This document shows positions 1-54,526 of a DNA stretch of 54,526 nucleotides, piece by piece; positions within the stretch are counted from its first letter, which is position 1, and the number at the start of each line of letters is the position of its first letter. Source of the DNA: Bacteroidales bacterium (GTDB taxonomy: Bacteria; Bacteroidota; Bacteroidia; Bacteroidales; JAADJA01); the NCBI GenBank assembly GCA_016783885.1, contig JADHVR010000016.1:1-54526 (forward strand). Reading direction: 5' to 3'. The translations under genes were made by a program, and so were the position numbers. The notes beneath the pieces were generated by a model. That model saw only the letters and a program-made list of their open reading frames with translations, did no database searches and was not told the origin of the DNA.

Positions 1-3000
1 AGGCTTTTATTGAATTTGACGGCAAATTCTCCATTTGATGGATTCGGGAAAATCTCAAAATGTATTCCATTAACAATTTCATTTATCCCCAAACATTCGC
101 CAACATAAATGCTATCTTGAGCAAAGTTCTCGCAGCCGTTAGCATCGGTATAAGTGTAAGTTATAGTATGCCAGTCTAAACCGGCATCCTCAGGATAAAA
201 CCATCCGTTATTAACTCCGTTTCCTGTATAAATTCCGTCTTCGGGCAAACCGCCTGTTAATTCAAAAGGTACGGTATTGATACAAACGCTGTCATATACC
301 ACAAGCGATACCTCAGGTAATGGGTTAACGGTAATAATAAGTTCTTCGGATGGTTCACCTTCGCCACAATCGTTAACACCTGTTACGTTAATGAAAGCTT
401 GTCCCGAAAATTCAAAATTCCAGTTAACAATACCAATAGTTCCTCCACCGGAAATCGTACCTGCTTCTTCGGGAGATAAATTCCAGATGTATGAAAGTGC
501 ATATATAGCGCCTGTTGTATTGTAGGTTGTGTTTTGCTCGTACTGGCAAAGTTGTGTTTCACCGGTTGGTGTTTCACAAACTCCGGGCACAGGAGCAACA
601 GCAACAGAGGTAGTGTCGTAAATAGTAAATAATCCGTCATATACTTCCACAAAATATGTTGTTGTATCCTCCGGAGTAACTATCGGATTAGCTTCGTCAG
701 ATATAAATCCGGGAGGATCAGAAGTCCAGGAATAAGTATAACTGCCGGAACCTCCGGTAACATCAGCATTTAACTGTGATGATTCACCGGAGCAGATTTC
801 TGCCGGATCAGCCCAGGCAACAAGGGTTGGAATGTCTTCTCCAACTATTAAATTTACCGGAACCGTAACAAGCGGATTATCCGGATCGTTACTTGTGATG
901 TTCAGATCAGCCGTATAAATTCCTTCTTCAAGGTCGGTGGCATCCAATGTTACCTGAATATCCTGAGATTCTCCGGCTTGTATAGTATCTCCTAAGGGAT
1001 CAACCAAAAGCCAGCCGAGGACATAAACAGAATAATCCTCGACTTCGCCATAAGTTGTTGTTCCACATGGATCGCCACAATCAGAACCAGACCATTTTAT
1101 CCTCACCCTCATTCGTGTTTCACCCGGAATAGCTCCGGACGGAACCGTGAAAGAGTATGTTCCCTGTCCGCCATTATCAAACTCGCAAACAACATTTTCT
1201 CCCGGATCGGAAAAATCCTGGTCCTGATTCCAGTCGATCCAGATTCCCAAATCGTCAGATGAATATACTTGTCCGTTTTCTACAGTAATATCATAAGTCT
1301 CATCCATATTAAGCATAGTTGATAAATCAGTGTAATCGGAATAACCGGAGCAATCTGAAACATTATCTATATCCCCTAAAATCACCCTGCTGATATACTC
1401 ATCACAGCCACCGCTTGCAGAGCAGTAATCTTTTCCTCCCTTTTTGCTTGTGATCTCAGGGCTTATTTGATAAATCAGTTCTAATTCGCCAACATTTTCA
1501 ATTGTCATTATCCTGATAATTGAAGAATCTATTACAAGATTCTGACTAATAGCAACAGGCTCTACGGCAATATGTGCATCACCCCATTGAATTGAGCCGG
1601 ATGCAGGTACCGATTCACCGTCATCGTACATAGCTGTTACACCGTAAGTATAAACGCCATAATCAGGCAGGATGTCGGAATAAGTTGTATCGGTTGTTGT
1701 TCCGAGGATGTTTCCGTCTCTGTAAACATTAAAATACAAAAAATCTTTTGTGCCTTCAAACTGCCAGATTAGTGTAACTTCACCGGTTTCATCATTAAGA
1801 GTAATGTTTAAATCTGTCGGCTTTGGAAGATTATTGGTAATATAAGGCGAAACCCATGTCATAAACTGACCTGTTCGGTTGTCGGTCCAGACAGGATAAA
1901 CATAGCTTCCCCTTGCAGAAATTCCAAGATAATCGCCCATGTAATTATCAGCAAGCCCGCTAATTGGGGCAGGAGTGAAAGATACATCACTCACTTTAAA
2001 ATCTTCCCATGTTTCGCCTGCATCGAACGAGTTAGCACAATATACTTCACATTGGTTGCTGGCTACATTCCTGTCGTCGTAGAAAATAACGCTAAGTATT
2101 CCTGTTTCAGGATCGCAGGTGATCCAGGGGAAATAATGCTCTTTACCCTGACCGGAAGGATCCTGGTTTACTTTAACCGGTGTTGACCATGTAGCGCCCT
2201 GGTTTTCGGAATGGACTATATAAACATCAATATCGTTTCCTGTATTAATACCCGGCACACCGATATTTGACCAGACAATATACATATTGCCGTTAAATTG
2301 TCCTCCACTGATATCCACCGCCATTACCGGAAATGAGTTTACTCTCATGGTTTTTGAAGTTTCACTGGTACGGATACCGCGAATGTTTGAAATGATTCTT
2401 GTGGCAGGTTCGAAAGCAACTCCACCGTCGGTTGACTTTGCAAAGCCAATGGCTGTTTCATCTGATGGCCATGAATCGTAAACTGACCAACAGGCATAAA
2501 CCTCTCCGTCAGGACCTGCTTGCAGGTTCACTCCCTGATTGTGGCTTCCTGCACTTACGGCAGAACTGATATTTATGGGAGTAGCTGACCAATGTACACC
2601 GCCATCTGTTGATCTTACAAACTCTATATCTTCATCATTTGAACCACCGAAAGCTGTCCATGCGTCGTAAATATTTCCTTCATACGGGCTTGTCGGACTG
2701 TTATCAATCCATAAATGATTTTTGTCAAGAAGTCCCCAGCCTCCGGGAGCAATTCCGCTAATAACAGAAGTCCATGTGTTGCCGTTGTCAGTTGAATAGG
2801 AAACTCCCTGACCTCCGTTACTGTGAATGTACCCGACATACATTCTTGAGCCGTCGAGGTTAATGGCTGTTGTTGGATCACCCCAGTTTGAGCCACCTGC
2901 GCCTTGTTCCGAACCATACCAGTTTAAGCCTGCGTCGTCCGACATAAAGGAATTTGCTCCGTAAAGGGTTCCTACACTGCTTCCGCTCCATGATGTGGAG

Positions 3001-3359
3001 TTGTTTGAATTCAACAGGAATTCATTATCCGCAGGATTCACAAATATTGAATTCTCCGATTGGGTAACATTGGTTAATTCGGTTACCGGAACATCCGGCG
3101 AGTCGTCCTTCGCCACAGATATAGCATCTATTTGACTGCCTGTATAAACTGCCGGCTCATAAGGTTTTACAGGTGCTACGGGAACAAGTCCTTTTTCTGC
3201 CATTCTATTCCAGTAACCCATATTGTCAATACGTGTATCAACCATTTCTGTTTGACCGTCTTTTGGCTTTGACGGATAGTTTTGTTTCTGGCTGTATAAC
3301 AATTCAGTTATCAGAAAGAAAGACAGTGTAATTGAAATTAGTAAAGTTGCTTTTTTCAT
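1..3359 (-). CDS. Secreted sialidase-like (Asp-box) protein with GEVED domain and T9SS sorting domain, 3' end cut by window
   Basis: The frame is open from an ATG at 3359 to the left edge, so about 1,119 codons are visible and the stop lies outside. The first 23 residues are a signal peptide (MKKATLLISITLSFF...). Residues about 100-500 carry repeated Asp-box-like motifs (SDDAGLNW, STDNGNTW, STDGGVHW, ENQGATW, SFDAGETW) typical of sialidase/BNR beta-propellers. A fibronectin-III-like stretch (TLIWQFEG) follows, then a GEVED domain (WIDWNQDQDFSDPGE ... GEVEDYSVYV), PKD-like modules, and the start of a type A sorting domain (FEIFPNPSNGEFAVKF). The protein is therefore probably exported by T9SS and held at or released from the surface. 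Asp-box propellers occur in many non-sialidase proteins, and no sialidase catalytic residues were identified, so substrate and enzyme activity are unknown. Confidence 0.85.
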   Translation of the reverse strand, partial: MKKATLLISITLSFFLITELLYSQKQNYPSKPKDGQTEMVDTRIDNMGYWNRMAEKGLVPVAPVKPYEPAVYTGSQIDAISVAKDDSPDVPVTELTNVTQSENSIFVNPADNEFLLNSNNSTSWSGSSVGTLYGANSFMSDDAGLNWYGSEQGAGGSNWGDPTTAINLDGSRMYVGYIHSNGGQGVSYSTDNGNTWTSVISGIAPGGWGLLDKNHLWIDNSPTSPYEGNIYDAWTAFGGSNDEDIEFVRSTDGGVHWSATPINISSAVSAGSHNQGVNLQAGPDGEVYACWSVYDSWPSDETAIGFAKSTDGGVAFEPATRIISNIRGIRTSETSKTMRVNSFPVMAVDISGGQFNGNMYIVWSNIGVPGINTGNDIDVYIVHSENQGATWSTPVKVNQDPSGQGKEHYFPWITCDPETGILSVIFYDDRNVASNQCEVYCANSFDAGETWEDFKVSDVSFTPAPISGLADNYMGDYLGISARGSYVYPVWTDNRTGQFMTWVSPYITNNLPKPTDLNITLNDETGEVTLIWQFEGTKDFLYFNVYRDGNILGTTTDTTYSDILPDYGVYTYGVTAMYDDGESVPASGSIQWGDAHIAVEPVAISQNLVIDSSIIRIMTIENVGELELIYQISPEITSKKGGKDYCSASGGCDEYISRVILGDIDNVSDCSGYSDYTDLSTMLNMDETYDITVENGQVYSSDDLGIWIDWNQDQDFSDPGENVVCEFDNGGQGTYSFTVPSGAIPGETRMRVRIKWSGSDCGDPCGTTTYGEVEDYSVYVLGWLLVDPLGDTIQAGESQDIQVTLDATDLEEGIYTADLNITSNDPDNPLVTVPVNLIVGEDIPTLVAWADPAEICSGESSQLNADVTGGSGSYTYSWTSDPPGFISDEANPIVTPEDTTTYFVEVYDGLFTIYDTTSVAVAPVPGVCETPTGETQLCQYEQNTTYNTTGAIYALSYIWNLSPEEAGTISGGGTIGIVNWNFEFSGQAFINVTGVNDCGEGEPSEELIITVNPLPEVSLVVYDSVCINTVPFELTGGLPEDGIYTGNGVNNGWFYPEDAGLDWHTITYTYTDANGCENFAQDSIYVGECLGINEIVNGIHFEIFPNPSNGEFAVKFNKS

Positions 3360-3466
3360 GATCATCTTTTTTTATTTTTTGGCAGATAAAATTAAACTAT
3401 TTATTAATATTGACATGTTTTAATTTTAAAAAGTTGCATGTTTTAATTGTTGAATTGTGAGCACGG

Positions 3467-3499
3467 AACCTCTAAGCGGTTCCAAACCGCTAAGAGGTT
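3467..3499. repeat. Hairpin, 15-bp arms
   Basis: AACCTCTAAGCGGTT at 3467-3481 faces AACCGCTAAGAGGTT at 3485-3499, with a 3-base loop and one mismatch. It resembles the short dispersed REP-like hairpins seen between Bacteroidetes genes. It could equally be a terminator, but no T-run follows on either side. Confidence 0.6.
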
Positions 3500-3627
3500 A
3501 GAAGTGGTTAACAAATGCAAAATAAAAAATAATGACAGAACCATTAAATGGGATGTATATTATTGAACTATAATTTTTTTTATCTGATCAATTTTTGCAG
3601 CTTTTATTCGTTACAAATTGATAATTA

Positions 3628-3651
3628 CTAACGACAGTTGTAAACTGTTAG
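3628..3651. repeat. Bulged hairpin
   Basis: CTAAC...AGTT pairs with AACT...GTTAG around a GTA loop, with a GAC bulge on one side. It is the second of three stem-loops in this gap. Function unknown. Confidence 0.4.
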
Positions 3652-3661
3652 TGTCGATTTT

Positions 3662-3684
3662 CCTCAAAGTTACAAACTTTGAGG
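3662..3684. repeat. Hairpin, perfect 10-bp arms
   Basis: CCTCAAAGTT at 3662-3671 pairs perfectly with AACTTTGAGG at 3675-3684 around an ACA loop. It is another REP-like stem-loop between divergent genes. No poly-T tail makes a terminator unlikely. Confidence 0.6.
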
Positions 3685-3870
3685 TGCAACATGAGAAAAC
3701 ATTTAAAAAAAGCTATTAACAAATTTGTTAGAATTAAACAGCCTTGACTTATAAGCAACCTGCAAGTATAAAAATGTGTCTATAAATTATTATCATAATA
3801 TTAATCTATCAGCATATTTAATTACTATTTATTATTACTTTAGCAGAGAAATTTAAAACAAAACATTGTT

Positions 3871-5070
3871 ATGAAGAAATTTTACCTATCAATAGCTCTT
3901 TTAATTTCGGGTTTATTTTCATTTTCGCAGGAGTATGATCCGATGGTAGATACTTTGATCAACAAAATAGAACTGGATTCACTGGTTAATTTTGTAAGAA
4001 TTTTATCGGGCGAAGATTCAGTAGTTGTAAACGGGACAAAAGTTTTGATCGAAAACAGGATTTATGACAGTAACGACCTGGCAGCCGATTATATTAAACA
4101 AACACTTGAAGAATATAATTTAGCAACCTACGACCAGGTATATGATACTGATGGACGAAATGTTTATGCCATCCAGGAAGGAATCGAGTATCCCGATCAG
4201 TATTATATGATTTGTGCGCATTATGATGCGGTAACAGCCTATTGCGCTGATGATAATGCTAGTGGTACAGCTGGTGTTTTGGAAGCTGCAAGAATATTTT
4301 CAAATTACAATTTTCAATACTCAATTATATATGCCCTATGGGATGAGGAGGAAATAGGATTGATAGGCAGTGGTTATTATGCCCAGCAGGCTGCCGGAAA
4401 TGGTGACAACATATTATCGGTGATAAATATGGATATGATCGCATGGGACAGCGATGATGATTATTTATGTGAATTACATGCACAAGATTATGCTAATTCT
4501 CTTGAACTGGCAAACTATATGTTAAGCATGAACAATGTTTACGAATTGGGCTTAGCTCCGGTTATTCAATACCCTGGAACCGGAGCCAGCGACCATGCAC
4601 AATTCTGGTATAACGGGTATTCAGCAGTTTTATTAATTGAAGGGTACTGGAGTGGTGACTTCAATCCATACTATCACACCGTTAAGGACAGGATTAGTAT
4701 TTTCAACCTGCCTTATTTTAATAAAATGGCTAAACTCGCCATTGGTAGCCTTGCAAGCTTATCAGTTCCGGATGTTACTATATCAGTTGATGAATTTTTT
4801 GCCACAACAAAAGATTTACAGATGTTTAATTACCCGAATCCGTTTAATAACAAAACAACCATCTCCTATTATTTGCACGAGGATACACATGTAACACTAA
4901 CAGTAATGAATAGTCTTGGACAGAAGGTGGCTGTGCTGGAAGATTCATATCAACGGGAAGGTATTCATGAAATTAGTTTTAAAAGAAATGACTTACCCAG
5001 TGGAATCTACTTTATTGTAGCTAATACTTTATCGGGTAGTACAACAAGTAAGATGATTATTGAACTATAA
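3871..5070 (+). CDS. Secreted M28-family zinc aminopeptidase with T9SS sorting domain
   Basis: This 399-residue protein starts with a signal peptide (ending near FSFSQ, residue 20). The M28 (aminopeptidase S/Y) metal-ligand pattern is complete: His117 in CAHYDAV, Asp127/128 in ADDNASGT, Glu159-161 in WDEEEIG with the catalytic Glu, Asp188 in NMDMI, and His242 in SDHAQFW. Such enzymes remove N-terminal residues from peptides using two zinc ions. Residues from about 315 form a type A sorting domain (FNYPNPFNNKTTISYYL ... MIIEL), so it should act outside the cell or on its surface. It sits among other T9SS peptidases and probably finishes peptide breakdown. Its stop overlaps the convergent C25 peptidase gene by 14 bp. 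Confidence 0.93.
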   Translation: MKKFYLSIALLISGLFSFSQEYDPMVDTLINKIELDSLVNFVRILSGEDSVVVNGTKVLIENRIYDSNDLAADYIKQTLEEYNLATYDQVYDTDGRNVYAIQEGIEYPDQYYMICAHYDAVTAYCADDNASGTAGVLEAARIFSNYNFQYSIIYALWDEEEIGLIGSGYYAQQAAGNGDNILSVINMDMIAWDSDDDYLCELHAQDYANSLELANYMLSMNNVYELGLAPVIQYPGTGASDHAQFWYNGYSAVLLIEGYWSGDFNPYYHTVKDRISIFNLPYFNKMAKLAIGSLASLSVPDVTISVDEFFATTKDLQMFNYPNPFNNKTTISYYLHEDTHVTLTVMNSLGQKVAVLEDSYQREGIHEISFKRNDLPSGIYFIVANTLSGSTTSKMIIEL

Positions 5071-7486
5071 TTTTTTTAGCATGATCGATTTTTGCAGTTT
5101 TTATTCGAATAAAATAAACACCCCTATAGCCTGATAGATTGATATTTAATGTTTTTTCTTCTCCCACTTCTATTTTGTTTTCATACACTAATTCACTCAG
5201 TAAATTAGATATTGTTATATAAGTTGTACCCATGTTTTTTGTTAATTTAATAAGTAAATTATCAGTAACGGGATTCGGATATACATTTATATAATCTTGC
5301 GCAGTATTATCCATCAACCCTGTTCCCGTTCCAACAGGAACCCAGGCTTCATACCGGTAGTAATTTTGTTTGGTGACCGTTACCAATATTTCATCCGGTG
5401 GATTTTGCGGAGGTATTTGGATTAAAACAGGTGCTCCTGTGCCATCACCTGTTCCAATTAGAACACCATTAACTGATAATGCTATCAACGATCCCTCATT
5501 TGCCGTAACTTCGAAAACAGTTGTCCCGACTAACACCCATGCCGGGTGAGATACATCCAATTCCTGGGGCATTTCATAATAAACAGTTGAAAAAGCATCA
5601 CCAAAATAATGGAAAATGTTATAAATAACTATTTTGTTTGCAGTATTATAAGGCCATGATGATTGATATAAAAAATACTTGCCGGCTACATTGGCAAAAG
5701 CCGGCAGAACTCCTTTAGATTCCGGAGTAGTGATTACATCAGGCATAAAGTCAGGCCACATATTGTCGAAAGCCCCCCAGGCGTAAACATCACTAACCAA
5801 AGAGTACGATATTTCGGATGCAGCCACAATACCGAGTGCTCCTGCATTATTTCCACCGGAAGTATGCCTGTGGAACTTTTCGGCAAAACATTCACCGGAA
5901 AGGTTAAATTTTCCGGTCAAACAATCTATTGACCAGATAAAAGTTAAATTGGTATTATTTAAAGCATTGATATCATTGTTTGAAAAATCAGGTTCACCCC
6001 AGCCTTGTTCGGAACCGGTGCCACGATGAACTAACATAAAAGCGCCATTATTAATCCCATTTATAACATCGTTTGTGTTTCCATTCCACGTACAATTAAC
6101 CTGGGCAGGAGTGGCAGGTATATATCCAAGTCCGTTTGGCCCGAAATAATTTATCAGGGCAGCAGTATTTGGCGCTATTGACCATACATCGGGAAGAGTG
6201 CCGTTACAAACATTAATTCTATTCGTGCTTTTATTCTGAATAACTTCATAAAACCCGGCCAAGGATTCCGTACATATCTGAGCCCAGCCGCCTGATTGAA
6301 ACAGACAGGAAGTAATGGGATGATTGTAATAATTGGTATCGGTTGGGGGATTCCGTTCATTATTCAAAAATTTTGTAACCATTGTTTCAAGTTGTGTGGC
6401 ATTTTGAGCACACATCCGGGCAAGAATGATATCGGGCATATCATTACCGTTAACATCGGCATAAATGTTATCCGACACACAGTAATTTTGCCAAATTGGT
6501 GATGTTACACTATTTGAAGGATCAGACCCGAAATCACCCAAACATAAAACAGCGACCGGAGGAATATCCCAGGTATTGTAGGCATCGTTAATGTAATCCT
6601 CAATAAGAGAAGCAGTATTCCCGCCGATATCATCAAGCGTAACTACTTTTGACAGGATGCCTTGTAAGGTCCTGAAGTTTCGGATGGAATCGGCCCATTG
6701 CTGAAATTCCGGTCCATTCGGGCTTATGATGAGGTATTCGGCACCATAATCTTTGGAATTACTTTTGAATGTATAGTTGTAATCAATGTCAGGCAGTGAT
6801 TCATAATTAAAAAGCATATCTTCAAAAAGCGGATCCCACCAATGGCTTCTTAACCTGTCTTCTCCGAATTGGTTATTACCATTCTGAAATTTTATTTTAA
6901 TCTTCAAGTCGCGGTAAACAATTAATTCTTTGGTCACCGGATTATATTGAAAAGGTGTAATGCCAAGCATTATAACGTCAACTCCCCTTATTTTATTAGG
7001 ATCAGAAGTTGAGACGGGATTCTTTGGATAAAATTTATTGGTGGTGTAAACAGACTCACTAAAATAGTATTTTAAGGGACCTGTTTCTGTTTGTGATGGA
7101 ATAACAGGTGCCGGTGCCAAATCAATACCTGTGAAGGTTTCAGTTCTGGATTTAATAATATTATATGAAACATTCGATCCTTGCGGGATAGCGATTAACC
7201 TGCCTGTTCCGGGAAGATCGGGTGCACCTTCATTATTTGGTAAATACGAACCGGATAGTTCAATGGCATCCATTGTTTTGCCATTTATTTGAACTTTTGT
7301 AAAATTGAAAGCTGTAATCGAGTAATTTATTTCAACTCCTGTTGATGTTTGTTTGATGATAGAAAAGCCTTGTTTGCCCCAGCTATCTGGATATTCTTTT
7401 TCATTTGCGATTAAAACTTCTGAAAAAGAAAGAAGGAAAATGACAATCAGGCTGAATAAAACGTTAAGAGGATTTTGAGTATTCAT
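5057..7486 (-). CDS. Secreted gingipain-like C25 cysteine peptidase with T9SS sorting domain
   Basis: The open frame reaches back to a TTG at 7672. The ATG at 7486 is preferred because it gives a good signal peptide (MNTQNPLNVLFSLIVIFLL...), leaving 809 residues. An N-terminal gingipain propeptide-like region (ITPFQYNPVTKELIVYRDL) is followed by the C25 catalytic domain. The likely catalytic His is near residue 487 (VHRGTGSEQGWGEP) and the Cys near 521 (WSIDCLTGKF). A PEGA/Ig-like segment (ITKQ-type NYYRYEAWVPV) and a type A sorting domain (VYPNPVTDNLLIKL ... KIIVQ) end the protein. It is a clear paralogue of the gene at the right edge of the window but lacks the long adhesin tail of that protein. 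Expected role: extracellular protein degradation. Substrate preference cannot be read from the sequence. Confidence 0.9.
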   Translation of the reverse strand: MNTQNPLNVLFSLIVIFLLSFSEVLIANEKEYPDSWGKQGFSIIKQTSTGVEINYSITAFNFTKVQINGKTMDAIELSGSYLPNNEGAPDLPGTGRLIAIPQGSNVSYNIIKSRTETFTGIDLAPAPVIPSQTETGPLKYYFSESVYTTNKFYPKNPVSTSDPNKIRGVDVIMLGITPFQYNPVTKELIVYRDLKIKIKFQNGNNQFGEDRLRSHWWDPLFEDMLFNYESLPDIDYNYTFKSNSKDYGAEYLIISPNGPEFQQWADSIRNFRTLQGILSKVVTLDDIGGNTASLIEDYINDAYNTWDIPPVAVLCLGDFGSDPSNSVTSPIWQNYCVSDNIYADVNGNDMPDIILARMCAQNATQLETMVTKFLNNERNPPTDTNYYNHPITSCLFQSGGWAQICTESLAGFYEVIQNKSTNRINVCNGTLPDVWSIAPNTAALINYFGPNGLGYIPATPAQVNCTWNGNTNDVINGINNGAFMLVHRGTGSEQGWGEPDFSNNDINALNNTNLTFIWSIDCLTGKFNLSGECFAEKFHRHTSGGNNAGALGIVAASEISYSLVSDVYAWGAFDNMWPDFMPDVITTPESKGVLPAFANVAGKYFLYQSSWPYNTANKIVIYNIFHYFGDAFSTVYYEMPQELDVSHPAWVLVGTTVFEVTANEGSLIALSVNGVLIGTGDGTGAPVLIQIPPQNPPDEILVTVTKQNYYRYEAWVPVGTGTGLMDNTAQDYINVYPNPVTDNLLIKLTKNMGTTYITISNLLSELVYENKIEVGEEKTLNINLSGYRGVYFIRIKTAKIDHAKKIIVQ

Positions 7487-7822
7487 ACTAAGTTTTATTT
7501 GGGTTAATAAATTGTTTAATCTGTTTCTTTTTGTACTGTAACTCAGCAAATAAGCTCTTATTGTTTCAATATTAAAAAACGAATTTTGTATCAATTCTTC
7601 TGCTTTTTTTGTCTCTCTAAAAAAGGATTTTGCTAAATTTAAAAGTGTCATATAATGCCTGTTTAGATGCAAAAATAATATCAGTTTTATTTAAAAGCAA
7701 GCCGATGTGCAATATATTGCATTATTTTAAAGAAAAACAAACTAACAACAAACGAAAAGTGATTTGTATTTTCAATCGGATTATGCAGGAAAATTCACTA
7801 ATTTTGCAATATAATATTATTC
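7487..7822. other. Divergent intergenic region
   Basis: This 336-bp AT-rich stretch separates the divergent C25 and C1 peptidase genes and must hold both promoters. A TTG-initiated extension of the C25 frame covers half of it (to 7672). That extension is polar and basic, unlike a signal peptide, and was not accepted as coding. No repeat or RNA was recognised. Confidence 0.5.
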
Positions 7823-10348
7823 ATGCAGCAGCTGTCAAAATATCTTGTAATTTTTTTAATGTTTTTAATCTTTGATGGAATAAAAGCTCAGAACTCTGAT
7901 TATAGCCCAACAATATCTGCTTTTGATTCTGCTTATCTCCTTTCCGTTCCCGAGTATCCTCTTTCTAATCAATTAAGCCGGCATAAAAGCAGTGATCTGC
8001 CTTATAAAACAGATAATTCTCAACTTCCCTTTTTTCGGCCCGTTATTTCCCAGATAGGATGGGAATGTCATATATTCAACGGGATTTGTTACAATCTTAC
8101 TTATGAATTGAACCGTTTAAGAAACCTTCCGGGAGACCTGCCTGAAAATCAGCTTCCATCACATTTTGTTCTTAACTTTATAAATGAGGGAGAATACGAA
8201 AACAGCTCCAACATAATCAGGGGATGGGAGGTGGCAAGAAATGCCGGCTCACCCCATGTGGCCGACTATGGCGGAGTCAATTATGGAGGTTCCACAAGAT
8301 GGATGAGTGGTTATGAGAAATATTACCATTCCATGTTTAACCGTGTCGATCGTTTTTATTCGTTAGATGTCAGAACTGTTGATGGTTTGGAAACCCTGAA
8401 ACATTGGATATATAACCACATGGACGAAGGTGAATACGGCAGCCTGGCTAATTGCGTCGTGGCTGGCGGAAATGTAATTTATGATACCCTGGCACCCGGA
8501 ACGGAGGAAGAAGGGAAAGTGGTGGTAGCTGCCTGGGGACCCTGGCCAGGTCACAGTATTACCATTGTAGGCTATAATGATTCTATCCGGTATGATTATA
8601 ATAATGACGGTCAGTACACGAATAATATCGATATCAACGGGGATGGGATAGTAAATCTAAAAGACTGGGAAATCGGTGCTTTTAAGGTAGCTAATTCCTT
8701 TGGCCCCGAATGGGGAGATGAGGGATTCGCATACATGATGTACCGTTTGCTGGCTTTGAACACACTGGATGGCGGCCTGTGGGCGAACAGGGTCTATATA
8801 TTAGACGCCAGAGAGCATGATCCTTTATTAACGATAAAAATGAACCTGAAACATGATTCGAGGAACAAATTAAAAATTTCTGCCGGAGTCAGTACAGATA
8901 TTTCCTCAATTTTGCCTGAATACATTCATGATTTTTATATTTTTAATTACCAGGGTGGAGATCGCTATATGCAAGGTGGAACAGATGAAGAAAGTAAATA
9001 CATTGAAACAGGACTGGACATTACCCCTTTGCTCAGCCATATTGAAAGCGGCGAACAGGCTAAATTTTTTCTTATGATCAACGAAAAGGATCCTGAAGGA
9101 CTGGGGACCGGAGAGATCATTGATTTTGCTATTTTGGACTATACCGCAGGAATTGAAGAGATCATATATCCGGCAGGAAATATTCCATTACAGGAAAACA
9201 GCCTGACACAGTTAAGCCTGATGCATACGGTAAATTATGATGAGGTTCAGATCACAACCGGTGAACTGGGTGATGCCTTTGCCGAAGAACCCTATTCGGC
9301 ACAGCTTACAGCTGATTTGGGACTTCCTCCTTACCGCTGGAATATTTTGCACCAATATGACCAGGAGCAAACCACTCAAACATTTCCCATGATCACAGAT
9401 GAAAAACTGCTTATTAATAGTGGATATGCTGTTAAAGACCTGTTCTTTGACTTTCCTTTTTTCGACAGTGTTTATAATACACTGCGTCTCAGTCCTGACG
9501 GCTCTATCCACTTCGGGGATGTAAACCCATATCCATTCAGTCTGATCGTTGATAATTCTTTATATCTCAGGCACCTGAAAACTGTTATGCCATTTTTCAC
9601 AAAGGCAAGGCTACTTACGTATGGGGAAAGCGGGATCTGGTACCAGGGTAATGAAAATGATGCTACTTTCAGATGGCGAACAATGGTGGATGGTATGGAG
9701 GGGTCGGAAATGAACTTTGCTGTCAGGCTTTTCTCTTCAGGACAGATAGATTTTTTCTACGGTGATATGGTCTTCCCTGATACTGTAAACTGGTGTTCCG
9801 GAATAAGCTACGGTGACGCCTTGAATGTTTTCAATTCAAATATTGAAGCAATTAGTTCTTTTACGAACGGCTTTAAAATTTCATTTGTTCCCCAGGACTT
9901 CCCTATGGGTATGAAAATTCATGAAGATGGCTTTTTTTCCGGGACTCCCGGCAAAGATACCATCGTTTACTCCATCAATTTTTTAGTGAAAGACTCCAGG
10001 GATATTGTTAAATCCAAACAATTCCAATTTAAGGTTACGGGATCAGATTCGATTCTTGAAAAAAACATTCCTGATCTGGAATTAATGCAAAACTATCCAA
10101 ATCCATTAAGTGATTATACATGGTTTGACTTTTCAGTAAACGAAGAATCTTTGGTCAACCTGAGTTTATTTAATGTGGAAGGGATAAAAGTTACCACCCT
10201 GGTCAATACCACTCTAACTGCCGACCATTATCATATTCTTTGGAAGGGTGTGGACAATCACCATCATAGCTTACCCAACGGGATTTATTTTTATACTCTG
10301 ACGGCTGGTGAAAAGCAGGTAACAAAAAAACTTCTCATTTTGAAATGA
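7823..10348 (+). CDS. Secreted papain-like (C1 family) cysteine peptidase with T9SS sorting domain
   Basis: An 841-residue protein with a signal peptide (KYLVIFLMFLIFDGIKAQ). The papain-family active site is recognisable: oxyanion Gln77 and catalytic Cys82 in SQIGWECHIFNG, His244 in WPGHSITIVGY, and Asn291 in KVANSFGPEWGDEGF. A calcium-binding-like insert (DYNNDGQ ... DINGDGIVNLKDWE) lies between His and Asn. Residues about 480-750 hold Ig-like modules (AYSAQL-type, LPPYRWNI) and the C-terminus is a type A sorting domain (LMQNYPNPLSDYTWFDF ... KKLLILK). The family cleaves internal peptide bonds, and the sorting domain places it outside the cell. The residues after the catalytic Cys differ from classical papain (CGSCW). 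This divergence is usual in long Bacteroidetes members but leaves activity unproven. Confidence 0.88.
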   Translation: MQQLSKYLVIFLMFLIFDGIKAQNSDYSPTISAFDSAYLLSVPEYPLSNQLSRHKSSDLPYKTDNSQLPFFRPVISQIGWECHIFNGICYNLTYELNRLRNLPGDLPENQLPSHFVLNFINEGEYENSSNIIRGWEVARNAGSPHVADYGGVNYGGSTRWMSGYEKYYHSMFNRVDRFYSLDVRTVDGLETLKHWIYNHMDEGEYGSLANCVVAGGNVIYDTLAPGTEEEGKVVVAAWGPWPGHSITIVGYNDSIRYDYNNDGQYTNNIDINGDGIVNLKDWEIGAFKVANSFGPEWGDEGFAYMMYRLLALNTLDGGLWANRVYILDAREHDPLLTIKMNLKHDSRNKLKISAGVSTDISSILPEYIHDFYIFNYQGGDRYMQGGTDEESKYIETGLDITPLLSHIESGEQAKFFLMINEKDPEGLGTGEIIDFAILDYTAGIEEIIYPAGNIPLQENSLTQLSLMHTVNYDEVQITTGELGDAFAEEPYSAQLTADLGLPPYRWNILHQYDQEQTTQTFPMITDEKLLINSGYAVKDLFFDFPFFDSVYNTLRLSPDGSIHFGDVNPYPFSLIVDNSLYLRHLKTVMPFFTKARLLTYGESGIWYQGNENDATFRWRTMVDGMEGSEMNFAVRLFSSGQIDFFYGDMVFPDTVNWCSGISYGDALNVFNSNIEAISSFTNGFKISFVPQDFPMGMKIHEDGFFSGTPGKDTIVYSINFLVKDSRDIVKSKQFQFKVTGSDSILEKNIPDLELMQNYPNPLSDYTWFDFSVNEESLVNLSLFNVEGIKVTTLVNTTLTADHYHILWKGVDNHHHSLPNGIYFYTLTAGEKQVTKKLLILK

Positions 10349-10409
10349 GAATTGATCAGACAACCCTGAAAAGATTATTTTTGTCTTGATTCTTTATAAG
10401 CAAATTTAG

Positions 10410-10490
10410 ATGGTATTTAGTTCCCCTGTTTTTCTACTGGTTTTTTTACCGGCAACATTATTTTTCGGAATTATCGGTTTAACGGATTAA
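10410..10490 (+). pseudogene. 5' fragment of the AlgI-like gene, cut off by the insertion element
   Basis: An ATG at 10410 opens MVFSSPVFLLVFLPATLFF, a typical N-terminus of an MBOAT acyltransferase. After codon 19 the frame enters the insertion element and stops at TAA 10488-10490. Joining this fragment through the TTATTTTT target duplication to 12077 onward continues in frame into TLILPRRFQNI and then the ATG at 12111. This rebuilds a protein of about 483 residues. The fragment alone cannot be functional. Confidence 0.88.
10458..10465. repeat. Left 8-bp target site duplication
   Basis: TTATTTTT directly precedes the left terminal inverted repeat and is repeated exactly at 12069-12076 after the right one. 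Eight base pairs is the usual duplication length for the IS1595 family. Confidence 0.93.
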
Positions 10491-10491
10491 A

Positions 10492-11475
10492 CTAATTTTT
10501 ATCTACCATCGCTAACTTTATTAATGATTTAAACATATCATCATGTTTACGGTTATTGAATTTAAAAACTGCCTCATTTACATATTTATCCAGGTATTTA
10601 ATATCTACATGGTGATGCTGCCCTACGATTTGTCGTTCTATTATTGCCCAAAATGATTCTATTGTGTTTGTATTTAGTCCACGATAGGAATACATTTTTT
10701 TGTGATTAATGACAATATGGTTTATTATTTCCTTGAATTTCAAGTTTGATCTTGCCTCATCAGTAAGTAGTACGGTCTTTTTACGATCTTTATTTACATA
10801 CTTGTCAATGATTTTTCTCAATTCCTTAAAAGAGGTATTTTTAACAACGTGGGCTATTACATCTCCATCCCTTGCAACTGCACCTGCTATCTTTTTATTA
10901 CTTGCTCCCTCACCTCTTTTTTGATTTCCTACCTTGCATGGTTTTTTGTATTTGCCTTCTTTAAATTCAAATCCTTTTTTGGTGTAATACTCTTTTTGAT
11001 CGTCAAGTTCCGGGATATGGGTTGGGGTTCCTTTTTTCTCTGCCTGACATTTCCGCATATCCTCATCTACTATTTTTGTATCCAGTTCAACTATATGATC
11101 CAAATGTATTTTTTCATTTTCAATACTCATTAAATCCCTTATCTGGTGATACATTTTCCAAGCTGTTTCGTAATGTATGCCTAAGTTACGCTCTAATTGC
11201 TTTGCTGAAATTCCTTTCTTTGCATCGCTGATTAAACCGAAAGCAAATAACCATTTTTGAAGTGTTAGGCGGGTATTGTGGATTTGGGTTTTTGTTGTAA
11301 CGCTAAAAGTCCGGTTACAACTAAGGCAGTGCCACCTGTTATCTTTTGTGCGCTTGCTTATTTTTTTTGAATTACAGAAAGGACAAATAATTGTTTTGCC
11401 CCACCTGTATTTTTCAAAATGCTTTATGGCATCAAATTCCGTTGGGAATTTTTGTGATATTTCAATTATATTCAT
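10492..11475 (-). CDS. IS1595-family transposase (ISXO2-like)
   Basis: A 327-residue protein starting at ATG 11475. Its N-terminus has the family zinc ribbon (CPFCNSKK ... WHCLSCNRTF), then a helical region (LTLQKWLFAFGLISDAKKG, ISAKQLERNLGIHYETAW). The DDE-type catalytic domain follows, with plausible acidic residues in VELDTK, LLTDEA and NTIESFW. Length and domain order fit intact IS1595 transposases, and no frameshift was seen, so the element may be active. The stop lies next to the inner end of the left terminal inverted repeat. Confidence 0.95.
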   Translation of the reverse strand: MNIIEISQKFPTEFDAIKHFEKYRWGKTIICPFCNSKKISKRTKDNRWHCLSCNRTFSVTTKTQIHNTRLTLQKWLFAFGLISDAKKGISAKQLERNLGIHYETAWKMYHQIRDLMSIENEKIHLDHIVELDTKIVDEDMRKCQAEKKGTPTHIPELDDQKEYYTKKGFEFKEGKYKKPCKVGNQKRGEGASNKKIAGAVARDGDVIAHVVKNTSFKELRKIIDKYVNKDRKKTVLLTDEARSNLKFKEIINHIVINHKKMYSYRGLNTNTIESFWAIIERQIVGQHHHVDIKYLDKYVNEAVFKFNNRKHDDMFKSLIKLAMVDKN

Positions 11476-11486
11476 AGGGTTTTATT

Positions 11487-11996
11487 TTATTGAGGGTTGT
11501 CAGGTTCATAGGTTTCAAAATCCGTTTTCAATACATAATCGTTATTTGCAATGCTTTTTACAACACCTTCAATGCCTTTGTTTGCAAAGTCGCTTTTCAT
11601 TTGTTGAATTTTGTCAAAATTATATGATGATCTTTCAATTAGGCCATTTAGTTTTTCTATCAAATTATTTATTTCCGATTTGTCAGCTTTGTTCGATATA
11701 TTATTTATTTCCGATTTGTCAGCTTTGTTCGATATATCAGGTATTTCCGATTTGTCAGCTTTTTGCTGATATTTTTTTCGTATCCATTGGATAAAATATA
11801 AAATCAGCAAAAAGCCGACCAATGGAACCATGATTTGCAAGAACGGTGTCCAGTTTCCCATATCAATATTAATTTGTTTAATTGCTTCGTTAACTTGTTT
11901 GATTATTTCAATAATTACTGCAAGCACAATGGTTGATATTATTTTCCCCCAATTTGTGTTTGCAATCCATTTTGCTAATTTGTTAAGTCTTTTCAT
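11487..11996 (-). CDS. Passenger membrane protein of the insertion sequence, unknown function
   Basis: This ORF lies inside the element, upstream of the transposase and separated from it by 11 bp, so the two are probably co-transcribed. The ATG at 11996 (MKRLNKLAKW) gives 169 residues; a TTG at 12026 would add ten. Two hydrophobic segments are visible (IISTIVLAVIIEI and FLQIMVPLVGFLLILYFI). They are followed by a basic stretch and two and a half copies of a 12-residue repeat containing KADKSEI, then a helical tail. The topology suggests a small inner-membrane protein with a cytoplasmic coiled coil. I recognise no family. Confidence 0.7.
   Translation of the reverse strand: MKRLNKLAKWIANTNWGKIISTIVLAVIIEIIKQVNEAIKQINIDMGNWTPFLQIMVPLVGFLLILYFIQWIRKKYQQKADKSEIPDISNKADKSEINNISNKADKSEINNLIEKLNGLIERSSYNFDKIQQMKSDFANKGIEGVVKSIANNDYVLKTDFETYEPDNPQ
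11671..11762 (-). repeat. 36-bp tandem repeat inside the passenger gene
   Basis: The unit starting ATTTCCGATTTGTCAGCTTT occurs at 11671, 11707 and (20 bases only) 11743. The first two copies differ only at their last few bases. In protein it gives 12-residue repeats beginning KADKSEI. The near-identity points to recent slippage or unequal exchange. Confidence 0.85.
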
Positions 11997-12068
11997 ATCT
12001 TTGTTGTTTTTAAGTTTAACTTGCAAAGATATGATATTTTATATTTATCCGTTTAACCGATAATTCCG

Positions 12069-12076
12069 TTATTTTT
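12069..12076. repeat. Right 8-bp target site duplication
   Basis: TTATTTTT follows the right terminal inverted repeat and matches 10458-10465 exactly. Only one copy belongs to the original gene. Confidence 0.93.
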
Positions 12077-12110
12077 TACCCTAATCCTTCCGCGCAGGTT
12101 CCAAAATATT

Positions 12111-13472
12111 ATGTTGCTGATCGCCAGTTTGTTTTTTTATGCCTGGGGTGGTGTCAGTTTCTCTTTGATCATAGTTACATCCATTACCATCAATTATATC
12201 GTCGGAAGACAGATTGCTAAAAGAGAAGGAAAAAAAGGAGCAAAGAATGCCCTCATTTTAGGATTGGTTCTGAATCTCTTACTGTTGGGCATTTTTAAAT
12301 ATGCTAATTTTATTATTGACAATTTGAATGTTGTTTTTGACTGGATACACCTGGAGCCTATAAAAATGAATTCCATCTATCTTCCCATTGGCATTTCCTT
12401 TTTCACTTTTCAGGCTATCTCATATATTGTGGATGTTTATAAAAAGAAAACACCGGCTCAGAAAAATCTCATTGACCTTGCCCTTTACATTTCGTTGTTT
12501 CCGCAGCTTATTGCAGGTCCGATTGTCCGTTATCATGATATTGCCAAACAGTTGAGAAACCGGATTCCCGGTATAAAGAAGTTTGCTTCGGGTGTGGAAA
12601 GGTTTATCATAGGCCTGGCCAAGAAAGTTTTGATCGCCAACACCTTTGCGCTGGTAGCTGATAAAATATTTGCTCTGGAAATAGCAGAGATGAGCACCTC
12701 CATGGCGTGGCTGGGTGCCGTTGCCTATACTTTTCAAATCTATTTTGACTTTTCAGGATATTCCGATATGGCTATTGGGTTGGGGCGAATGTTTGGGTTC
12801 GAGATACTGGAGAACTTTAATTTCCCTTATATTTCAAAATCCATAAGGGAGTTTTGGAGAAGATGGCATATCTCGCTTTCCAACTGGTTCAGGGATTATT
12901 TGTACATTCCTCTTGGTGGGAACAGGAAAACACAAGGAAGGGTGTTCCTGAATCTCCTGATCGTATTTTTTCTCACCGGCTTCTGGCATGGAGCAGCCTG
13001 GAGTTTTGTAATCTGGGGTTTGTTTCACGGATTATTCCTTGTGATTGAAAGAGTTGGATTTGAAAAAATTCTGAAAAGGTTATGGGCACCTTTGCAACAT
13101 GTTTACGTTCTTTTAGTAGTGATATTCGGTTGGGTATTTTTCAGGGCGGAAAATATTCAATACGGATTTGGATATATCAAAGCAATGCTCGGTATTGAAA
13201 CTCAGCCTTCGGAATGGACCCTGATGGAGGAATACCTGAATAATGAGGTTTATCTCGCTTTGATTATTGCAACACTGGGGTCAACCACCATCTTTGTACT
13301 TATACAAAAACAATTTCAAAAACTGCAAACACATTTCAATCATGTAGTCAATCTAATTTTGAACAATGTATTTTCAGTTTTGTCAATCGCAGGATTGATA
13401 GTAATCCTCATAATGTCGTTAAGCTATCTGGCATCAAGCACTTACAATCCTTTTATCTACTACAGATTTTAA
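12111..13472 (+). CDS. AlgI-like MBOAT membrane O-acyltransferase, N-terminus removed by insertion
   Basis: MBOAT proteins of the AlgI type pass acetyl groups across the inner membrane to an exopolysaccharide O-acetylating partner. The family signatures are present: RRWHISLSNWFRDYLYIPLGG-like motif near residue 252 with its invariant His, and the second conserved His in LTGFWHGAAW. About ten hydrophobic helices can be traced. The annotated ATG at 12111 is only an internal Met: the true start is at 10410, and 30 residues including most of the first helix are cut away by the insertion element. An in-frame stop at 12054 inside the element blocks any longer product. Whether translation from 12111 gives an active enzyme is unknown. 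The partner gene begins one base after the stop. Confidence 0.9.
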   Translation: MLLIASLFFYAWGGVSFSLIIVTSITINYIVGRQIAKREGKKGAKNALILGLVLNLLLLGIFKYANFIIDNLNVVFDWIHLEPIKMNSIYLPIGISFFTFQAISYIVDVYKKKTPAQKNLIDLALYISLFPQLIAGPIVRYHDIAKQLRNRIPGIKKFASGVERFIIGLAKKVLIANTFALVADKIFALEIAEMSTSMAWLGAVAYTFQIYFDFSGYSDMAIGLGRMFGFEILENFNFPYISKSIREFWRRWHISLSNWFRDYLYIPLGGNRKTQGRVFLNLLIVFFLTGFWHGAAWSFVIWGLFHGLFLVIERVGFEKILKRLWAPLQHVYVLLVVIFGWVFFRAENIQYGFGYIKAMLGIETQPSEWTLMEEYLNNEVYLALIIATLGSTTIFVLIQKQFQKLQTHFNHVVNLILNNVFSVLSIAGLIVILIMSLSYLASSTYNPFIYYRF

Positions 13473-13473
13473 A

Positions 13474-14631
13474 ATGATAAGATTTAAAAATATACACATC
13501 AAATCATTAATTTTAAGCTTTGCTTTTTTACTGGTGATCTATATGCCGTTTTTTGATTATATGTTTAATTTATCAACCCCCAACCTCAAAGCAGAAAACC
13601 GAAAGCTGGCTGAAAAGCCTAAGGTGGATATTACAAGTCTGGACTATTTTCCAAAAGAATATGATGCTTATTTTAACGATCATTTCCATTTCAGAAACGA
13701 CCTTATTCTCTTACATTCCAGTTATAAATTCAATATCCTTGGAATTTCCCCTTTTAAAAAGGTGGCCGAAGGAAAAGAAGGCTGGTTATTCCATGCCACA
13801 GAATATCTTGAAGATTACAGGAGCAAAGAATTATTTTCGAAAAAAGATCTTATAAAAATGGCTACAGCACTTGAGTACAGGCAAAAGTGGTATAACGACA
13901 GGGGGATTAAATTTTACATGGCTGTGGCCCCAAATAAAGCCAGTATTTATGAAGAATATATCCCGGGCTTTGTATATCGGGTTCACGGAACTTCCAAATA
14001 TGATCAATTGAAAGACTACCTTGAGGAAAATTCTACCTTCAACCTGATTGACGTCAAGGATGTTCTATACGAAAACAAAAAAGAGCATACTTTGTATTAT
14101 AAAACCGATCCTCACTGGAATATTCTCGGTGCTTTTATGGCTTACCAAGAGATTTTGAAAACCATCAAAAAGGACTTTCCGGATATACAGCCCCTAACTA
14201 TAAATGACTATTCTATTAAGTATGATACAGTACCGGGAAAAGGACTTGCCAGAATGTTAAATATGGTTTCAGAATATCCTGATATTGATGTCCTGCTTCA
14301 TCCTCGATTTAAAGTTAAAGCAACTTATTATCCAAAAACTATCTATCAGGTTCCTGAAGAGTTTTATTACAAAAAGGAATATGAGATTAGATGGTTTGTC
14401 CCCGAAAGTAAGCAACCCAGTGCAATGATCATCCGGGATTCGTTTACAAATGCTTTGATTCGCAGATTTGCCGAAACCTTCGGACAAACACTTTTTATTT
14501 GGGATAGCTGGAAATATCAATTAAATGAATCAATTGTTGAAAATGAAAAACCGGATATCCTACTTATCGTTATCATAGAAAAAAATCTCCCGATGTTTTT
14601 TGAAAATATTGAAGATTTTGAGATAGAATAA
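13474..14631 (+). CDS. AlgJ/AlgX-like (DHHW) polysaccharide O-acetyltransferase partner
   Basis: A 385-residue protein with an N-terminal membrane anchor (LILSFAFLLVIYMPFF). It contains DHFHFRNDLILLHS and EGKEGWLF typical of AlgJ/AlgX/DHHW proteins, and the YKTDPHWN motif near residue 213 that carries the SGNH-like catalytic Asp-His pair. IIRDSF near residue 312 probably holds the nucleophile Ser. Such proteins receive acetyl groups from the MBOAT partner and attach them to polysaccharide in the periplasm. It starts one base after the AlgI-like stop, so the two form an operon. No alginate synthesis genes are nearby, so the acetylated polymer is probably another surface polysaccharide. Confidence 0.85.
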   Translation: MIRFKNIHIKSLILSFAFLLVIYMPFFDYMFNLSTPNLKAENRKLAEKPKVDITSLDYFPKEYDAYFNDHFHFRNDLILLHSSYKFNILGISPFKKVAEGKEGWLFHATEYLEDYRSKELFSKKDLIKMATALEYRQKWYNDRGIKFYMAVAPNKASIYEEYIPGFVYRVHGTSKYDQLKDYLEENSTFNLIDVKDVLYENKKEHTLYYKTDPHWNILGAFMAYQEILKTIKKDFPDIQPLTINDYSIKYDTVPGKGLARMLNMVSEYPDIDVLLHPRFKVKATYYPKTIYQVPEEFYYKKEYEIRWFVPESKQPSAMIIRDSFTNALIRRFAETFGQTLFIWDSWKYQLNESIVENEKPDILLIVIIEKNLPMFFENIEDFEIE

Positions 14632-14774
14632 ACCACCACTGGTTTGTTCGCAGGTGGAAGGCAGCCTGCTTGCAGAAGGGGTTTTTAATATAAACAAAAG
14701 CTACTTACCGATGACCGGGAGTTGATTGATTCTATCAGTTAAAGATGTGGAAAGTTATTTTTAAGTGAGGCCCC

Positions 14775-14816
14775 GCCTGCCTCGCCATCCTACGGCTGGT
14801 GTGCCGGCAGGCAGGC
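14775..14816. repeat. REP-like hairpin (GCCTGCCT arms)
   Basis: GCCTGCCT at 14775-14782 pairs with AGGCAGGC at 14809-14816. The same CCTGCCT...AGGCAGG core recurs twice near 38.4 kb, so it is probably a dispersed intergenic repeat of this genome. Confidence 0.6.
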
Positions 14817-14843
14817 TTAAGCAGAGGGGGTAGGTAGATGGCG

Positions 14844-14916
14844 GTATGTTGTTTATATGATGGCCCAAGTCCTGCATGCGCACAGGCTAAGGCTGGAAAA
14901 TTTGAACCATTAGGGG
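14844..14916. repeat. Decayed direct repeat, copy 1
   Basis: This stretch, from GTATGTTG to GAACCATTAGGGG and including CTGCATGCGCACA, aligns with 17566-17640 in the same orientation with scattered mismatches and small gaps. The two copies bracket the LytTR and radical SAM genes. Possible remnant of an insertion sequence; no ORF supports this. Confidence 0.55.
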
Positions 14917-14949
14917 CATATCGCTATTTCCAGTTTCGTAAAGTATAAT

Positions 14950-14957
14950 TATCTTTG
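14950..14957 (+). promoter_or_regulatory. Candidate -7 promoter box for the LytTR gene
   Basis: TATCTTTG matches the Bacteroidetes primary-sigma -7 consensus TAnnTTTG and lies 20 bp before the ATG at 14978. A -33 element is not clear. Confidence 0.4.
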
Positions 14958-14977
14958 TAAAAAAATTACATACTGAT

Positions 14978-15856
14978 ATGCTTAAAAGCTTAAATAAACC
15001 CTATCCTTTTTTTGACGATCTGGTGTACAACCTGAAGGTTATTTTAGGTATCAGTATGTTCCTGTTCCTTTTTATTCTTTTTTTTCAACCGGTTGAGCTT
15101 CGAAATTTTGAATTTAACAACCAGCTTTTAATCATCGCGGGTTTTGGCGGAATAACTTTTTTAATCCTTGGTTTAAATTATATTCTGTTTCCTTCCATTT
15201 TCCCAAAGCTTTTCCTTTATGGCAACTGGCAATTATACAAAGACATTTTATTGAATTTTATTACATGGGCATTCCTGGCTGTAGCTTTTAATTTTTATTC
15301 TCATTATGTTGGTTTGATAAGCATTACTTTTCATTTGTCGTTCAGAATTATCTTACTTGGGCTTATACCGGTTGTCGCTCTTATTATCCTGCATCGGTTT
15401 AAAATTTACAAAATCAATTTTCAACAAATCCTGGATCTGACCAAAAATGCAGGCATCCCATTCAATATTACGACTTCGGATAATGAAATAGAATTTATTA
15501 CGGATAATAAAGCCGAAAATTTTAATATTCACATATCAAACCTGGTGATGATTAAGTCGGCCAACAATTATATAGAAATCTACAGGAATGACAATGGTGT
15601 TATTAATAAAAAATTGGTTCGCTCCACCCTTAAAAATGCTGAAAATCAGCTAAAGTCCTTTCCAAACATTATCCGCTGTCACCGAACAACCCTGGTCAAT
15701 ATTGATCATATCGTGAAGCTCAGCAGTGGTCATCAAGTTTCTATATTACACCTTAAAAATATGGACGAAAAGGTTCCTGTTTCGCGGCAATTTATTATAC
15801 AGGTCAGGGAAGCTATCAAATCCCGGCAACATACCACTTCATTCCTCAAGGGGTGA
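14978..15856 (+). CDS. Membrane-bound LytTR-domain transcriptional regulator
   Basis: A 292-residue protein with four predicted transmembrane helices in residues about 20-145 (ISMFLFLFILFF, LLIIAGFGGITFLILGL, FITWAFLAVAF, IILLGLIPVVALIIL). It ends in a LytTR DNA-binding domain (VMIKSANNYIEIY, IIRCHRTTLVNIDHI). It has no receiver domain, so it probably senses a membrane signal or ligand directly rather than phosphorylation. Membrane LytTR regulators of this layout are common in Bacteroidetes. The neighbouring radical SAM gene starts 100 bp downstream and may be a target or operon partner, but this is inference from position only. Confidence 0.88.
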   Translation: MLKSLNKPYPFFDDLVYNLKVILGISMFLFLFILFFQPVELRNFEFNNQLLIIAGFGGITFLILGLNYILFPSIFPKLFLYGNWQLYKDILLNFITWAFLAVAFNFYSHYVGLISITFHLSFRIILLGLIPVVALIILHRFKIYKINFQQILDLTKNAGIPFNITTSDNEIEFITDNKAENFNIHISNLVMIKSANNYIEIYRNDNGVINKKLVRSTLKNAENQLKSFPNIIRCHRTTLVNIDHIVKLSSGHQVSILHLKNMDEKVPVSRQFIIQVREAIKSRQHTTSFLKG

Positions 15857-15956
15857 ATGTCATTCGTCCCAATTATCACTCATTTTAAACCAAAAGTATT
15901 CTATAAATCCCAAAATTTCTGATCAGCTTTATATATTCATTAATATTGCGATCAAT

Positions 15957-17438
15957 ATGAACATACTACTTATATATCCAAAATATCCCAATACCTTTTG
16001 GAGCTTTAAACATGCTTTAAAGTTCGTCAATAAAAAAGCCGCCAACCCACCTCTTGGGTTAATAACTGTTGCATCCATGCTTCCTGAAAACTGGCGTAAA
16101 AAGCTAATCGACATGAACGTAAGCAAATTAAAACAAAAACATTTGAAGTGGGCTGATTACGTATTCATCAGTGCTATGTCGATACAAAAACAATCTGTTT
16201 TAGAAATTATCCAAAAATGTAAAGAATTAAATAAAACAATAGTAGCCGGCGGACCACTGTTTACCTCATATCATGAAAATTTTTCTGAAATAGATCATTT
16301 TATATTGAACGAAGCAGAGCTAACCCTCGATCAGTTCATTCATGACGTAAATGCCGGGATGCCCAAAAAATTATATCAGAGTCCGGATTTCCCTGATCTT
16401 TCGCAAACTCCGCTACCTGACTATTCCCTGCTAAAAACAAACAGATACGCATCTATTAACTTACAATTTTCAAGGGGATGTCCGTTCAATTGTGAATTTT
16501 GCGACATCACCTCCTTATTCGGGCACAAGGTAAGGACAAAACCAACAAGCCTGATTTTACTTGAACTGGAAGCAATTTATAAAACCGGGTGGCGAGGAAA
16601 TATATTTTTTGTGGACGATAATTTTATCGGAAACAAAAACCTGTTAATAAAAAACCTGCTCCCGGCAATGATTTCCTGGATGAAAATGAAAAAACATCCA
16701 TTCTCGTTTACAACGGAGGCTTCAATAAACCTGGCCGATGATACGAAATTGATGGAGCTGATGGCACAGGCGGGTTTTACAAATGTGTTCGTTGGGATTG
16801 AAACACCCGAAGAGGCCAGCTTAACCGAATGCAACAAAACACAAAATAAAAATCGTAATCTTTTACAAAGTGTTAAAAAAATTCAGCAGGCAGGGTTAGA
16901 GGTCACCGCAGGATTCATCGTTGGATTCGACAATGACACACCCTCCATATTCCAGCGCCAGATCGATTTTATCCAGTCGAGCGGGATAATTACCGCCATG
17001 GTGGGATTATTAAATGCACCAAAAAAAACCAGGTTATACCAGCGGCTAAAAAATGAAGGCAGGATCATTCATGAAATGAGTGGCGATAATACCGATTATA
17101 CTTTAAACTTTCACCCAAAAATGGATAAGCAGGAATTACTTAAAGGATATCAAAGCATCATTCAGGGTATCTATTCCTGCAAGCCATATTACAACCGGGT
17201 TTTACAATTTTTAAAGAATTATGAACCCGCGAGTAAAAATAAAACAAAAATGTCTTTCCCTGAAATTAAGGCCATGTTAAAATCCTTATTTGTGCTGGGT
17301 GCTTTCGATCAAAGTCGTAAATACTATTGGCGTTTGTTTTTTTGGAGCCTGTTTAAAAAACCTTCTATTTTCCCATTAGCCATTACCTATTCCATCTATG
17401 GATACCATTTTCGTAAGGTATTCAAAGGTCTATCATAA
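15957..17438 (+). CDS. B12-binding-domain radical SAM protein
   Basis: The frame is open from 15726, inside the LytTR gene. The ATG at 15957 is preferred because MNILLIYPKYPNTFW is the standard start of this family. That gives 493 residues. Residues 1-150 form a cobalamin-binding-like Rossmann domain (LGLITVASMLP, ADYVFISAMSIQKQS, VAGGPLF). The radical SAM domain has the [4Fe-4S] motif CPFNCEFCD near residue 175. The C-terminal part resembles the DUF4070 region of hopanoid-methylase-like (HpnR-type) enzymes. Members are often methyltransferases acting on unactivated carbons, but the substrate cannot be assigned here. A classical DxHxxG cobalamin motif was not seen. Confidence 0.85.
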   Translation: MNILLIYPKYPNTFWSFKHALKFVNKKAANPPLGLITVASMLPENWRKKLIDMNVSKLKQKHLKWADYVFISAMSIQKQSVLEIIQKCKELNKTIVAGGPLFTSYHENFSEIDHFILNEAELTLDQFIHDVNAGMPKKLYQSPDFPDLSQTPLPDYSLLKTNRYASINLQFSRGCPFNCEFCDITSLFGHKVRTKPTSLILLELEAIYKTGWRGNIFFVDDNFIGNKNLLIKNLLPAMISWMKMKKHPFSFTTEASINLADDTKLMELMAQAGFTNVFVGIETPEEASLTECNKTQNKNRNLLQSVKKIQQAGLEVTAGFIVGFDNDTPSIFQRQIDFIQSSGIITAMVGLLNAPKKTRLYQRLKNEGRIIHEMSGDNTDYTLNFHPKMDKQELLKGYQSIIQGIYSCKPYYNRVLQFLKNYEPASKNKTKMSFPEIKAMLKSLFVLGAFDQSRKYYWRLFFWSLFKKPSIFPLAITYSIYGYHFRKVFKGLS

Positions 17439-17565
17439 CATATTCAACAATCCTTTGTTCCTGATTTGTGATCCTGGTTTCGTGGTTTTGAAGGGGCAAT
17501 AAAATTTTGCACCAGAGGAATTAGAGAGGCTATTTCATTGCCATCAATAGATAGGAGCGTTGAGT

Positions 17566-17640
17566 GTATGTTGATTATTATACAAAGTCCGGGTACTGCA
17601 TGCACACAAGCCTGGGCTGGAAGACTTGAACCATTGGGGG
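17566..17640. repeat. Decayed direct repeat, copy 2
   Basis: It matches 14844-14916, sharing GTATGTTG, CTGCATGC, GCACA/ACACA, GGCTGGAA and TTGAACCATT in order. A run of nine or more G follows. A 69-codon minus-strand ORF covers this copy but has no counterpart in copy 1, so I do not call it a gene. Confidence 0.55.
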
Positions 17641-17680
17641 GGGGTTCCACCACAATTCCCTAAACGTGGAGTACCACATT

Positions 17681-18229
17681 TTATATTTTATCAGGCAAAT
17701 TATATATTAAATCAATATGGTTTGAACGGCTGTGTAAAATTTTGAGATATTTGTTCAAATCGTCTTTAAAATCCAGCAGATAATCTTCATGCAGTTTTTT
17801 GGTTACAAGGTTTAATAATCTTTTTGTTGTAATCCCAAGTTTTGAATCGAACACAGTCCAGCAAGTGCCCAGGTCGTCTGAAAAATTTGTAAAAACCTCA
17901 TTCAATAACAGATTAAGAAGTTCGGCTTCGTTGCGTTTGTTACCTGTAACTTTTGTGTAATAATTGATCTCTTTTACAGCTTTCCCAATTGATGTAGCAA
18001 TGCTTTTCTGAAAGGGCCCTTTAGATGACAGCTTAAACAAATGAAATTGAATTTTTGCTTTTGTTTCTTCAAATAAATCCTGTTCCGCCTCTTCTTTCAG
18101 TAAATACTCAACGTTTATCAGATCGTAAACCTCTTTGCTGCTTCGGGCTATCTTTAAAACCAATTTTTGCAATTCTTTTACCGGGATGTTTTGAATCCCC
18201 TGTTTGAATTCTTTAGATACAGCAGGCAT
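17681..18229 (-). CDS. Small conserved protein, possibly DUF6155-like
   Basis: A 182-residue, soluble, mostly helical protein starting at ATG 18229, rich in Lys, Leu and Glu, with no signal peptide or membrane segment. The opening (ELQKLVLKIARSSKEVYDLI) and length resemble DUF6155 proteins, but this is from memory and unverified. It follows the SEC-C gene after 14 bp and probably shares its transcript at the end of the defence block. Function unknown. Confidence 0.75.
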   Translation of the reverse strand: MPAVSKEFKQGIQNIPVKELQKLVLKIARSSKEVYDLINVEYLLKEEAEQDLFEETKAKIQFHLFKLSSKGPFQKSIATSIGKAVKEINYYTKVTGNKRNEAELLNLLLNEVFTNFSDDLGTCWTVFDSKLGITTKRLLNLVTKKLHEDYLLDFKDDLNKYLKILHSRSNHIDLIYNLPDKI

Positions 18230-18243
18230 TTTTTATAAATAAT

Positions 18244-19881
18244 TTAATTAGAATTGTTTTTATTCAAACAACATTTTTTATACTTTTTTCCACTGCCACA
18301 CGGACATGGGTCATTCCTGCCTATTTTTGGTTCTTTGCGCACAGGCAGAATTTCCGGCATTTCTTTATAATCATCATACAACATTTCATCAGAATCCACT
18401 ACATCATCATCCATTTCCTCATCCTCATCTTCTTCTCTATAGCCTGCCCAGGTAGTTGTAATATTTTCATACCTGTCGGAAATATTCATTAATTTCTTTG
18501 TGTGATCGTATTTAGAGGGCTTTACAATATCTTCATTAACCGAAGTAAAGTCTCCGCAAATCCCCATACTTACATAACCTAATTCATAAATCTTTTCAAT
18601 TTCAGGGAGCAACCTGTCTGCATTTATATCAATCAGTTCGCAAATCATTAAGCCGATGGCATCACTGTCAACGACATTATCTTTTAAATCGCTATTGATA
18701 AAATATTGTAAAACATCTTTAAACCATGTAATCACTTCTTCCTTTCTTTCCGGCTGATGAAGGGCAATTTGCTGCATTACAACTGCAATACCGGAACGAG
18801 CAAAAGTATAAATAGCCGGTTCACAAATGAATTGCTTTAATTTTTCAAACTGATTACCTGCGATGTAATAAAGTGGCTCCCATAAGGCATTGGTAAGAAA
18901 ATCACCGAACCAAAATTCAAGAAATTTGTCTTCCTGCCGGAAAATCTCCAATACTACATCCGAGTTTTCTGATGCACGCAATTCGCCGAGTAAATAAATG
19001 GCATGAATTGCAAACGTCATGGTCTCTTCATCCCAGCCGTTTGTTTCGAGCCGGTTTTTAAAATATTTGTAACGGTTCATACAATCGCGAAGCACTTTTT
19101 CCAGGTCGTCAATTAATGTTTCGCGGGGAAGGGCAAGTATTTTATTAAGATTTTCCCTGCCGATATAAAGACCTTTCTGATACAAAAGGTTAATTTCTTC
19201 ATGGGTAAATTCGGGTTGTAGTGTTTTTTGTTCAACACTGACCTTTGAAGGTGTTTTTACACTGATCTTTGTTTTTTCCTCTTCTTCCATTCTTTTAGCG
19301 CCGGCTTTCATTCTTCCGGGAAATAAATAGGGTAATGCCTGCTTGGTATCGGGGTGGTCGGGCGCAATTTTTTCCAGGATTTCATACCTTGATTCTGCTG
19401 CTTCCTGGTTGCCGATTGCAGTAAAATACATGATGGCAAAACGATTGAACCCGGTAACCTCGGCTAAGTGAAAAACCTGTCTCTCGGGATAAAGCTCCTG
19501 GATTTCCATCATCCTGCCGAGCACTTCGGTCATTTTTTCATATTCCTTGTTTTCGTAATATTCGGCAGCGAGGTTAAGTTTTCCGAAAAGGTAGTCGGGG
19601 TGTTCGGCTATGACCCACAGGTTTACTTCCCGGGCTTTTTGCATATTTCCGCTTTCCTTGTATGCTACCGACAGGAAGTTTTTTAATTGGGGATTTTCCG
19701 GGTTTTTTTCAATGAGTTTTAATATCCTATCAATGATTTTTTTGCTGCCCTTACTTTCCGATATTTCATAATATAACGGCTCCAGTTCTCTTCGCAGTTC
19801 CGGTGTCATGGCATTTTGTTCATCCATAAACTCCGGGTCGGTGGTTATCTCGTAACCGTATTCTTTAAATCTTTCACTCAT
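18244..19881 (-). CDS. TPR / DUF1186-like protein with C-terminal SEC-C zinc motif
   Basis: A 545-residue cytoplasmic protein. Residues about 30-190 look like tetratricopeptide helices ([20 protein letters not shown] and following). The middle (about 230-450) matches the helical DUF1186 type ([16 protein letters not shown]). An acidic linker ([18 protein letters not shown]) leads to a SEC-C motif ([18 protein letters not shown]), which binds zinc in SecA and in many uncharacterised proteins. SEC-C proteins are frequent passengers near mobile and defence genes. Here it follows the hsd operon on the same strand, but a defence role is not shown by the sequence. Confidence 0.82.
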
Positions 19882-19893
19882 TTTTATTATTTA

Positions 19894-20022
19894 TCAATTT
19901 TCATTTCTAACTAATCTCTCGTCAAATGCTCTTTCAAAGTACTTTGCTATAGCGCTTCCGCAATCATCATATAGGAGGTTGCAGTAAGACCAGACTTTGG
20001 ATACTATGGTTGACACGTTCAT
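19894..20022 (-). pseudogene. 42-codon ORF resembling an hsdM-start/hsdS-end deletion scar
   Basis: Reading from ATG 20022 to TGA 19894-19896 gives a 42-residue frame. The first 20 residues (MNVSTIVSKVWSYCNLL, then YDD) look like the N-terminus of type I HsdM proteins, which commonly begin with IVSKxWNxCNxLRDDG. The last part (YFERAFDERLV) looks like the C-terminal end of HsdS (compare LKRAFEGKLV in the intact hsdS of this operon). Its ATG overlaps the stop of the upstream AlbA_2 gene as ATGA, so it may still be translated by coupling. The best reading is a collapsed second hsdM-hsdS pair; a genuine small protein is the alternative. Confidence 0.5.
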
Positions 20023-21635
20023 TTTTTATTCACCTCTTTTTTTAATTGTTCCATAAGATAATACCCACCTGTTTGAGGTGCATCTCCTATAAACTGAATT
20101 AAACCTGCATCGCGTAACAGTTTTAAATAACGCTCAATGCTACTTTTTGGAATTCCTGTACTTTTAACGTAATCTTTAACTCTTTTACCTTCATCATAAA
20201 CAATAGCCATCAGTAAATCTTTTACTTTCTGTTTAACTCCCCCAGTTGCACCCTCAATTGCACCCTCAATTGCACCCTCAATTACTCCCTCAACTGCACC
20301 CTCAACTGCACCCTCAACTGCACCCTCAACTGCACCCTCAACTGCACCCTCAACTGCACCCTCAACTGCACCCTCAACTGCACCCTCAACTGCACCCTCA
20401 ACTGTTCCTTCAACTCTAATGCCATCTATTCTAGTTAATACACTTATAAAAGGAATAGGAATAGTCGATACAAATATATCCCCTTCTATAAAAGCAGGAT
20501 TACCTTCTTTAGCATATAATTTACAATACTTAAAAGTATTTCTTACTCCCGAACCTAATTCATCGGCCCTGCCAATTTCTTTAAAAAACTTTGCGATAAC
20601 AGGATTTTTTGGGTATGGTGAAAAATAAGAAGGGTCAATATTTCCTGTTCCATGTGGACGATTCCAGTTTTCAGCGAATACTTTTTTATTTTCTATAATA
20701 AATTTTGCAGGAAAAGGATTCATATATTCCCGATGTATGAGGGTATTTCCAACTACTTCACGGAAAATTCTATCTCTTAGGCTAACTCTCTGGTCGTTTT
20801 CCTGATAAAATTTATCAGGGAGATGTTTGCGGACAAAAGCCATAAGCCTGTCATAACTTTCAATCAGATTAGTTCTTATCTCATCCCTGTCATCATAACG
20901 GTCAGTATTTACCTCTCTAAGCAGGGCATCAGTCTTGTAATATGGTAAAATGCTATGAATTACGTCATCTTTCCCGAAAATCAGTACAGATGCTAATGTA
21001 TATCCCTCTTCTCCAGTTTGATAATCCTTTCGGAATAACCCTGCTGACTTTAACAACTCTTCATTTGATAACTCAAGCCACGAATGGTCAGGTCGTTCAC
21101 TTTTGGCAAGCGCTTTAACGCGGTGAAAAAGTTCATCCTTAAAACTACCCATGGTAACATGGGGATAAATCTTATTCTCAGAATACGTTGCCTTTTTACG
21201 GAGGTATAGCTGTCCTACATGGTCATTATTACCTGTAACATCGAAGTCGCCATCTTCGTTACGGTCAAATATTTTCCCATTGGTGCTGTGGACTTGTGAA
21301 CTTTCGGGAATAAAAACTTGTATTATTTTTTTGTTGTTTTCGTCTGCATAAACTTTTGGAGAAAAGTAAAACGTCGGATTAAGTTTCTGTGGATTATTGG
21401 CACTGGTAGTAAGATTATCGACAATACCCTGAACACAGCTTTCGAGTATTCCTTCAATTTGTCCATCATCAGTAACACCAAGTATCATGTTCCCTCCATT
21501 GCGGTTGAGGAATGCACATATTGATTCAAAGGTATCCCTGCCCAATTCAAACCGGGCGGTTTTAAACTCTATATCAATTCCTTCGCCGTTATTGATAAAC
21601 TCTTTAATCCTATCAGGTATCCTTTCAATTAACAT
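20019..21635 (-). CDS. AlbA_2 / GHKL-ATPase protein with a VEGA tandem-repeat linker and winged helix
   Basis: A 538-residue protein. Residues 10-130 form an AlbA_2 (Schlafen AAA_4-like) domain (IEFKTARFEL, GGNMILGV). Residues about 280-390 match the HATPase_c_4 type (REVVGNTLIHREYMNP, GRADELGSGVRNTFKY). A linker of about 14 four-residue units (VEGA/IEGA) then connects to a C-terminal winged helix (KSTGIPKSSIERYLKLLRDAG). Such proteins are usually annotated as putative transcriptional regulators or DNA/RNA-binding ATPases and are common next to type I restriction genes. It begins 43 bp after hsdS, so co-transcription is likely. The repeat linker length is probably variable between strains. 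Confidence 0.88.
   Translation of the reverse strand: MLIERIPDRIKEFINNGEGIDIEFKTARFELGRDTFESICAFLNRNGGNMILGVTDDGQIEGILESCVQGIVDNLTTSANNPQKLNPTFYFSPKVYADENNKKIIQVFIPESSQVHSTNGKIFDRNEDGDFDVTGNNDHVGQLYLRKKATYSENKIYPHVTMGSFKDELFHRVKALAKSERPDHSWLELSNEELLKSAGLFRKDYQTGEEGYTLASVLIFGKDDVIHSILPYYKTDALLREVNTDRYDDRDEIRTNLIESYDRLMAFVRKHLPDKFYQENDQRVSLRDRIFREVVGNTLIHREYMNPFPAKFIIENKKVFAENWNRPHGTGNIDPSYFSPYPKNPVIAKFFKEIGRADELGSGVRNTFKYCKLYAKEGNPAFIEGDIFVSTIPIPFISVLTRIDGIRVEGTVEGAVEGAVEGAVEGAVEGAVEGAVEGAVEGAVEGAVEGVIEGAIEGAIEGATGGVKQKVKDLLMAIVYDEGKRVKDYVKSTGIPKSSIERYLKLLRDAGLIQFIGDAPQTGGYYLMEQLKKEVNKK
20248..20415 (-). repeat. 12-bp coding minisatellite, 14 units
   Basis: The unit GCACCCTCAACT (plus strand) runs in register from 20248. 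There are three GCACCCTCAATT copies, one ACTCCCTCAACT, nine perfect GCACCCTCAACT copies (20296-20403) and a degenerate last unit. Each unit encodes four residues, so gain or loss of copies keeps the frame. Confidence 0.95.
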
Positions 21636-21678
21636 GGCTTAAAAATACACTTTATTTATCATTTTTAATCTTCTCCAA

Positions 21679-23250
21679 CTATACTTTAGACGGTTCATCA
21701 TTCGGATCATGAGGGACAAGTTTCCCCTCAAACGCCCTTTTCAAAATACTCTGCCTTAGCGATTCCGCCTGTTGCAGGCTCTGGTCTATGCTTTGCTCCA
21801 ACTTATCACAGTATTGCATCAATTTATCCAACTTAGATACAATGCGTTGCTGCTCGGAAAGTGGGGGGAGTGGGATTACAAATTGTTCCAAGTTATATTT
21901 CGGTAAGCCTTCCCTTCCAGCACCAGTTGTAGAATTAAAAATATATCCCTGAATTAATGGTGATAATATTATTTTATGCAAATATGAATTCTCTAGTTTA
22001 ACAGGCCTAATTATAGAAACATGTTGACTCACATTACCCTCTTCAAAGTCACTTGGTACCAAAGCACACCGTCCAAGTGAACCTCCTGTTATATTTAATA
22101 AAACATCATTGGTTAATACAGTTGTACCATTCATTTTTTGATGGACATCTTCTGAAATAAACTTAATATCGTCATATACCAATCCATCGTTGTGAACATT
22201 TTGCGATCTAAAAAATGGTATCCCATCATTAGAATAATTACTTCCTTTGGGTGTACTTCCTGAACCGATTTTACTACAGACTTCCCTCAACCTGCACCAA
22301 ACCCAATTTTCTGGTATTTCGAAAGGGATTTCGTTTTCGGTGATAGGTGGAAGTGGCTTTTGCTTTTTAATTTTCTTCTCCTTGATAAGCTGCTCTTTTT
22401 CTGCTTTAATTTTGGCAAGGAGTTCACTGGCGGGTTCCCCTTCGACAAGATCAGGATGACTTTCCCGCCACTCTTGTGTTAACTTGCCCTGCATGGCTTC
22501 CCGTAAAAAAGCCTGGCGGAGTTGCTTTACTAAATCTAATTGGTGGGTGAGTGCGGTGGAGATATTATTTCCAGAAACTTGATTTTCCTGAAGTTTGATT
22601 ATTTCATTATCAATATATTTTTTAAAATATATTCTATTGCTATCAATTTCTTGATTTTTTAAATCATTTAAAAAAGAAATTATTCCCTTTTGAATTTTTT
22701 TATCTGGCAAAGGAAAATCTAAAGCCTCAATTTGTTTTGGGCTTACATTAGGAATCGCCGCTCCCCATGCTAAATCCTTAATAATACTTTGAACACTTCT
22801 TGCAATCCAATAAACATATTCGCTCTCAAATTCATCTGGGTTTAATGCTTCAAACTTTCCTACGCGTTGGTTTAGATACAATTTCCCAAGTCCTTCTTGA
22901 ACAATTGCAAGCTTGGCGATAGTGCCTCCAGTTAATGCAATAATAATATCACCTTCTTTTAATTCGTATTTTGATAATCCATCGGATTCATCATAATATA
23001 CACAGTCAGTTAGTACAATCTTTTCATTACTAAAATCCGAAATACGAATAACAGGTATACCTTGTTTTTTATATTGTGAGCTTTTAAATGCATATCCACC
23101 AAGAATTTTTATATACTTAGAAAGAGGCTTTAACTTGTATGTTTTTCTAAGTTCAAGATTAATTATTTGAACATAAACACCAACAGAATTATTGAAAACT
23201 TTTTCCCAGTCTGATCCTTCAAATAAAATGGATTTTCTTCCTCTACTCAT
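21679..23250 (-). CDS. hsdS: Type I restriction-modification specificity subunit HsdS
   Basis: HsdS recognises the bipartite DNA target and guides HsdM and HsdR. Two target-recognition domains are visible: the first at about residues 20-200 (ILGGYAFKSSQYKKQGIPVIRISDF) and the second at about 300-490 (SKIGSGSTPKGSNYSNDGIPFFRSQN). Each is followed by a conserved helix (QLDLVKQLRQAFLREAMQGKL; SEQQRIVSKLDKLMQYCDKL). The ending LRQSILKRAFEGKLVPHDPND is typical. The frame reaches back to a TTG at 23343, overlapping the ORF6N gene by 56 bp. The ATG at 23250 (523 residues) is preferred, though the extension is also compositionally protein-like. The target sequence cannot be predicted. Confidence 0.93.
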   Translation of the reverse strand: MSRGRKSILFEGSDWEKVFNNSVGVYVQIINLELRKTYKLKPLSKYIKILGGYAFKSSQYKKQGIPVIRISDFSNEKIVLTDCVYYDESDGLSKYELKEGDIIIALTGGTIAKLAIVQEGLGKLYLNQRVGKFEALNPDEFESEYVYWIARSVQSIIKDLAWGAAIPNVSPKQIEALDFPLPDKKIQKGIISFLNDLKNQEIDSNRIYFKKYIDNEIIKLQENQVSGNNISTALTHQLDLVKQLRQAFLREAMQGKLTQEWRESHPDLVEGEPASELLAKIKAEKEQLIKEKKIKKQKPLPPITENEIPFEIPENWVWCRLREVCSKIGSGSTPKGSNYSNDGIPFFRSQNVHNDGLVYDDIKFISEDVHQKMNGTTVLTNDVLLNITGGSLGRCALVPSDFEEGNVSQHVSIIRPVKLENSYLHKIILSPLIQGYIFNSTTGAGREGLPKYNLEQFVIPLPPLSEQQRIVSKLDKLMQYCDKLEQSIDQSLQQAESLRQSILKRAFEGKLVPHDPNDEPSKV

Positions 23251-23287
23251 ATCACTACATCTTTTAACTGGTTCAACATATCCTTTT

Positions 23288-23800
23288 TCATTTCTTAATT
23301 GTTTTAAATCCAATAGGTTTTCGTGGTTCGTTTTTCTTTTCAATTAACTGGCGTATGGCTTTAAACACTACCAGGAACTGTTGGTCATATTTGCTTTCCA
23401 TTATATCCAGTTTCTTTTTCAAATCCTTGTTTTCATCAATCAACACTCTCATTTGTACAAAAGCCCGCATGATGGCAATGTTTACATTTATGGCTTTTTC
23501 GCTGCGCAACACGCCGCTAAGCATAGCAACTCCCTGTTCGGTAAAAGCAAAAGGTGTAGTTGGCGAAAATTTTACGGAGCCAAGGTTATCACAATTTGTG
23601 ATAAGCTCTTTCCATTCCGTTTCGGATAGTTGAAACATAAAATCTTCAGGAAAACGATTAATGTTCCTTTTCACCTGTTGCTTCAAAACCCTTGTTTCCA
23701 CCTCGTAGAGGGCAGCGAGATGAAAATCGAGCATCACTTTGACACCTCGTATATAAAAAATTTGAGAAATAATTTCTTTGGTGCTTATCAATTCATTCAT
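23288..23800 (-). CDS. ORF6N-domain DNA-binding protein
   Basis: A 170-residue protein. Residues about 8-95 match the ORF6N domain found in phage and Bacteroidetes proteins (IYFIRG-like start, LAALYEVETRVLKQQVKRN, FPEDFMFQLSETEW, PFAFTEQGVAMLSGVLRSE). It ends in a coiled-coil-like helix (DENKDLKKKLDIMESKYDQ). ORF6N proteins are thought to bind DNA and are often inserted in type I restriction operons between hsdM and hsdS, as here. A 17-bp palindrome occurs both 20 bp upstream of its ATG and inside its coding region, which would fit autoregulation, though this is untested. Confidence 0.88.
   Translation of the reverse strand: MNELISTKEIISQIFYIRGVKVMLDFHLAALYEVETRVLKQQVKRNINRFPEDFMFQLSETEWKELITNCDNLGSVKFSPTTPFAFTEQGVAMLSGVLRSEKAINVNIAIMRAFVQMRVLIDENKDLKKKLDIMESKYDQQFLVVFKAIRQLIEKKNEPRKPIGFKTIKK
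23587..23603. promoter_or_regulatory. 17-bp palindrome, copy inside the ORF6N gene
   Basis: TATCACAATTTGTGATA is palindromic around its central base and identical to the copy at 23820-23836. Here it encodes residues around LITNCDN of the ORF6N protein, which is itself a conserved segment, so part of the match may be coding constraint. Confidence 0.45.
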
Positions 23801-23819
23801 ACTGTTTCTTTTAAAAGGC

Positions 23820-23836
23820 TATCACAATTTGTGATA
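23820..23836. promoter_or_regulatory. 17-bp palindrome upstream of ORF6N, possible operator
   Basis: TATCACAATTTGTGATA lies 20 bp before the ORF6N start codon and is an exact copy of the palindrome at 23587-23603. Position and dyad symmetry suit an operator for a dimeric repressor. Confidence 0.45.
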
Positions 23837-23840
23837 GGCT

Positions 23841-23990
23841 AATTAGTGTCTGTCCATAAAGTCTGCAAAAATTAAAAAAATAAATATATTGCTCATTTTA
23901 ACCCCCCTGTTTCCCCCCTTAAATGGGGAATTATTGAATTTATTTTTTTGATTTTTCACAACTTCAGTAGTTTAAAGACAGACACTAATT
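23841..23990. mobile_element. MITE-like inverted-repeat element 1 (150 bp)
   Basis: AATTAGTGTCTGTC at 23841-23854 is perfectly inverted at 23977-23990. Inside the arms the similarity continues imperfectly (TAAA, then A-rich blocks with TAAAAAAATAAAT-like sequence). There is no ORF. The outer AATT on both sides could be part of the repeat or a 4-bp target duplication. The size, terminal repeats and lack of coding fit a non-autonomous miniature element. Confidence 0.65.
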
Positions 23991-24085
23991 AGTGCTTGTC
24001 TATAAAGTCAATGATTTTCATAAATGAAGCACCAAATAACAAATTTCAAATTTATAACTAAAATTTAAGTTTATAGACAAATACT
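23991..24085. mobile_element. MITE-like inverted-repeat element 2 (95 bp)
   Basis: AGTGCTTGTCTATAAA at 23991-24006 faces an inverted AGTATTTGTCTATAAA at 24070-24085, with two mismatches. It abuts element 1 directly and has related ends (AGTGxxTGTC). Its right end supplies two of the three bases of the hsdM stop codon. Confidence 0.6.
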
Positions 24086-25508
24086 ATTTAAGAACCACCT
24101 TTAAATGTTTTAACAATTTTCGACTTTTGTCGAAGGAGGTTTCCATCATTTTCATTAATTCAGCGCTGCTGTGCTCAATGGTTTCTTCCTGCTTGTTGGG
24201 GTTCTTAATATCCAGGTCATAGTTGCGGTTCTTGATAGTTTTGATGTCCACCTTCCAGCATACTTCGTTCTCTTCCCGCTTATTCCACCAATTTTTAACG
24301 GGATCAAATTCCTTTAATTGAATTGGCTTGGTTTTACTGTATGCTTTTTGTCCTTCGGGCAGGCGGTGTTCGTAATACCAAACCTCTTTGGTGGGTTCGC
24401 CTTTGGTAAAAAATAATAAATTGGTAGCTACTGTGGCATAAGGCTGAAATACAGAACTCGGTAAACGGATAATAGTGTGCAGGTTGCACTCTTCCAGTAA
24501 TCGTTGTCTTACCCGTTGTTTTACGCCTTCACCTGTTAAAGAACCATCAGGCAATACAATTCCTGCACGTCCGCCATTTTTGAGCAGGTGTATCATCAAT
24601 ATCAAAAAGAGGTCGGCACTTTCTTTGGTTCGGTAGTTTTGCGGGAAGTTGTTTTCGTTGTTGTTGGCTACAATGCCCCCAAAAGGAGGATTAGCCAAAA
24701 TCAAATTCACCCGGTTTTTTTCAGTGTAATTGCTCAAAGGTTGATCGAGTGAATCCCGAAATGTAATTTTGGGCACTTCCATATCGTGTAAGATCAGGTT
24801 GGTGGTTGCTAAAAGATAAGGCAGGGGTTTGTATTCCCAACCGATTACGTTTTCGGCAATGCTCTGGCGGTCTTCCACGCTGTTGGCTTGCTTTTTCAAA
24901 TGCTCAATGGCAGCCGTTAAGTAACCTCCCGTTCCGCAAGCAGGATCGAGAATCTTCTCGCCCAATTGCGGATCAATCATTTGTGTGATAAATTCCGTAA
25001 TCGCTCTTGGCGTATAGAATTCGCCACTTTTACCCGCACTTTGCAGTTCTTTTAATATGATTTCGTAAAGCTCGCCAAAGGCATGGCGGTCTTTAGCAAT
25101 GTTAAAATCCAGTTCGTTGAGCTTGTTCAATACCTTGCGGATATTGATACCGCTTTTCATGTAATTGTTGTTGCCTTCAAACACCTCTCGAACAATTAAA
25201 GCTCTACCATTGGCGGAAGCAAGACTCAAATTACGCAGGGTTGGGAACAACTTTCTGTCAACAAACTCCAGCAATTCATCTCCTGTGATTCCTTCATCAT
25301 TACCTGCCCATGCTTCCCAATGAAGTTCAGCAGAAATGGGGCTTACGTAATTGTCATCCAGTAATTCCAGTTCTTTGTCTTTATCTGAAAATATTTTCAG
25401 AAAGAGCATCCAACCTAATTGCTCTATACGCTGGGCATCACCGTTCAGTCCGGTGTCCTGCCACATAATTTTTCTGATGCTGTCTAATATTCCTTTTAGG
25501 TTTGCCAT
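24084..25508 (-). CDS. hsdM: Type I restriction-modification methyltransferase subunit HsdM
   Basis: A 474-residue N6-adenine DNA methyltransferase. The N-terminal HsdM_N region (IRKIMWQDTGLNGDAQRIEQ) is followed by the AdoMet-binding motif DPACGTGG at 188-195 and the catalytic NPPF at 273-276, with GEFYTPRAIT before them. It modifies host DNA at the site chosen by HsdS and forms the trimer core of the restriction complex. The gene starts 8 bp after the DUF262 gene. Its last codons run into a MITE-like element that provides the stop codon. The protein may thus have lost or changed a few C-terminal residues, but all core motifs are intact. Confidence 0.95.
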   Translation of the reverse strand: MANLKGILDSIRKIMWQDTGLNGDAQRIEQLGWMLFLKIFSDKDKELELLDDNYVSPISAELHWEAWAGNDEGITGDELLEFVDRKLFPTLRNLSLASANGRALIVREVFEGNNNYMKSGINIRKVLNKLNELDFNIAKDRHAFGELYEIILKELQSAGKSGEFYTPRAITEFITQMIDPQLGEKILDPACGTGGYLTAAIEHLKKQANSVEDRQSIAENVIGWEYKPLPYLLATTNLILHDMEVPKITFRDSLDQPLSNYTEKNRVNLILANPPFGGIVANNNENNFPQNYRTKESADLFLILMIHLLKNGGRAGIVLPDGSLTGEGVKQRVRQRLLEECNLHTIIRLPSSVFQPYATVATNLLFFTKGEPTKEVWYYEHRLPEGQKAYSKTKPIQLKEFDPVKNWWNKREENEVCWKVDIKTIKNRNYDLDIKNPNKQEETIEHSSAELMKMMETSFDKSRKLLKHLKVVLK

Positions 25509-25516
25509 TTATTATC

Positions 25517-27676
25517 TTATATTTTTAAAATATTATCAAATCTTGATCTAACATATCTTGCAACTTCACTTAATGGTAATTCAGGTGAAGAATTCCCGCT
25601 TCTCAAATAAAACTTTTCTAACTTAATACCATATTTATTTGTAACAGAAGTATATAATGGCACTTTCCCGGATTTTATATCCACAACACAAATTTCAGTT
25701 TCTTCAATTACAGGGAATGAAATTTTTAAATTTTCAGATGCAAATTCAACACCATAAGCATTATTTACCAAATTCCTAAGATGTAATTCAAATCCATCTT
25801 TGTTGCCGTCTTTTAATGAATTATAATCATTTTCAAGTCCAATTATCTCCATTTCATCGTTAACACCCATGATCAATCTTCCGCCATGTCCATTACTAAA
25901 AGCTGCAATCGTTTTTAATATTACCTCTTCAAGTTTTTTATTTACAATGTTTTGCTTCAAATCAAACCTAAGTGTAGTCTTGAATTCAACGTGATGGTTT
26001 TCTCCTGCCATGATCATTTCATGCAAATCAACATCTACTTCTTCATGTTTTGTTTCTGTAATATTTACCAGAAATTCATTAAGTTCGCTTGCAAGAATTT
26101 CTCTTCTTTCTTCAAGAAACTCTTCAAAGTTTTCGAGTTTCCATAGATTTTCATCTTCGGGTATACTCTGAAGTTTTAAGCTTTCAGGAAAATGTTCTTT
26201 AACATTTTTTAGATAATCTTCTGCAAGTTGATCTGACTTTGTTCTGTTAGCAACACTTGTCAATACAGCTCTATTTGTTATTTCCTGTGCAAGTGAATAT
26301 TTAATTCTATTATTAATATCATATCCATTTTCTTTTAAAACTCCATAAGGGAAAATATGGTCATACTCTAATTCATATTTCTTTCCCATATTTTTGCGAA
26401 TGGATATTCCTGTACTCAAACAAATTGCACCTTTGCTCTTGAAATACCATTTCATAAGACCCCAAAGAGGATGGCTTACACCTATACCCACAAATTCATC
26501 CTTCGTTATTTCAAGTTTACGTTCCGACTCTATTACTGTAATCAATTTATCAAATGGATTGTCCTCATTCGCCACAATTTTGATATCCTTATCAAGTTTC
26601 TGCGGTAACTGGCTTATATATCTTTGTCTTATCTGGGAGTAATAAAACCACTTAATTGCTTTCTTAATCTCAATTGAAGACATTTTTTTCTTACCTTTAT
26701 TGTATGCATAAACAATAATTGGAACTAATGCATAAACAGAGTTTATTTCCTTAGTATGATCAATAAAAGCCTGTGTTTTCATTATATTAAAGACATAATC
26801 AAGCTTATCACTTTCCAGATTATGCCACACTTCCTTTATTTCTGGTAAATTGTAGGGAGAATGCAATTTCTCCATCTTTGATCCTATATTGTGCATTACA
26901 CCAAGTAGAACATATATCATAAAATCAAGGTTAAAAACCCATCCTTCTTTTCCCAGTTCACTTATTTTCTTTTTCAGCAACTCTCTTGCTTCAGGCCAGT
27001 AACCTGATATCTGAGCCAGAGCAAGTTCGGCATCAGTAAGATTTACGCCACTTGAGTTAACTATATAAAAAATATCTATTGCTTCCTTTATTGTAGCATG
27101 AATAGGTACGGTTTGTTCTACAAATATTCTATCAGGAATTCTTTCAATTCTTTGTATGTTATCTTCGATTAAATCCTCCCTTTCTCTCGGAAGTCTTTCT
27201 CCGTTATTTTTATCTTCTAATTTTCTTATTACATCTTTAGCTCGGATTTGTCTTTGGAATATAGCTGAAACTTTTATCCAGAGTGGATTATTTTGCATAG
27301 CATTCTTTTTATAATACTCCAACTCTAAATTTTCAACATTCACATATAAGGGCATTACATCATACTTAATCTCTTCAGACTTGTAAAAGGGTGGGATTTT
27401 CCCTTTAATAAGCATATACAGTGAAGCAATTCTTTGCTGCCCATCTAATATTAGCTTTACTGCCCCCTGATTATCTTTATATTGATGTTCCCCTTTTAAT
27501 TCAGGTGGATTTGTAGTTTCCCACGTAAGCATTGTTCCTGTTGGATAATTATTTATCAATGAGTAAATTAAATTTTTAACATCATTCCTTTTCCAAACAT
27601 ATTCTCTTTGAAAAGCTGGTACAAAAAGGTGTTTTGCATCAATTTTGTCTAATACTTGTCTAATTTCTAAACTCAT
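25517..27676 (-). CDS. GmrSD-like DUF262/HNH nuclease fused to a C-terminal AlbA_2 domain
   Basis: A 719-residue protein with three parts. The N-terminal DUF262 domain has FQREYVW (22-28) and DGQQR (78-82), the nucleotide-handling motifs of GmrS-type and related anti-phage proteins. The middle ends in an HNH/DUF1524-like nuclease motif (YDHIFPYG at 438-445, with NRAVLTSVANRTKS at 468-481 giving the downstream Asn residues). Residues about 555-715 are an AlbA_2 domain (VEFKTTLRF, GGRLIMGVND, FYLRSGNSS). GmrSD proteins cut modified phage DNA as type IV restriction enzymes. The gene lies 2 bp after hsdR and 8 bp before hsdM, so it is a true member of the operon. The fusion to AlbA_2 is unusual as far as I know. 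Its target is unknown. Confidence 0.88.
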   Translation of the reverse strand: MSLEIRQVLDKIDAKHLFVPAFQREYVWKRNDVKNLIYSLINNYPTGTMLTWETTNPPELKGEHQYKDNQGAVKLILDGQQRIASLYMLIKGKIPPFYKSEEIKYDVMPLYVNVENLELEYYKKNAMQNNPLWIKVSAIFQRQIRAKDVIRKLEDKNNGERLPREREDLIEDNIQRIERIPDRIFVEQTVPIHATIKEAIDIFYIVNSSGVNLTDAELALAQISGYWPEARELLKKKISELGKEGWVFNLDFMIYVLLGVMHNIGSKMEKLHSPYNLPEIKEVWHNLESDKLDYVFNIMKTQAFIDHTKEINSVYALVPIIVYAYNKGKKKMSSIEIKKAIKWFYYSQIRQRYISQLPQKLDKDIKIVANEDNPFDKLITVIESERKLEITKDEFVGIGVSHPLWGLMKWYFKSKGAICLSTGISIRKNMGKKYELEYDHIFPYGVLKENGYDINNRIKYSLAQEITNRAVLTSVANRTKSDQLAEDYLKNVKEHFPESLKLQSIPEDENLWKLENFEEFLEERREILASELNEFLVNITETKHEEVDVDLHEMIMAGENHHVEFKTTLRFDLKQNIVNKKLEEVILKTIAAFSNGHGGRLIMGVNDEMEIIGLENDYNSLKDGNKDGFELHLRNLVNNAYGVEFASENLKISFPVIEETEICVVDIKSGKVPLYTSVTNKYGIKLEKFYLRSGNSSPELPLSEVARYVRSRFDNILKI

Positions 27677-27678
27677 AA

Positions 27679-30075
27679 TTATGCTCCTATTTTATATAGT
27701 TCTTCTTCTAATTCTTTTACAGCTTCTATGTATTTGGCTTTACTTCCAAATTCATTTATGATTTCAAGTGGAGAACCGTAATTAGTAAGTGGTTTCACTT
27801 TAAGGATATCCATGCTTTCCAAATTGGTTATACCTTCATCTGCATACTTATCCAACAAAGCTTCTAACACTTTTCTTGTCTGTTCACCATATTTTGTAAA
27901 GTAGTCTCGTTTCTTTACGTTGTTTGCGCGTTCTTTTCGTGTAAGTGGTGGCTGGTCAAAAGCCACATGAGAAATCAGGTCGAAAAGGTCCACTTCCCGG
28001 TTTACTGCATTATGCAAAGCATCAACTAAAACTCCTTGTTCTTTAAGCTCTTTTATTATAGCTTCCTTTCTATCTGTATTATTCCATTTATTTAGAAAAT
28101 CATCTAATGAAGCATATTGACCTTTTATAATTTTTCTGGTATGATCCTTTAAACTCGTTGTTATTGGCTTTCCATGTTGATCAAAATACAACTCCCTGCT
28201 TATTAATACAGAAACATCAACTCCATTGACATAAACTTTTTGTCTTGGCTCATTTACTCCGGAAGTAACTTCCTGTTCAGGATACCTGATTTCCGGTTTT
28301 TCAATTTCTATTTCCTTTCCTGATTCCTCATCAATTATTGGTGAATCGTCTTTTTCTTCCTCATTAACAATACCTGATAAATCGGTTTCCTCTGATACAG
28401 GCTTAACCCTGATTGGATCGCCGTCAAAATCTTTATCTGCAAAAAGGTCTGTGGCATTTCTAAAATCCAGAATTGTAAAAAACAGCTTTCCGAAATCTTC
28501 ATTGATACGTGTACCCCGTCCTATTATTTGCTTGAATTTTGTCATTGAATTAATGTTTGCATCAAGTACAATTACTCTGCATGTCTGGGCATCAATTCCG
28601 GTAGTCATCAATTCAGATGTTGTCGCAATAACAGGATGCCTTTCTTCCGGATTAATGAAATTGTCAAGTTCCCGTTTCCCTTCTTCATTATCTCCGGTAA
28701 TCTGCATAATATATTTGTGATTTTTAGCTACAATATCAGGATTCAGATTCGATAAAGCCAATCTCATTCGCTCGGCATGATTAATATCTACACAAAAAAC
28801 AATTGTTTTAGCATACCTGTCATATCCTTTAAGAAATTCCGTGAGCTTTTTTGATACGGTTTCGGTTCTTTCATCAATAACAAGATTTCTGTCATAATCC
28901 TTACGATTATAAATTCTATCTTCAACTAACAGTCCTTCTTTATCTAATTTCCCCTGCTCCGGTCTCCAGCCTTCTGCATCCACATTTAAGCTAACACGAA
29001 TAACACGATATGGAGCCAAAAAGCCATCATCCACACCTTGTTTTAATGAATATGTATAAACCGGATCACCAAAATATTCAATGTTGCTTGTTTCTTTTGT
29101 CTCCTTTGGAGTAGCAGTTAAACCAATATGTGTGGCTTTATTAAAATAGGTAAGTATTTCATGCCAGGCACTATCTTCTTTGGCACTTCCTCTGTGGCAC
29201 TCATCAATAACAACCAAATCGAAGAAATTTGGAGAAAATTGTTTATAAGCATTCGCATGTTCATCTGCTCCGGATAATCCCTGATATAAAGCAAGGTAGA
29301 TTTCATAACTCTTGTCAATCATCCTGTGTTTTACAATAGTCATTTTATCCTTGAAATGTTTAAAATCACCACGGCGGGTTTGGTCAATCAATGCATTTCG
29401 GTCGGCTAAAAAAAGAATACGTTTTTTTGTTCCACTTTTCCACAATCGGTGTATAATTTGGAAAGCCGTGTATGTCTTACCTGTTCCGGTTGCCATTACC
29501 AAAATAATCCGCTTTTGTCCTTTTGCAATTGCTTCAACTGTTCTGTTTATAGCAATTTGCTGATAATATCTTGGTTTTCTCCCGCTACCGTCAAAGTAAT
29601 AATCCTGAGAAACAATCTTTTCTTCCTCTTGCGTTTGAATTCCCTTATAAATTTTATACTTTTCCCAAAGTTGCTCAGGTGTTGGGAAACTCTCATTGTC
29701 AAGTTCTAATTCAATGTTCTTACCTGTTGATGATCGATCATGGAATAAAAACCCATCTCCATTACTACTAAATACACAGGGAATATCCAATATCTTGGCA
29801 TAGTCCAACGCTTGCTGAATTCCTGCCCTAATTGAGTGCTTGTTGTCTTTTGCTTCAACAATGGCAATAGGAATATTGGGTTTGTAATATAAAATATAAT
29901 CAGCTCTTTTTCTAGCTCCACGTGCAGTAAGTTTTCCCCGAACATATATTTTACCATCAGTAAAAGTTACTTCTTCAAGCAATTGGATTTGTTTATCCCA
30001 ACCTGCTTTCTCAATCGCAGGTGTAATATACTTGGTGCAAATATCACGTTCAGATAAACTTTTTTTATCTATCAT
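27679..30075 (-). CDS. hsdR: Type I restriction endonuclease subunit HsdR (EcoEI-like)
   Basis: A 798-residue restriction and DNA-translocation subunit. The N-terminal nuclease domain shows the PD-(D/E)xK pattern (Asp59 in RADYILY, Glu74 and Lys76 in VEAKDNK). The SF2 helicase motor follows: Walker A MATGTGKT at 194-201, DECH at 291-294, TATPK, and the motif VI stretch QIIGRGTRINED. The C-terminus resembles the EcoEI R C-terminal domain, placing it closest to type IB/ID-style systems. It is the first gene of the operon, with a candidate promoter 23 bp upstream. All key motifs are intact, so restriction activity is likely. Confidence 0.95.
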   Translation of the reverse strand: MIDKKSLSERDICTKYITPAIEKAGWDKQIQLLEEVTFTDGKIYVRGKLTARGARKRADYILYYKPNIPIAIVEAKDNKHSIRAGIQQALDYAKILDIPCVFSSNGDGFLFHDRSSTGKNIELELDNESFPTPEQLWEKYKIYKGIQTQEEEKIVSQDYYFDGSGRKPRYYQQIAINRTVEAIAKGQKRIILVMATGTGKTYTAFQIIHRLWKSGTKKRILFLADRNALIDQTRRGDFKHFKDKMTIVKHRMIDKSYEIYLALYQGLSGADEHANAYKQFSPNFFDLVVIDECHRGSAKEDSAWHEILTYFNKATHIGLTATPKETKETSNIEYFGDPVYTYSLKQGVDDGFLAPYRVIRVSLNVDAEGWRPEQGKLDKEGLLVEDRIYNRKDYDRNLVIDERTETVSKKLTEFLKGYDRYAKTIVFCVDINHAERMRLALSNLNPDIVAKNHKYIMQITGDNEEGKRELDNFINPEERHPVIATTSELMTTGIDAQTCRVIVLDANINSMTKFKQIIGRGTRINEDFGKLFFTILDFRNATDLFADKDFDGDPIRVKPVSEETDLSGIVNEEEKDDSPIIDEESGKEIEIEKPEIRYPEQEVTSGVNEPRQKVYVNGVDVSVLISRELYFDQHGKPITTSLKDHTRKIIKGQYASLDDFLNKWNNTDRKEAIIKELKEQGVLVDALHNAVNREVDLFDLISHVAFDQPPLTRKERANNVKKRDYFTKYGEQTRKVLEALLDKYADEGITNLESMDILKVKPLTNYGSPLEIINEFGSKAKYIEAVKELEEELYKIGA

Positions 30076-30097
30076 TTAACCATAATTATTAATTTCT

Positions 30098-30105
30098 CAA
30101 AAATA
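30098..30105 (-). promoter_or_regulatory. Candidate -7 promoter box for hsdR operon
   Basis: On the minus strand TATTTTTG matches TAnnTTTG and lies 22 bp before the hsdR ATG at 30075. TTCGG sits at about the right distance upstream as a weak -33 element. Confidence 0.35.
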
Positions 30106-30527
30106 CATAATCATTTTCCGAATCTGATTGTATTTCTGTATCTTTTTAAAGCATTGACCCTTCCTTGTTATATCAGGGACAAATGTACAAATTACCAATT
30201 ATATCTTCCTTTTAAAAGAAACGCGCTGCCCCTCTCTATCAATTCAACTTCATCCTTCAATTATTCTTTCTATTGCCTATGCACTTCCAGTCAAAAAATA
30301 TCGAAAGTATTTGGTAGTTGGCCAAGTAATGCCATAGCAAAAGTTTATTTTATCTCAGAACAACTTAAAGTGTTCCTGCTTCAATTCTTCCGTGCTAAAT
30401 TACATATATTTTCTTTCGATATGATGCCTTCCTTCATTTTATTATTACAAAATATCAGCAGTGCTATTACAAAGGTTCCCCGTGAGTGTTGGAACAAACT
30501 GATTCAATTGATTTAACCATTCCGCCG
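30106..30527. other. Intergenic region between hsdR and the Fib_succ_major gene
   Basis: About 420 bp, AT-rich, with no convincing gene. A plus-strand open frame of 120 codons covers much of it but has biased, low-complexity composition (Ser, Phe, Tyr-rich), so it was not accepted. It may contain decayed sequence at the border of the defence block. Confidence 0.4.
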
Positions 30528-32360
30528 CTATTCGTCTTTAATGCAACGGACACTGTATCCGCGGCTTTTAAGGCTGAAATAACGACCAACAGTGGGAAGA
30601 CCGTAATTAAGTTTGATGAGCCATGCATAACCCGGATAGTCCTCGGTAGTGGACCAAAAGTAGGCGAACAGGTACAGGTCATCGAAATGATAAATGCCCA
30701 TGCAGCCGCCCGGCAGTGCGTTAAAACCGGAGGCATTTGTTCCGTTACCGCCACTGCTCCATCCCCAGGTGGACTTCATTTTTATTCCTGCATCGGTTCC
30801 ATTGTATCCTGTGGCATTACAATCCACAGTGGAATCGATGTACTGTGTCAGGATGCACCACTCAGCGTCGCTGGGCAAATGCCAGCCAACAGGACAAATG
30901 CCCTGAACCCCGCTCGGAACAGAATTGCTGCCGGGAGCGCCGTTCATGATAGTTTCCCAATTGTAAAGTCTTCCATAAGTTTCACAATAGGAAGTGTTGT
31001 AATAGTAACACCAGCTGGTTCCGGTTGCGTAGTTCAGGTTTTCCTCCATCCAGCACTGGTCGCCAATTTGTACGGTGGTATAAAGCTGCCCATCCCGGGC
31101 ATCGAACAACGAATCCCCGCAAACAAAGGGAATTCCTGTCGTATCCGGCACCCAGCTCCCTTTTCCTGCATTTATTTTCCAAAACCCCTCAATATCATTT
31201 TCATTTACTTCACCATCCATATTAAAATCGCCTGAAAAATAGCCGCTATTATTTGTTTGTGGTAACCAGATATCGTTCTTATCCCTGTTGTTGATCTGTC
31301 CGTCTGCATTGCCATCGCCGGAAAGAACGCCCCATTTCCCCGGTGATAATTCTTTCATTGCAAATTGTCCTTCAACTGCCATTTCGCTCCCGGATGTAAA
31401 ATCGTAAGTGCATATCCCGTTATCGGGCGAAAGGATGCCTGAAGACATTACCGACATGTGATTGCGATGATGGATACGGACATACAGGCTGTCAGTATCC
31501 GATAATTGAATTGACAACATACTGTTTCCATCCAACCCGGTAATGGTTCCATTGCGCAGAATAAATGCCGGTTTTCGTGCTTCAACGGACCAGGGCGCCT
31601 GCTGCGGGTATGGATTGGGTTTGATCAGTTCAACGAGTACCCAATCCGTCACATTGCTGTTTGGTATGTTGGGAACTGTTTCTGTACCGGGATAATTCCA
31701 GGGTGGTACGGAATAAGGCTGACTTAACGGTAAATATCCGGAGACATTGAGATGATTGGTCATCTGGTCATTTACATACGGACCTTCGAGGAGGAGGGTG
31801 ACATCCAGCTCAACAGGCAGGAATAACGAGATATCATCCACATACCAGTAATCAAGGTTAAACAGGTCTCCCTTCACATAGCAGCAGATTTGAAAATCGG
31901 GCTGACCTACATCACCATTCGAAATTTCGAGCTCGATTTTTTCAGGCCCTACATTAGCAGTTGGCAAAATTTCCCAGACACTGGTCCAGTCTCCGGTACT
32001 TGAACGGGTTGCAACACCAACTACCGGACCGTCACCTTGATAGTCGTCGTACATGTGATTAAAATGAAAGAAAACAGTGTTTAAACCTGTCAGGTCAATT
32101 TGTGGTGAAATAAGCCTCGATGTATCGATTTGCTGTATCCATTGAAACCTTGCTTCCGGGTAATTGCCCCCGGCATTATTAGAACTACTGATGGTCCATT
32201 GACTTGCTACATTGTCGATTGTCCAACCGTATGGTGGCATCTGGCTCAAGCTAAAGTCTTCATATATATAAGTTTGTCCGAAAGACATCATTATTAGACT
32301 GATCAAATAAATCAGCAGGGTTGAGATTTTAGCGCTATGAACAAGTGATTTCCTCATCAT
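30528..32360 (-). CDS. Secreted protein with dockerin-like repeats and Fib_succ_major domain
   Basis: The ATG at 32360 is chosen over an upstream TTG at 32381; it gives 610 residues with a signal peptide (KISTLLIYLISLIMMSFGQ). Residues about 20-190 look like a jelly-roll/adhesin module (MPPYGWTIDNVASQW ... WYVDDISLF). About 340-395 carries two calcium-loop, dockerin-like motifs (DGNADGQINNRDKND and DFNMDGEVNENDIEG). The C-terminal 180 residues are a Fibrobacter succinogenes major paralogous domain (VQIGDQCWMEENLNY, GICPVGWHLPSDAEW, GYSVRCIKDE). It lacks a T9SS sorting domain, unlike most secreted neighbours. The protein is probably a surface or extracellular binding protein; ligand unknown. 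Confidence 0.85.
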   Translation of the reverse strand: MMRKSLVHSAKISTLLIYLISLIMMSFGQTYIYEDFSLSQMPPYGWTIDNVASQWTISSSNNAGGNYPEARFQWIQQIDTSRLISPQIDLTGLNTVFFHFNHMYDDYQGDGPVVGVATRSSTGDWTSVWEILPTANVGPEKIELEISNGDVGQPDFQICCYVKGDLFNLDYWYVDDISLFLPVELDVTLLLEGPYVNDQMTNHLNVSGYLPLSQPYSVPPWNYPGTETVPNIPNSNVTDWVLVELIKPNPYPQQAPWSVEARKPAFILRNGTITGLDGNSMLSIQLSDTDSLYVRIHHRNHMSVMSSGILSPDNGICTYDFTSGSEMAVEGQFAMKELSPGKWGVLSGDGNADGQINNRDKNDIWLPQTNNSGYFSGDFNMDGEVNENDIEGFWKINAGKGSWVPDTTGIPFVCGDSLFDARDGQLYTTVQIGDQCWMEENLNYATGTSWCYYYNTSYCETYGRLYNWETIMNGAPGSNSVPSGVQGICPVGWHLPSDAEWCILTQYIDSTVDCNATGYNGTDAGIKMKSTWGWSSGGNGTNASGFNALPGGCMGIYHFDDLYLFAYFWSTTEDYPGYAWLIKLNYGLPTVGRYFSLKSRGYSVRCIKDE

Positions 32361-32587
32361 CGCGTGCAGCCGGTTTAGCAATCACAAAAATAATATTTTT
32401 ATAAAGATCAATTTAATTAATCATATCTGATTGATCCGGGAGGATCAGGGTAATAAAATATTCCATCACAACTGTAATGTAACAAGCCAGCCTGAGGGCG
32501 AAGCAGGCATCCTCGGTTAAAGTTTATCCCTGTTTCGTAAAGTATTCAACTGTTTCAGTAAGATTTTTCCGGGCATCCCCTGCAATT

Positions 32588-33922
32588 TTAATTTCCAGTT
32601 ACTATCATCCGGATTGATGTTGATTTGCCATTGTACAGGATCCGGCAGATATACATTCCGGGAAGGACTTTTTCACCCTGCTCGTTCAACCTGTCCCAGG
32701 TAACGGAATATTCTCCGGGCTGAACTTCTTTATCGATAAGTGTTTTTACTTTTTTGCCTAAAACATCATAAATGGTTAGTTCAACCGGCTTCTTTTCTCT
32801 AATGGTGTATTTTATTGTGGTAAAATCTCTGAACGGGTTTGGGTAATTGCAGCTTAAGATACCCTTTAGCAAGCCAGGAGAAAGTTCAGGAATAGCTATA
32901 TAGATGACAAAATTGAAATTTTCCAGATCCACATATGCAATATTCTCATAATTATTATGCACGGCAAAATAAATGCCCCGGTTTGTCATGTCATAGATGG
33001 CCGACCAGGGACAATTGATATGCACCTGTTCAAGGGCATCCATGCCCTGTTGCCAGCTTACTATCCCGGAATGCTCCTCCAATGTGGTGTAAAGGATGCT
33101 GTACCTCCAGCATGAATTCATTAATTGTTCCAGGGGCACATTGTAAACCGGAATATTGGTGAGAACCTGCCAGTCGGTCTCGCTGTAAATAGCCTGAAAT
33201 TCACCGTTGTTGAATTCCAGTACAATCGATTCGCCGGTTGGGGTTCCAACAAGAAGGTGGTGCGAAATAGTATGGACGTTGTTGTCGAACACATTGTAAC
33301 TGTTTGCGATTTCGAGGGCTTCATCAACGGTATTGGCATGATCCAGTATCTCTCGAATGAGCCGGGTGATAAATATCGTATCTTTTGTGGGATCAACAGT
33401 GTATGTTACCGGATCGACAGAAGCAAGACCGGCAGAAAGACCCTGTTCATTTATTCCGTCGGGAACAAAATAGGCAGCAAATAAAAGGGGCAGTTTCTGG
33501 TTGAAAGTTAATAGGTCATAATTTGTACCTACTGCAAAACCCAGGTCAGTCATGCGGGTAAATGCCATAGAAGCATTCGCATCGGGAGGGCTGTAGCGTG
33601 TAAGCAGTACATCGTTGTCGGAATTGTCGAAATTCCGGCCGAGAAGCTGATTGCCGGCATCCCCGTTTGCACTGAAAAGACTGCATTCAAATGGATCGAA
33701 TTGCTCTAGTGTCTTTTTGGATAGCTGATCATCCAGCCAGTCGAGAATTTCACTGTAATCTCCCGAGTAATCCATGCAGTAAAAATCCCCTATTTCATAA
33801 AAACTGTTTATAGTTGCAAGTGTATCCACTCCTTCTTTCCTGGTATTTGGGTATTGGGATTGTCCGCAAAACGGGATGATGGTGATGAGTAAAAAAGTGA
33901 ATAAATGAATATATGTTTTCAT
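32588..33922 (-). CDS. Secreted linear-amide C-N hydrolase (C45/choloylglycine-hydrolase-like) with T9SS sorting domain
   Basis: The frame extends to 34003, but the ATG at 33922 gives a clean signal peptide (KTYIHLFTFLLITIIPF) and 444 residues. Near residue 77, FECSLFSANGDAGNQLLGRNFDN has the look of an Ntn-hydrolase with an N-terminal-nucleophile Cys and the NFD motif. FVPDGINEQGLSAGLAS and the later NxxVYN segment also fit the C45/penicillin-V-acylase-like group. Such enzymes cut amide bonds other than peptides, for instance in bile salts, penicillins or signal molecules. Here the Cys is internal, so processing before it would be needed. The C-terminus is a type A sorting domain (CNYPNPFRDFTTIKYTI ... 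IRMIVTGN). Substrate unknown. Confidence 0.8.
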   Translation of the reverse strand: MKTYIHLFTFLLITIIPFCGQSQYPNTRKEGVDTLATINSFYEIGDFYCMDYSGDYSEILDWLDDQLSKKTLEQFDPFECSLFSANGDAGNQLLGRNFDNSDNDVLLTRYSPPDANASMAFTRMTDLGFAVGTNYDLLTFNQKLPLLFAAYFVPDGINEQGLSAGLASVDPVTYTVDPTKDTIFITRLIREILDHANTVDEALEIANSYNVFDNNVHTISHHLLVGTPTGESIVLEFNNGEFQAIYSETDWQVLTNIPVYNVPLEQLMNSCWRYSILYTTLEEHSGIVSWQQGMDALEQVHINCPWSAIYDMTNRGIYFAVHNNYENIAYVDLENFNFVIYIAIPELSPGLLKGILSCNYPNPFRDFTTIKYTIREKKPVELTIYDVLGKKVKTLIDKEVQPGEYSVTWDRLNEQGEKVLPGMYICRILYNGKSTSIRMIVTGN

Positions 33923-34109
33923 CTGTACAAGATTTATCGTCAGAATTAAAATTCGAAATACAATAATAACAATATTTTTAACCCATCCACACTTTTTTTG
34001 CAATCACGAAAATAATATTTTTTATACATTTCACATAAAAAATCCTTCACTTCACATTTCATATTCTTAAGTTAACAGCTTTTCCATTTCCTCAGTGCTC
34101 TCCATAATG

Positions 34110-34117
34110 TAATTTTG
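34110..34117 (+). promoter_or_regulatory. Candidate -7 promoter box
   Basis: TAATTTTG matches TAnnTTTG, 43 bp before the ATG of the small secreted protein at 34161. No clear -33 box was found. Confidence 0.4.
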
Positions 34118-34160
34118 GCTCTGTAATTAATTAATGTTTCACAATCAAAAATTTTAAATC

Positions 34161-34538
34161 ATGAAAACTTTAGTCTTAACAACAGTCCTGGTAGTTCTAT
34201 CTACCCTGACTTATGCACAATCAGAAAAAGAAAACGCTGATAAAGCAAAAACAGTCGACTCAGAAAGCGTAATTTGCAATTTGTATCCCTCGTCAGATGA
34301 TCAGGTAACTTTGAAACTTAGAAAAGAAACCGGTGATAAAGTAACCGTAAAAGTAAAAGAAGATAACGGATCGCTTGTTTACCGAAAAAGAATAAAAAAG
34401 GCAAACAACAACAAGATTACCTACGACATAGCCCAATTTCCCAATGGTTCCTACATATTTGAAGTGACAAAAGACAAAAAAGTTGTTTATTCTAAAGTTA
34501 TACGAAAAGGTGAAGGGATGTTAATCGTGTCGAATTAA
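34161..34538 (+). CDS. Small secreted beta-rich protein, unknown family
   Basis: A 125-residue protein with a clear signal peptide (KTLVLTTVLVVLSTLTYAQ). The mature part is strongly charged and has alternating beta-strand patterns (QVTLKLRKETGDKVTVKVKE, GSYIFEVTKDKKVVYSKVI). Its fold resembles the C-terminal sandwich of T9SS cargo or DUF3244-like proteins, but it has no PNP motif and I do not recognise the family. It lies 120 bp upstream of a sensor kinase operon on the same strand, with its own candidate promoter. A role as ligand or accessory of the sensor is only a guess. Confidence 0.78.
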   Translation: MKTLVLTTVLVVLSTLTYAQSEKENADKAKTVDSESVICNLYPSSDDQVTLKLRKETGDKVTVKVKEDNGSLVYRKRIKKANNNKITYDIAQFPNGSYIFEVTKDKKVVYSKVIRKGEGMLIVSN

Positions 34539-34613
34539 GCTGACGACCGCTTCACGGTAGTTTAAAACTTGTGTTCTTTGAAATCCTAATCACAAACCTT
34601 AATAATAAATTTG

Positions 34614-34621
34614 TAAATTTG
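34614..34621 (+). promoter_or_regulatory. Candidate -7 promoter box for the kinase operon
   Basis: TAAATTTG matches TAnnTTTG, 37 bp before the kinase ATG at 34659. Confidence 0.4.
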
Positions 34622-34658
34622 GACGGATAATTATTCGGCAATTGATCAGTTTGAATAT

Positions 34659-35696
34659 ATGGACAGGTATTTAAATAATAAGTGGATCCGGTGGGGATCG
34701 ATTATTTTGCTGGGAGTTGTTTTCCGCTTTCTCCTGGATGTTGTATACAGCTTGTTTTACAGAAACTATGAACTGCTACAACCTTTCCGTAACTATCTGT
34801 TCGCAATCCTGTTCACACTGCTTGTTTTTGAAGGGATATTCTTTGTCAACAAACGGCTCGATAAAAAGATTGGTTGGAACAAAAACCCATTTAAACGATT
34901 CCTGTTGCAGTGGCTATCTGGTTTTGGAATTGGGATATTGTTTACGCTGGTTATTCGATGGGTGTTTATTTTGGTATTTGTCAGTTTCAATTACGTCAAC
35001 TTATTGGACGAGTTGATTATCGTAGTTTTCGTTTTTATTATAGCAACCACCCTGACTGTTGTTGACTTAAGCATGTTTTTATTGGAGAAGTGGCGGTTCT
35101 CACTGGCAGAGCTGGAACGCTTCAAGAAGGAAAATGTAGAATTCCGGTTCGAATCATTACGGGCTCAGGTAAATCCGCATTTTCTGTTTAACAGCTTAAA
35201 TACGTTGTCCTCTTTAATATACCAGAGCCAGGAAAAAGCCGAATTGTTTGTCCGTGAATTATCTGATGTTTACCGGTACATCCTGGAGAACAGGGATCGT
35301 GAGTTGATTAGCCTGAAAAAGGAACTTGAAATGGTCAGGTCCTATATTTATCTGATTCAACTCAGATTTGAAAAAAACCTAATGGTGAATGTAAATATTG
35401 AGAAGGAAAAAGAAAAAATGTCGTTAGCACCTTTGACATTACAGATGCTCATTGAAAATGCTACTAAGCATAACATTATTTCCAACAAAAAACCCCTGAC
35501 CGTTGACATTTACACAGAAAATAATTCGATTGTTGTAAAGAACAATTTGCAGCCAAAGGAATTGCCCAAATATTCAAGCAAACTAGGTCTCAGGAACATC
35601 CGGAGTCGGTATGGATATTTATCGGATAAGGAGGTGGAAATAGTTGAGAATGAAAATCAGTTTATTGTTAAAGTACCTTTAATTACAAGTGTATGA
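34659..35696 (+). CDS. LytS-family sensor histidine kinase
   Basis: A 345-residue membrane kinase. Four hydrophobic helices fill residues about 12-140 (SIILLGVVFRFLLDVVY, YLFAILFTLLVFEGIFF, GFGIGILFTLVIRWVFILVF, IIVVFVFIIATTLTVV). The His_kinase domain (PF06580 type) follows with the phospho-acceptor His174 in QVNPHFLFNSLNTL, and the ATPase N-box in LTLQMLIENATKHNI with a later GLRNIRSR. It lacks a periplasmic sensor domain, so it probably senses through its helices. Its stop overlaps the regulator start (ATGA), so the two are translationally coupled and form a two-component system. Confidence 0.93.
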   Translation: MDRYLNNKWIRWGSIILLGVVFRFLLDVVYSLFYRNYELLQPFRNYLFAILFTLLVFEGIFFVNKRLDKKIGWNKNPFKRFLLQWLSGFGIGILFTLVIRWVFILVFVSFNYVNLLDELIIVVFVFIIATTLTVVDLSMFLLEKWRFSLAELERFKKENVEFRFESLRAQVNPHFLFNSLNTLSSLIYQSQEKAELFVRELSDVYRYILENRDRELISLKKELEMVRSYIYLIQLRFEKNLMVNVNIEKEKEKMSLAPLTLQMLIENATKHNIISNKKPLTVDIYTENNSIVVKNNLQPKELPKYSSKLGLRNIRSRYGYLSDKEVEIVENENQFIVKVPLITSV

Positions 35697-36460
35697 ATGT
35701 ACTTATCATAGAAGATGAACCCAATGCGCAGATCGAATTGAAAAGATTGCTTGGAAAAACAGATCCGTCGATACGGGTGCTCAAATGCATCGATTCGGTT
35801 GAAGACAGTGTGCTCTGGCTCAAATCCAATGAAGCGCCCGACCTGATATTCCTGGACATTCAGTTATCCGACGGAATTGGATTCGACATTTTCAAACAGG
35901 TGGAGGTTAAAGTCCCGGTTATTTTTACCACAGCATATAATGAATACGCCATTCAGGCTTTCAGGGTCAACAGCGTGGATTATTTATTAAAGCCTGTGAG
36001 GCAGGAGGATTTGACCAAGGCTGTCCAAAAATTCAAATCCATGGGTGAGCAATTTGGTAAAACACAAGCTGTGCTAGATTTGAAACAGATTGAACAACTC
36101 CTGAAAATCAATCAACCGGAATACAAGGAAAGATTTATTGCGAAGGTGGGTAATCAAATTAAATATATAAATATAGTAGATATTGCCTATTTCAGGGCAG
36201 AAGATAATGAAGTTATGTTAATCACTAAAAAAAACAGCAGATATATCATCGATTATTCGCTAAATGAATTGGGTAATCTGCTGGACCCGAAAAAATTCTT
36301 TCGCGCCAACAGAAGTTACATTGTCACGATTGAAGCGATTGAAAAGATCAGCAAATATTTTAACAGCAGGCTTCACCTTGAACTTATCCCTAAAAAAGAT
36401 GATACGGTACTGATCAGCAGGATGCGGGTGCCTGATTTTTTAAAATGGATGGATAAATAA
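35693..36460 (+). CDS. LytTR-family response regulator
   Basis: A 255-residue regulator. The receiver domain has the phospho-acceptor Asp55 (LIFLDIQLSDGIGFD), acidic pocket (IIEDEP), Thr79/80 (VIFTTAYNEYA) and Lys100 (DYLLKPV). The C-terminal LytTR domain (DIAYFRAEDNEVMLIT, KKFFRANRSYIVTIEAI) binds DNA in other members. It overlaps the kinase gene by 4 bp and the downstream lipoprotein gene by 1 bp, so all three should be made together. Its DNA targets may include the operon itself. Confidence 0.94.
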   Translation: MNVLIIEDEPNAQIELKRLLGKTDPSIRVLKCIDSVEDSVLWLKSNEAPDLIFLDIQLSDGIGFDIFKQVEVKVPVIFTTAYNEYAIQAFRVNSVDYLLKPVRQEDLTKAVQKFKSMGEQFGKTQAVLDLKQIEQLLKINQPEYKERFIAKVGNQIKYINIVDIAYFRAEDNEVMLITKKNSRYIIDYSLNELGNLLDPKKFFRANRSYIVTIEAIEKISKYFNSRLHLELIPKKDDTVLISRMRVPDFLKWMDK

Positions 36461-38121
36461 TGAAAATCGATAAAACCAATATTATTCTTTTCCTTGCCAT
36501 CAGTTTAATGGCGCTTTCAGCATGCAAAAAAGCTGTAGTACGGGTCGATTCTATTCCATCCAATACACCCAAAAATCAACCCATCTATATTACAGGAAAT
36601 TTTAACAACTGGGATCCGGGTGAAGAAAGATACCGCATGCAACTGAACGATGACAGTACCTACACAGTAAATTTACCCCCTGGATTTGGAACCGTGGAAT
36701 ATAAATTTACGCGAGGCGACTGGACAACTATAGAAAAGGATATATGCGGTTATGAAATTGACAATCGCAGGTTGGTATTGGGTGAGCAGGATATTGTATC
36801 CAATGAAATTGCCAGTTGGAATGATCTCGATCCGGTGAATTGTCCCAGGATCACCTTAGTTATTGACAGTATTCCCTTAAATACTCCTGATGATGATGTC
36901 ATCGCTATTGCGGGCAATTTTAATGCCTGGAATCCTGACGATAGTGCAGTTTTGAGAAAAGATAGCGCAGGCAGATATTCACTGACTGTTGACAGGGTTC
37001 CCGGAATCAAAGAACTTGAATTTAAAGTAACCAGAGGAAATTTATCAACTGCAGAATCGGATGAATTTGGTAACGTTATCCCCAACCGAAGAGCACAATT
37101 CGGCGTGAAAGATACGGTTAAGCTTTCCATCAACGGCTGGGTGGATACACCGACTGAAAAGTCATTAAACAGGGTTATTTTTATCATTAAAAGTTTGCCC
37201 AAATCAACTCCTCCCGGTGATGAACTCTATCTGATCAGCAATCTCAATGACTGGGCGCCGGCAGATAGAAATTATATTTTCCAGAAAAACAAGCAGGGAA
37301 ATTATTTTTATCCCTTTCCCCGTAAGCGTAAAATGCTGGAATTTAAAATCACTCGTGGCAGATGGTCTGCTGTTGAAGTTGACCGTTTTGGCTATGAAAT
37401 CCCAAACAGGGTGGTAAACATTCAGGTAGCCGATACGGTGTATTTATCCATTGGGGGGTGGAAAGATTTTAACAGACCAAGTGATTTTGAAGTAACCATT
37501 AAACTGGGTAAATTACCCGAACCCACACCGGAAAATTCCGAATTTTATTTGGTCGGAGATATTAATAGTTGGAATCCGGGCAGGAACAAATACAGGTTTA
37601 AGCAGGACGACAGCGGGAATTATTTTCTCAATGTCCCGCGGGGAGGACATATGTTTGGATACAAAATCACCCGCGGATCATGGAGATCGGTTGAAGTCAA
37701 CAGGTACGGTTCCGATATCCCAAACCGGATGTTGTTTTATAAAGATGCCGATACAGTGGTCGTTGATATTGAAAACTGGAAAGACTTACCGCCACTCGAT
37801 CCGGATCAGGTAACCATTGTTATCGACAAGCTTCCGGTAATGACACCTCAAACGGAATCCATTTATCTGGCTCCCGATTTCAATGGCTGGAACCCCGGAG
37901 ACGATCATTTGGTCTTTAATTACCTGCCAGACGGAAGTCCTTACATCACCATTCCCAGCCGGAGAGGTTCCACCGAGTACAAAATCACACGTGGAAATTG
38001 GGAAACCGCAGAAGTAGATCAATATGGCAATGAGATCTCCAACCGGATTTTAAATTATGGGTTTGCTGACACGGTGTATATAAAGGTTGCTGCCTGGCGT
38101 GACTTTGATGGACAATACTAA
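36460..38121 (+). CDS. Lipoprotein with five tandem starch-binding-like (CBM20/CBM48-type) repeats
   Basis: A 553-residue lipoprotein: signal peptide with lipobox LMALSAC (Cys22). The rest is five tandem copies of about 105 residues starting near residues 30, 130, 235, 340 and 447. Each has the pattern hydrophobic-V/I-x-S/KLP-x-(S/T)P ... (I/L)xxxFNxWNPG ... (E/Y)(F/Y)K(I/F)TRGxW ... VExDxxGxxxxNR. The FN-WNPG core is typical of CBM20/CBM48/E-set domains that bind alpha-glucans. There is no catalytic domain. Its start overlaps the LytTR regulator stop, so it is co-translated with a two-component system. It may be a surface glycan-binding partner or signal receptor. Confidence 0.85.
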   Translation: MKIDKTNIILFLAISLMALSACKKAVVRVDSIPSNTPKNQPIYITGNFNNWDPGEERYRMQLNDDSTYTVNLPPGFGTVEYKFTRGDWTTIEKDICGYEIDNRRLVLGEQDIVSNEIASWNDLDPVNCPRITLVIDSIPLNTPDDDVIAIAGNFNAWNPDDSAVLRKDSAGRYSLTVDRVPGIKELEFKVTRGNLSTAESDEFGNVIPNRRAQFGVKDTVKLSINGWVDTPTEKSLNRVIFIIKSLPKSTPPGDELYLISNLNDWAPADRNYIFQKNKQGNYFYPFPRKRKMLEFKITRGRWSAVEVDRFGYEIPNRVVNIQVADTVYLSIGGWKDFNRPSDFEVTIKLGKLPEPTPENSEFYLVGDINSWNPGRNKYRFKQDDSGNYFLNVPRGGHMFGYKITRGSWRSVEVNRYGSDIPNRMLFYKDADTVVVDIENWKDLPPLDPDQVTIVIDKLPVMTPQTESIYLAPDFNGWNPGDDHLVFNYLPDGSPYITIPSRRGSTEYKITRGNWETAEVDQYGNEISNRILNYGFADTVYIKVAAWRDFDGQY

Positions 38122-38500
38122 TCATTTTTCAACCTGCTCCTGGATAGAAATACTGGTAAATATTTTGAAGGTAGACTTTTGACAAATTATTCTGCTTTCT
38201 TAATCCGGTACTTTAAAGCCGAATAATTCAGTTTGTCGGCCGGCAACATAACCCAGCCTTTCATCGGACTGCCTTTAATATCAAAGAATTTGGAAAAGAG
38301 TAAACCCTAAGCTGTTCGGAATTTGTAATCCCGAACTTTATATTACCAGGATTTATAATCCTTATTTATGTTAAGAAAAAGTGATTGCACCTGTCTGCCG
38401 ACAAGGCAGGAATCCCCGGATATCAACTTTCGTATTACACCTGCCTGACGGCAAAGGCAGGAATCCGAAAGAGCAGGGGTTTAATCGAAAGTTATTTGAT
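38122..38500. other. Intergenic region with REP-like repeats
   Basis: 379 bp between two convergent genes. No ORF was accepted. It contains the two-copy repeat described below and nothing else recognised. Confidence 0.5.
38389..38466. repeat. Two direct copies of a 27-28-bp hairpin repeat
   Basis: ACCTGTCTGCCGACAAGGCA plus GGAATCC (38389-38415) is repeated as ACCTGCCTGACGGCAAAGGC plus AGGAATCC (38439-38466), 50 bp apart. Each can fold with CCTGYCT pairing to AGGCAGG. The core also appears at 14775-14816 and, more weakly, near 32490. They are probably dispersed REP-like elements. They may also act as a terminator between the convergent genes. Confidence 0.6.
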
Positions 38501-40111
38501 TTATCGGATAACAATCTTCCTGACCTGTTCGGAGTTAGCCGTTTTTATTCTCACAAAATAAACTCCTGCCGAATTACCACTCAAATCAATATTTATTGAC
38601 TTTCCGGCAACGATCTCTGTTTTACTTTCAAAGACAATTTCGTTCAGCATATTCATTATTGTGATTTCAGTTTTCCCAATGTTATCACTAAATTCAATGG
38701 TAAATTTTCCATTTGACGGATTTGGGAAGATATGAATACCGTTTGAGCCTGATAATTCATCCATTCCCGTACAAATCACACATATCACCTCGAATGGTTC
38801 CGAGAATTCGCCTTCGCCGCATCCAGCATTTACACCTTTAACCCTGATTGAGGCAGTGCCTTCCCAGTTGAATGTCCATTCTACAGTTCCGGTTGTGCCT
38901 GTTCCTGTAATTGCGCCCGCTTCAACCGGTAAAATTTCCCAGATATAGGAATCGGCAAAGGTAGCGCCGGTGGTTGTATAGTCAGAAAACTGAACAAAAT
39001 TTGTACAAACCTCATCATCTCCTGTTGGTGTTGCCGGTATTTCGGGTATAACACCAACTGTAATGTAATCTTCAATTGTAAGAGTGTTATATTCTACACC
39101 ATCCGAAACTGTAAGCGTAACATCATAAGTTCCTTCATTAAAATACATCACTGTCGGATTCTGGAATGAAGAGCTTCCCGGAGCACCCCCCTCAAATGAC
39201 CATTCCCATGAAATAACTACTCCTGATGATTGATCATAGAAATTTACTGTTTGACCCTCACAAACAGAAGTTGTATTTGAGCCAAATAGAGCTTGTAAAC
39301 TTGTTGGTATCCCAAAGAAGTTTAAGTATTCTGCCATCAATTCTTCTTTAGTAGTTGGTGAAGTGCCATCGTCCAATCCGCCAAATTCATGGGAAGTACC
39401 AATGGTTCTGTATGAACCTTCGTCATAAGCGACGCCTGTTCCATAGTTAGGCGATTGATTTTCGAGAATATCGAAAGCAGGAGAAATAGCGCTGATATGG
39501 TCTATCCAGCTATTCTCACCTGAATAATTAAAGCTCATTCCTTCCGTGAAAGTGCCATTCATACCGTTTATGGTTCCCAAATTATTTGCCCCGTCAGCCT
39601 CAGGAAAAATATTAAACATGGAATGAACTATAGTTGGAGGATCGTAATACCAGGTATCACCGCCTTCCATATAAAGATTTCCCCCGTTATTCAGAAAATC
39701 TGCTAATAGCTGTCCTTCAAAAGAGGTCAATATATGGTTGTAACTGTAAATGCCAAGACATACAAAAACAGAAGTATAAATACTTAGGTCAGGTGGAAAA
39801 CCGGTCATGTATTCAACCAAAATGCCATTAGCTTCTATTGCTGTTTGCATTTCAGAGCCACTGTTGTAATTACCATCCAGGTCAATAATGGCAACAGATA
39901 TCGTGTTGTTATTTTTTAATGTTACGATAATATCTTCGATTTTGCCAGGGATGATCTTGCCATTGTTGTTGCCATTTGAATTGTCAACAACATATTCGAA
40001 TGTGTTTGAAAATTTTGCTTTAACTTCCATTTTTCCTTCACACCAGCCCTTGCCTGCATAAACAACAGTTAAAAAAATTATAACCCCAACAGTTAAAGCT
40101 CTCATTTTCAT
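38501..40111 (-). CDS. Secreted PKD protein with T9SS sorting domain, shortened paralogue of the next gene
   Basis: A 536-residue protein with a signal peptide (RALTVGVIIFLTVVYAGKGWC). Residues about 92-270 form a glutamine-amidotransferase-like alpha/beta domain (FVCLGIYSYNHIL, NNGGNLYMEGGDTWYYD). A PKD domain (WEWSFEGGAPGSSSFQNPTV, YDVTLTVSDG), an Ig-like module (SDYTTTGATFADSYIWEI) and a type A sorting domain (FPNPSNGKFTIEF ... RKIVIR) follow. The same modules, in the same order and with no net insertion or deletion at the DNA level, form the C-terminal third of the C25 peptidase gene next door. This gene has no peptidase domain. The terminator at 40176-40216 separates the two. Function unknown, probably an adhesin or binding protein. 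Confidence 0.87.
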   Translation of the reverse strand: MKMRALTVGVIIFLTVVYAGKGWCEGKMEVKAKFSNTFEYVVDNSNGNNNGKIIPGKIEDIIVTLKNNNTISVAIIDLDGNYNSGSEMQTAIEANGILVEYMTGFPPDLSIYTSVFVCLGIYSYNHILTSFEGQLLADFLNNGGNLYMEGGDTWYYDPPTIVHSMFNIFPEADGANNLGTINGMNGTFTEGMSFNYSGENSWIDHISAISPAFDILENQSPNYGTGVAYDEGSYRTIGTSHEFGGLDDGTSPTTKEELMAEYLNFFGIPTSLQALFGSNTTSVCEGQTVNFYDQSSGVVISWEWSFEGGAPGSSSFQNPTVMYFNEGTYDVTLTVSDGVEYNTLTIEDYITVGVIPEIPATPTGDDEVCTNFVQFSDYTTTGATFADSYIWEILPVEAGAITGTGTTGTVEWTFNWEGTASIRVKGVNAGCGEGEFSEPFEVICVICTGMDELSGSNGIHIFPNPSNGKFTIEFSDNIGKTEITIMNMLNEIVFESKTEIVAGKSINIDLSGNSAGVYFVRIKTANSEQVRKIVIR

Positions 40112-40175
40112 ACTTTGAATAATTCTAATTCTTAAAGATTATTACTATTTAGTTTATTTAAATTTTAATTGTTGC

Positions 40176-40216
40176 AAAAAAAAAGGAAACAGCGCTATTG
40201 CGGCTGCTTCCTTTTT
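40176..40216 (-). terminator. Rho-independent terminator of the C25 peptidase gene
   Basis: On the minus strand GGAAGCAGCCGC and GCGCTGTTTCC form a stem with small bulges around an AATA loop, flanked by A5 before and T9 after. It starts 17 bp past the stop codon at 40233. Confidence 0.75.
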
Positions 40217-40232
40217 AGATATCTAATAGTGA

Positions 40233-43200
40233 TTATTGAATGATGATTTTCCGCAACAGCCCGGATTTATCAGACTTTATTTTCACAAAATATACTCCTT
40301 CCGAATTACCACTCAAATCAATATTTATTGACTTTCCGGCAACGATCTCTGTTTTACTTTCAAAGACAATTTCGTTCAGTATATTCATTATTGTGATTTC
40401 AGTTTTCCCAATGTTATCATTAAATTCAATGGTGAATTCTCCATTTGACGGATTTGGGAAGATATGAATACCGTTTGTGCCTGATAATTCATCCATTCCC
40501 GTACAAATCTCACATAGCACCTCGAATGGTTCCGAGGATTCACCTTCGCCGCATCCAGCATTTACACCTTTAACCCTGATCGAGGCAGTGCCTTCCCAGT
40601 TGGTTGTCCATTCTACAGTTCCGGTAGTAGTCGTTCCGGTTATTGTACCTGCATCTGCCGGTAAAATTTCCCAGATATAGGAATCGGCAAAGGTAGCGCC
40701 GGTGGTTGTATAGTCAGAAAACTGAACGAAATTTGTACAAACCTCATCATCTCCTGTTGGAGTTGCCGGAATTCCAGGCTCAGTGCCAACTGTAATGTAA
40801 TCTTCAATTAACAGAGTGCTATTTTCTACGCCATCCGAAACTGTAAGCGTAACATCATAAGTTCCTTCATTAAAATACATCACTGTCGGATTCTGGAATG
40901 AAGAGCTTCCCGGAGCACCCCCCTCAAACGACCATTCCCATGAAATAACATCTCCGGTAGATTGATCATAAAATTCAACCGTTTCACCTTCACAAACAGA
41001 AGTAGTATTTGAGCCAAATAAAGCTTGTAAACTTGTTGATATTCCAAGAAAGTCTAAGTATTCTTCCATCAGCTCTTCTTTAGTTGATGGTGAAGTTCCA
41101 TCATCCAATCCGCCAAACTCATGAGATGTGCCAATAGTTCTGTACGAACCTTCGTCATAAGCGACACCTGTTCCATAGTTTGGACTCTGGTTCTCAAATA
41201 TCATAAATGCAGGTAATATCGGATCTATATGATCCATATAGTTATTTTCACCCGAATAATTAAATGACATACCCTCAGTGAAAGTACCGCTTTGTCCAAG
41301 AACCGTTCCCATATCACTGGTACCATCGGCAACACCGTCAATATTAAACATTGAATGCACAGCTGTTTGATTATCATAAGCCCAGGTGTCGCCGCCTTCC
41401 ATATAAAGGTTGCCGCCATTGTTAAGATAATCAGCTAATAATTGTCCTTCGGATGAAGATAATACGTGATTGATGTTATAAATACCGAGGCAGGTAAAAA
41501 TTGTTGAATAGAGATTCAAATCTGCCGGGAATGATGTTAGTTTTTCATAAGCTATTTCCATTTCATTTAAAGCTGCTTCCATTGCCGGTGCTGAATTACC
41601 GTTTCCATCAAGGTCAAGAATTAAAACCGGTATCTGACCCACAACAACATTAAATGTTCCGGAACCTGTAATTCCAAGGTCTGCTGTTATATCAAAAGTA
41701 AAGTCAACGATATGACCGGCAGGTGTATTACCGGCAGCAGTAACACTAAACGTTCCGTTAGCAGTTCCGCCACCTGTCAGGTCGCCATAAGTTACCTGAC
41801 TTGTATTTACTGTCAGATAAGGATCAGTTGCTGATAATTCTCCAAGAATATTAAATGCTTCTGATGAGCCTGAATTTTCAATATCAATAATTAAATCAAC
41901 TGTTTCACCCGGATCAATTTTTCCATTATTATTTCCTGTGGGATCGGATATGGTTATTTCACCAAGCTCAAGTAAAGGCGCATGGCCTTCAATAGAGAAA
42001 CTACTGTTCCAAATATCATCTCCATCTCCGCTGGCTTCAACTTCAACAAGGACATAATGTCCATCCGGGATATCATTGGCAACATCAAAAGCAAATCCAT
42101 CGGTTACTTCAACTATCTGGTCGGGATCAATTGCTCCATAAGGTTCGGTGTTATCAGTAAACGTAATATAAGGATCAGTTGTGGATAATGTAACGACAAC
42201 ATTTGTTGCTTGAGTAATACCAACGTTTTTTACTGCAAGTGATAGTAAAATTGATTCACCGTAATCCATCAGGCCATCTCCATTACCGCCGGTTTGGTCG
42301 TTTAATGTATAGGATTCTTTTATCACATAAGGGCCGCTTTGAGGGATAACCGGAACATCAGCCTGATAGGGAAGATGATTATGAGCTGTCACTGTAACTT
42401 TTGCAGTACCCGGATTTTGTACCGGATTATCAAAAACCACCTCAGCATAACCGCTTGCATCTGTGTAAGCTACTCCATAAATAGTTCCATCATCATTAGA
42501 TACACATACCATTGCATTTTCCAGGGGGCCACCTGTTCCCATTGCAGTTACAGAAAACTCAGAAAGTCCGAGGAAAATCTGATCATCATGAGTTGCAGTG
42601 AGGTTAGCGGGTTGTAAAGTCCAGGGTTCTAAAGATGCTTCTCCAAGCCAGAGGTAGGTACGTACATTTGAACGTCCAAGGTTACCATGAACGTTTAGTA
42701 CAGTTACATTTGCAAAGTTTGTTACGTAGCCGATGTTATAAATACCTTCATCAAAAACAGCTTTATACATTTCTTTATCATAGTCATGATTTGGAATAGT
42801 GTATGAAGGAATAATAGCACCATTAACTGCAACCGATGCAACATCTGATTTCATAAACGATTCGCAAAGGCAATTTCCCGGATGAGCAACTATATCCATA
42901 TTATCACAACAAACATCAAAGAACACAAATAAACGGTCTTCATTTGTGAGTTGGTCTACGTGTTGAGCTGTAAAACTACCTTGTGGGCACCATTGCCAGA
43001 GTTCTGTGGCGCTACCATGCCCGCGATAATTAAAAATTCCGCAAGAGTTTGCATTTACGTAATTAACAACATCCGTATTTGAATATCCGGCTCCACCGTA
43101 AGCCTGTTCAAAGATGGGCACTTGCAAGGAATAAGGATATAATCTGATCTCTTCGCAACACTGTGTATATTTACCCGGATATTGTTCCATATGGGCAATT

Positions 43201-44372
43201 AAAATAGAATTTTCAGCCCAGTTGGTATTTACATCTGGATTGAAATAATGATCCATTGTTTTTTGAATTTGTAAATCCAGTTCACCAATGTTATCATAAG
43301 TAAACCTGCCAATAGCAATATCAGCATAATGGTCATCAGGCCCATCCATACAAGTGTACCAACTATCAGAATAGGATCCAGCCTCTCCGGAAGGCTCCCA
43401 CCAGTACATCGGAACATCATCCGGATCACCGGTATTACCGCCATTAGGATAAGCATCTCCAACCATTAAGATATACTCAAGGTTGTCACTTAAATATAAT
43501 TGGCTGATATAATCCTTGAAATTTTGCGGAGTATCAAATCCTGATTCCATAGTTTTAACCTCAACTTTAAATCCCTGCTGATTTTTCCAGTCAACAAAAG
43601 GCTGAATGGAATTAAGGGCAGTAGTATTTGTAATGATTAGATATTTTATATCATCATTTCCTTTGTATTTCATGGTGTATCCCAAAGACTGAAAGTTAAG
43701 GATATTGGATTCGTACATTCTATAGAACATAGGTGCAACTTGTTTGCTTCTGTTCAAAATCAGTTTTGTATCAATGCCGGAAAACTCAATTTCCAGTTTA
43801 AGATTTGTTACAACTTCCAAATCTCCGGAAGATGGATTATAATCGAACGGGATAATGTGCAATCCGGTAACTTTAACATCTCTCCAGATTCCGGGCTTGT
43901 CAAGATAAATCTGATTCTCAGGATAGGAATTACTTTCATTATAGAATTTTTTATTCATCACAAATTCATTTGAATGTCCGCCCGGATTATCAGTTGTGGG
44001 AGTCTGAAAAGGATACACAAGATAATTATTAAGTTTGGTGGTTTCCTTTTTTAGAATGGTCACATTAACCAACTTATTAGCCGGAATACCAATTAGCTCA
44101 CTAAGCATTGGGAGTTCAGGTTTACCAATCTCCTTTGTTGTTCTGTCCTCAATGAGTTCCAGTCGTTGAAATGTCTTGCCATCTTCCATATAACCGGAAA
44201 CATACATTCCGGATATTGAAATATTCAGAATAATCTTAGTGTCATTTTGTTCTTCAATGACAACCTGGGGAAGTTCAGGATTATCAGAAGTAAAGCTAAT
44301 CCACTCTTTTTGAGCAAAAACGATAAATGTAAGTAAAAACAGAATACTTACTAAAAATAATGATTTTTTCAT
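40233..44372 (-). CDS. Large secreted C25 (gingipain-like) peptidase with adhesin modules and T9SS sorting domain
   Basis: A 1,379-residue protein with a signal peptide (KKSLFLVSILFLLTFIVFA). An N-terminal propeptide-like region (PFDYNPSSGDLEVVTNLKL) precedes the C25 domain. Catalytic His is near 452 (FNYRGHGS) and Cys near 488 (FFDVCCDN). After an Ig-like fold (about 600-680) come two CARDB-like modules (GDGLMDYGESILLSLAV; NNNGKIDPGETVDLIIDI), then a GATase-like domain (GGNLYMEGGDTW), a PKD domain, an Ig-like module and a type A sorting domain (FPNPSNGEFTIEF ... RKIIIQ). It should act outside the cell as an endopeptidase with adhesive modules. The C-terminal 450 residues are duplicated in the adjacent gene. 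Confidence 0.93.
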   Translation of the reverse strand: MKKSLFLVSILFLLTFIVFAQKEWISFTSDNPELPQVVIEEQNDTKIILNISISGMYVSGYMEDGKTFQRLELIEDRTTKEIGKPELPMLSELIGIPANKLVNVTILKKETTKLNNYLVYPFQTPTTDNPGGHSNEFVMNKKFYNESNSYPENQIYLDKPGIWRDVKVTGLHIIPFDYNPSSGDLEVVTNLKLEIEFSGIDTKLILNRSKQVAPMFYRMYESNILNFQSLGYTMKYKGNDDIKYLIITNTTALNSIQPFVDWKNQQGFKVEVKTMESGFDTPQNFKDYISQLYLSDNLEYILMVGDAYPNGGNTGDPDDVPMYWWEPSGEAGSYSDSWYTCMDGPDDHYADIAIGRFTYDNIGELDLQIQKTMDHYFNPDVNTNWAENSILIAHMEQYPGKYTQCCEEIRLYPYSLQVPIFEQAYGGAGYSNTDVVNYVNANSCGIFNYRGHGSATELWQWCPQGSFTAQHVDQLTNEDRLFVFFDVCCDNMDIVAHPGNCLCESFMKSDVASVAVNGAIIPSYTIPNHDYDKEMYKAVFDEGIYNIGYVTNFANVTVLNVHGNLGRSNVRTYLWLGEASLEPWTLQPANLTATHDDQIFLGLSEFSVTAMGTGGPLENAMVCVSNDDGTIYGVAYTDASGYAEVVFDNPVQNPGTAKVTVTAHNHLPYQADVPVIPQSGPYVIKESYTLNDQTGGNGDGLMDYGESILLSLAVKNVGITQATNVVVTLSTTDPYITFTDNTEPYGAIDPDQIVEVTDGFAFDVANDIPDGHYVLVEVEASGDGDDIWNSSFSIEGHAPLLELGEITISDPTGNNNGKIDPGETVDLIIDIENSGSSEAFNILGELSATDPYLTVNTSQVTYGDLTGGGTANGTFSVTAAGNTPAGHIVDFTFDITADLGITGSGTFNVVVGQIPVLILDLDGNGNSAPAMEAALNEMEIAYEKLTSFPADLNLYSTIFTCLGIYNINHVLSSSEGQLLADYLNNGGNLYMEGGDTWAYDNQTAVHSMFNIDGVADGTSDMGTVLGQSGTFTEGMSFNYSGENNYMDHIDPILPAFMIFENQSPNYGTGVAYDEGSYRTIGTSHEFGGLDDGTSPSTKEELMEEYLDFLGISTSLQALFGSNTTSVCEGETVEFYDQSTGDVISWEWSFEGGAPGSSSFQNPTVMYFNEGTYDVTLTVSDGVENSTLLIEDYITVGTEPGIPATPTGDDEVCTNFVQFSDYTTTGATFADSYIWEILPADAGTITGTTTTGTVEWTTNWEGTASIRVKGVNAGCGEGESSEPFEVLCEICTGMDELSGTNGIHIFPNPSNGEFTIEFNDNIGKTEITIMNILNEIVFESKTEIVAGKSINIDLSGNSEGVYFVKIKSDKSGLLRKIIIQ

Positions 44373-44397
44373 AGTTTAAAATTTTTAGTTAAACATT

Positions 44398-47300
44398 TTA
44401 TTTCGATAATACTAATTTCCTGGTAATATTAATTGTACCGGTCTCTATCCTGATAAAATAGATACCCGGTTGAAGTTCCGGTTTTGTAAAATCTAACTGA
44501 TAAAACCCGGGACTTTGTTTTGAGTATGATGATGCTTCTATTTCTCTTCCCAGCTTGTCAAACAGAGTTATTGTTACTGTAGATTCCTCCTGAAGTTCAT
44601 ATTCAACAGTAAAATGATCAACAAACGGATTAGGATAGATATTAAAACTATTTGCAAGGTTTTCTTCTATCGAAGTATAAATAAAGTAAATCACATTCGA
44701 TTGATTCGAAGAACAACCGAATTCATTAGTTACGATCACATAATAATAATCTGTGGCAGTCGGGTGATAAGTCTGGCTGGTAGCGCCGGTTATTGATCCG
44801 TTGGAATCGTACCACTGGTTGCCATCAGCAGCGCTTGAACAGAGGTGATCATCCTGCTGGTTTATAATAGGTGTTTCGGGAACAGGATGAACCGAAACGG
44901 TTACATCATCAGTTGTGTTTGTGTTTCCATCACTTACCGTAACAGTGTAATTTGTTGTTTCAAGCGGCGATGCTACGGGATTTTGTATATTCGGGTCGCT
45001 CAGCCCGGTTGTCGGTGACCATTCATAACTATAATTTCCGGTACCACCGGCCGCATAAGCATTCAGTTGAGAACTTTCACCGTAACAAATCTGATCCGGA
45101 TTTGCAGAAGCCGAAACACTCAATGTGTTACCCCCACATGCTGCAGGGAAGATAATATAATCAATCCATCCGCAATCGCTGCCACTGCTTACTGACCAGT
45201 CTTTATCATAAACCCATTTAAAGGTATGAGTACCTGCCGAAACAGGATAAGAAAATTCTTCCCATCCTTCTTCGCCCGACCATTCATCCATTTTAGTACC
45301 GTCAATGTAAAACTGTAAATAATCCCAACCACCTTCGGAAGATACTTTCCTGAAAAATGAAATATTATCATCAGTTAGAACATCCATTGTAATATATAGC
45401 TCTGATGATTGCTGGTCGCTTATATCTCCGGATTTAGCACAATAAACACCTTCATAAGGATTTTCAGTAGTTACAATCCAGGGTGCATTTCCGCCGAATT
45501 CCCAGTTAAAAGCTGAAAAATCACCGGTTTCAAAATCTTCATAAATCAAGCCCACGGTCAGATAAAATATATTCTGTACAGAATATTCTCCTGATATTAA
45601 TTCAAAGTCCAGGTCAATGCTTGTACCTATCGGGGTAGCCTGCTCAACAATAATAGAAAATACAGCTTGTTTTGTTTCTCCTATACCAAGTGTTCCCAAG
45701 CTACATGTTCCACCTGTGATAGAAATATAACTGCTGGTTGAAGATAAAATTCCGGATGTATTTTCGCAGGCACAGTGACCGAAGTTTGAGGATTCAATAA
45801 TAATATCCGCTGCTTCACCCGGATCAAGAATGCCGTCGCCATTTCCACCCTGTGAATCATCAATTGTAAGGTTGCCGATTGTAAGTACAGGAGCATTTAC
45901 AAGAATGTTAAAGTTCGAAATCCAGGTATCTTCACCAACAATTTCCAGTTGGAAAGTAACAAGATGCTGGTCGGGAATATTAGATGCCACTTCAAAAGCA
46001 AAGGCATTTGAAACACTTGAGGTTGAACCTCCAGCAATATTTCCGTAATTTTCAAAATCATCGGTTATTGTGATGTAACTATCGGGAGTTGTAAGTGTAA
46101 CCTGAACATTGTTCGCCTGCTGTGTGCCTACATTTTCAACTTCAACGGTTAAATCAATAGCTTCACCAAAATCAACTTCGTTATTACCGTTTCCCTGCGA
46201 ATCATCAATCTGGTGAGAAGAATAAATAACATAGGAACCGGAATTCGGGATAATAGTTATTGGATAAGATGTTGGCAGGCAATTATATCCTGAGATAATA
46301 AGCTGTGCATCGCCAACAGTAGTAAAAGCGGGGTCAAAAGTAATTTGTGCAGTACCCGAGGCATCGGTATAACCAACACCATGAAGCACTCCGTCTTTAA
46401 TAATGGCGCATGAAAAGTTTTCCACTGGCGAGCCACCACTCGTAACGGTAACAGAGGTTGAAGGAACGCCAATAGGAATAGCATTCTGATAGCTTGCCTC
46501 GATAGAAACAGGCTCATCAGTCCATACACTTAAAACCGGATCGCCGAGGATATTGATATCATAGAAGTTCCAGCGCAATGCTCCTTCTTCCCATTGTCCC
46601 GGAGCCGTAACCCAGGGAGCAGTTTGTATTTTACATTCGACAAAAGCAGCGCCGATGTGATTCAGCTTTTCATTGTAAAGGGCATCCACCATTTCACGGT
46701 GCAGGTGGGCTGCAGGTCCTTCTGTTTGCCCTTCGTTAAACCAGCCGTATTTTGAGTTTCCAATCACTGCCACAGCAAAGTTTTCAATACTCACCATTTT
46801 TTCAAGGATGCAATCACTGTATGTGAAATCTCCGCAATTACAACCGTGAGTTTGCAACAATGTATAATTATGATCCGTACCATTAGCTCCCGAGAAGTTG
46901 GAATTTGTAATATCTGAGATATATAAATGAGCAACAGAAGTTTCGTTTGCATGTCCGCAATGATGAACAAATTGTTTTCCCTGGTTAATCTCAGCTATCA
47001 GATCGCTTCCGTTCCACGACTGATCTTTTTCATATAAAGTTTCGATATTAAAATTTTCAGGAATTCCAATTGTAGTGTAGCCATTATCATCGTGGAAACC
47101 GATAAGTAATTCCAGGTAATCAGATCCCCAAGTTTCCGGGTTTGAGTAAAGATGTTCACCTGCAAGTAGAGGATTTTGAAACTCACCAAGAACGGGATTG
47201 TTTTGGTATGAAACGGATTTATTGATCATGATGCTTAGCTCGGAAGCATTGCTGAAAGAGAAGCGTGCAACGGCAATATCGGGCAGCAGATCATCTTCGC

Positions 47301-48297
47301 CCGGTTCACCCCAGCTATTATCATTGTCATCGTTCCACGTGCCATCCAAACCGGAATAATACAAATCAGCCGGGATGTTATTAGATTCATATCCCGAACC
47401 GGACTGAACGTAACAGTAAAATCCTCTGTAAGGAATATGCTCCACATCACCGCCCAGAAGGACATATTCAACACTGTGATCCTGGTATTCCTGGATGATG
47501 TAATTTCTTATCTTATCCTGCAAGTCCTGCCCCGTACCATTAGAACTGATAAATTCCTTAGTAACAACTTCGGTTTTAATACCTCTTTCAAAGTAAATAT
47601 CAATCAAATCCTGGAAGTTGTTTTCAAATTGCGAAGGAGCTACAATGAGCAATTGGTAATCGTCATTTTTATTATCTTGTGGATATTGAGAAATAAGCGA
47701 CGGATTTTGTGCAAAACCAAGAACTCTTTTTTTAATATTTTCAGTTGAACTGAGGTTTTGAAGCGCCTGCATGGCAACAGGAGAAGGTACTGTGGTTATC
47801 CTGATCTTTACTTTTTTATAAAACGATACCTTTCCGGTTACCGGATTATATTTTACAGGAGTAAAAGATGACAAGGCAATAGCGTACCCGTTCATAAATT
47901 CGGTGATATATTCTCCTGTTTGTTTTGTTGGGTAGGATGCGTCGGTTTTATAAACTTTTTCATTTATAATAAATATTCCCTGACCCGGTTCGGAAAGTGG
48001 TCGCGATTGCTGCTGAGGGAAAATTTGGTAACTGCCCGGAAGCTGAGTTTCTTCCTCTCCGGTAAATTCTATGGATTTTGCAATTTCTCCGGGTGGCAGT
48101 ATCAGGCTGACAGAAAAATAAGGCAAGACAGGTTCACCGGTTTTAGCTGTAAGAAAAGAGTTTTCAAAACTTATTAGCTGATATTCTCCTGATTGAATGA
48201 TCTTAACATCATCGGAGTAATAGGTCTTTTCTATAATGCCCGCATTAAGGGCAAAGATTGAAAAAAATAACGAAATAAAAAGTAAAAAATTTTTCAT
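44398..48297 (-). CDS. Large secreted C25 (gingipain-like) peptidase with MAM-like module and T9SS sorting domain
   Basis: A 1,299-residue protein with a signal peptide (FLLFISLFFSIFALNAG). A propeptide-like region (FTPVKYNPVTGKVSFYKKVKI) precedes the C25 domain, with catalytic His near 449 (HHCGHANE) and Cys near 486-488 (THGCNCGDF). CARDB-like modules (NGNNEVDFGEAIDLTV; GDGILDPGEAADIIIE) follow. Next is a cleaved-adhesin/MAM-like module (FNWEFGGNAPWIV, SGSDCGWIDYIIFP), a PKD-type module (YSYEWSPTTGLSDP), an Ig-like module and a type A sorting domain (FNIYPNPFVDHFTVEY ... TRKLVLSK). The MAM-like module is closely related to one in the right-edge paralogue. It lies 25 bp upstream of the previous peptidase gene on the same strand, so the two are probably an operon. 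Confidence 0.92.
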   Translation of the reverse strand: MKNFLLFISLFFSIFALNAGIIEKTYYSDDVKIIQSGEYQLISFENSFLTAKTGEPVLPYFSVSLILPPGEIAKSIEFTGEEETQLPGSYQIFPQQQSRPLSEPGQGIFIINEKVYKTDASYPTKQTGEYITEFMNGYAIALSSFTPVKYNPVTGKVSFYKKVKIRITTVPSPVAMQALQNLSSTENIKKRVLGFAQNPSLISQYPQDNKNDDYQLLIVAPSQFENNFQDLIDIYFERGIKTEVVTKEFISSNGTGQDLQDKIRNYIIQEYQDHSVEYVLLGGDVEHIPYRGFYCYVQSGSGYESNNIPADLYYSGLDGTWNDDNDNSWGEPGEDDLLPDIAVARFSFSNASELSIMINKSVSYQNNPVLGEFQNPLLAGEHLYSNPETWGSDYLELLIGFHDDNGYTTIGIPENFNIETLYEKDQSWNGSDLIAEINQGKQFVHHCGHANETSVAHLYISDITNSNFSGANGTDHNYTLLQTHGCNCGDFTYSDCILEKMVSIENFAVAVIGNSKYGWFNEGQTEGPAAHLHREMVDALYNEKLNHIGAAFVECKIQTAPWVTAPGQWEEGALRWNFYDINILGDPVLSVWTDEPVSIEASYQNAIPIGVPSTSVTVTSGGSPVENFSCAIIKDGVLHGVGYTDASGTAQITFDPAFTTVGDAQLIISGYNCLPTSYPITIIPNSGSYVIYSSHQIDDSQGNGNNEVDFGEAIDLTVEVENVGTQQANNVQVTLTTPDSYITITDDFENYGNIAGGSTSSVSNAFAFEVASNIPDQHLVTFQLEIVGEDTWISNFNILVNAPVLTIGNLTIDDSQGGNGDGILDPGEAADIIIESSNFGHCACENTSGILSSTSSYISITGGTCSLGTLGIGETKQAVFSIIVEQATPIGTSIDLDFELISGEYSVQNIFYLTVGLIYEDFETGDFSAFNWEFGGNAPWIVTTENPYEGVYCAKSGDISDQQSSELYITMDVLTDDNISFFRKVSSEGGWDYLQFYIDGTKMDEWSGEEGWEEFSYPVSAGTHTFKWVYDKDWSVSSGSDCGWIDYIIFPAACGGNTLSVSASANPDQICYGESSQLNAYAAGGTGNYSYEWSPTTGLSDPNIQNPVASPLETTNYTVTVSDGNTNTTDDVTVSVHPVPETPIINQQDDHLCSSAADGNQWYDSNGSITGATSQTYHPTATDYYYVIVTNEFGCSSNQSNVIYFIYTSIEENLANSFNIYPNPFVDHFTVEYELQEESTVTITLFDKLGREIEASSYSKQSPGFYQLDFTKPELQPGIYFIRIETGTINITRKLVLSK

Positions 48298-48766
48298 AAT
48301 AAATGTTATAATTAAATAAGTAAAAATGTAATTATCTTAGTGTTTTATATGTAAGCACTATTTAGACAATCGAAGTAAGCAAATGGTTGTATACTGAAAC
48401 GCATAAACTTTACTATTATCGTATAAACTAACTGAATGGTTTAGTGCTGTTTGTTTCTTTACCTGTTTGCTCCCGATAGCTATCGGGACGTTCAGTGTCA
48501 GTTTATAGAAAGGACTATAAATTCCTTATATTTTTCAGATAATAAATCAATAAATCTAAAGTACGGATAACAGGTCCGGTTTCGTAAATTGTTTTTCGAT
48601 TTTGGATATATAATTAGTGGCAATTTCTGCTATAATAAAGCTCGATCTATCTGTAAAATGTTATAAATCAATATTATTCTGTATTTGGCATAAACATTGA
48701 TTAAGGCGTAATACAAATCAAGGTAAGTTAATCCGAAAATAAGATTAATAATTAAAAATAAAAGTA
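48298..48766. other. Intergenic region with a perfect palindrome
   Basis: 469 bp, AT-rich, between divergent genes. It holds the palindrome listed next. No ORF or RNA was recognised. Promoters for both neighbours should be here, but no convincing TAnnTTTG box stood out. Confidence 0.5.
48471..48488. repeat. 18-bp perfect palindrome
   Basis: TCCCGATAGCTATCGGGA is a perfect palindrome in an otherwise AT-rich gap. I recall this sequence as a recurrent intergenic palindrome in several Bacteroidetes genomes, but only one copy is in this window. Confidence 0.6.
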
Positions 48767-48949
48767 ATGTCAAAAAGAGAACAAACAGGCTTGAGTATCA
48801 TAAACGGCCACATAGGAAAACGTTGGGTGTACGAAAATTACAAAAAATCAAATCCCGATATGGCAGAAAAATATCTGCAGTTCATTTCTAAAAACCAATC
48901 AGCACAGTATATTATATGGGATGATAAGAAGCAAAAATTTACAGCCTGA
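48767..48949 (+). CDS. Small unknown protein (60 residues)
   Basis: ATG 48767 opens a 60-residue, soluble, charged protein (SKREQTGLSIINGHIGKRWV, ending IIWDDKKQKFTA). It has no signal peptide or membrane segment. The composition is protein-like and the frame does not overlap a larger gene, so it may be real. It stands alone between secreted-protein genes on the opposite strand. I recognise no family. Confidence 0.55.
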   Translation: MSKREQTGLSIINGHIGKRWVYENYKKSNPDMAEKYLQFISKNQSAQYIIWDDKKQKFTA

Positions 48950-48994
48950 TTATCTTCCGGTTAAGGAATATCATGGAAATCACTTCCTGTTTTT

Positions 48995-50644
48995 TTACAA
49001 CATCGATGTTTTTTTCGTATAAAATCTATCTCCGATTTTCAGGTTCACAAAATAAATACCAGGTGTGAAATCACCGGCATTTACCTTAATATTATGAACT
49101 CCTGCATTCATTTCGTCATGTTGCAAGGAAAATACAACTTCACCAACGACATTGTAAATTATAAGTTCAACGTTTTCGTTTTCAGTGAGTGTAAACGATA
49201 CATTCGTGTAATCTTCAAAAGGATTCGGGTAAACATAAAAATCCGTTAAATCTTCCATTTCAGAAACCGAAAGAGAAGTTACGCTAAATTGAACCAGCTC
49301 TTCACTTCCGGTGAAATTATTATTTTCATAGATCATAGCGAAATTACTTTGTCTTAATATAAAACCCGAAGTTTGTCCCACAAGTCCGTCACCTCCTTCA
49401 TCAAAAATAGTAAAAGTATAACAATCGTTATATGCAATTTCCAAAGTGTCTTTTATAAACTCATTTGGGTTTGTATAGGGACCTCCCGAATGAAGAACCT
49501 GTCCTGATGAATTTGCAAATTCCCATGTAGTTTCATCGGGGTTCTCATCCAGTTTTATAAATACGAAAACGTCCGGAATAACTTCCATTGCAGAAACAAA
49601 AGTAGTTGACAATGTATCGTTTGAAGTGTCTTCGTCAGGATTTCCATTCGGATTAGCGGTATATATTAAAAGATCATTATCATCCAAAATATCAAAAGAA
49701 ATCGCAGGAAGATCTACAGCTTCCATTTCTCCATAACTAAGATCACCGGTCCATTGATAAGTATTTAAATTTTCATCGTTTACTTTATAATTTATATCAA
49801 GTGTTGTAAGTGATTCCGCACCTTCGTTTGATATAGTAAGTCTCGGTGCCACTTCACCTGAGCAGTTGGTTACGGGAACCATATTTATTGCCAAACATCC
49901 GGCATTATCATAATACATTGGCATTAAATCGGGTAAAGCAACTTTGATTCCCTGGAGAATTTCTTTTGTGGTATTATCCTGGATAAAAGCAACAAATTCG
50001 CAATGTTCGGTAACCCAGCTTGCATTTATTGTGAAATTTAATGTTACAATTTCAGTTTCTTTTTCGGAGAAATCAAGTGGAGTACCATAAGCATCCGGAT
50101 CCATTAATCTTTCAACAAAATTCAAATGATTCATACCCTGCCAATTATATGCTATATCTGATTCGGTTAATGCAAATTGCAGTACAAGGTTTGTCCCGGA
50201 ATATGCATCAACTTTTTCGGCAGTAACAACTACCGTATAATCAAGTCCATCGCTAAATCCATTCATTGACAGAGTAAACGACGAAGGAATAGCAATTCTT
50301 TGATTATACTTTGGCAAGTAACTTCCATACATACTTTGAGTATGGTTGCCACCGGATACAAAAAGTATTCCATCGAATTTAGCATGTGGAATACCTGAAA
50401 TGTTGTAATAATTTTGACGTGCAGTAGCATAACTATTGGTATAATTATCACCATTATGATACTCAATAATAGCTACATCACAACCATTAGCAATTAAGTC
50501 GTCAGCGCCCATTGCTGCACCGGGGCAGTAATAACACCATGTTCCCGTAACGATTTCAACAACTACCTTATCCCTGGGTACTTGCTGAGCAATTATTGAA
50601 GTTCCTATCAGAACCGCAACAAAAAAAAGTAATAATGTTTTCAT
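48995..50644 (-). CDS. Secreted Omp28-like thioredoxin-fold protein with T9SS sorting domain
   Basis: A 549-residue protein with a signal peptide (KTLLLFFVAVLIGTSIIAQ). Residues about 25-240 match the Omp28-related type with a thioredoxin-like CxxC (TWCYYCPG, Cys37 and Cys40, and a cis-Pro-like SGIPHAKFDG). The middle is Ig-like (LTISNEGAESLTTLDINYKV). The protein ends in a type A sorting domain (FYVYPNPFEDYTNVSFTL ... YTKKTSML). It could be a surface thiol-disulphide protein helping neighbouring cysteine-rich peptidases, or an adhesin as proposed for Omp28. Sequence alone does not decide. Confidence 0.85.
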   Translation of the reverse strand: MKTLLLFFVAVLIGTSIIAQQVPRDKVVVEIVTGTWCYYCPGAAMGADDLIANGCDVAIIEYHNGDNYTNSYATARQNYYNISGIPHAKFDGILFVSGGNHTQSMYGSYLPKYNQRIAIPSSFTLSMNGFSDGLDYTVVVTAEKVDAYSGTNLVLQFALTESDIAYNWQGMNHLNFVERLMDPDAYGTPLDFSEKETEIVTLNFTINASWVTEHCEFVAFIQDNTTKEILQGIKVALPDLMPMYYDNAGCLAINMVPVTNCSGEVAPRLTISNEGAESLTTLDINYKVNDENLNTYQWTGDLSYGEMEAVDLPAISFDILDDNDLLIYTANPNGNPDEDTSNDTLSTTFVSAMEVIPDVFVFIKLDENPDETTWEFANSSGQVLHSGGPYTNPNEFIKDTLEIAYNDCYTFTIFDEGGDGLVGQTSGFILRQSNFAMIYENNNFTGSEELVQFSVTSLSVSEMEDLTDFYVYPNPFEDYTNVSFTLTENENVELIIYNVVGEVVFSLQHDEMNAGVHNIKVNAGDFTPGIYFVNLKIGDRFYTKKTSML

Positions 50645-50730
50645 GATTGTTTCACTTATTTTGTTAATAAATAATTATTTAATATGCAAAGATATATATA
50701 AATAATTTAATCGTTATTTATTAGAATCTT

Positions 50731-53700
50731 TTATTTCTGAATAATAACTTTCTTGTTGATCAATATATCTTTCCCTTCAATCTTCATATAATAAACACCC
50801 TGTTCAACATCAAGGTCAATTGTTTCGGAGAAAATTCCGTTTATCCTGATGTTCTCCTGTTCGTAAACAACTTTGCTTAATGAATTGAAAATACTTATAT
50901 TGATAAGTTCATTATTTTCACTGCTCATTTCAATTATAAAGCTTCCTGTGTTTGGATTGGGGAAGATAGAAATATTAAGATTTGCAGCATTCTCAATCAC
51001 ACCAACGGTATGAATAGTAAGCAACATATCGTCGGTAACCGCACCACAAGGATCATTACCGTTAACAGTTATCGTAAGTGTTACCTCTTCTGCTTCGATA
51101 TCATTCGGTCCCGGAGTGTAGGTCGGATTCACGCTTGAAGCATCATCAAATGTTCCATCGCCGGAAGTTTCCCAAAGAACAGAAAAATAATTCTCAGCCG
51201 TTGCGTCTCCAATGATATAGGTTTCGTCATTATTAATCTGATTATCTTCACCGGCATAAGCAACAGGAGCAAGTTCGAATGTGAGCATAAGTTCATCAAT
51301 AGCATCATTACAAGGTTCAAAAGCTGTAACTGTAAATGTTAGAGTAGCCGAACCATTATTAATATCCATTGAGCCGGGCGTATAAACAGGGTTTATTAAA
51401 CTAATATCATCAAACGTACCATCACCCGAAGTTGTCCATTCAACTGAAGCATAATTTTCTGCAGTGGCATCAGAAATCTCATAAGTGCTGTTACTGCAAA
51501 AAGTTGCATCTTCCCCGGCATAAGCTATGGCTATCTGATTAATAGTAAGTGTCATATCATCGCTAACCGTTTGTTCAGAGCCAAAGGCTGTTAATGTCAG
51601 TACTACGGAACCGTTTGCAATATCATCAGCGCCCGGTATATAAACAGGTGTCAGGATTGCATTATCATCAAATGTTCCGGTACCCGAGGTAGTCCATTCA
51701 TAATTATCAGCTAAGTACACAAGACCTTCACATTGAAAATCGTCAGATTCACAAATAATAGCATCAAAACCTGCAAAGGCGGTAGTTGATGCTACGGAAG
51801 GCAATTGAATGTTATCAATCCATCCGCAATCACTGCCTGTAGATGTACTGGAATTTTTGCTATATGTCCATTTAAATGTGTGTGATCCTGCCGTAACCGA
51901 ATATGATGTGTGTGTCCAGTCAATAGTCCCCGTCCAGGTATCCTTTAACTGGTTATCAATGTAAAACTTTAGCATATCGTAATTATCCTGAGAAGATACT
52001 TTATAAAAAAACGAAATTATATCATCATTTGCCACATCGTAATTCAGTGATAACCAAGTTGACTGGTTGTCGTTAATATCACCCGATTGTACGCAATGGG
52101 TTCCTTCGTAAGGATTTTGTTGAGAAATAAACCAATCGGCATTACCTCCTGTTTCCCAGTCAAATTGAGTCATAGTACCTGTTTCCCAGTCTTCCGAAAC
52201 AAATCCGATTGTTTGAGGAATAATGCTATCAACTTCATAACCACCTGATATAACCTCATAATCAAATAAAAAGAAAGTTCCGTTTGGAGCACTATTATCA
52301 ACCGAAACGTTAAATACAGCTTGTTCCATTGTTCCGGCGGAAATCACGTTGAAATTGTATGTAGAATTATTCATAACTACATATTCACTTGTCGGAAATA
52401 ATGTTCCGATTGGCTGGAGTGCATGAGAAGAACCGTTATTGTATGTTTCAAAAATAATGTCGGCAGTTTCGCCCGGGTCAAGCTTGCCGTTCCCGTTTCC
52501 TGTTGCATCATCAATAGTAAAGCTTCCGATAGCGAGCACCGGTGCATAAGCTTCGATACTAATGACAGATGCCCAGGTATCATTTCCATCGGTAGCAATA
52601 ACATCAAAAGTAACGAGATGTAAGTCCGGGATGTCATCATGAACATCCCAGGCAAATCCGTTTTCGATAGTTAATGATGATCCGGAAGGTATAGTTAAGT
52701 TGTCTTCGGTATCATCAGTCAATGTAATATAAGGATCGGTGGTAACAAATGTAACAACAAGATTTTCTGCTTGCTGAATTCCAATGTTTTCATAAGTTAC
52801 CGAGCATGTAATAGATTCACCCGGGTTCATCAATCCGTTATTCAGAGTTCCTTCATCGTCAATTTCAAAAGACTGCTGAACTAAATAAGGACCTGTGGGT
52901 GGAATTACTTCTACATACGCTTCATAACGATAATAATTTTGCTTTGTAACCGTAATTAGTATCATGTCAAGAGGTTGCTGAGGCGGAATAGTTATTGAAA
53001 TCTGTGAGCCTGTTCCTTCTGCTGTTCCGATTATCTCTTCATTAACGGTTAAAGCTATCAATGAACCAGCATCAGCAGTTATATCAAAGGAAGTTAATCC
53101 TGCAAAAAATACCGGCTCGTGAGTAACGGTTAAATTTTGAGGAACCTCAGAATAAACAGTAAGGAAAGCATCTCCATGATGATGGAAAAGATAGTAGGTT
53201 ACCTGTTTATTGCCAGTATTATATGGCCATGACGACTGCTGGAGGAAGTATTTACCTGCTGAATTTCCAAATGCAGGCAAAATGCCCCTTGAGTCGGGTG
53301 TGGTTCCGTAACCTGGCATAAAATCGGGCCACATATTATCATAAGCTCCCCACACATACGTGTCGTTTACGAAAGAGTAAGACGTTTCGGAAGCAGCCAC
53401 TATACCCAGTGCTCCTGCATTATTGCCTCCTGATGTATGCCTGTGGAATTTCTCGGCAAAACATTCGCTGCCGATATTGAATTTTCCGGTTAAACAATTT
53501 ATTGACCAAACAAAGACCAAATCATTATTTGTTAAATTATTTATATCACTGTTCTGGTAATAAGGCTCACCCCAACCAAATTCCCAACCATGGTCGCGAT
53601 GCTGGAGCATAAAGGCGCCACTGTTAATGGCATTCTTTACCATCGTGGCATTGCCACCTGACCAGCCTCCTAATGTTGATGGTGATGCCGGAATATAACC

Positions 53701-54526
53701 CAGACCATTCGGGCCAAAATAATTAAGTATGGTGCTTGTATTTGTAGCCGTTGACCACACACTTTGAGAACCGCTGTAAATAGCATTGATACGTACAGGG
53801 TCTTTACCCTGTACTTCTCTCCAGAAACCACCAACAACTTCGGTACATATCTGGAACCATCTTTCGGTTTGCCATCCCAAAGCTGTAATCGGATGATCAT
53901 AGAAATCAGGGTTGGTTGGAGGAGTTCTTTCATTGTCAAGAAATTTAGTGACCATAGTTTCAAGCTGACCTTCATTGTTAGCTGTAATACGTGCAAAAAC
54001 AATATCAGGCATGTGGTTTCCGCTAACATCAGCATAGATATTATCGGAAGCACAATAGCTATTATATATTGGGGAGATAATGTTTTTAGCTGCATCTGTA
54101 CCGTAATCGCCGAGCAGCAGGCAGGCAGCCGGAGCTATATCCCAGTTGTTGTAAGCATTGTTAATAAAATTTTCAATTGTACCGGTATTGTTTCCTCCTA
54201 CTTCATCTAATATATAGACTTCTGTCAGGATACCCTGTAATGTCCTGAATTTTCTGATTGTATCAGCCCATTGCTGGAATTCAGCGCCATTTGGAGTAAT
54301 GATAAGATATTCGCATCCGGTATCTTTGGTTTGTCCCTGGAATGATTTGTTGTAATCCATTTTCGGCAGGGATTCATAGTTAAGCATCATATCTGCCATA
54401 AGCGGGTCCCACCAGCGGTTCCTCAGCCTGTTTTCCCCAAAGTGTCCGTTTCCTTCCGTAAAATTTACTTTTACTTTTAAATCCCTGTAAACAATTAATT
54501 CTTTTGTAATCGGGTTGTATTGGAAA
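50731..54526 (-). CDS. Large secreted C25 (gingipain-like) peptidase with adhesin repeats, 5' end outside the window
   Basis: The frame is open through the right edge: upstream of the Met at 54399 it continues as FQYNPITKELIVYRDL, LKVKVNFTEGNGHFGENRL and RNRWWDPL, so that Met is internal. More than 1,264 residues are visible. The C25 catalytic region is present (His in LQHRDHGWEFGWGEP, Cys in WSINCLTGKF). It is followed by a PEGA-like segment, CARDB-like modules (NNGLMNPGESITCSV; GNGKLDPGETADIIFE), a MAM-like module (SGSDCGWIDNIQLP), and three PKD-like repeats each containing WxTSGxGTFDD and PxYxPGxxDI. The type A sorting domain (IFPNPNTGSFIIEM ... NKKVIIQK) ends it. The catalytic part is the closest relative of the 5057-7486 peptidase. 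Confidence 0.92.
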   Translation of the reverse strand, partial: FQYNPITKELIVYRDLKVKVNFTEGNGHFGENRLRNRWWDPLMADMMLNYESLPKMDYNKSFQGQTKDTGCEYLIITPNGAEFQQWADTIRKFRTLQGILTEVYILDEVGGNNTGTIENFINNAYNNWDIAPAACLLLGDYGTDAAKNIISPIYNSYCASDNIYADVSGNHMPDIVFARITANNEGQLETMVTKFLDNERTPPTNPDFYDHPITALGWQTERWFQICTEVVGGFWREVQGKDPVRINAIYSGSQSVWSTATNTSTILNYFGPNGLGYIPASPSTLGGWSGGNATMVKNAINSGAFMLQHRDHGWEFGWGEPYYQNSDINNLTNNDLVFVWSINCLTGKFNIGSECFAEKFHRHTSGGNNAGALGIVAASETSYSFVNDTYVWGAYDNMWPDFMPGYGTTPDSRGILPAFGNSAGKYFLQQSSWPYNTGNKQVTYYLFHHHGDAFLTVYSEVPQNLTVTHEPVFFAGLTSFDITADAGSLIALTVNEEIIGTAEGTGSQISITIPPQQPLDMILITVTKQNYYRYEAYVEVIPPTGPYLVQQSFEIDDEGTLNNGLMNPGESITCSVTYENIGIQQAENLVVTFVTTDPYITLTDDTEDNLTIPSGSSLTIENGFAWDVHDDIPDLHLVTFDVIATDGNDTWASVISIEAYAPVLAIGSFTIDDATGNGNGKLDPGETADIIFETYNNGSSHALQPIGTLFPTSEYVVMNNSTYNFNVISAGTMEQAVFNVSVDNSAPNGTFFLFDYEVISGGYEVDSIIPQTIGFVSEDWETGTMTQFDWETGGNADWFISQQNPYEGTHCVQSGDINDNQSTWLSLNYDVANDDIISFFYKVSSQDNYDMLKFYIDNQLKDTWTGTIDWTHTSYSVTAGSHTFKWTYSKNSSTSTGSDCGWIDNIQLPSVASTTAFAGFDAIICESDDFQCEGLVYLADNYEWTTSGTGTFDDNAILTPVYIPGADDIANGSVVLTLTAFGSEQTVSDDMTLTINQIAIAYAGEDATFCSNSTYEISDATAENYASVEWTTSGDGTFDDISLINPVYTPGSMDINNGSATLTFTVTAFEPCNDAIDELMLTFELAPVAYAGEDNQINNDETYIIGDATAENYFSVLWETSGDGTFDDASSVNPTYTPGPNDIEAEEVTLTITVNGNDPCGAVTDDMLLTIHTVGVIENAANLNISIFPNPNTGSFIIEMSSENNELINISIFNSLSKVVYEQENIRINGIFSETIDLDVEQGVYYMKIEGKDILINKKVIIQK

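Follow-up and report, generated by a model that had tools for sequence, protein, structure and literature searches.

The window, by which we mean the whole 54,526-nucleotide stretch of Bacteroidales DNA that was analyzed, contains a gene of the AlgI/DltB type split by an IS1595-family element, and we consider it very probable that this insertion was recent and has greatly lowered or abolished the gene product. The element, its flanking duplications, the empty site in a sister species, the split frame and the single copy of the element were all observed directly; we infer that the insertion is recent on this lineage and that the product of this one gene is greatly lowered or abolished. The disruption, although well supported, is of an ordinary kind and leaves general ideas unchanged. 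It shows a single acyltransferase gene cleanly interrupted in nature, with the unoccupied site known from sister species, and so illustrates well how an insertion sequence has recently cost a lineage a gene; it also adds a new IS1595 element.

The element and its insertion site

The element occupies positions 10466-12068 (1603 bp, annotated without strand) and is recognized by its inverted ends and family domains. The arms of the terminal inverted repeats extend over 10466-10495 and 12039-12068; within the outer 25 bp, represented by 10466-10490 (plus strand) on the side of the transposase 3' end and by 12044-12068 (minus strand) on the passenger side, the two ends differ by two mismatches, T/A at positions 15 and 23. 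The IS1595 family has ISXO2-like DDE transposases and comprises the groups ISPna2, ISH4, IS1016, IS1595, ISSod11, ISNwi1 and ISNha5; an N-terminal zinc ribbon is typical of all of these except IS1016. Both features are present in the transposase encoded at 10492-11475 on the minus strand (327 aa), which matches the DDE_Tnp_IS1595 domain (PF12762, 80.8 bits, cut-off 27; NF033547, 129.9 bits, cut-off 75) and the zinc ribbon (PF12760, 35.7 bits, cut-off 25.4), the latter with Cys 31, 34, 50 and 53 in place.

The flanks of the element are identical over 8 bp, with TTATTTTT at both 10458-10465 and 12069-12076 (likewise without strand), which is the size of target-site duplication reported for the IS1595 family (PMC8101967). 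In a window-wide control, 8-mers shared at the same spacing were found in 2 of 52,907 position pairs. The original prediction of an IS1595 element at 10466-12068, with 25-bp inverted repeats containing two mismatches and identical 8-bp flanks, therefore agrees with the coordinates, the flanks and the Pfam and NCBIfam domains. We propose that the element transposed into codons 17-19 of the AlgI/DltB-type membrane O-acyltransferase gene with duplication of 8 bp, an event that cut the gene off from its start and from the first membrane segment predicted for its product.

The strongest evidence for insertion comes from G013, a sister species of the same genus that has a real empty site: its region (L007) is uninterrupted and lacks the element. 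The DNA identity between G013 and the window is approximately 95% upstream and 97% downstream of the element, and G013 matches the joined window sequence base for base over 28 positions on the upstream side of the junction and 20 on the downstream side. The frame is likewise unbroken, and its N-terminus almost the same, in G007 (L004) and G005 (L005); in this comparison, which used one genome per species, G001 was not counted for the empty site, its region being cut by a contig end. When the flanks of the element are joined with one duplication, an open frame of 483 codons results, beginning MVFSSPVFLLVFLPATLFFTLILPRRFQNIM. Owing to the real empty site in G013 and the frames in G007 and G005, the ancestral frame is a comparison with real sequences and not an inference. 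The claim that this frame could be recovered by removing the element and one flank is thus borne out by all three relatives, and these relatives do code through the fragment corresponding to 10410-10465, rather than lacking a frame there.

Fate of the interrupted gene

On the 5' side, the algI-like MBOAT gene retains 10410-10465 (plus strand), which takes in 18 whole codons, beginning with the ATG at 10410, plus most of codon 19, a stretch that is continuous with the rest of the gene in L007. Reading from this original start now runs into the element and meets a stop at 10488, after 26 codons. The 3' remainder (12077-13472, plus strand) is preceded by an in-frame stop at 12054, has no ATG, GTG or TTG ahead of its first in-frame Met at 12111, and encodes 453 aa from that Met; as originally predicted, the AlgI-like protein here lacks its first 30 residues. 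The 453-aa frame shows no further damage and retains the whole Pfam MBOAT match (PF03062, 117.4 bits, cut-off 27; residues 119-348), and the remainder matches DltB (structure 6BUG) with an E-value of 2.3e-29. The window copy thus shares with AlgI/DltB proteins the MBOAT domain, the DltB-like core and an adjoining AlgX/AlgJ-like SGNH partner, but differs from them in being split within codon 19, so that the complete AlgI/DltB-type N-terminus, which is present in L004, L005 and L007, has been separated by the element. An N-terminus of the type MxFSSxxFLxxFLP...RN occurs in 14 of 18 homologous loci, although the pattern is loose and this conservation is partly its product. Because the original start is followed by a stop after 26 codons, the genes of the element face away from the 3' part, and the downstream Met omits the conserved N-terminal segment, the product of this gene would be greatly lowered or abolished; its loss or strong reduction is the most likely outcome.

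The adjacent AlgJ/AlgX-like partner (SGNH hydrolase-like; 13474-14631, plus strand) is open and matches PF16822 with 74.2 bits (cut-off 26.5), which supports the earlier view that the partner is intact. By contrast, the suggestion that polysaccharide acetylation may be off was not borne out: the genome carries two other full-length, intact MBOAT genes, and acetylation in general therefore cannot be called off. Since this genome (G000:C110) is a draft assembly of 4.15 Mb in 155 contigs with a completeness of 89.65%, both this number of paralogues and the copy number of the element, which is one, are lower bounds.

The recency of the insertion, which had also been predicted, is supported by the empty site in the sister species, by the single copy and by the search of 16 same-genus genomes, in which neither a close relative of the transposase nor any homologue of the passenger was found. 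In the remaining AlgI frame, dS between the window and G013 is 0.124 and dN is 0.0052 (pairwise dN/dS 0.04); when G007 serves as the outgroup, the window lineage accounts for 12 synonymous and 2 non-synonymous changes and the G013 lineage for 12 and 1, respectively. The low dN/dS indicates strong purifying selection on the gene for most of the period since G013 and the window lineage split. These substitution counts suggest either that the insertion is recent relative to that split or that the remainder of the gene is still in use.

Alternative explanations

The second of these readings, that the gene still works through translation from Met 12111, perhaps driven by a promoter of the element that faces outward, and yields a functional 453-aa protein, appears to us unlikely. 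A shortened protein of this length, if made, could still work, because the frame is otherwise undamaged and the MBOAT core is kept whole, and the purifying selection on this lineage is in favor of such a protein. The selection signal, however, would be mostly older than the insertion if the insertion is recent, and the conserved first segment of the protein is gone. Moreover, a promoter scan, which does not model Bacteroidota promoters, stayed at the level of shuffled sequence, with 10 hits against 9.2 expected. A terminator scan gave 2 against 1.3 expected, barely above chance. Met 12111 is common to G013, G007 and G005 but is replaced in more distant homologues; the idea of a rescue by initiation at 12111 is consequently weakened as a designed feature, whereas an incidental start at this position is possible. 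We thus favor loss or strong reduction of this product, and the same junctions that identify the insertion make it extremely improbable that an artefact of assembly or binning fused an element with an unrelated gene. The assembly is indeed a draft with many contigs, but an artefact would not create paired 8-bp duplications at the two junctions together with flanks that match one continuous stretch of G013.

The original prediction also held that the mutation might be reversed by exact excision. A reversible switch, in which some members of the population regain the gene through precise excision, would be consistent with the exact duplications and ends, since precise loss of the element yields an open frame; loss that leaves both duplications, however, shifts the frame and leads to an early stop. 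The transposase is in addition altered at 8 of the 42 alignment columns for which the other transposases show conservation of at least 90%, and the movement of related elements is thought to be replicative, with a proposed replicative excision in which the original copy stays in place (PMC5704250). The frameshift, the unusual transposase and the replicative movement proposed for relatives together weaken the excision proposal, and we regard such a switch as very unlikely.

The transposase and its passenger gene

In an alignment of 79 transposases, D132, D239 and E273 of the window transposase are kept at columns that are at least 99% conserved, and these residues are assigned by family motif as the putative catalytic triad. 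The eight departures from near-invariant columns (consensus to window: F65I, E133T, G137D, G138E, K193N, Y244N, K280E and S291D) make up the second highest count in this alignment, whereas the closest relatives of the enzyme have at most four each. Among them are the position directly following the first D and the two glycines of the VGG motif. A further one is the Lys that lies seven positions beyond the Glu (conserved at 99% across the alignment, E280 here); this Lys is not a formal criterion for IS1595 and concerns activity rather than membership. The insertion shows that the element has moved in the past, through its own transposase or one acting in trans; judging from these residues, the transposase may have diverged while staying active, or it may have been impaired already and been moved in trans. 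The time that the lineage has had since the G013 split (approximately 5% synonymous change) looks too short for all of the departures to postdate the insertion.

The element resembles other members of the IS1595 family in its zinc ribbon and DDE domain above the family cut-offs, its 8-bp duplications, its terminal inverted repeats and its possession of a passenger gene, and it differs from them in the several altered near-invariant residues and in its distance from the nearest transposases (Spirosoma L049, G379 L050 and G206 L051), which are 45-50% identical. No further close relatives were found in the class of G206, and at the sequence level the element is new, the nearest transposase being approximately 50% identical.

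The passenger ORF (11487-12026, minus strand; likely ATG at 11996, 169 aa) is the first gene in the element, preceding the transposase in the same orientation, and encodes two hydrophobic segments followed by a repeat-bearing tail that by eye is coiled-coil-like. Three tandem copies of a 36-base repeat at 11664-11771, two of them identical, give rise to a recurring KADKSEI-type sequence and suggest recent repeat expansion. The passenger matched no Pfam or NCBIfam family above the curated cut-offs and no PADLOC model, and a search of 99 relatives, 395 genomes of the phylum and plasmids returned only its own copy.

Passengers are known in this family, and IS1595-type elements with cargo include MTnSag1 and tISCpe8 (PMC5704250). 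Among the relatives of the window transposase, those of L050, L051, L025 (2499-3017) and L049 (4002-4436) lie beside an ORF of approximately 145-177 aa that combines hydrophobic segments with a stretch resembling a coiled coil. In L050 (2453-2986) and L051 (977-1504), this ORF comes first and extends into the start of the transposase gene, and the two passengers are homologous to one another (31%, E 1e-23). Homology of the window passenger to these two was considered and rejected, the architecture being alike but the sequence similarity unconvincing (BLASTP E 0.020; hhalign probability 1.3%). A universal first-gene arrangement was similarly set aside, as the ORFs of L049 and L025 lie on the other side of the transposase. 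It is conceivable, albeit unlikely, that the membrane/coiled-coil passenger is more than idle cargo and that such a protein regularly accompanies this branch of IS1595 transposases, with a part in controlling transposition or in the interaction between host and phage.

Cargo of other IS1595-type loci

Inverted ends together with an exact 8-bp duplication allowed 31 of 79 IS1595-type loci to be delimited, 28 of them from viral contigs, compared with 0-1 of 79 in controls; this collection, with its viral contigs L054-L133, is biased toward phages. Examples are L065 (2357-4438), L062 (301-2628), L122 (2928-4860) and L118 (2843-6042). Nearly all of the delimited loci carry cargo, which is varied and in part matches models of anti-phage defence, namely PDC-M50A/M50B with a ThsB-like TIR protein, PDC-S42, PDC-S45 and BstA; such cargo may outweigh the gene disruption itself in value. 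In genome G094, an ORF that by eye is DNA methyltransferase-like (L026, 107-1009) adjoins an IS1595-type transposase.
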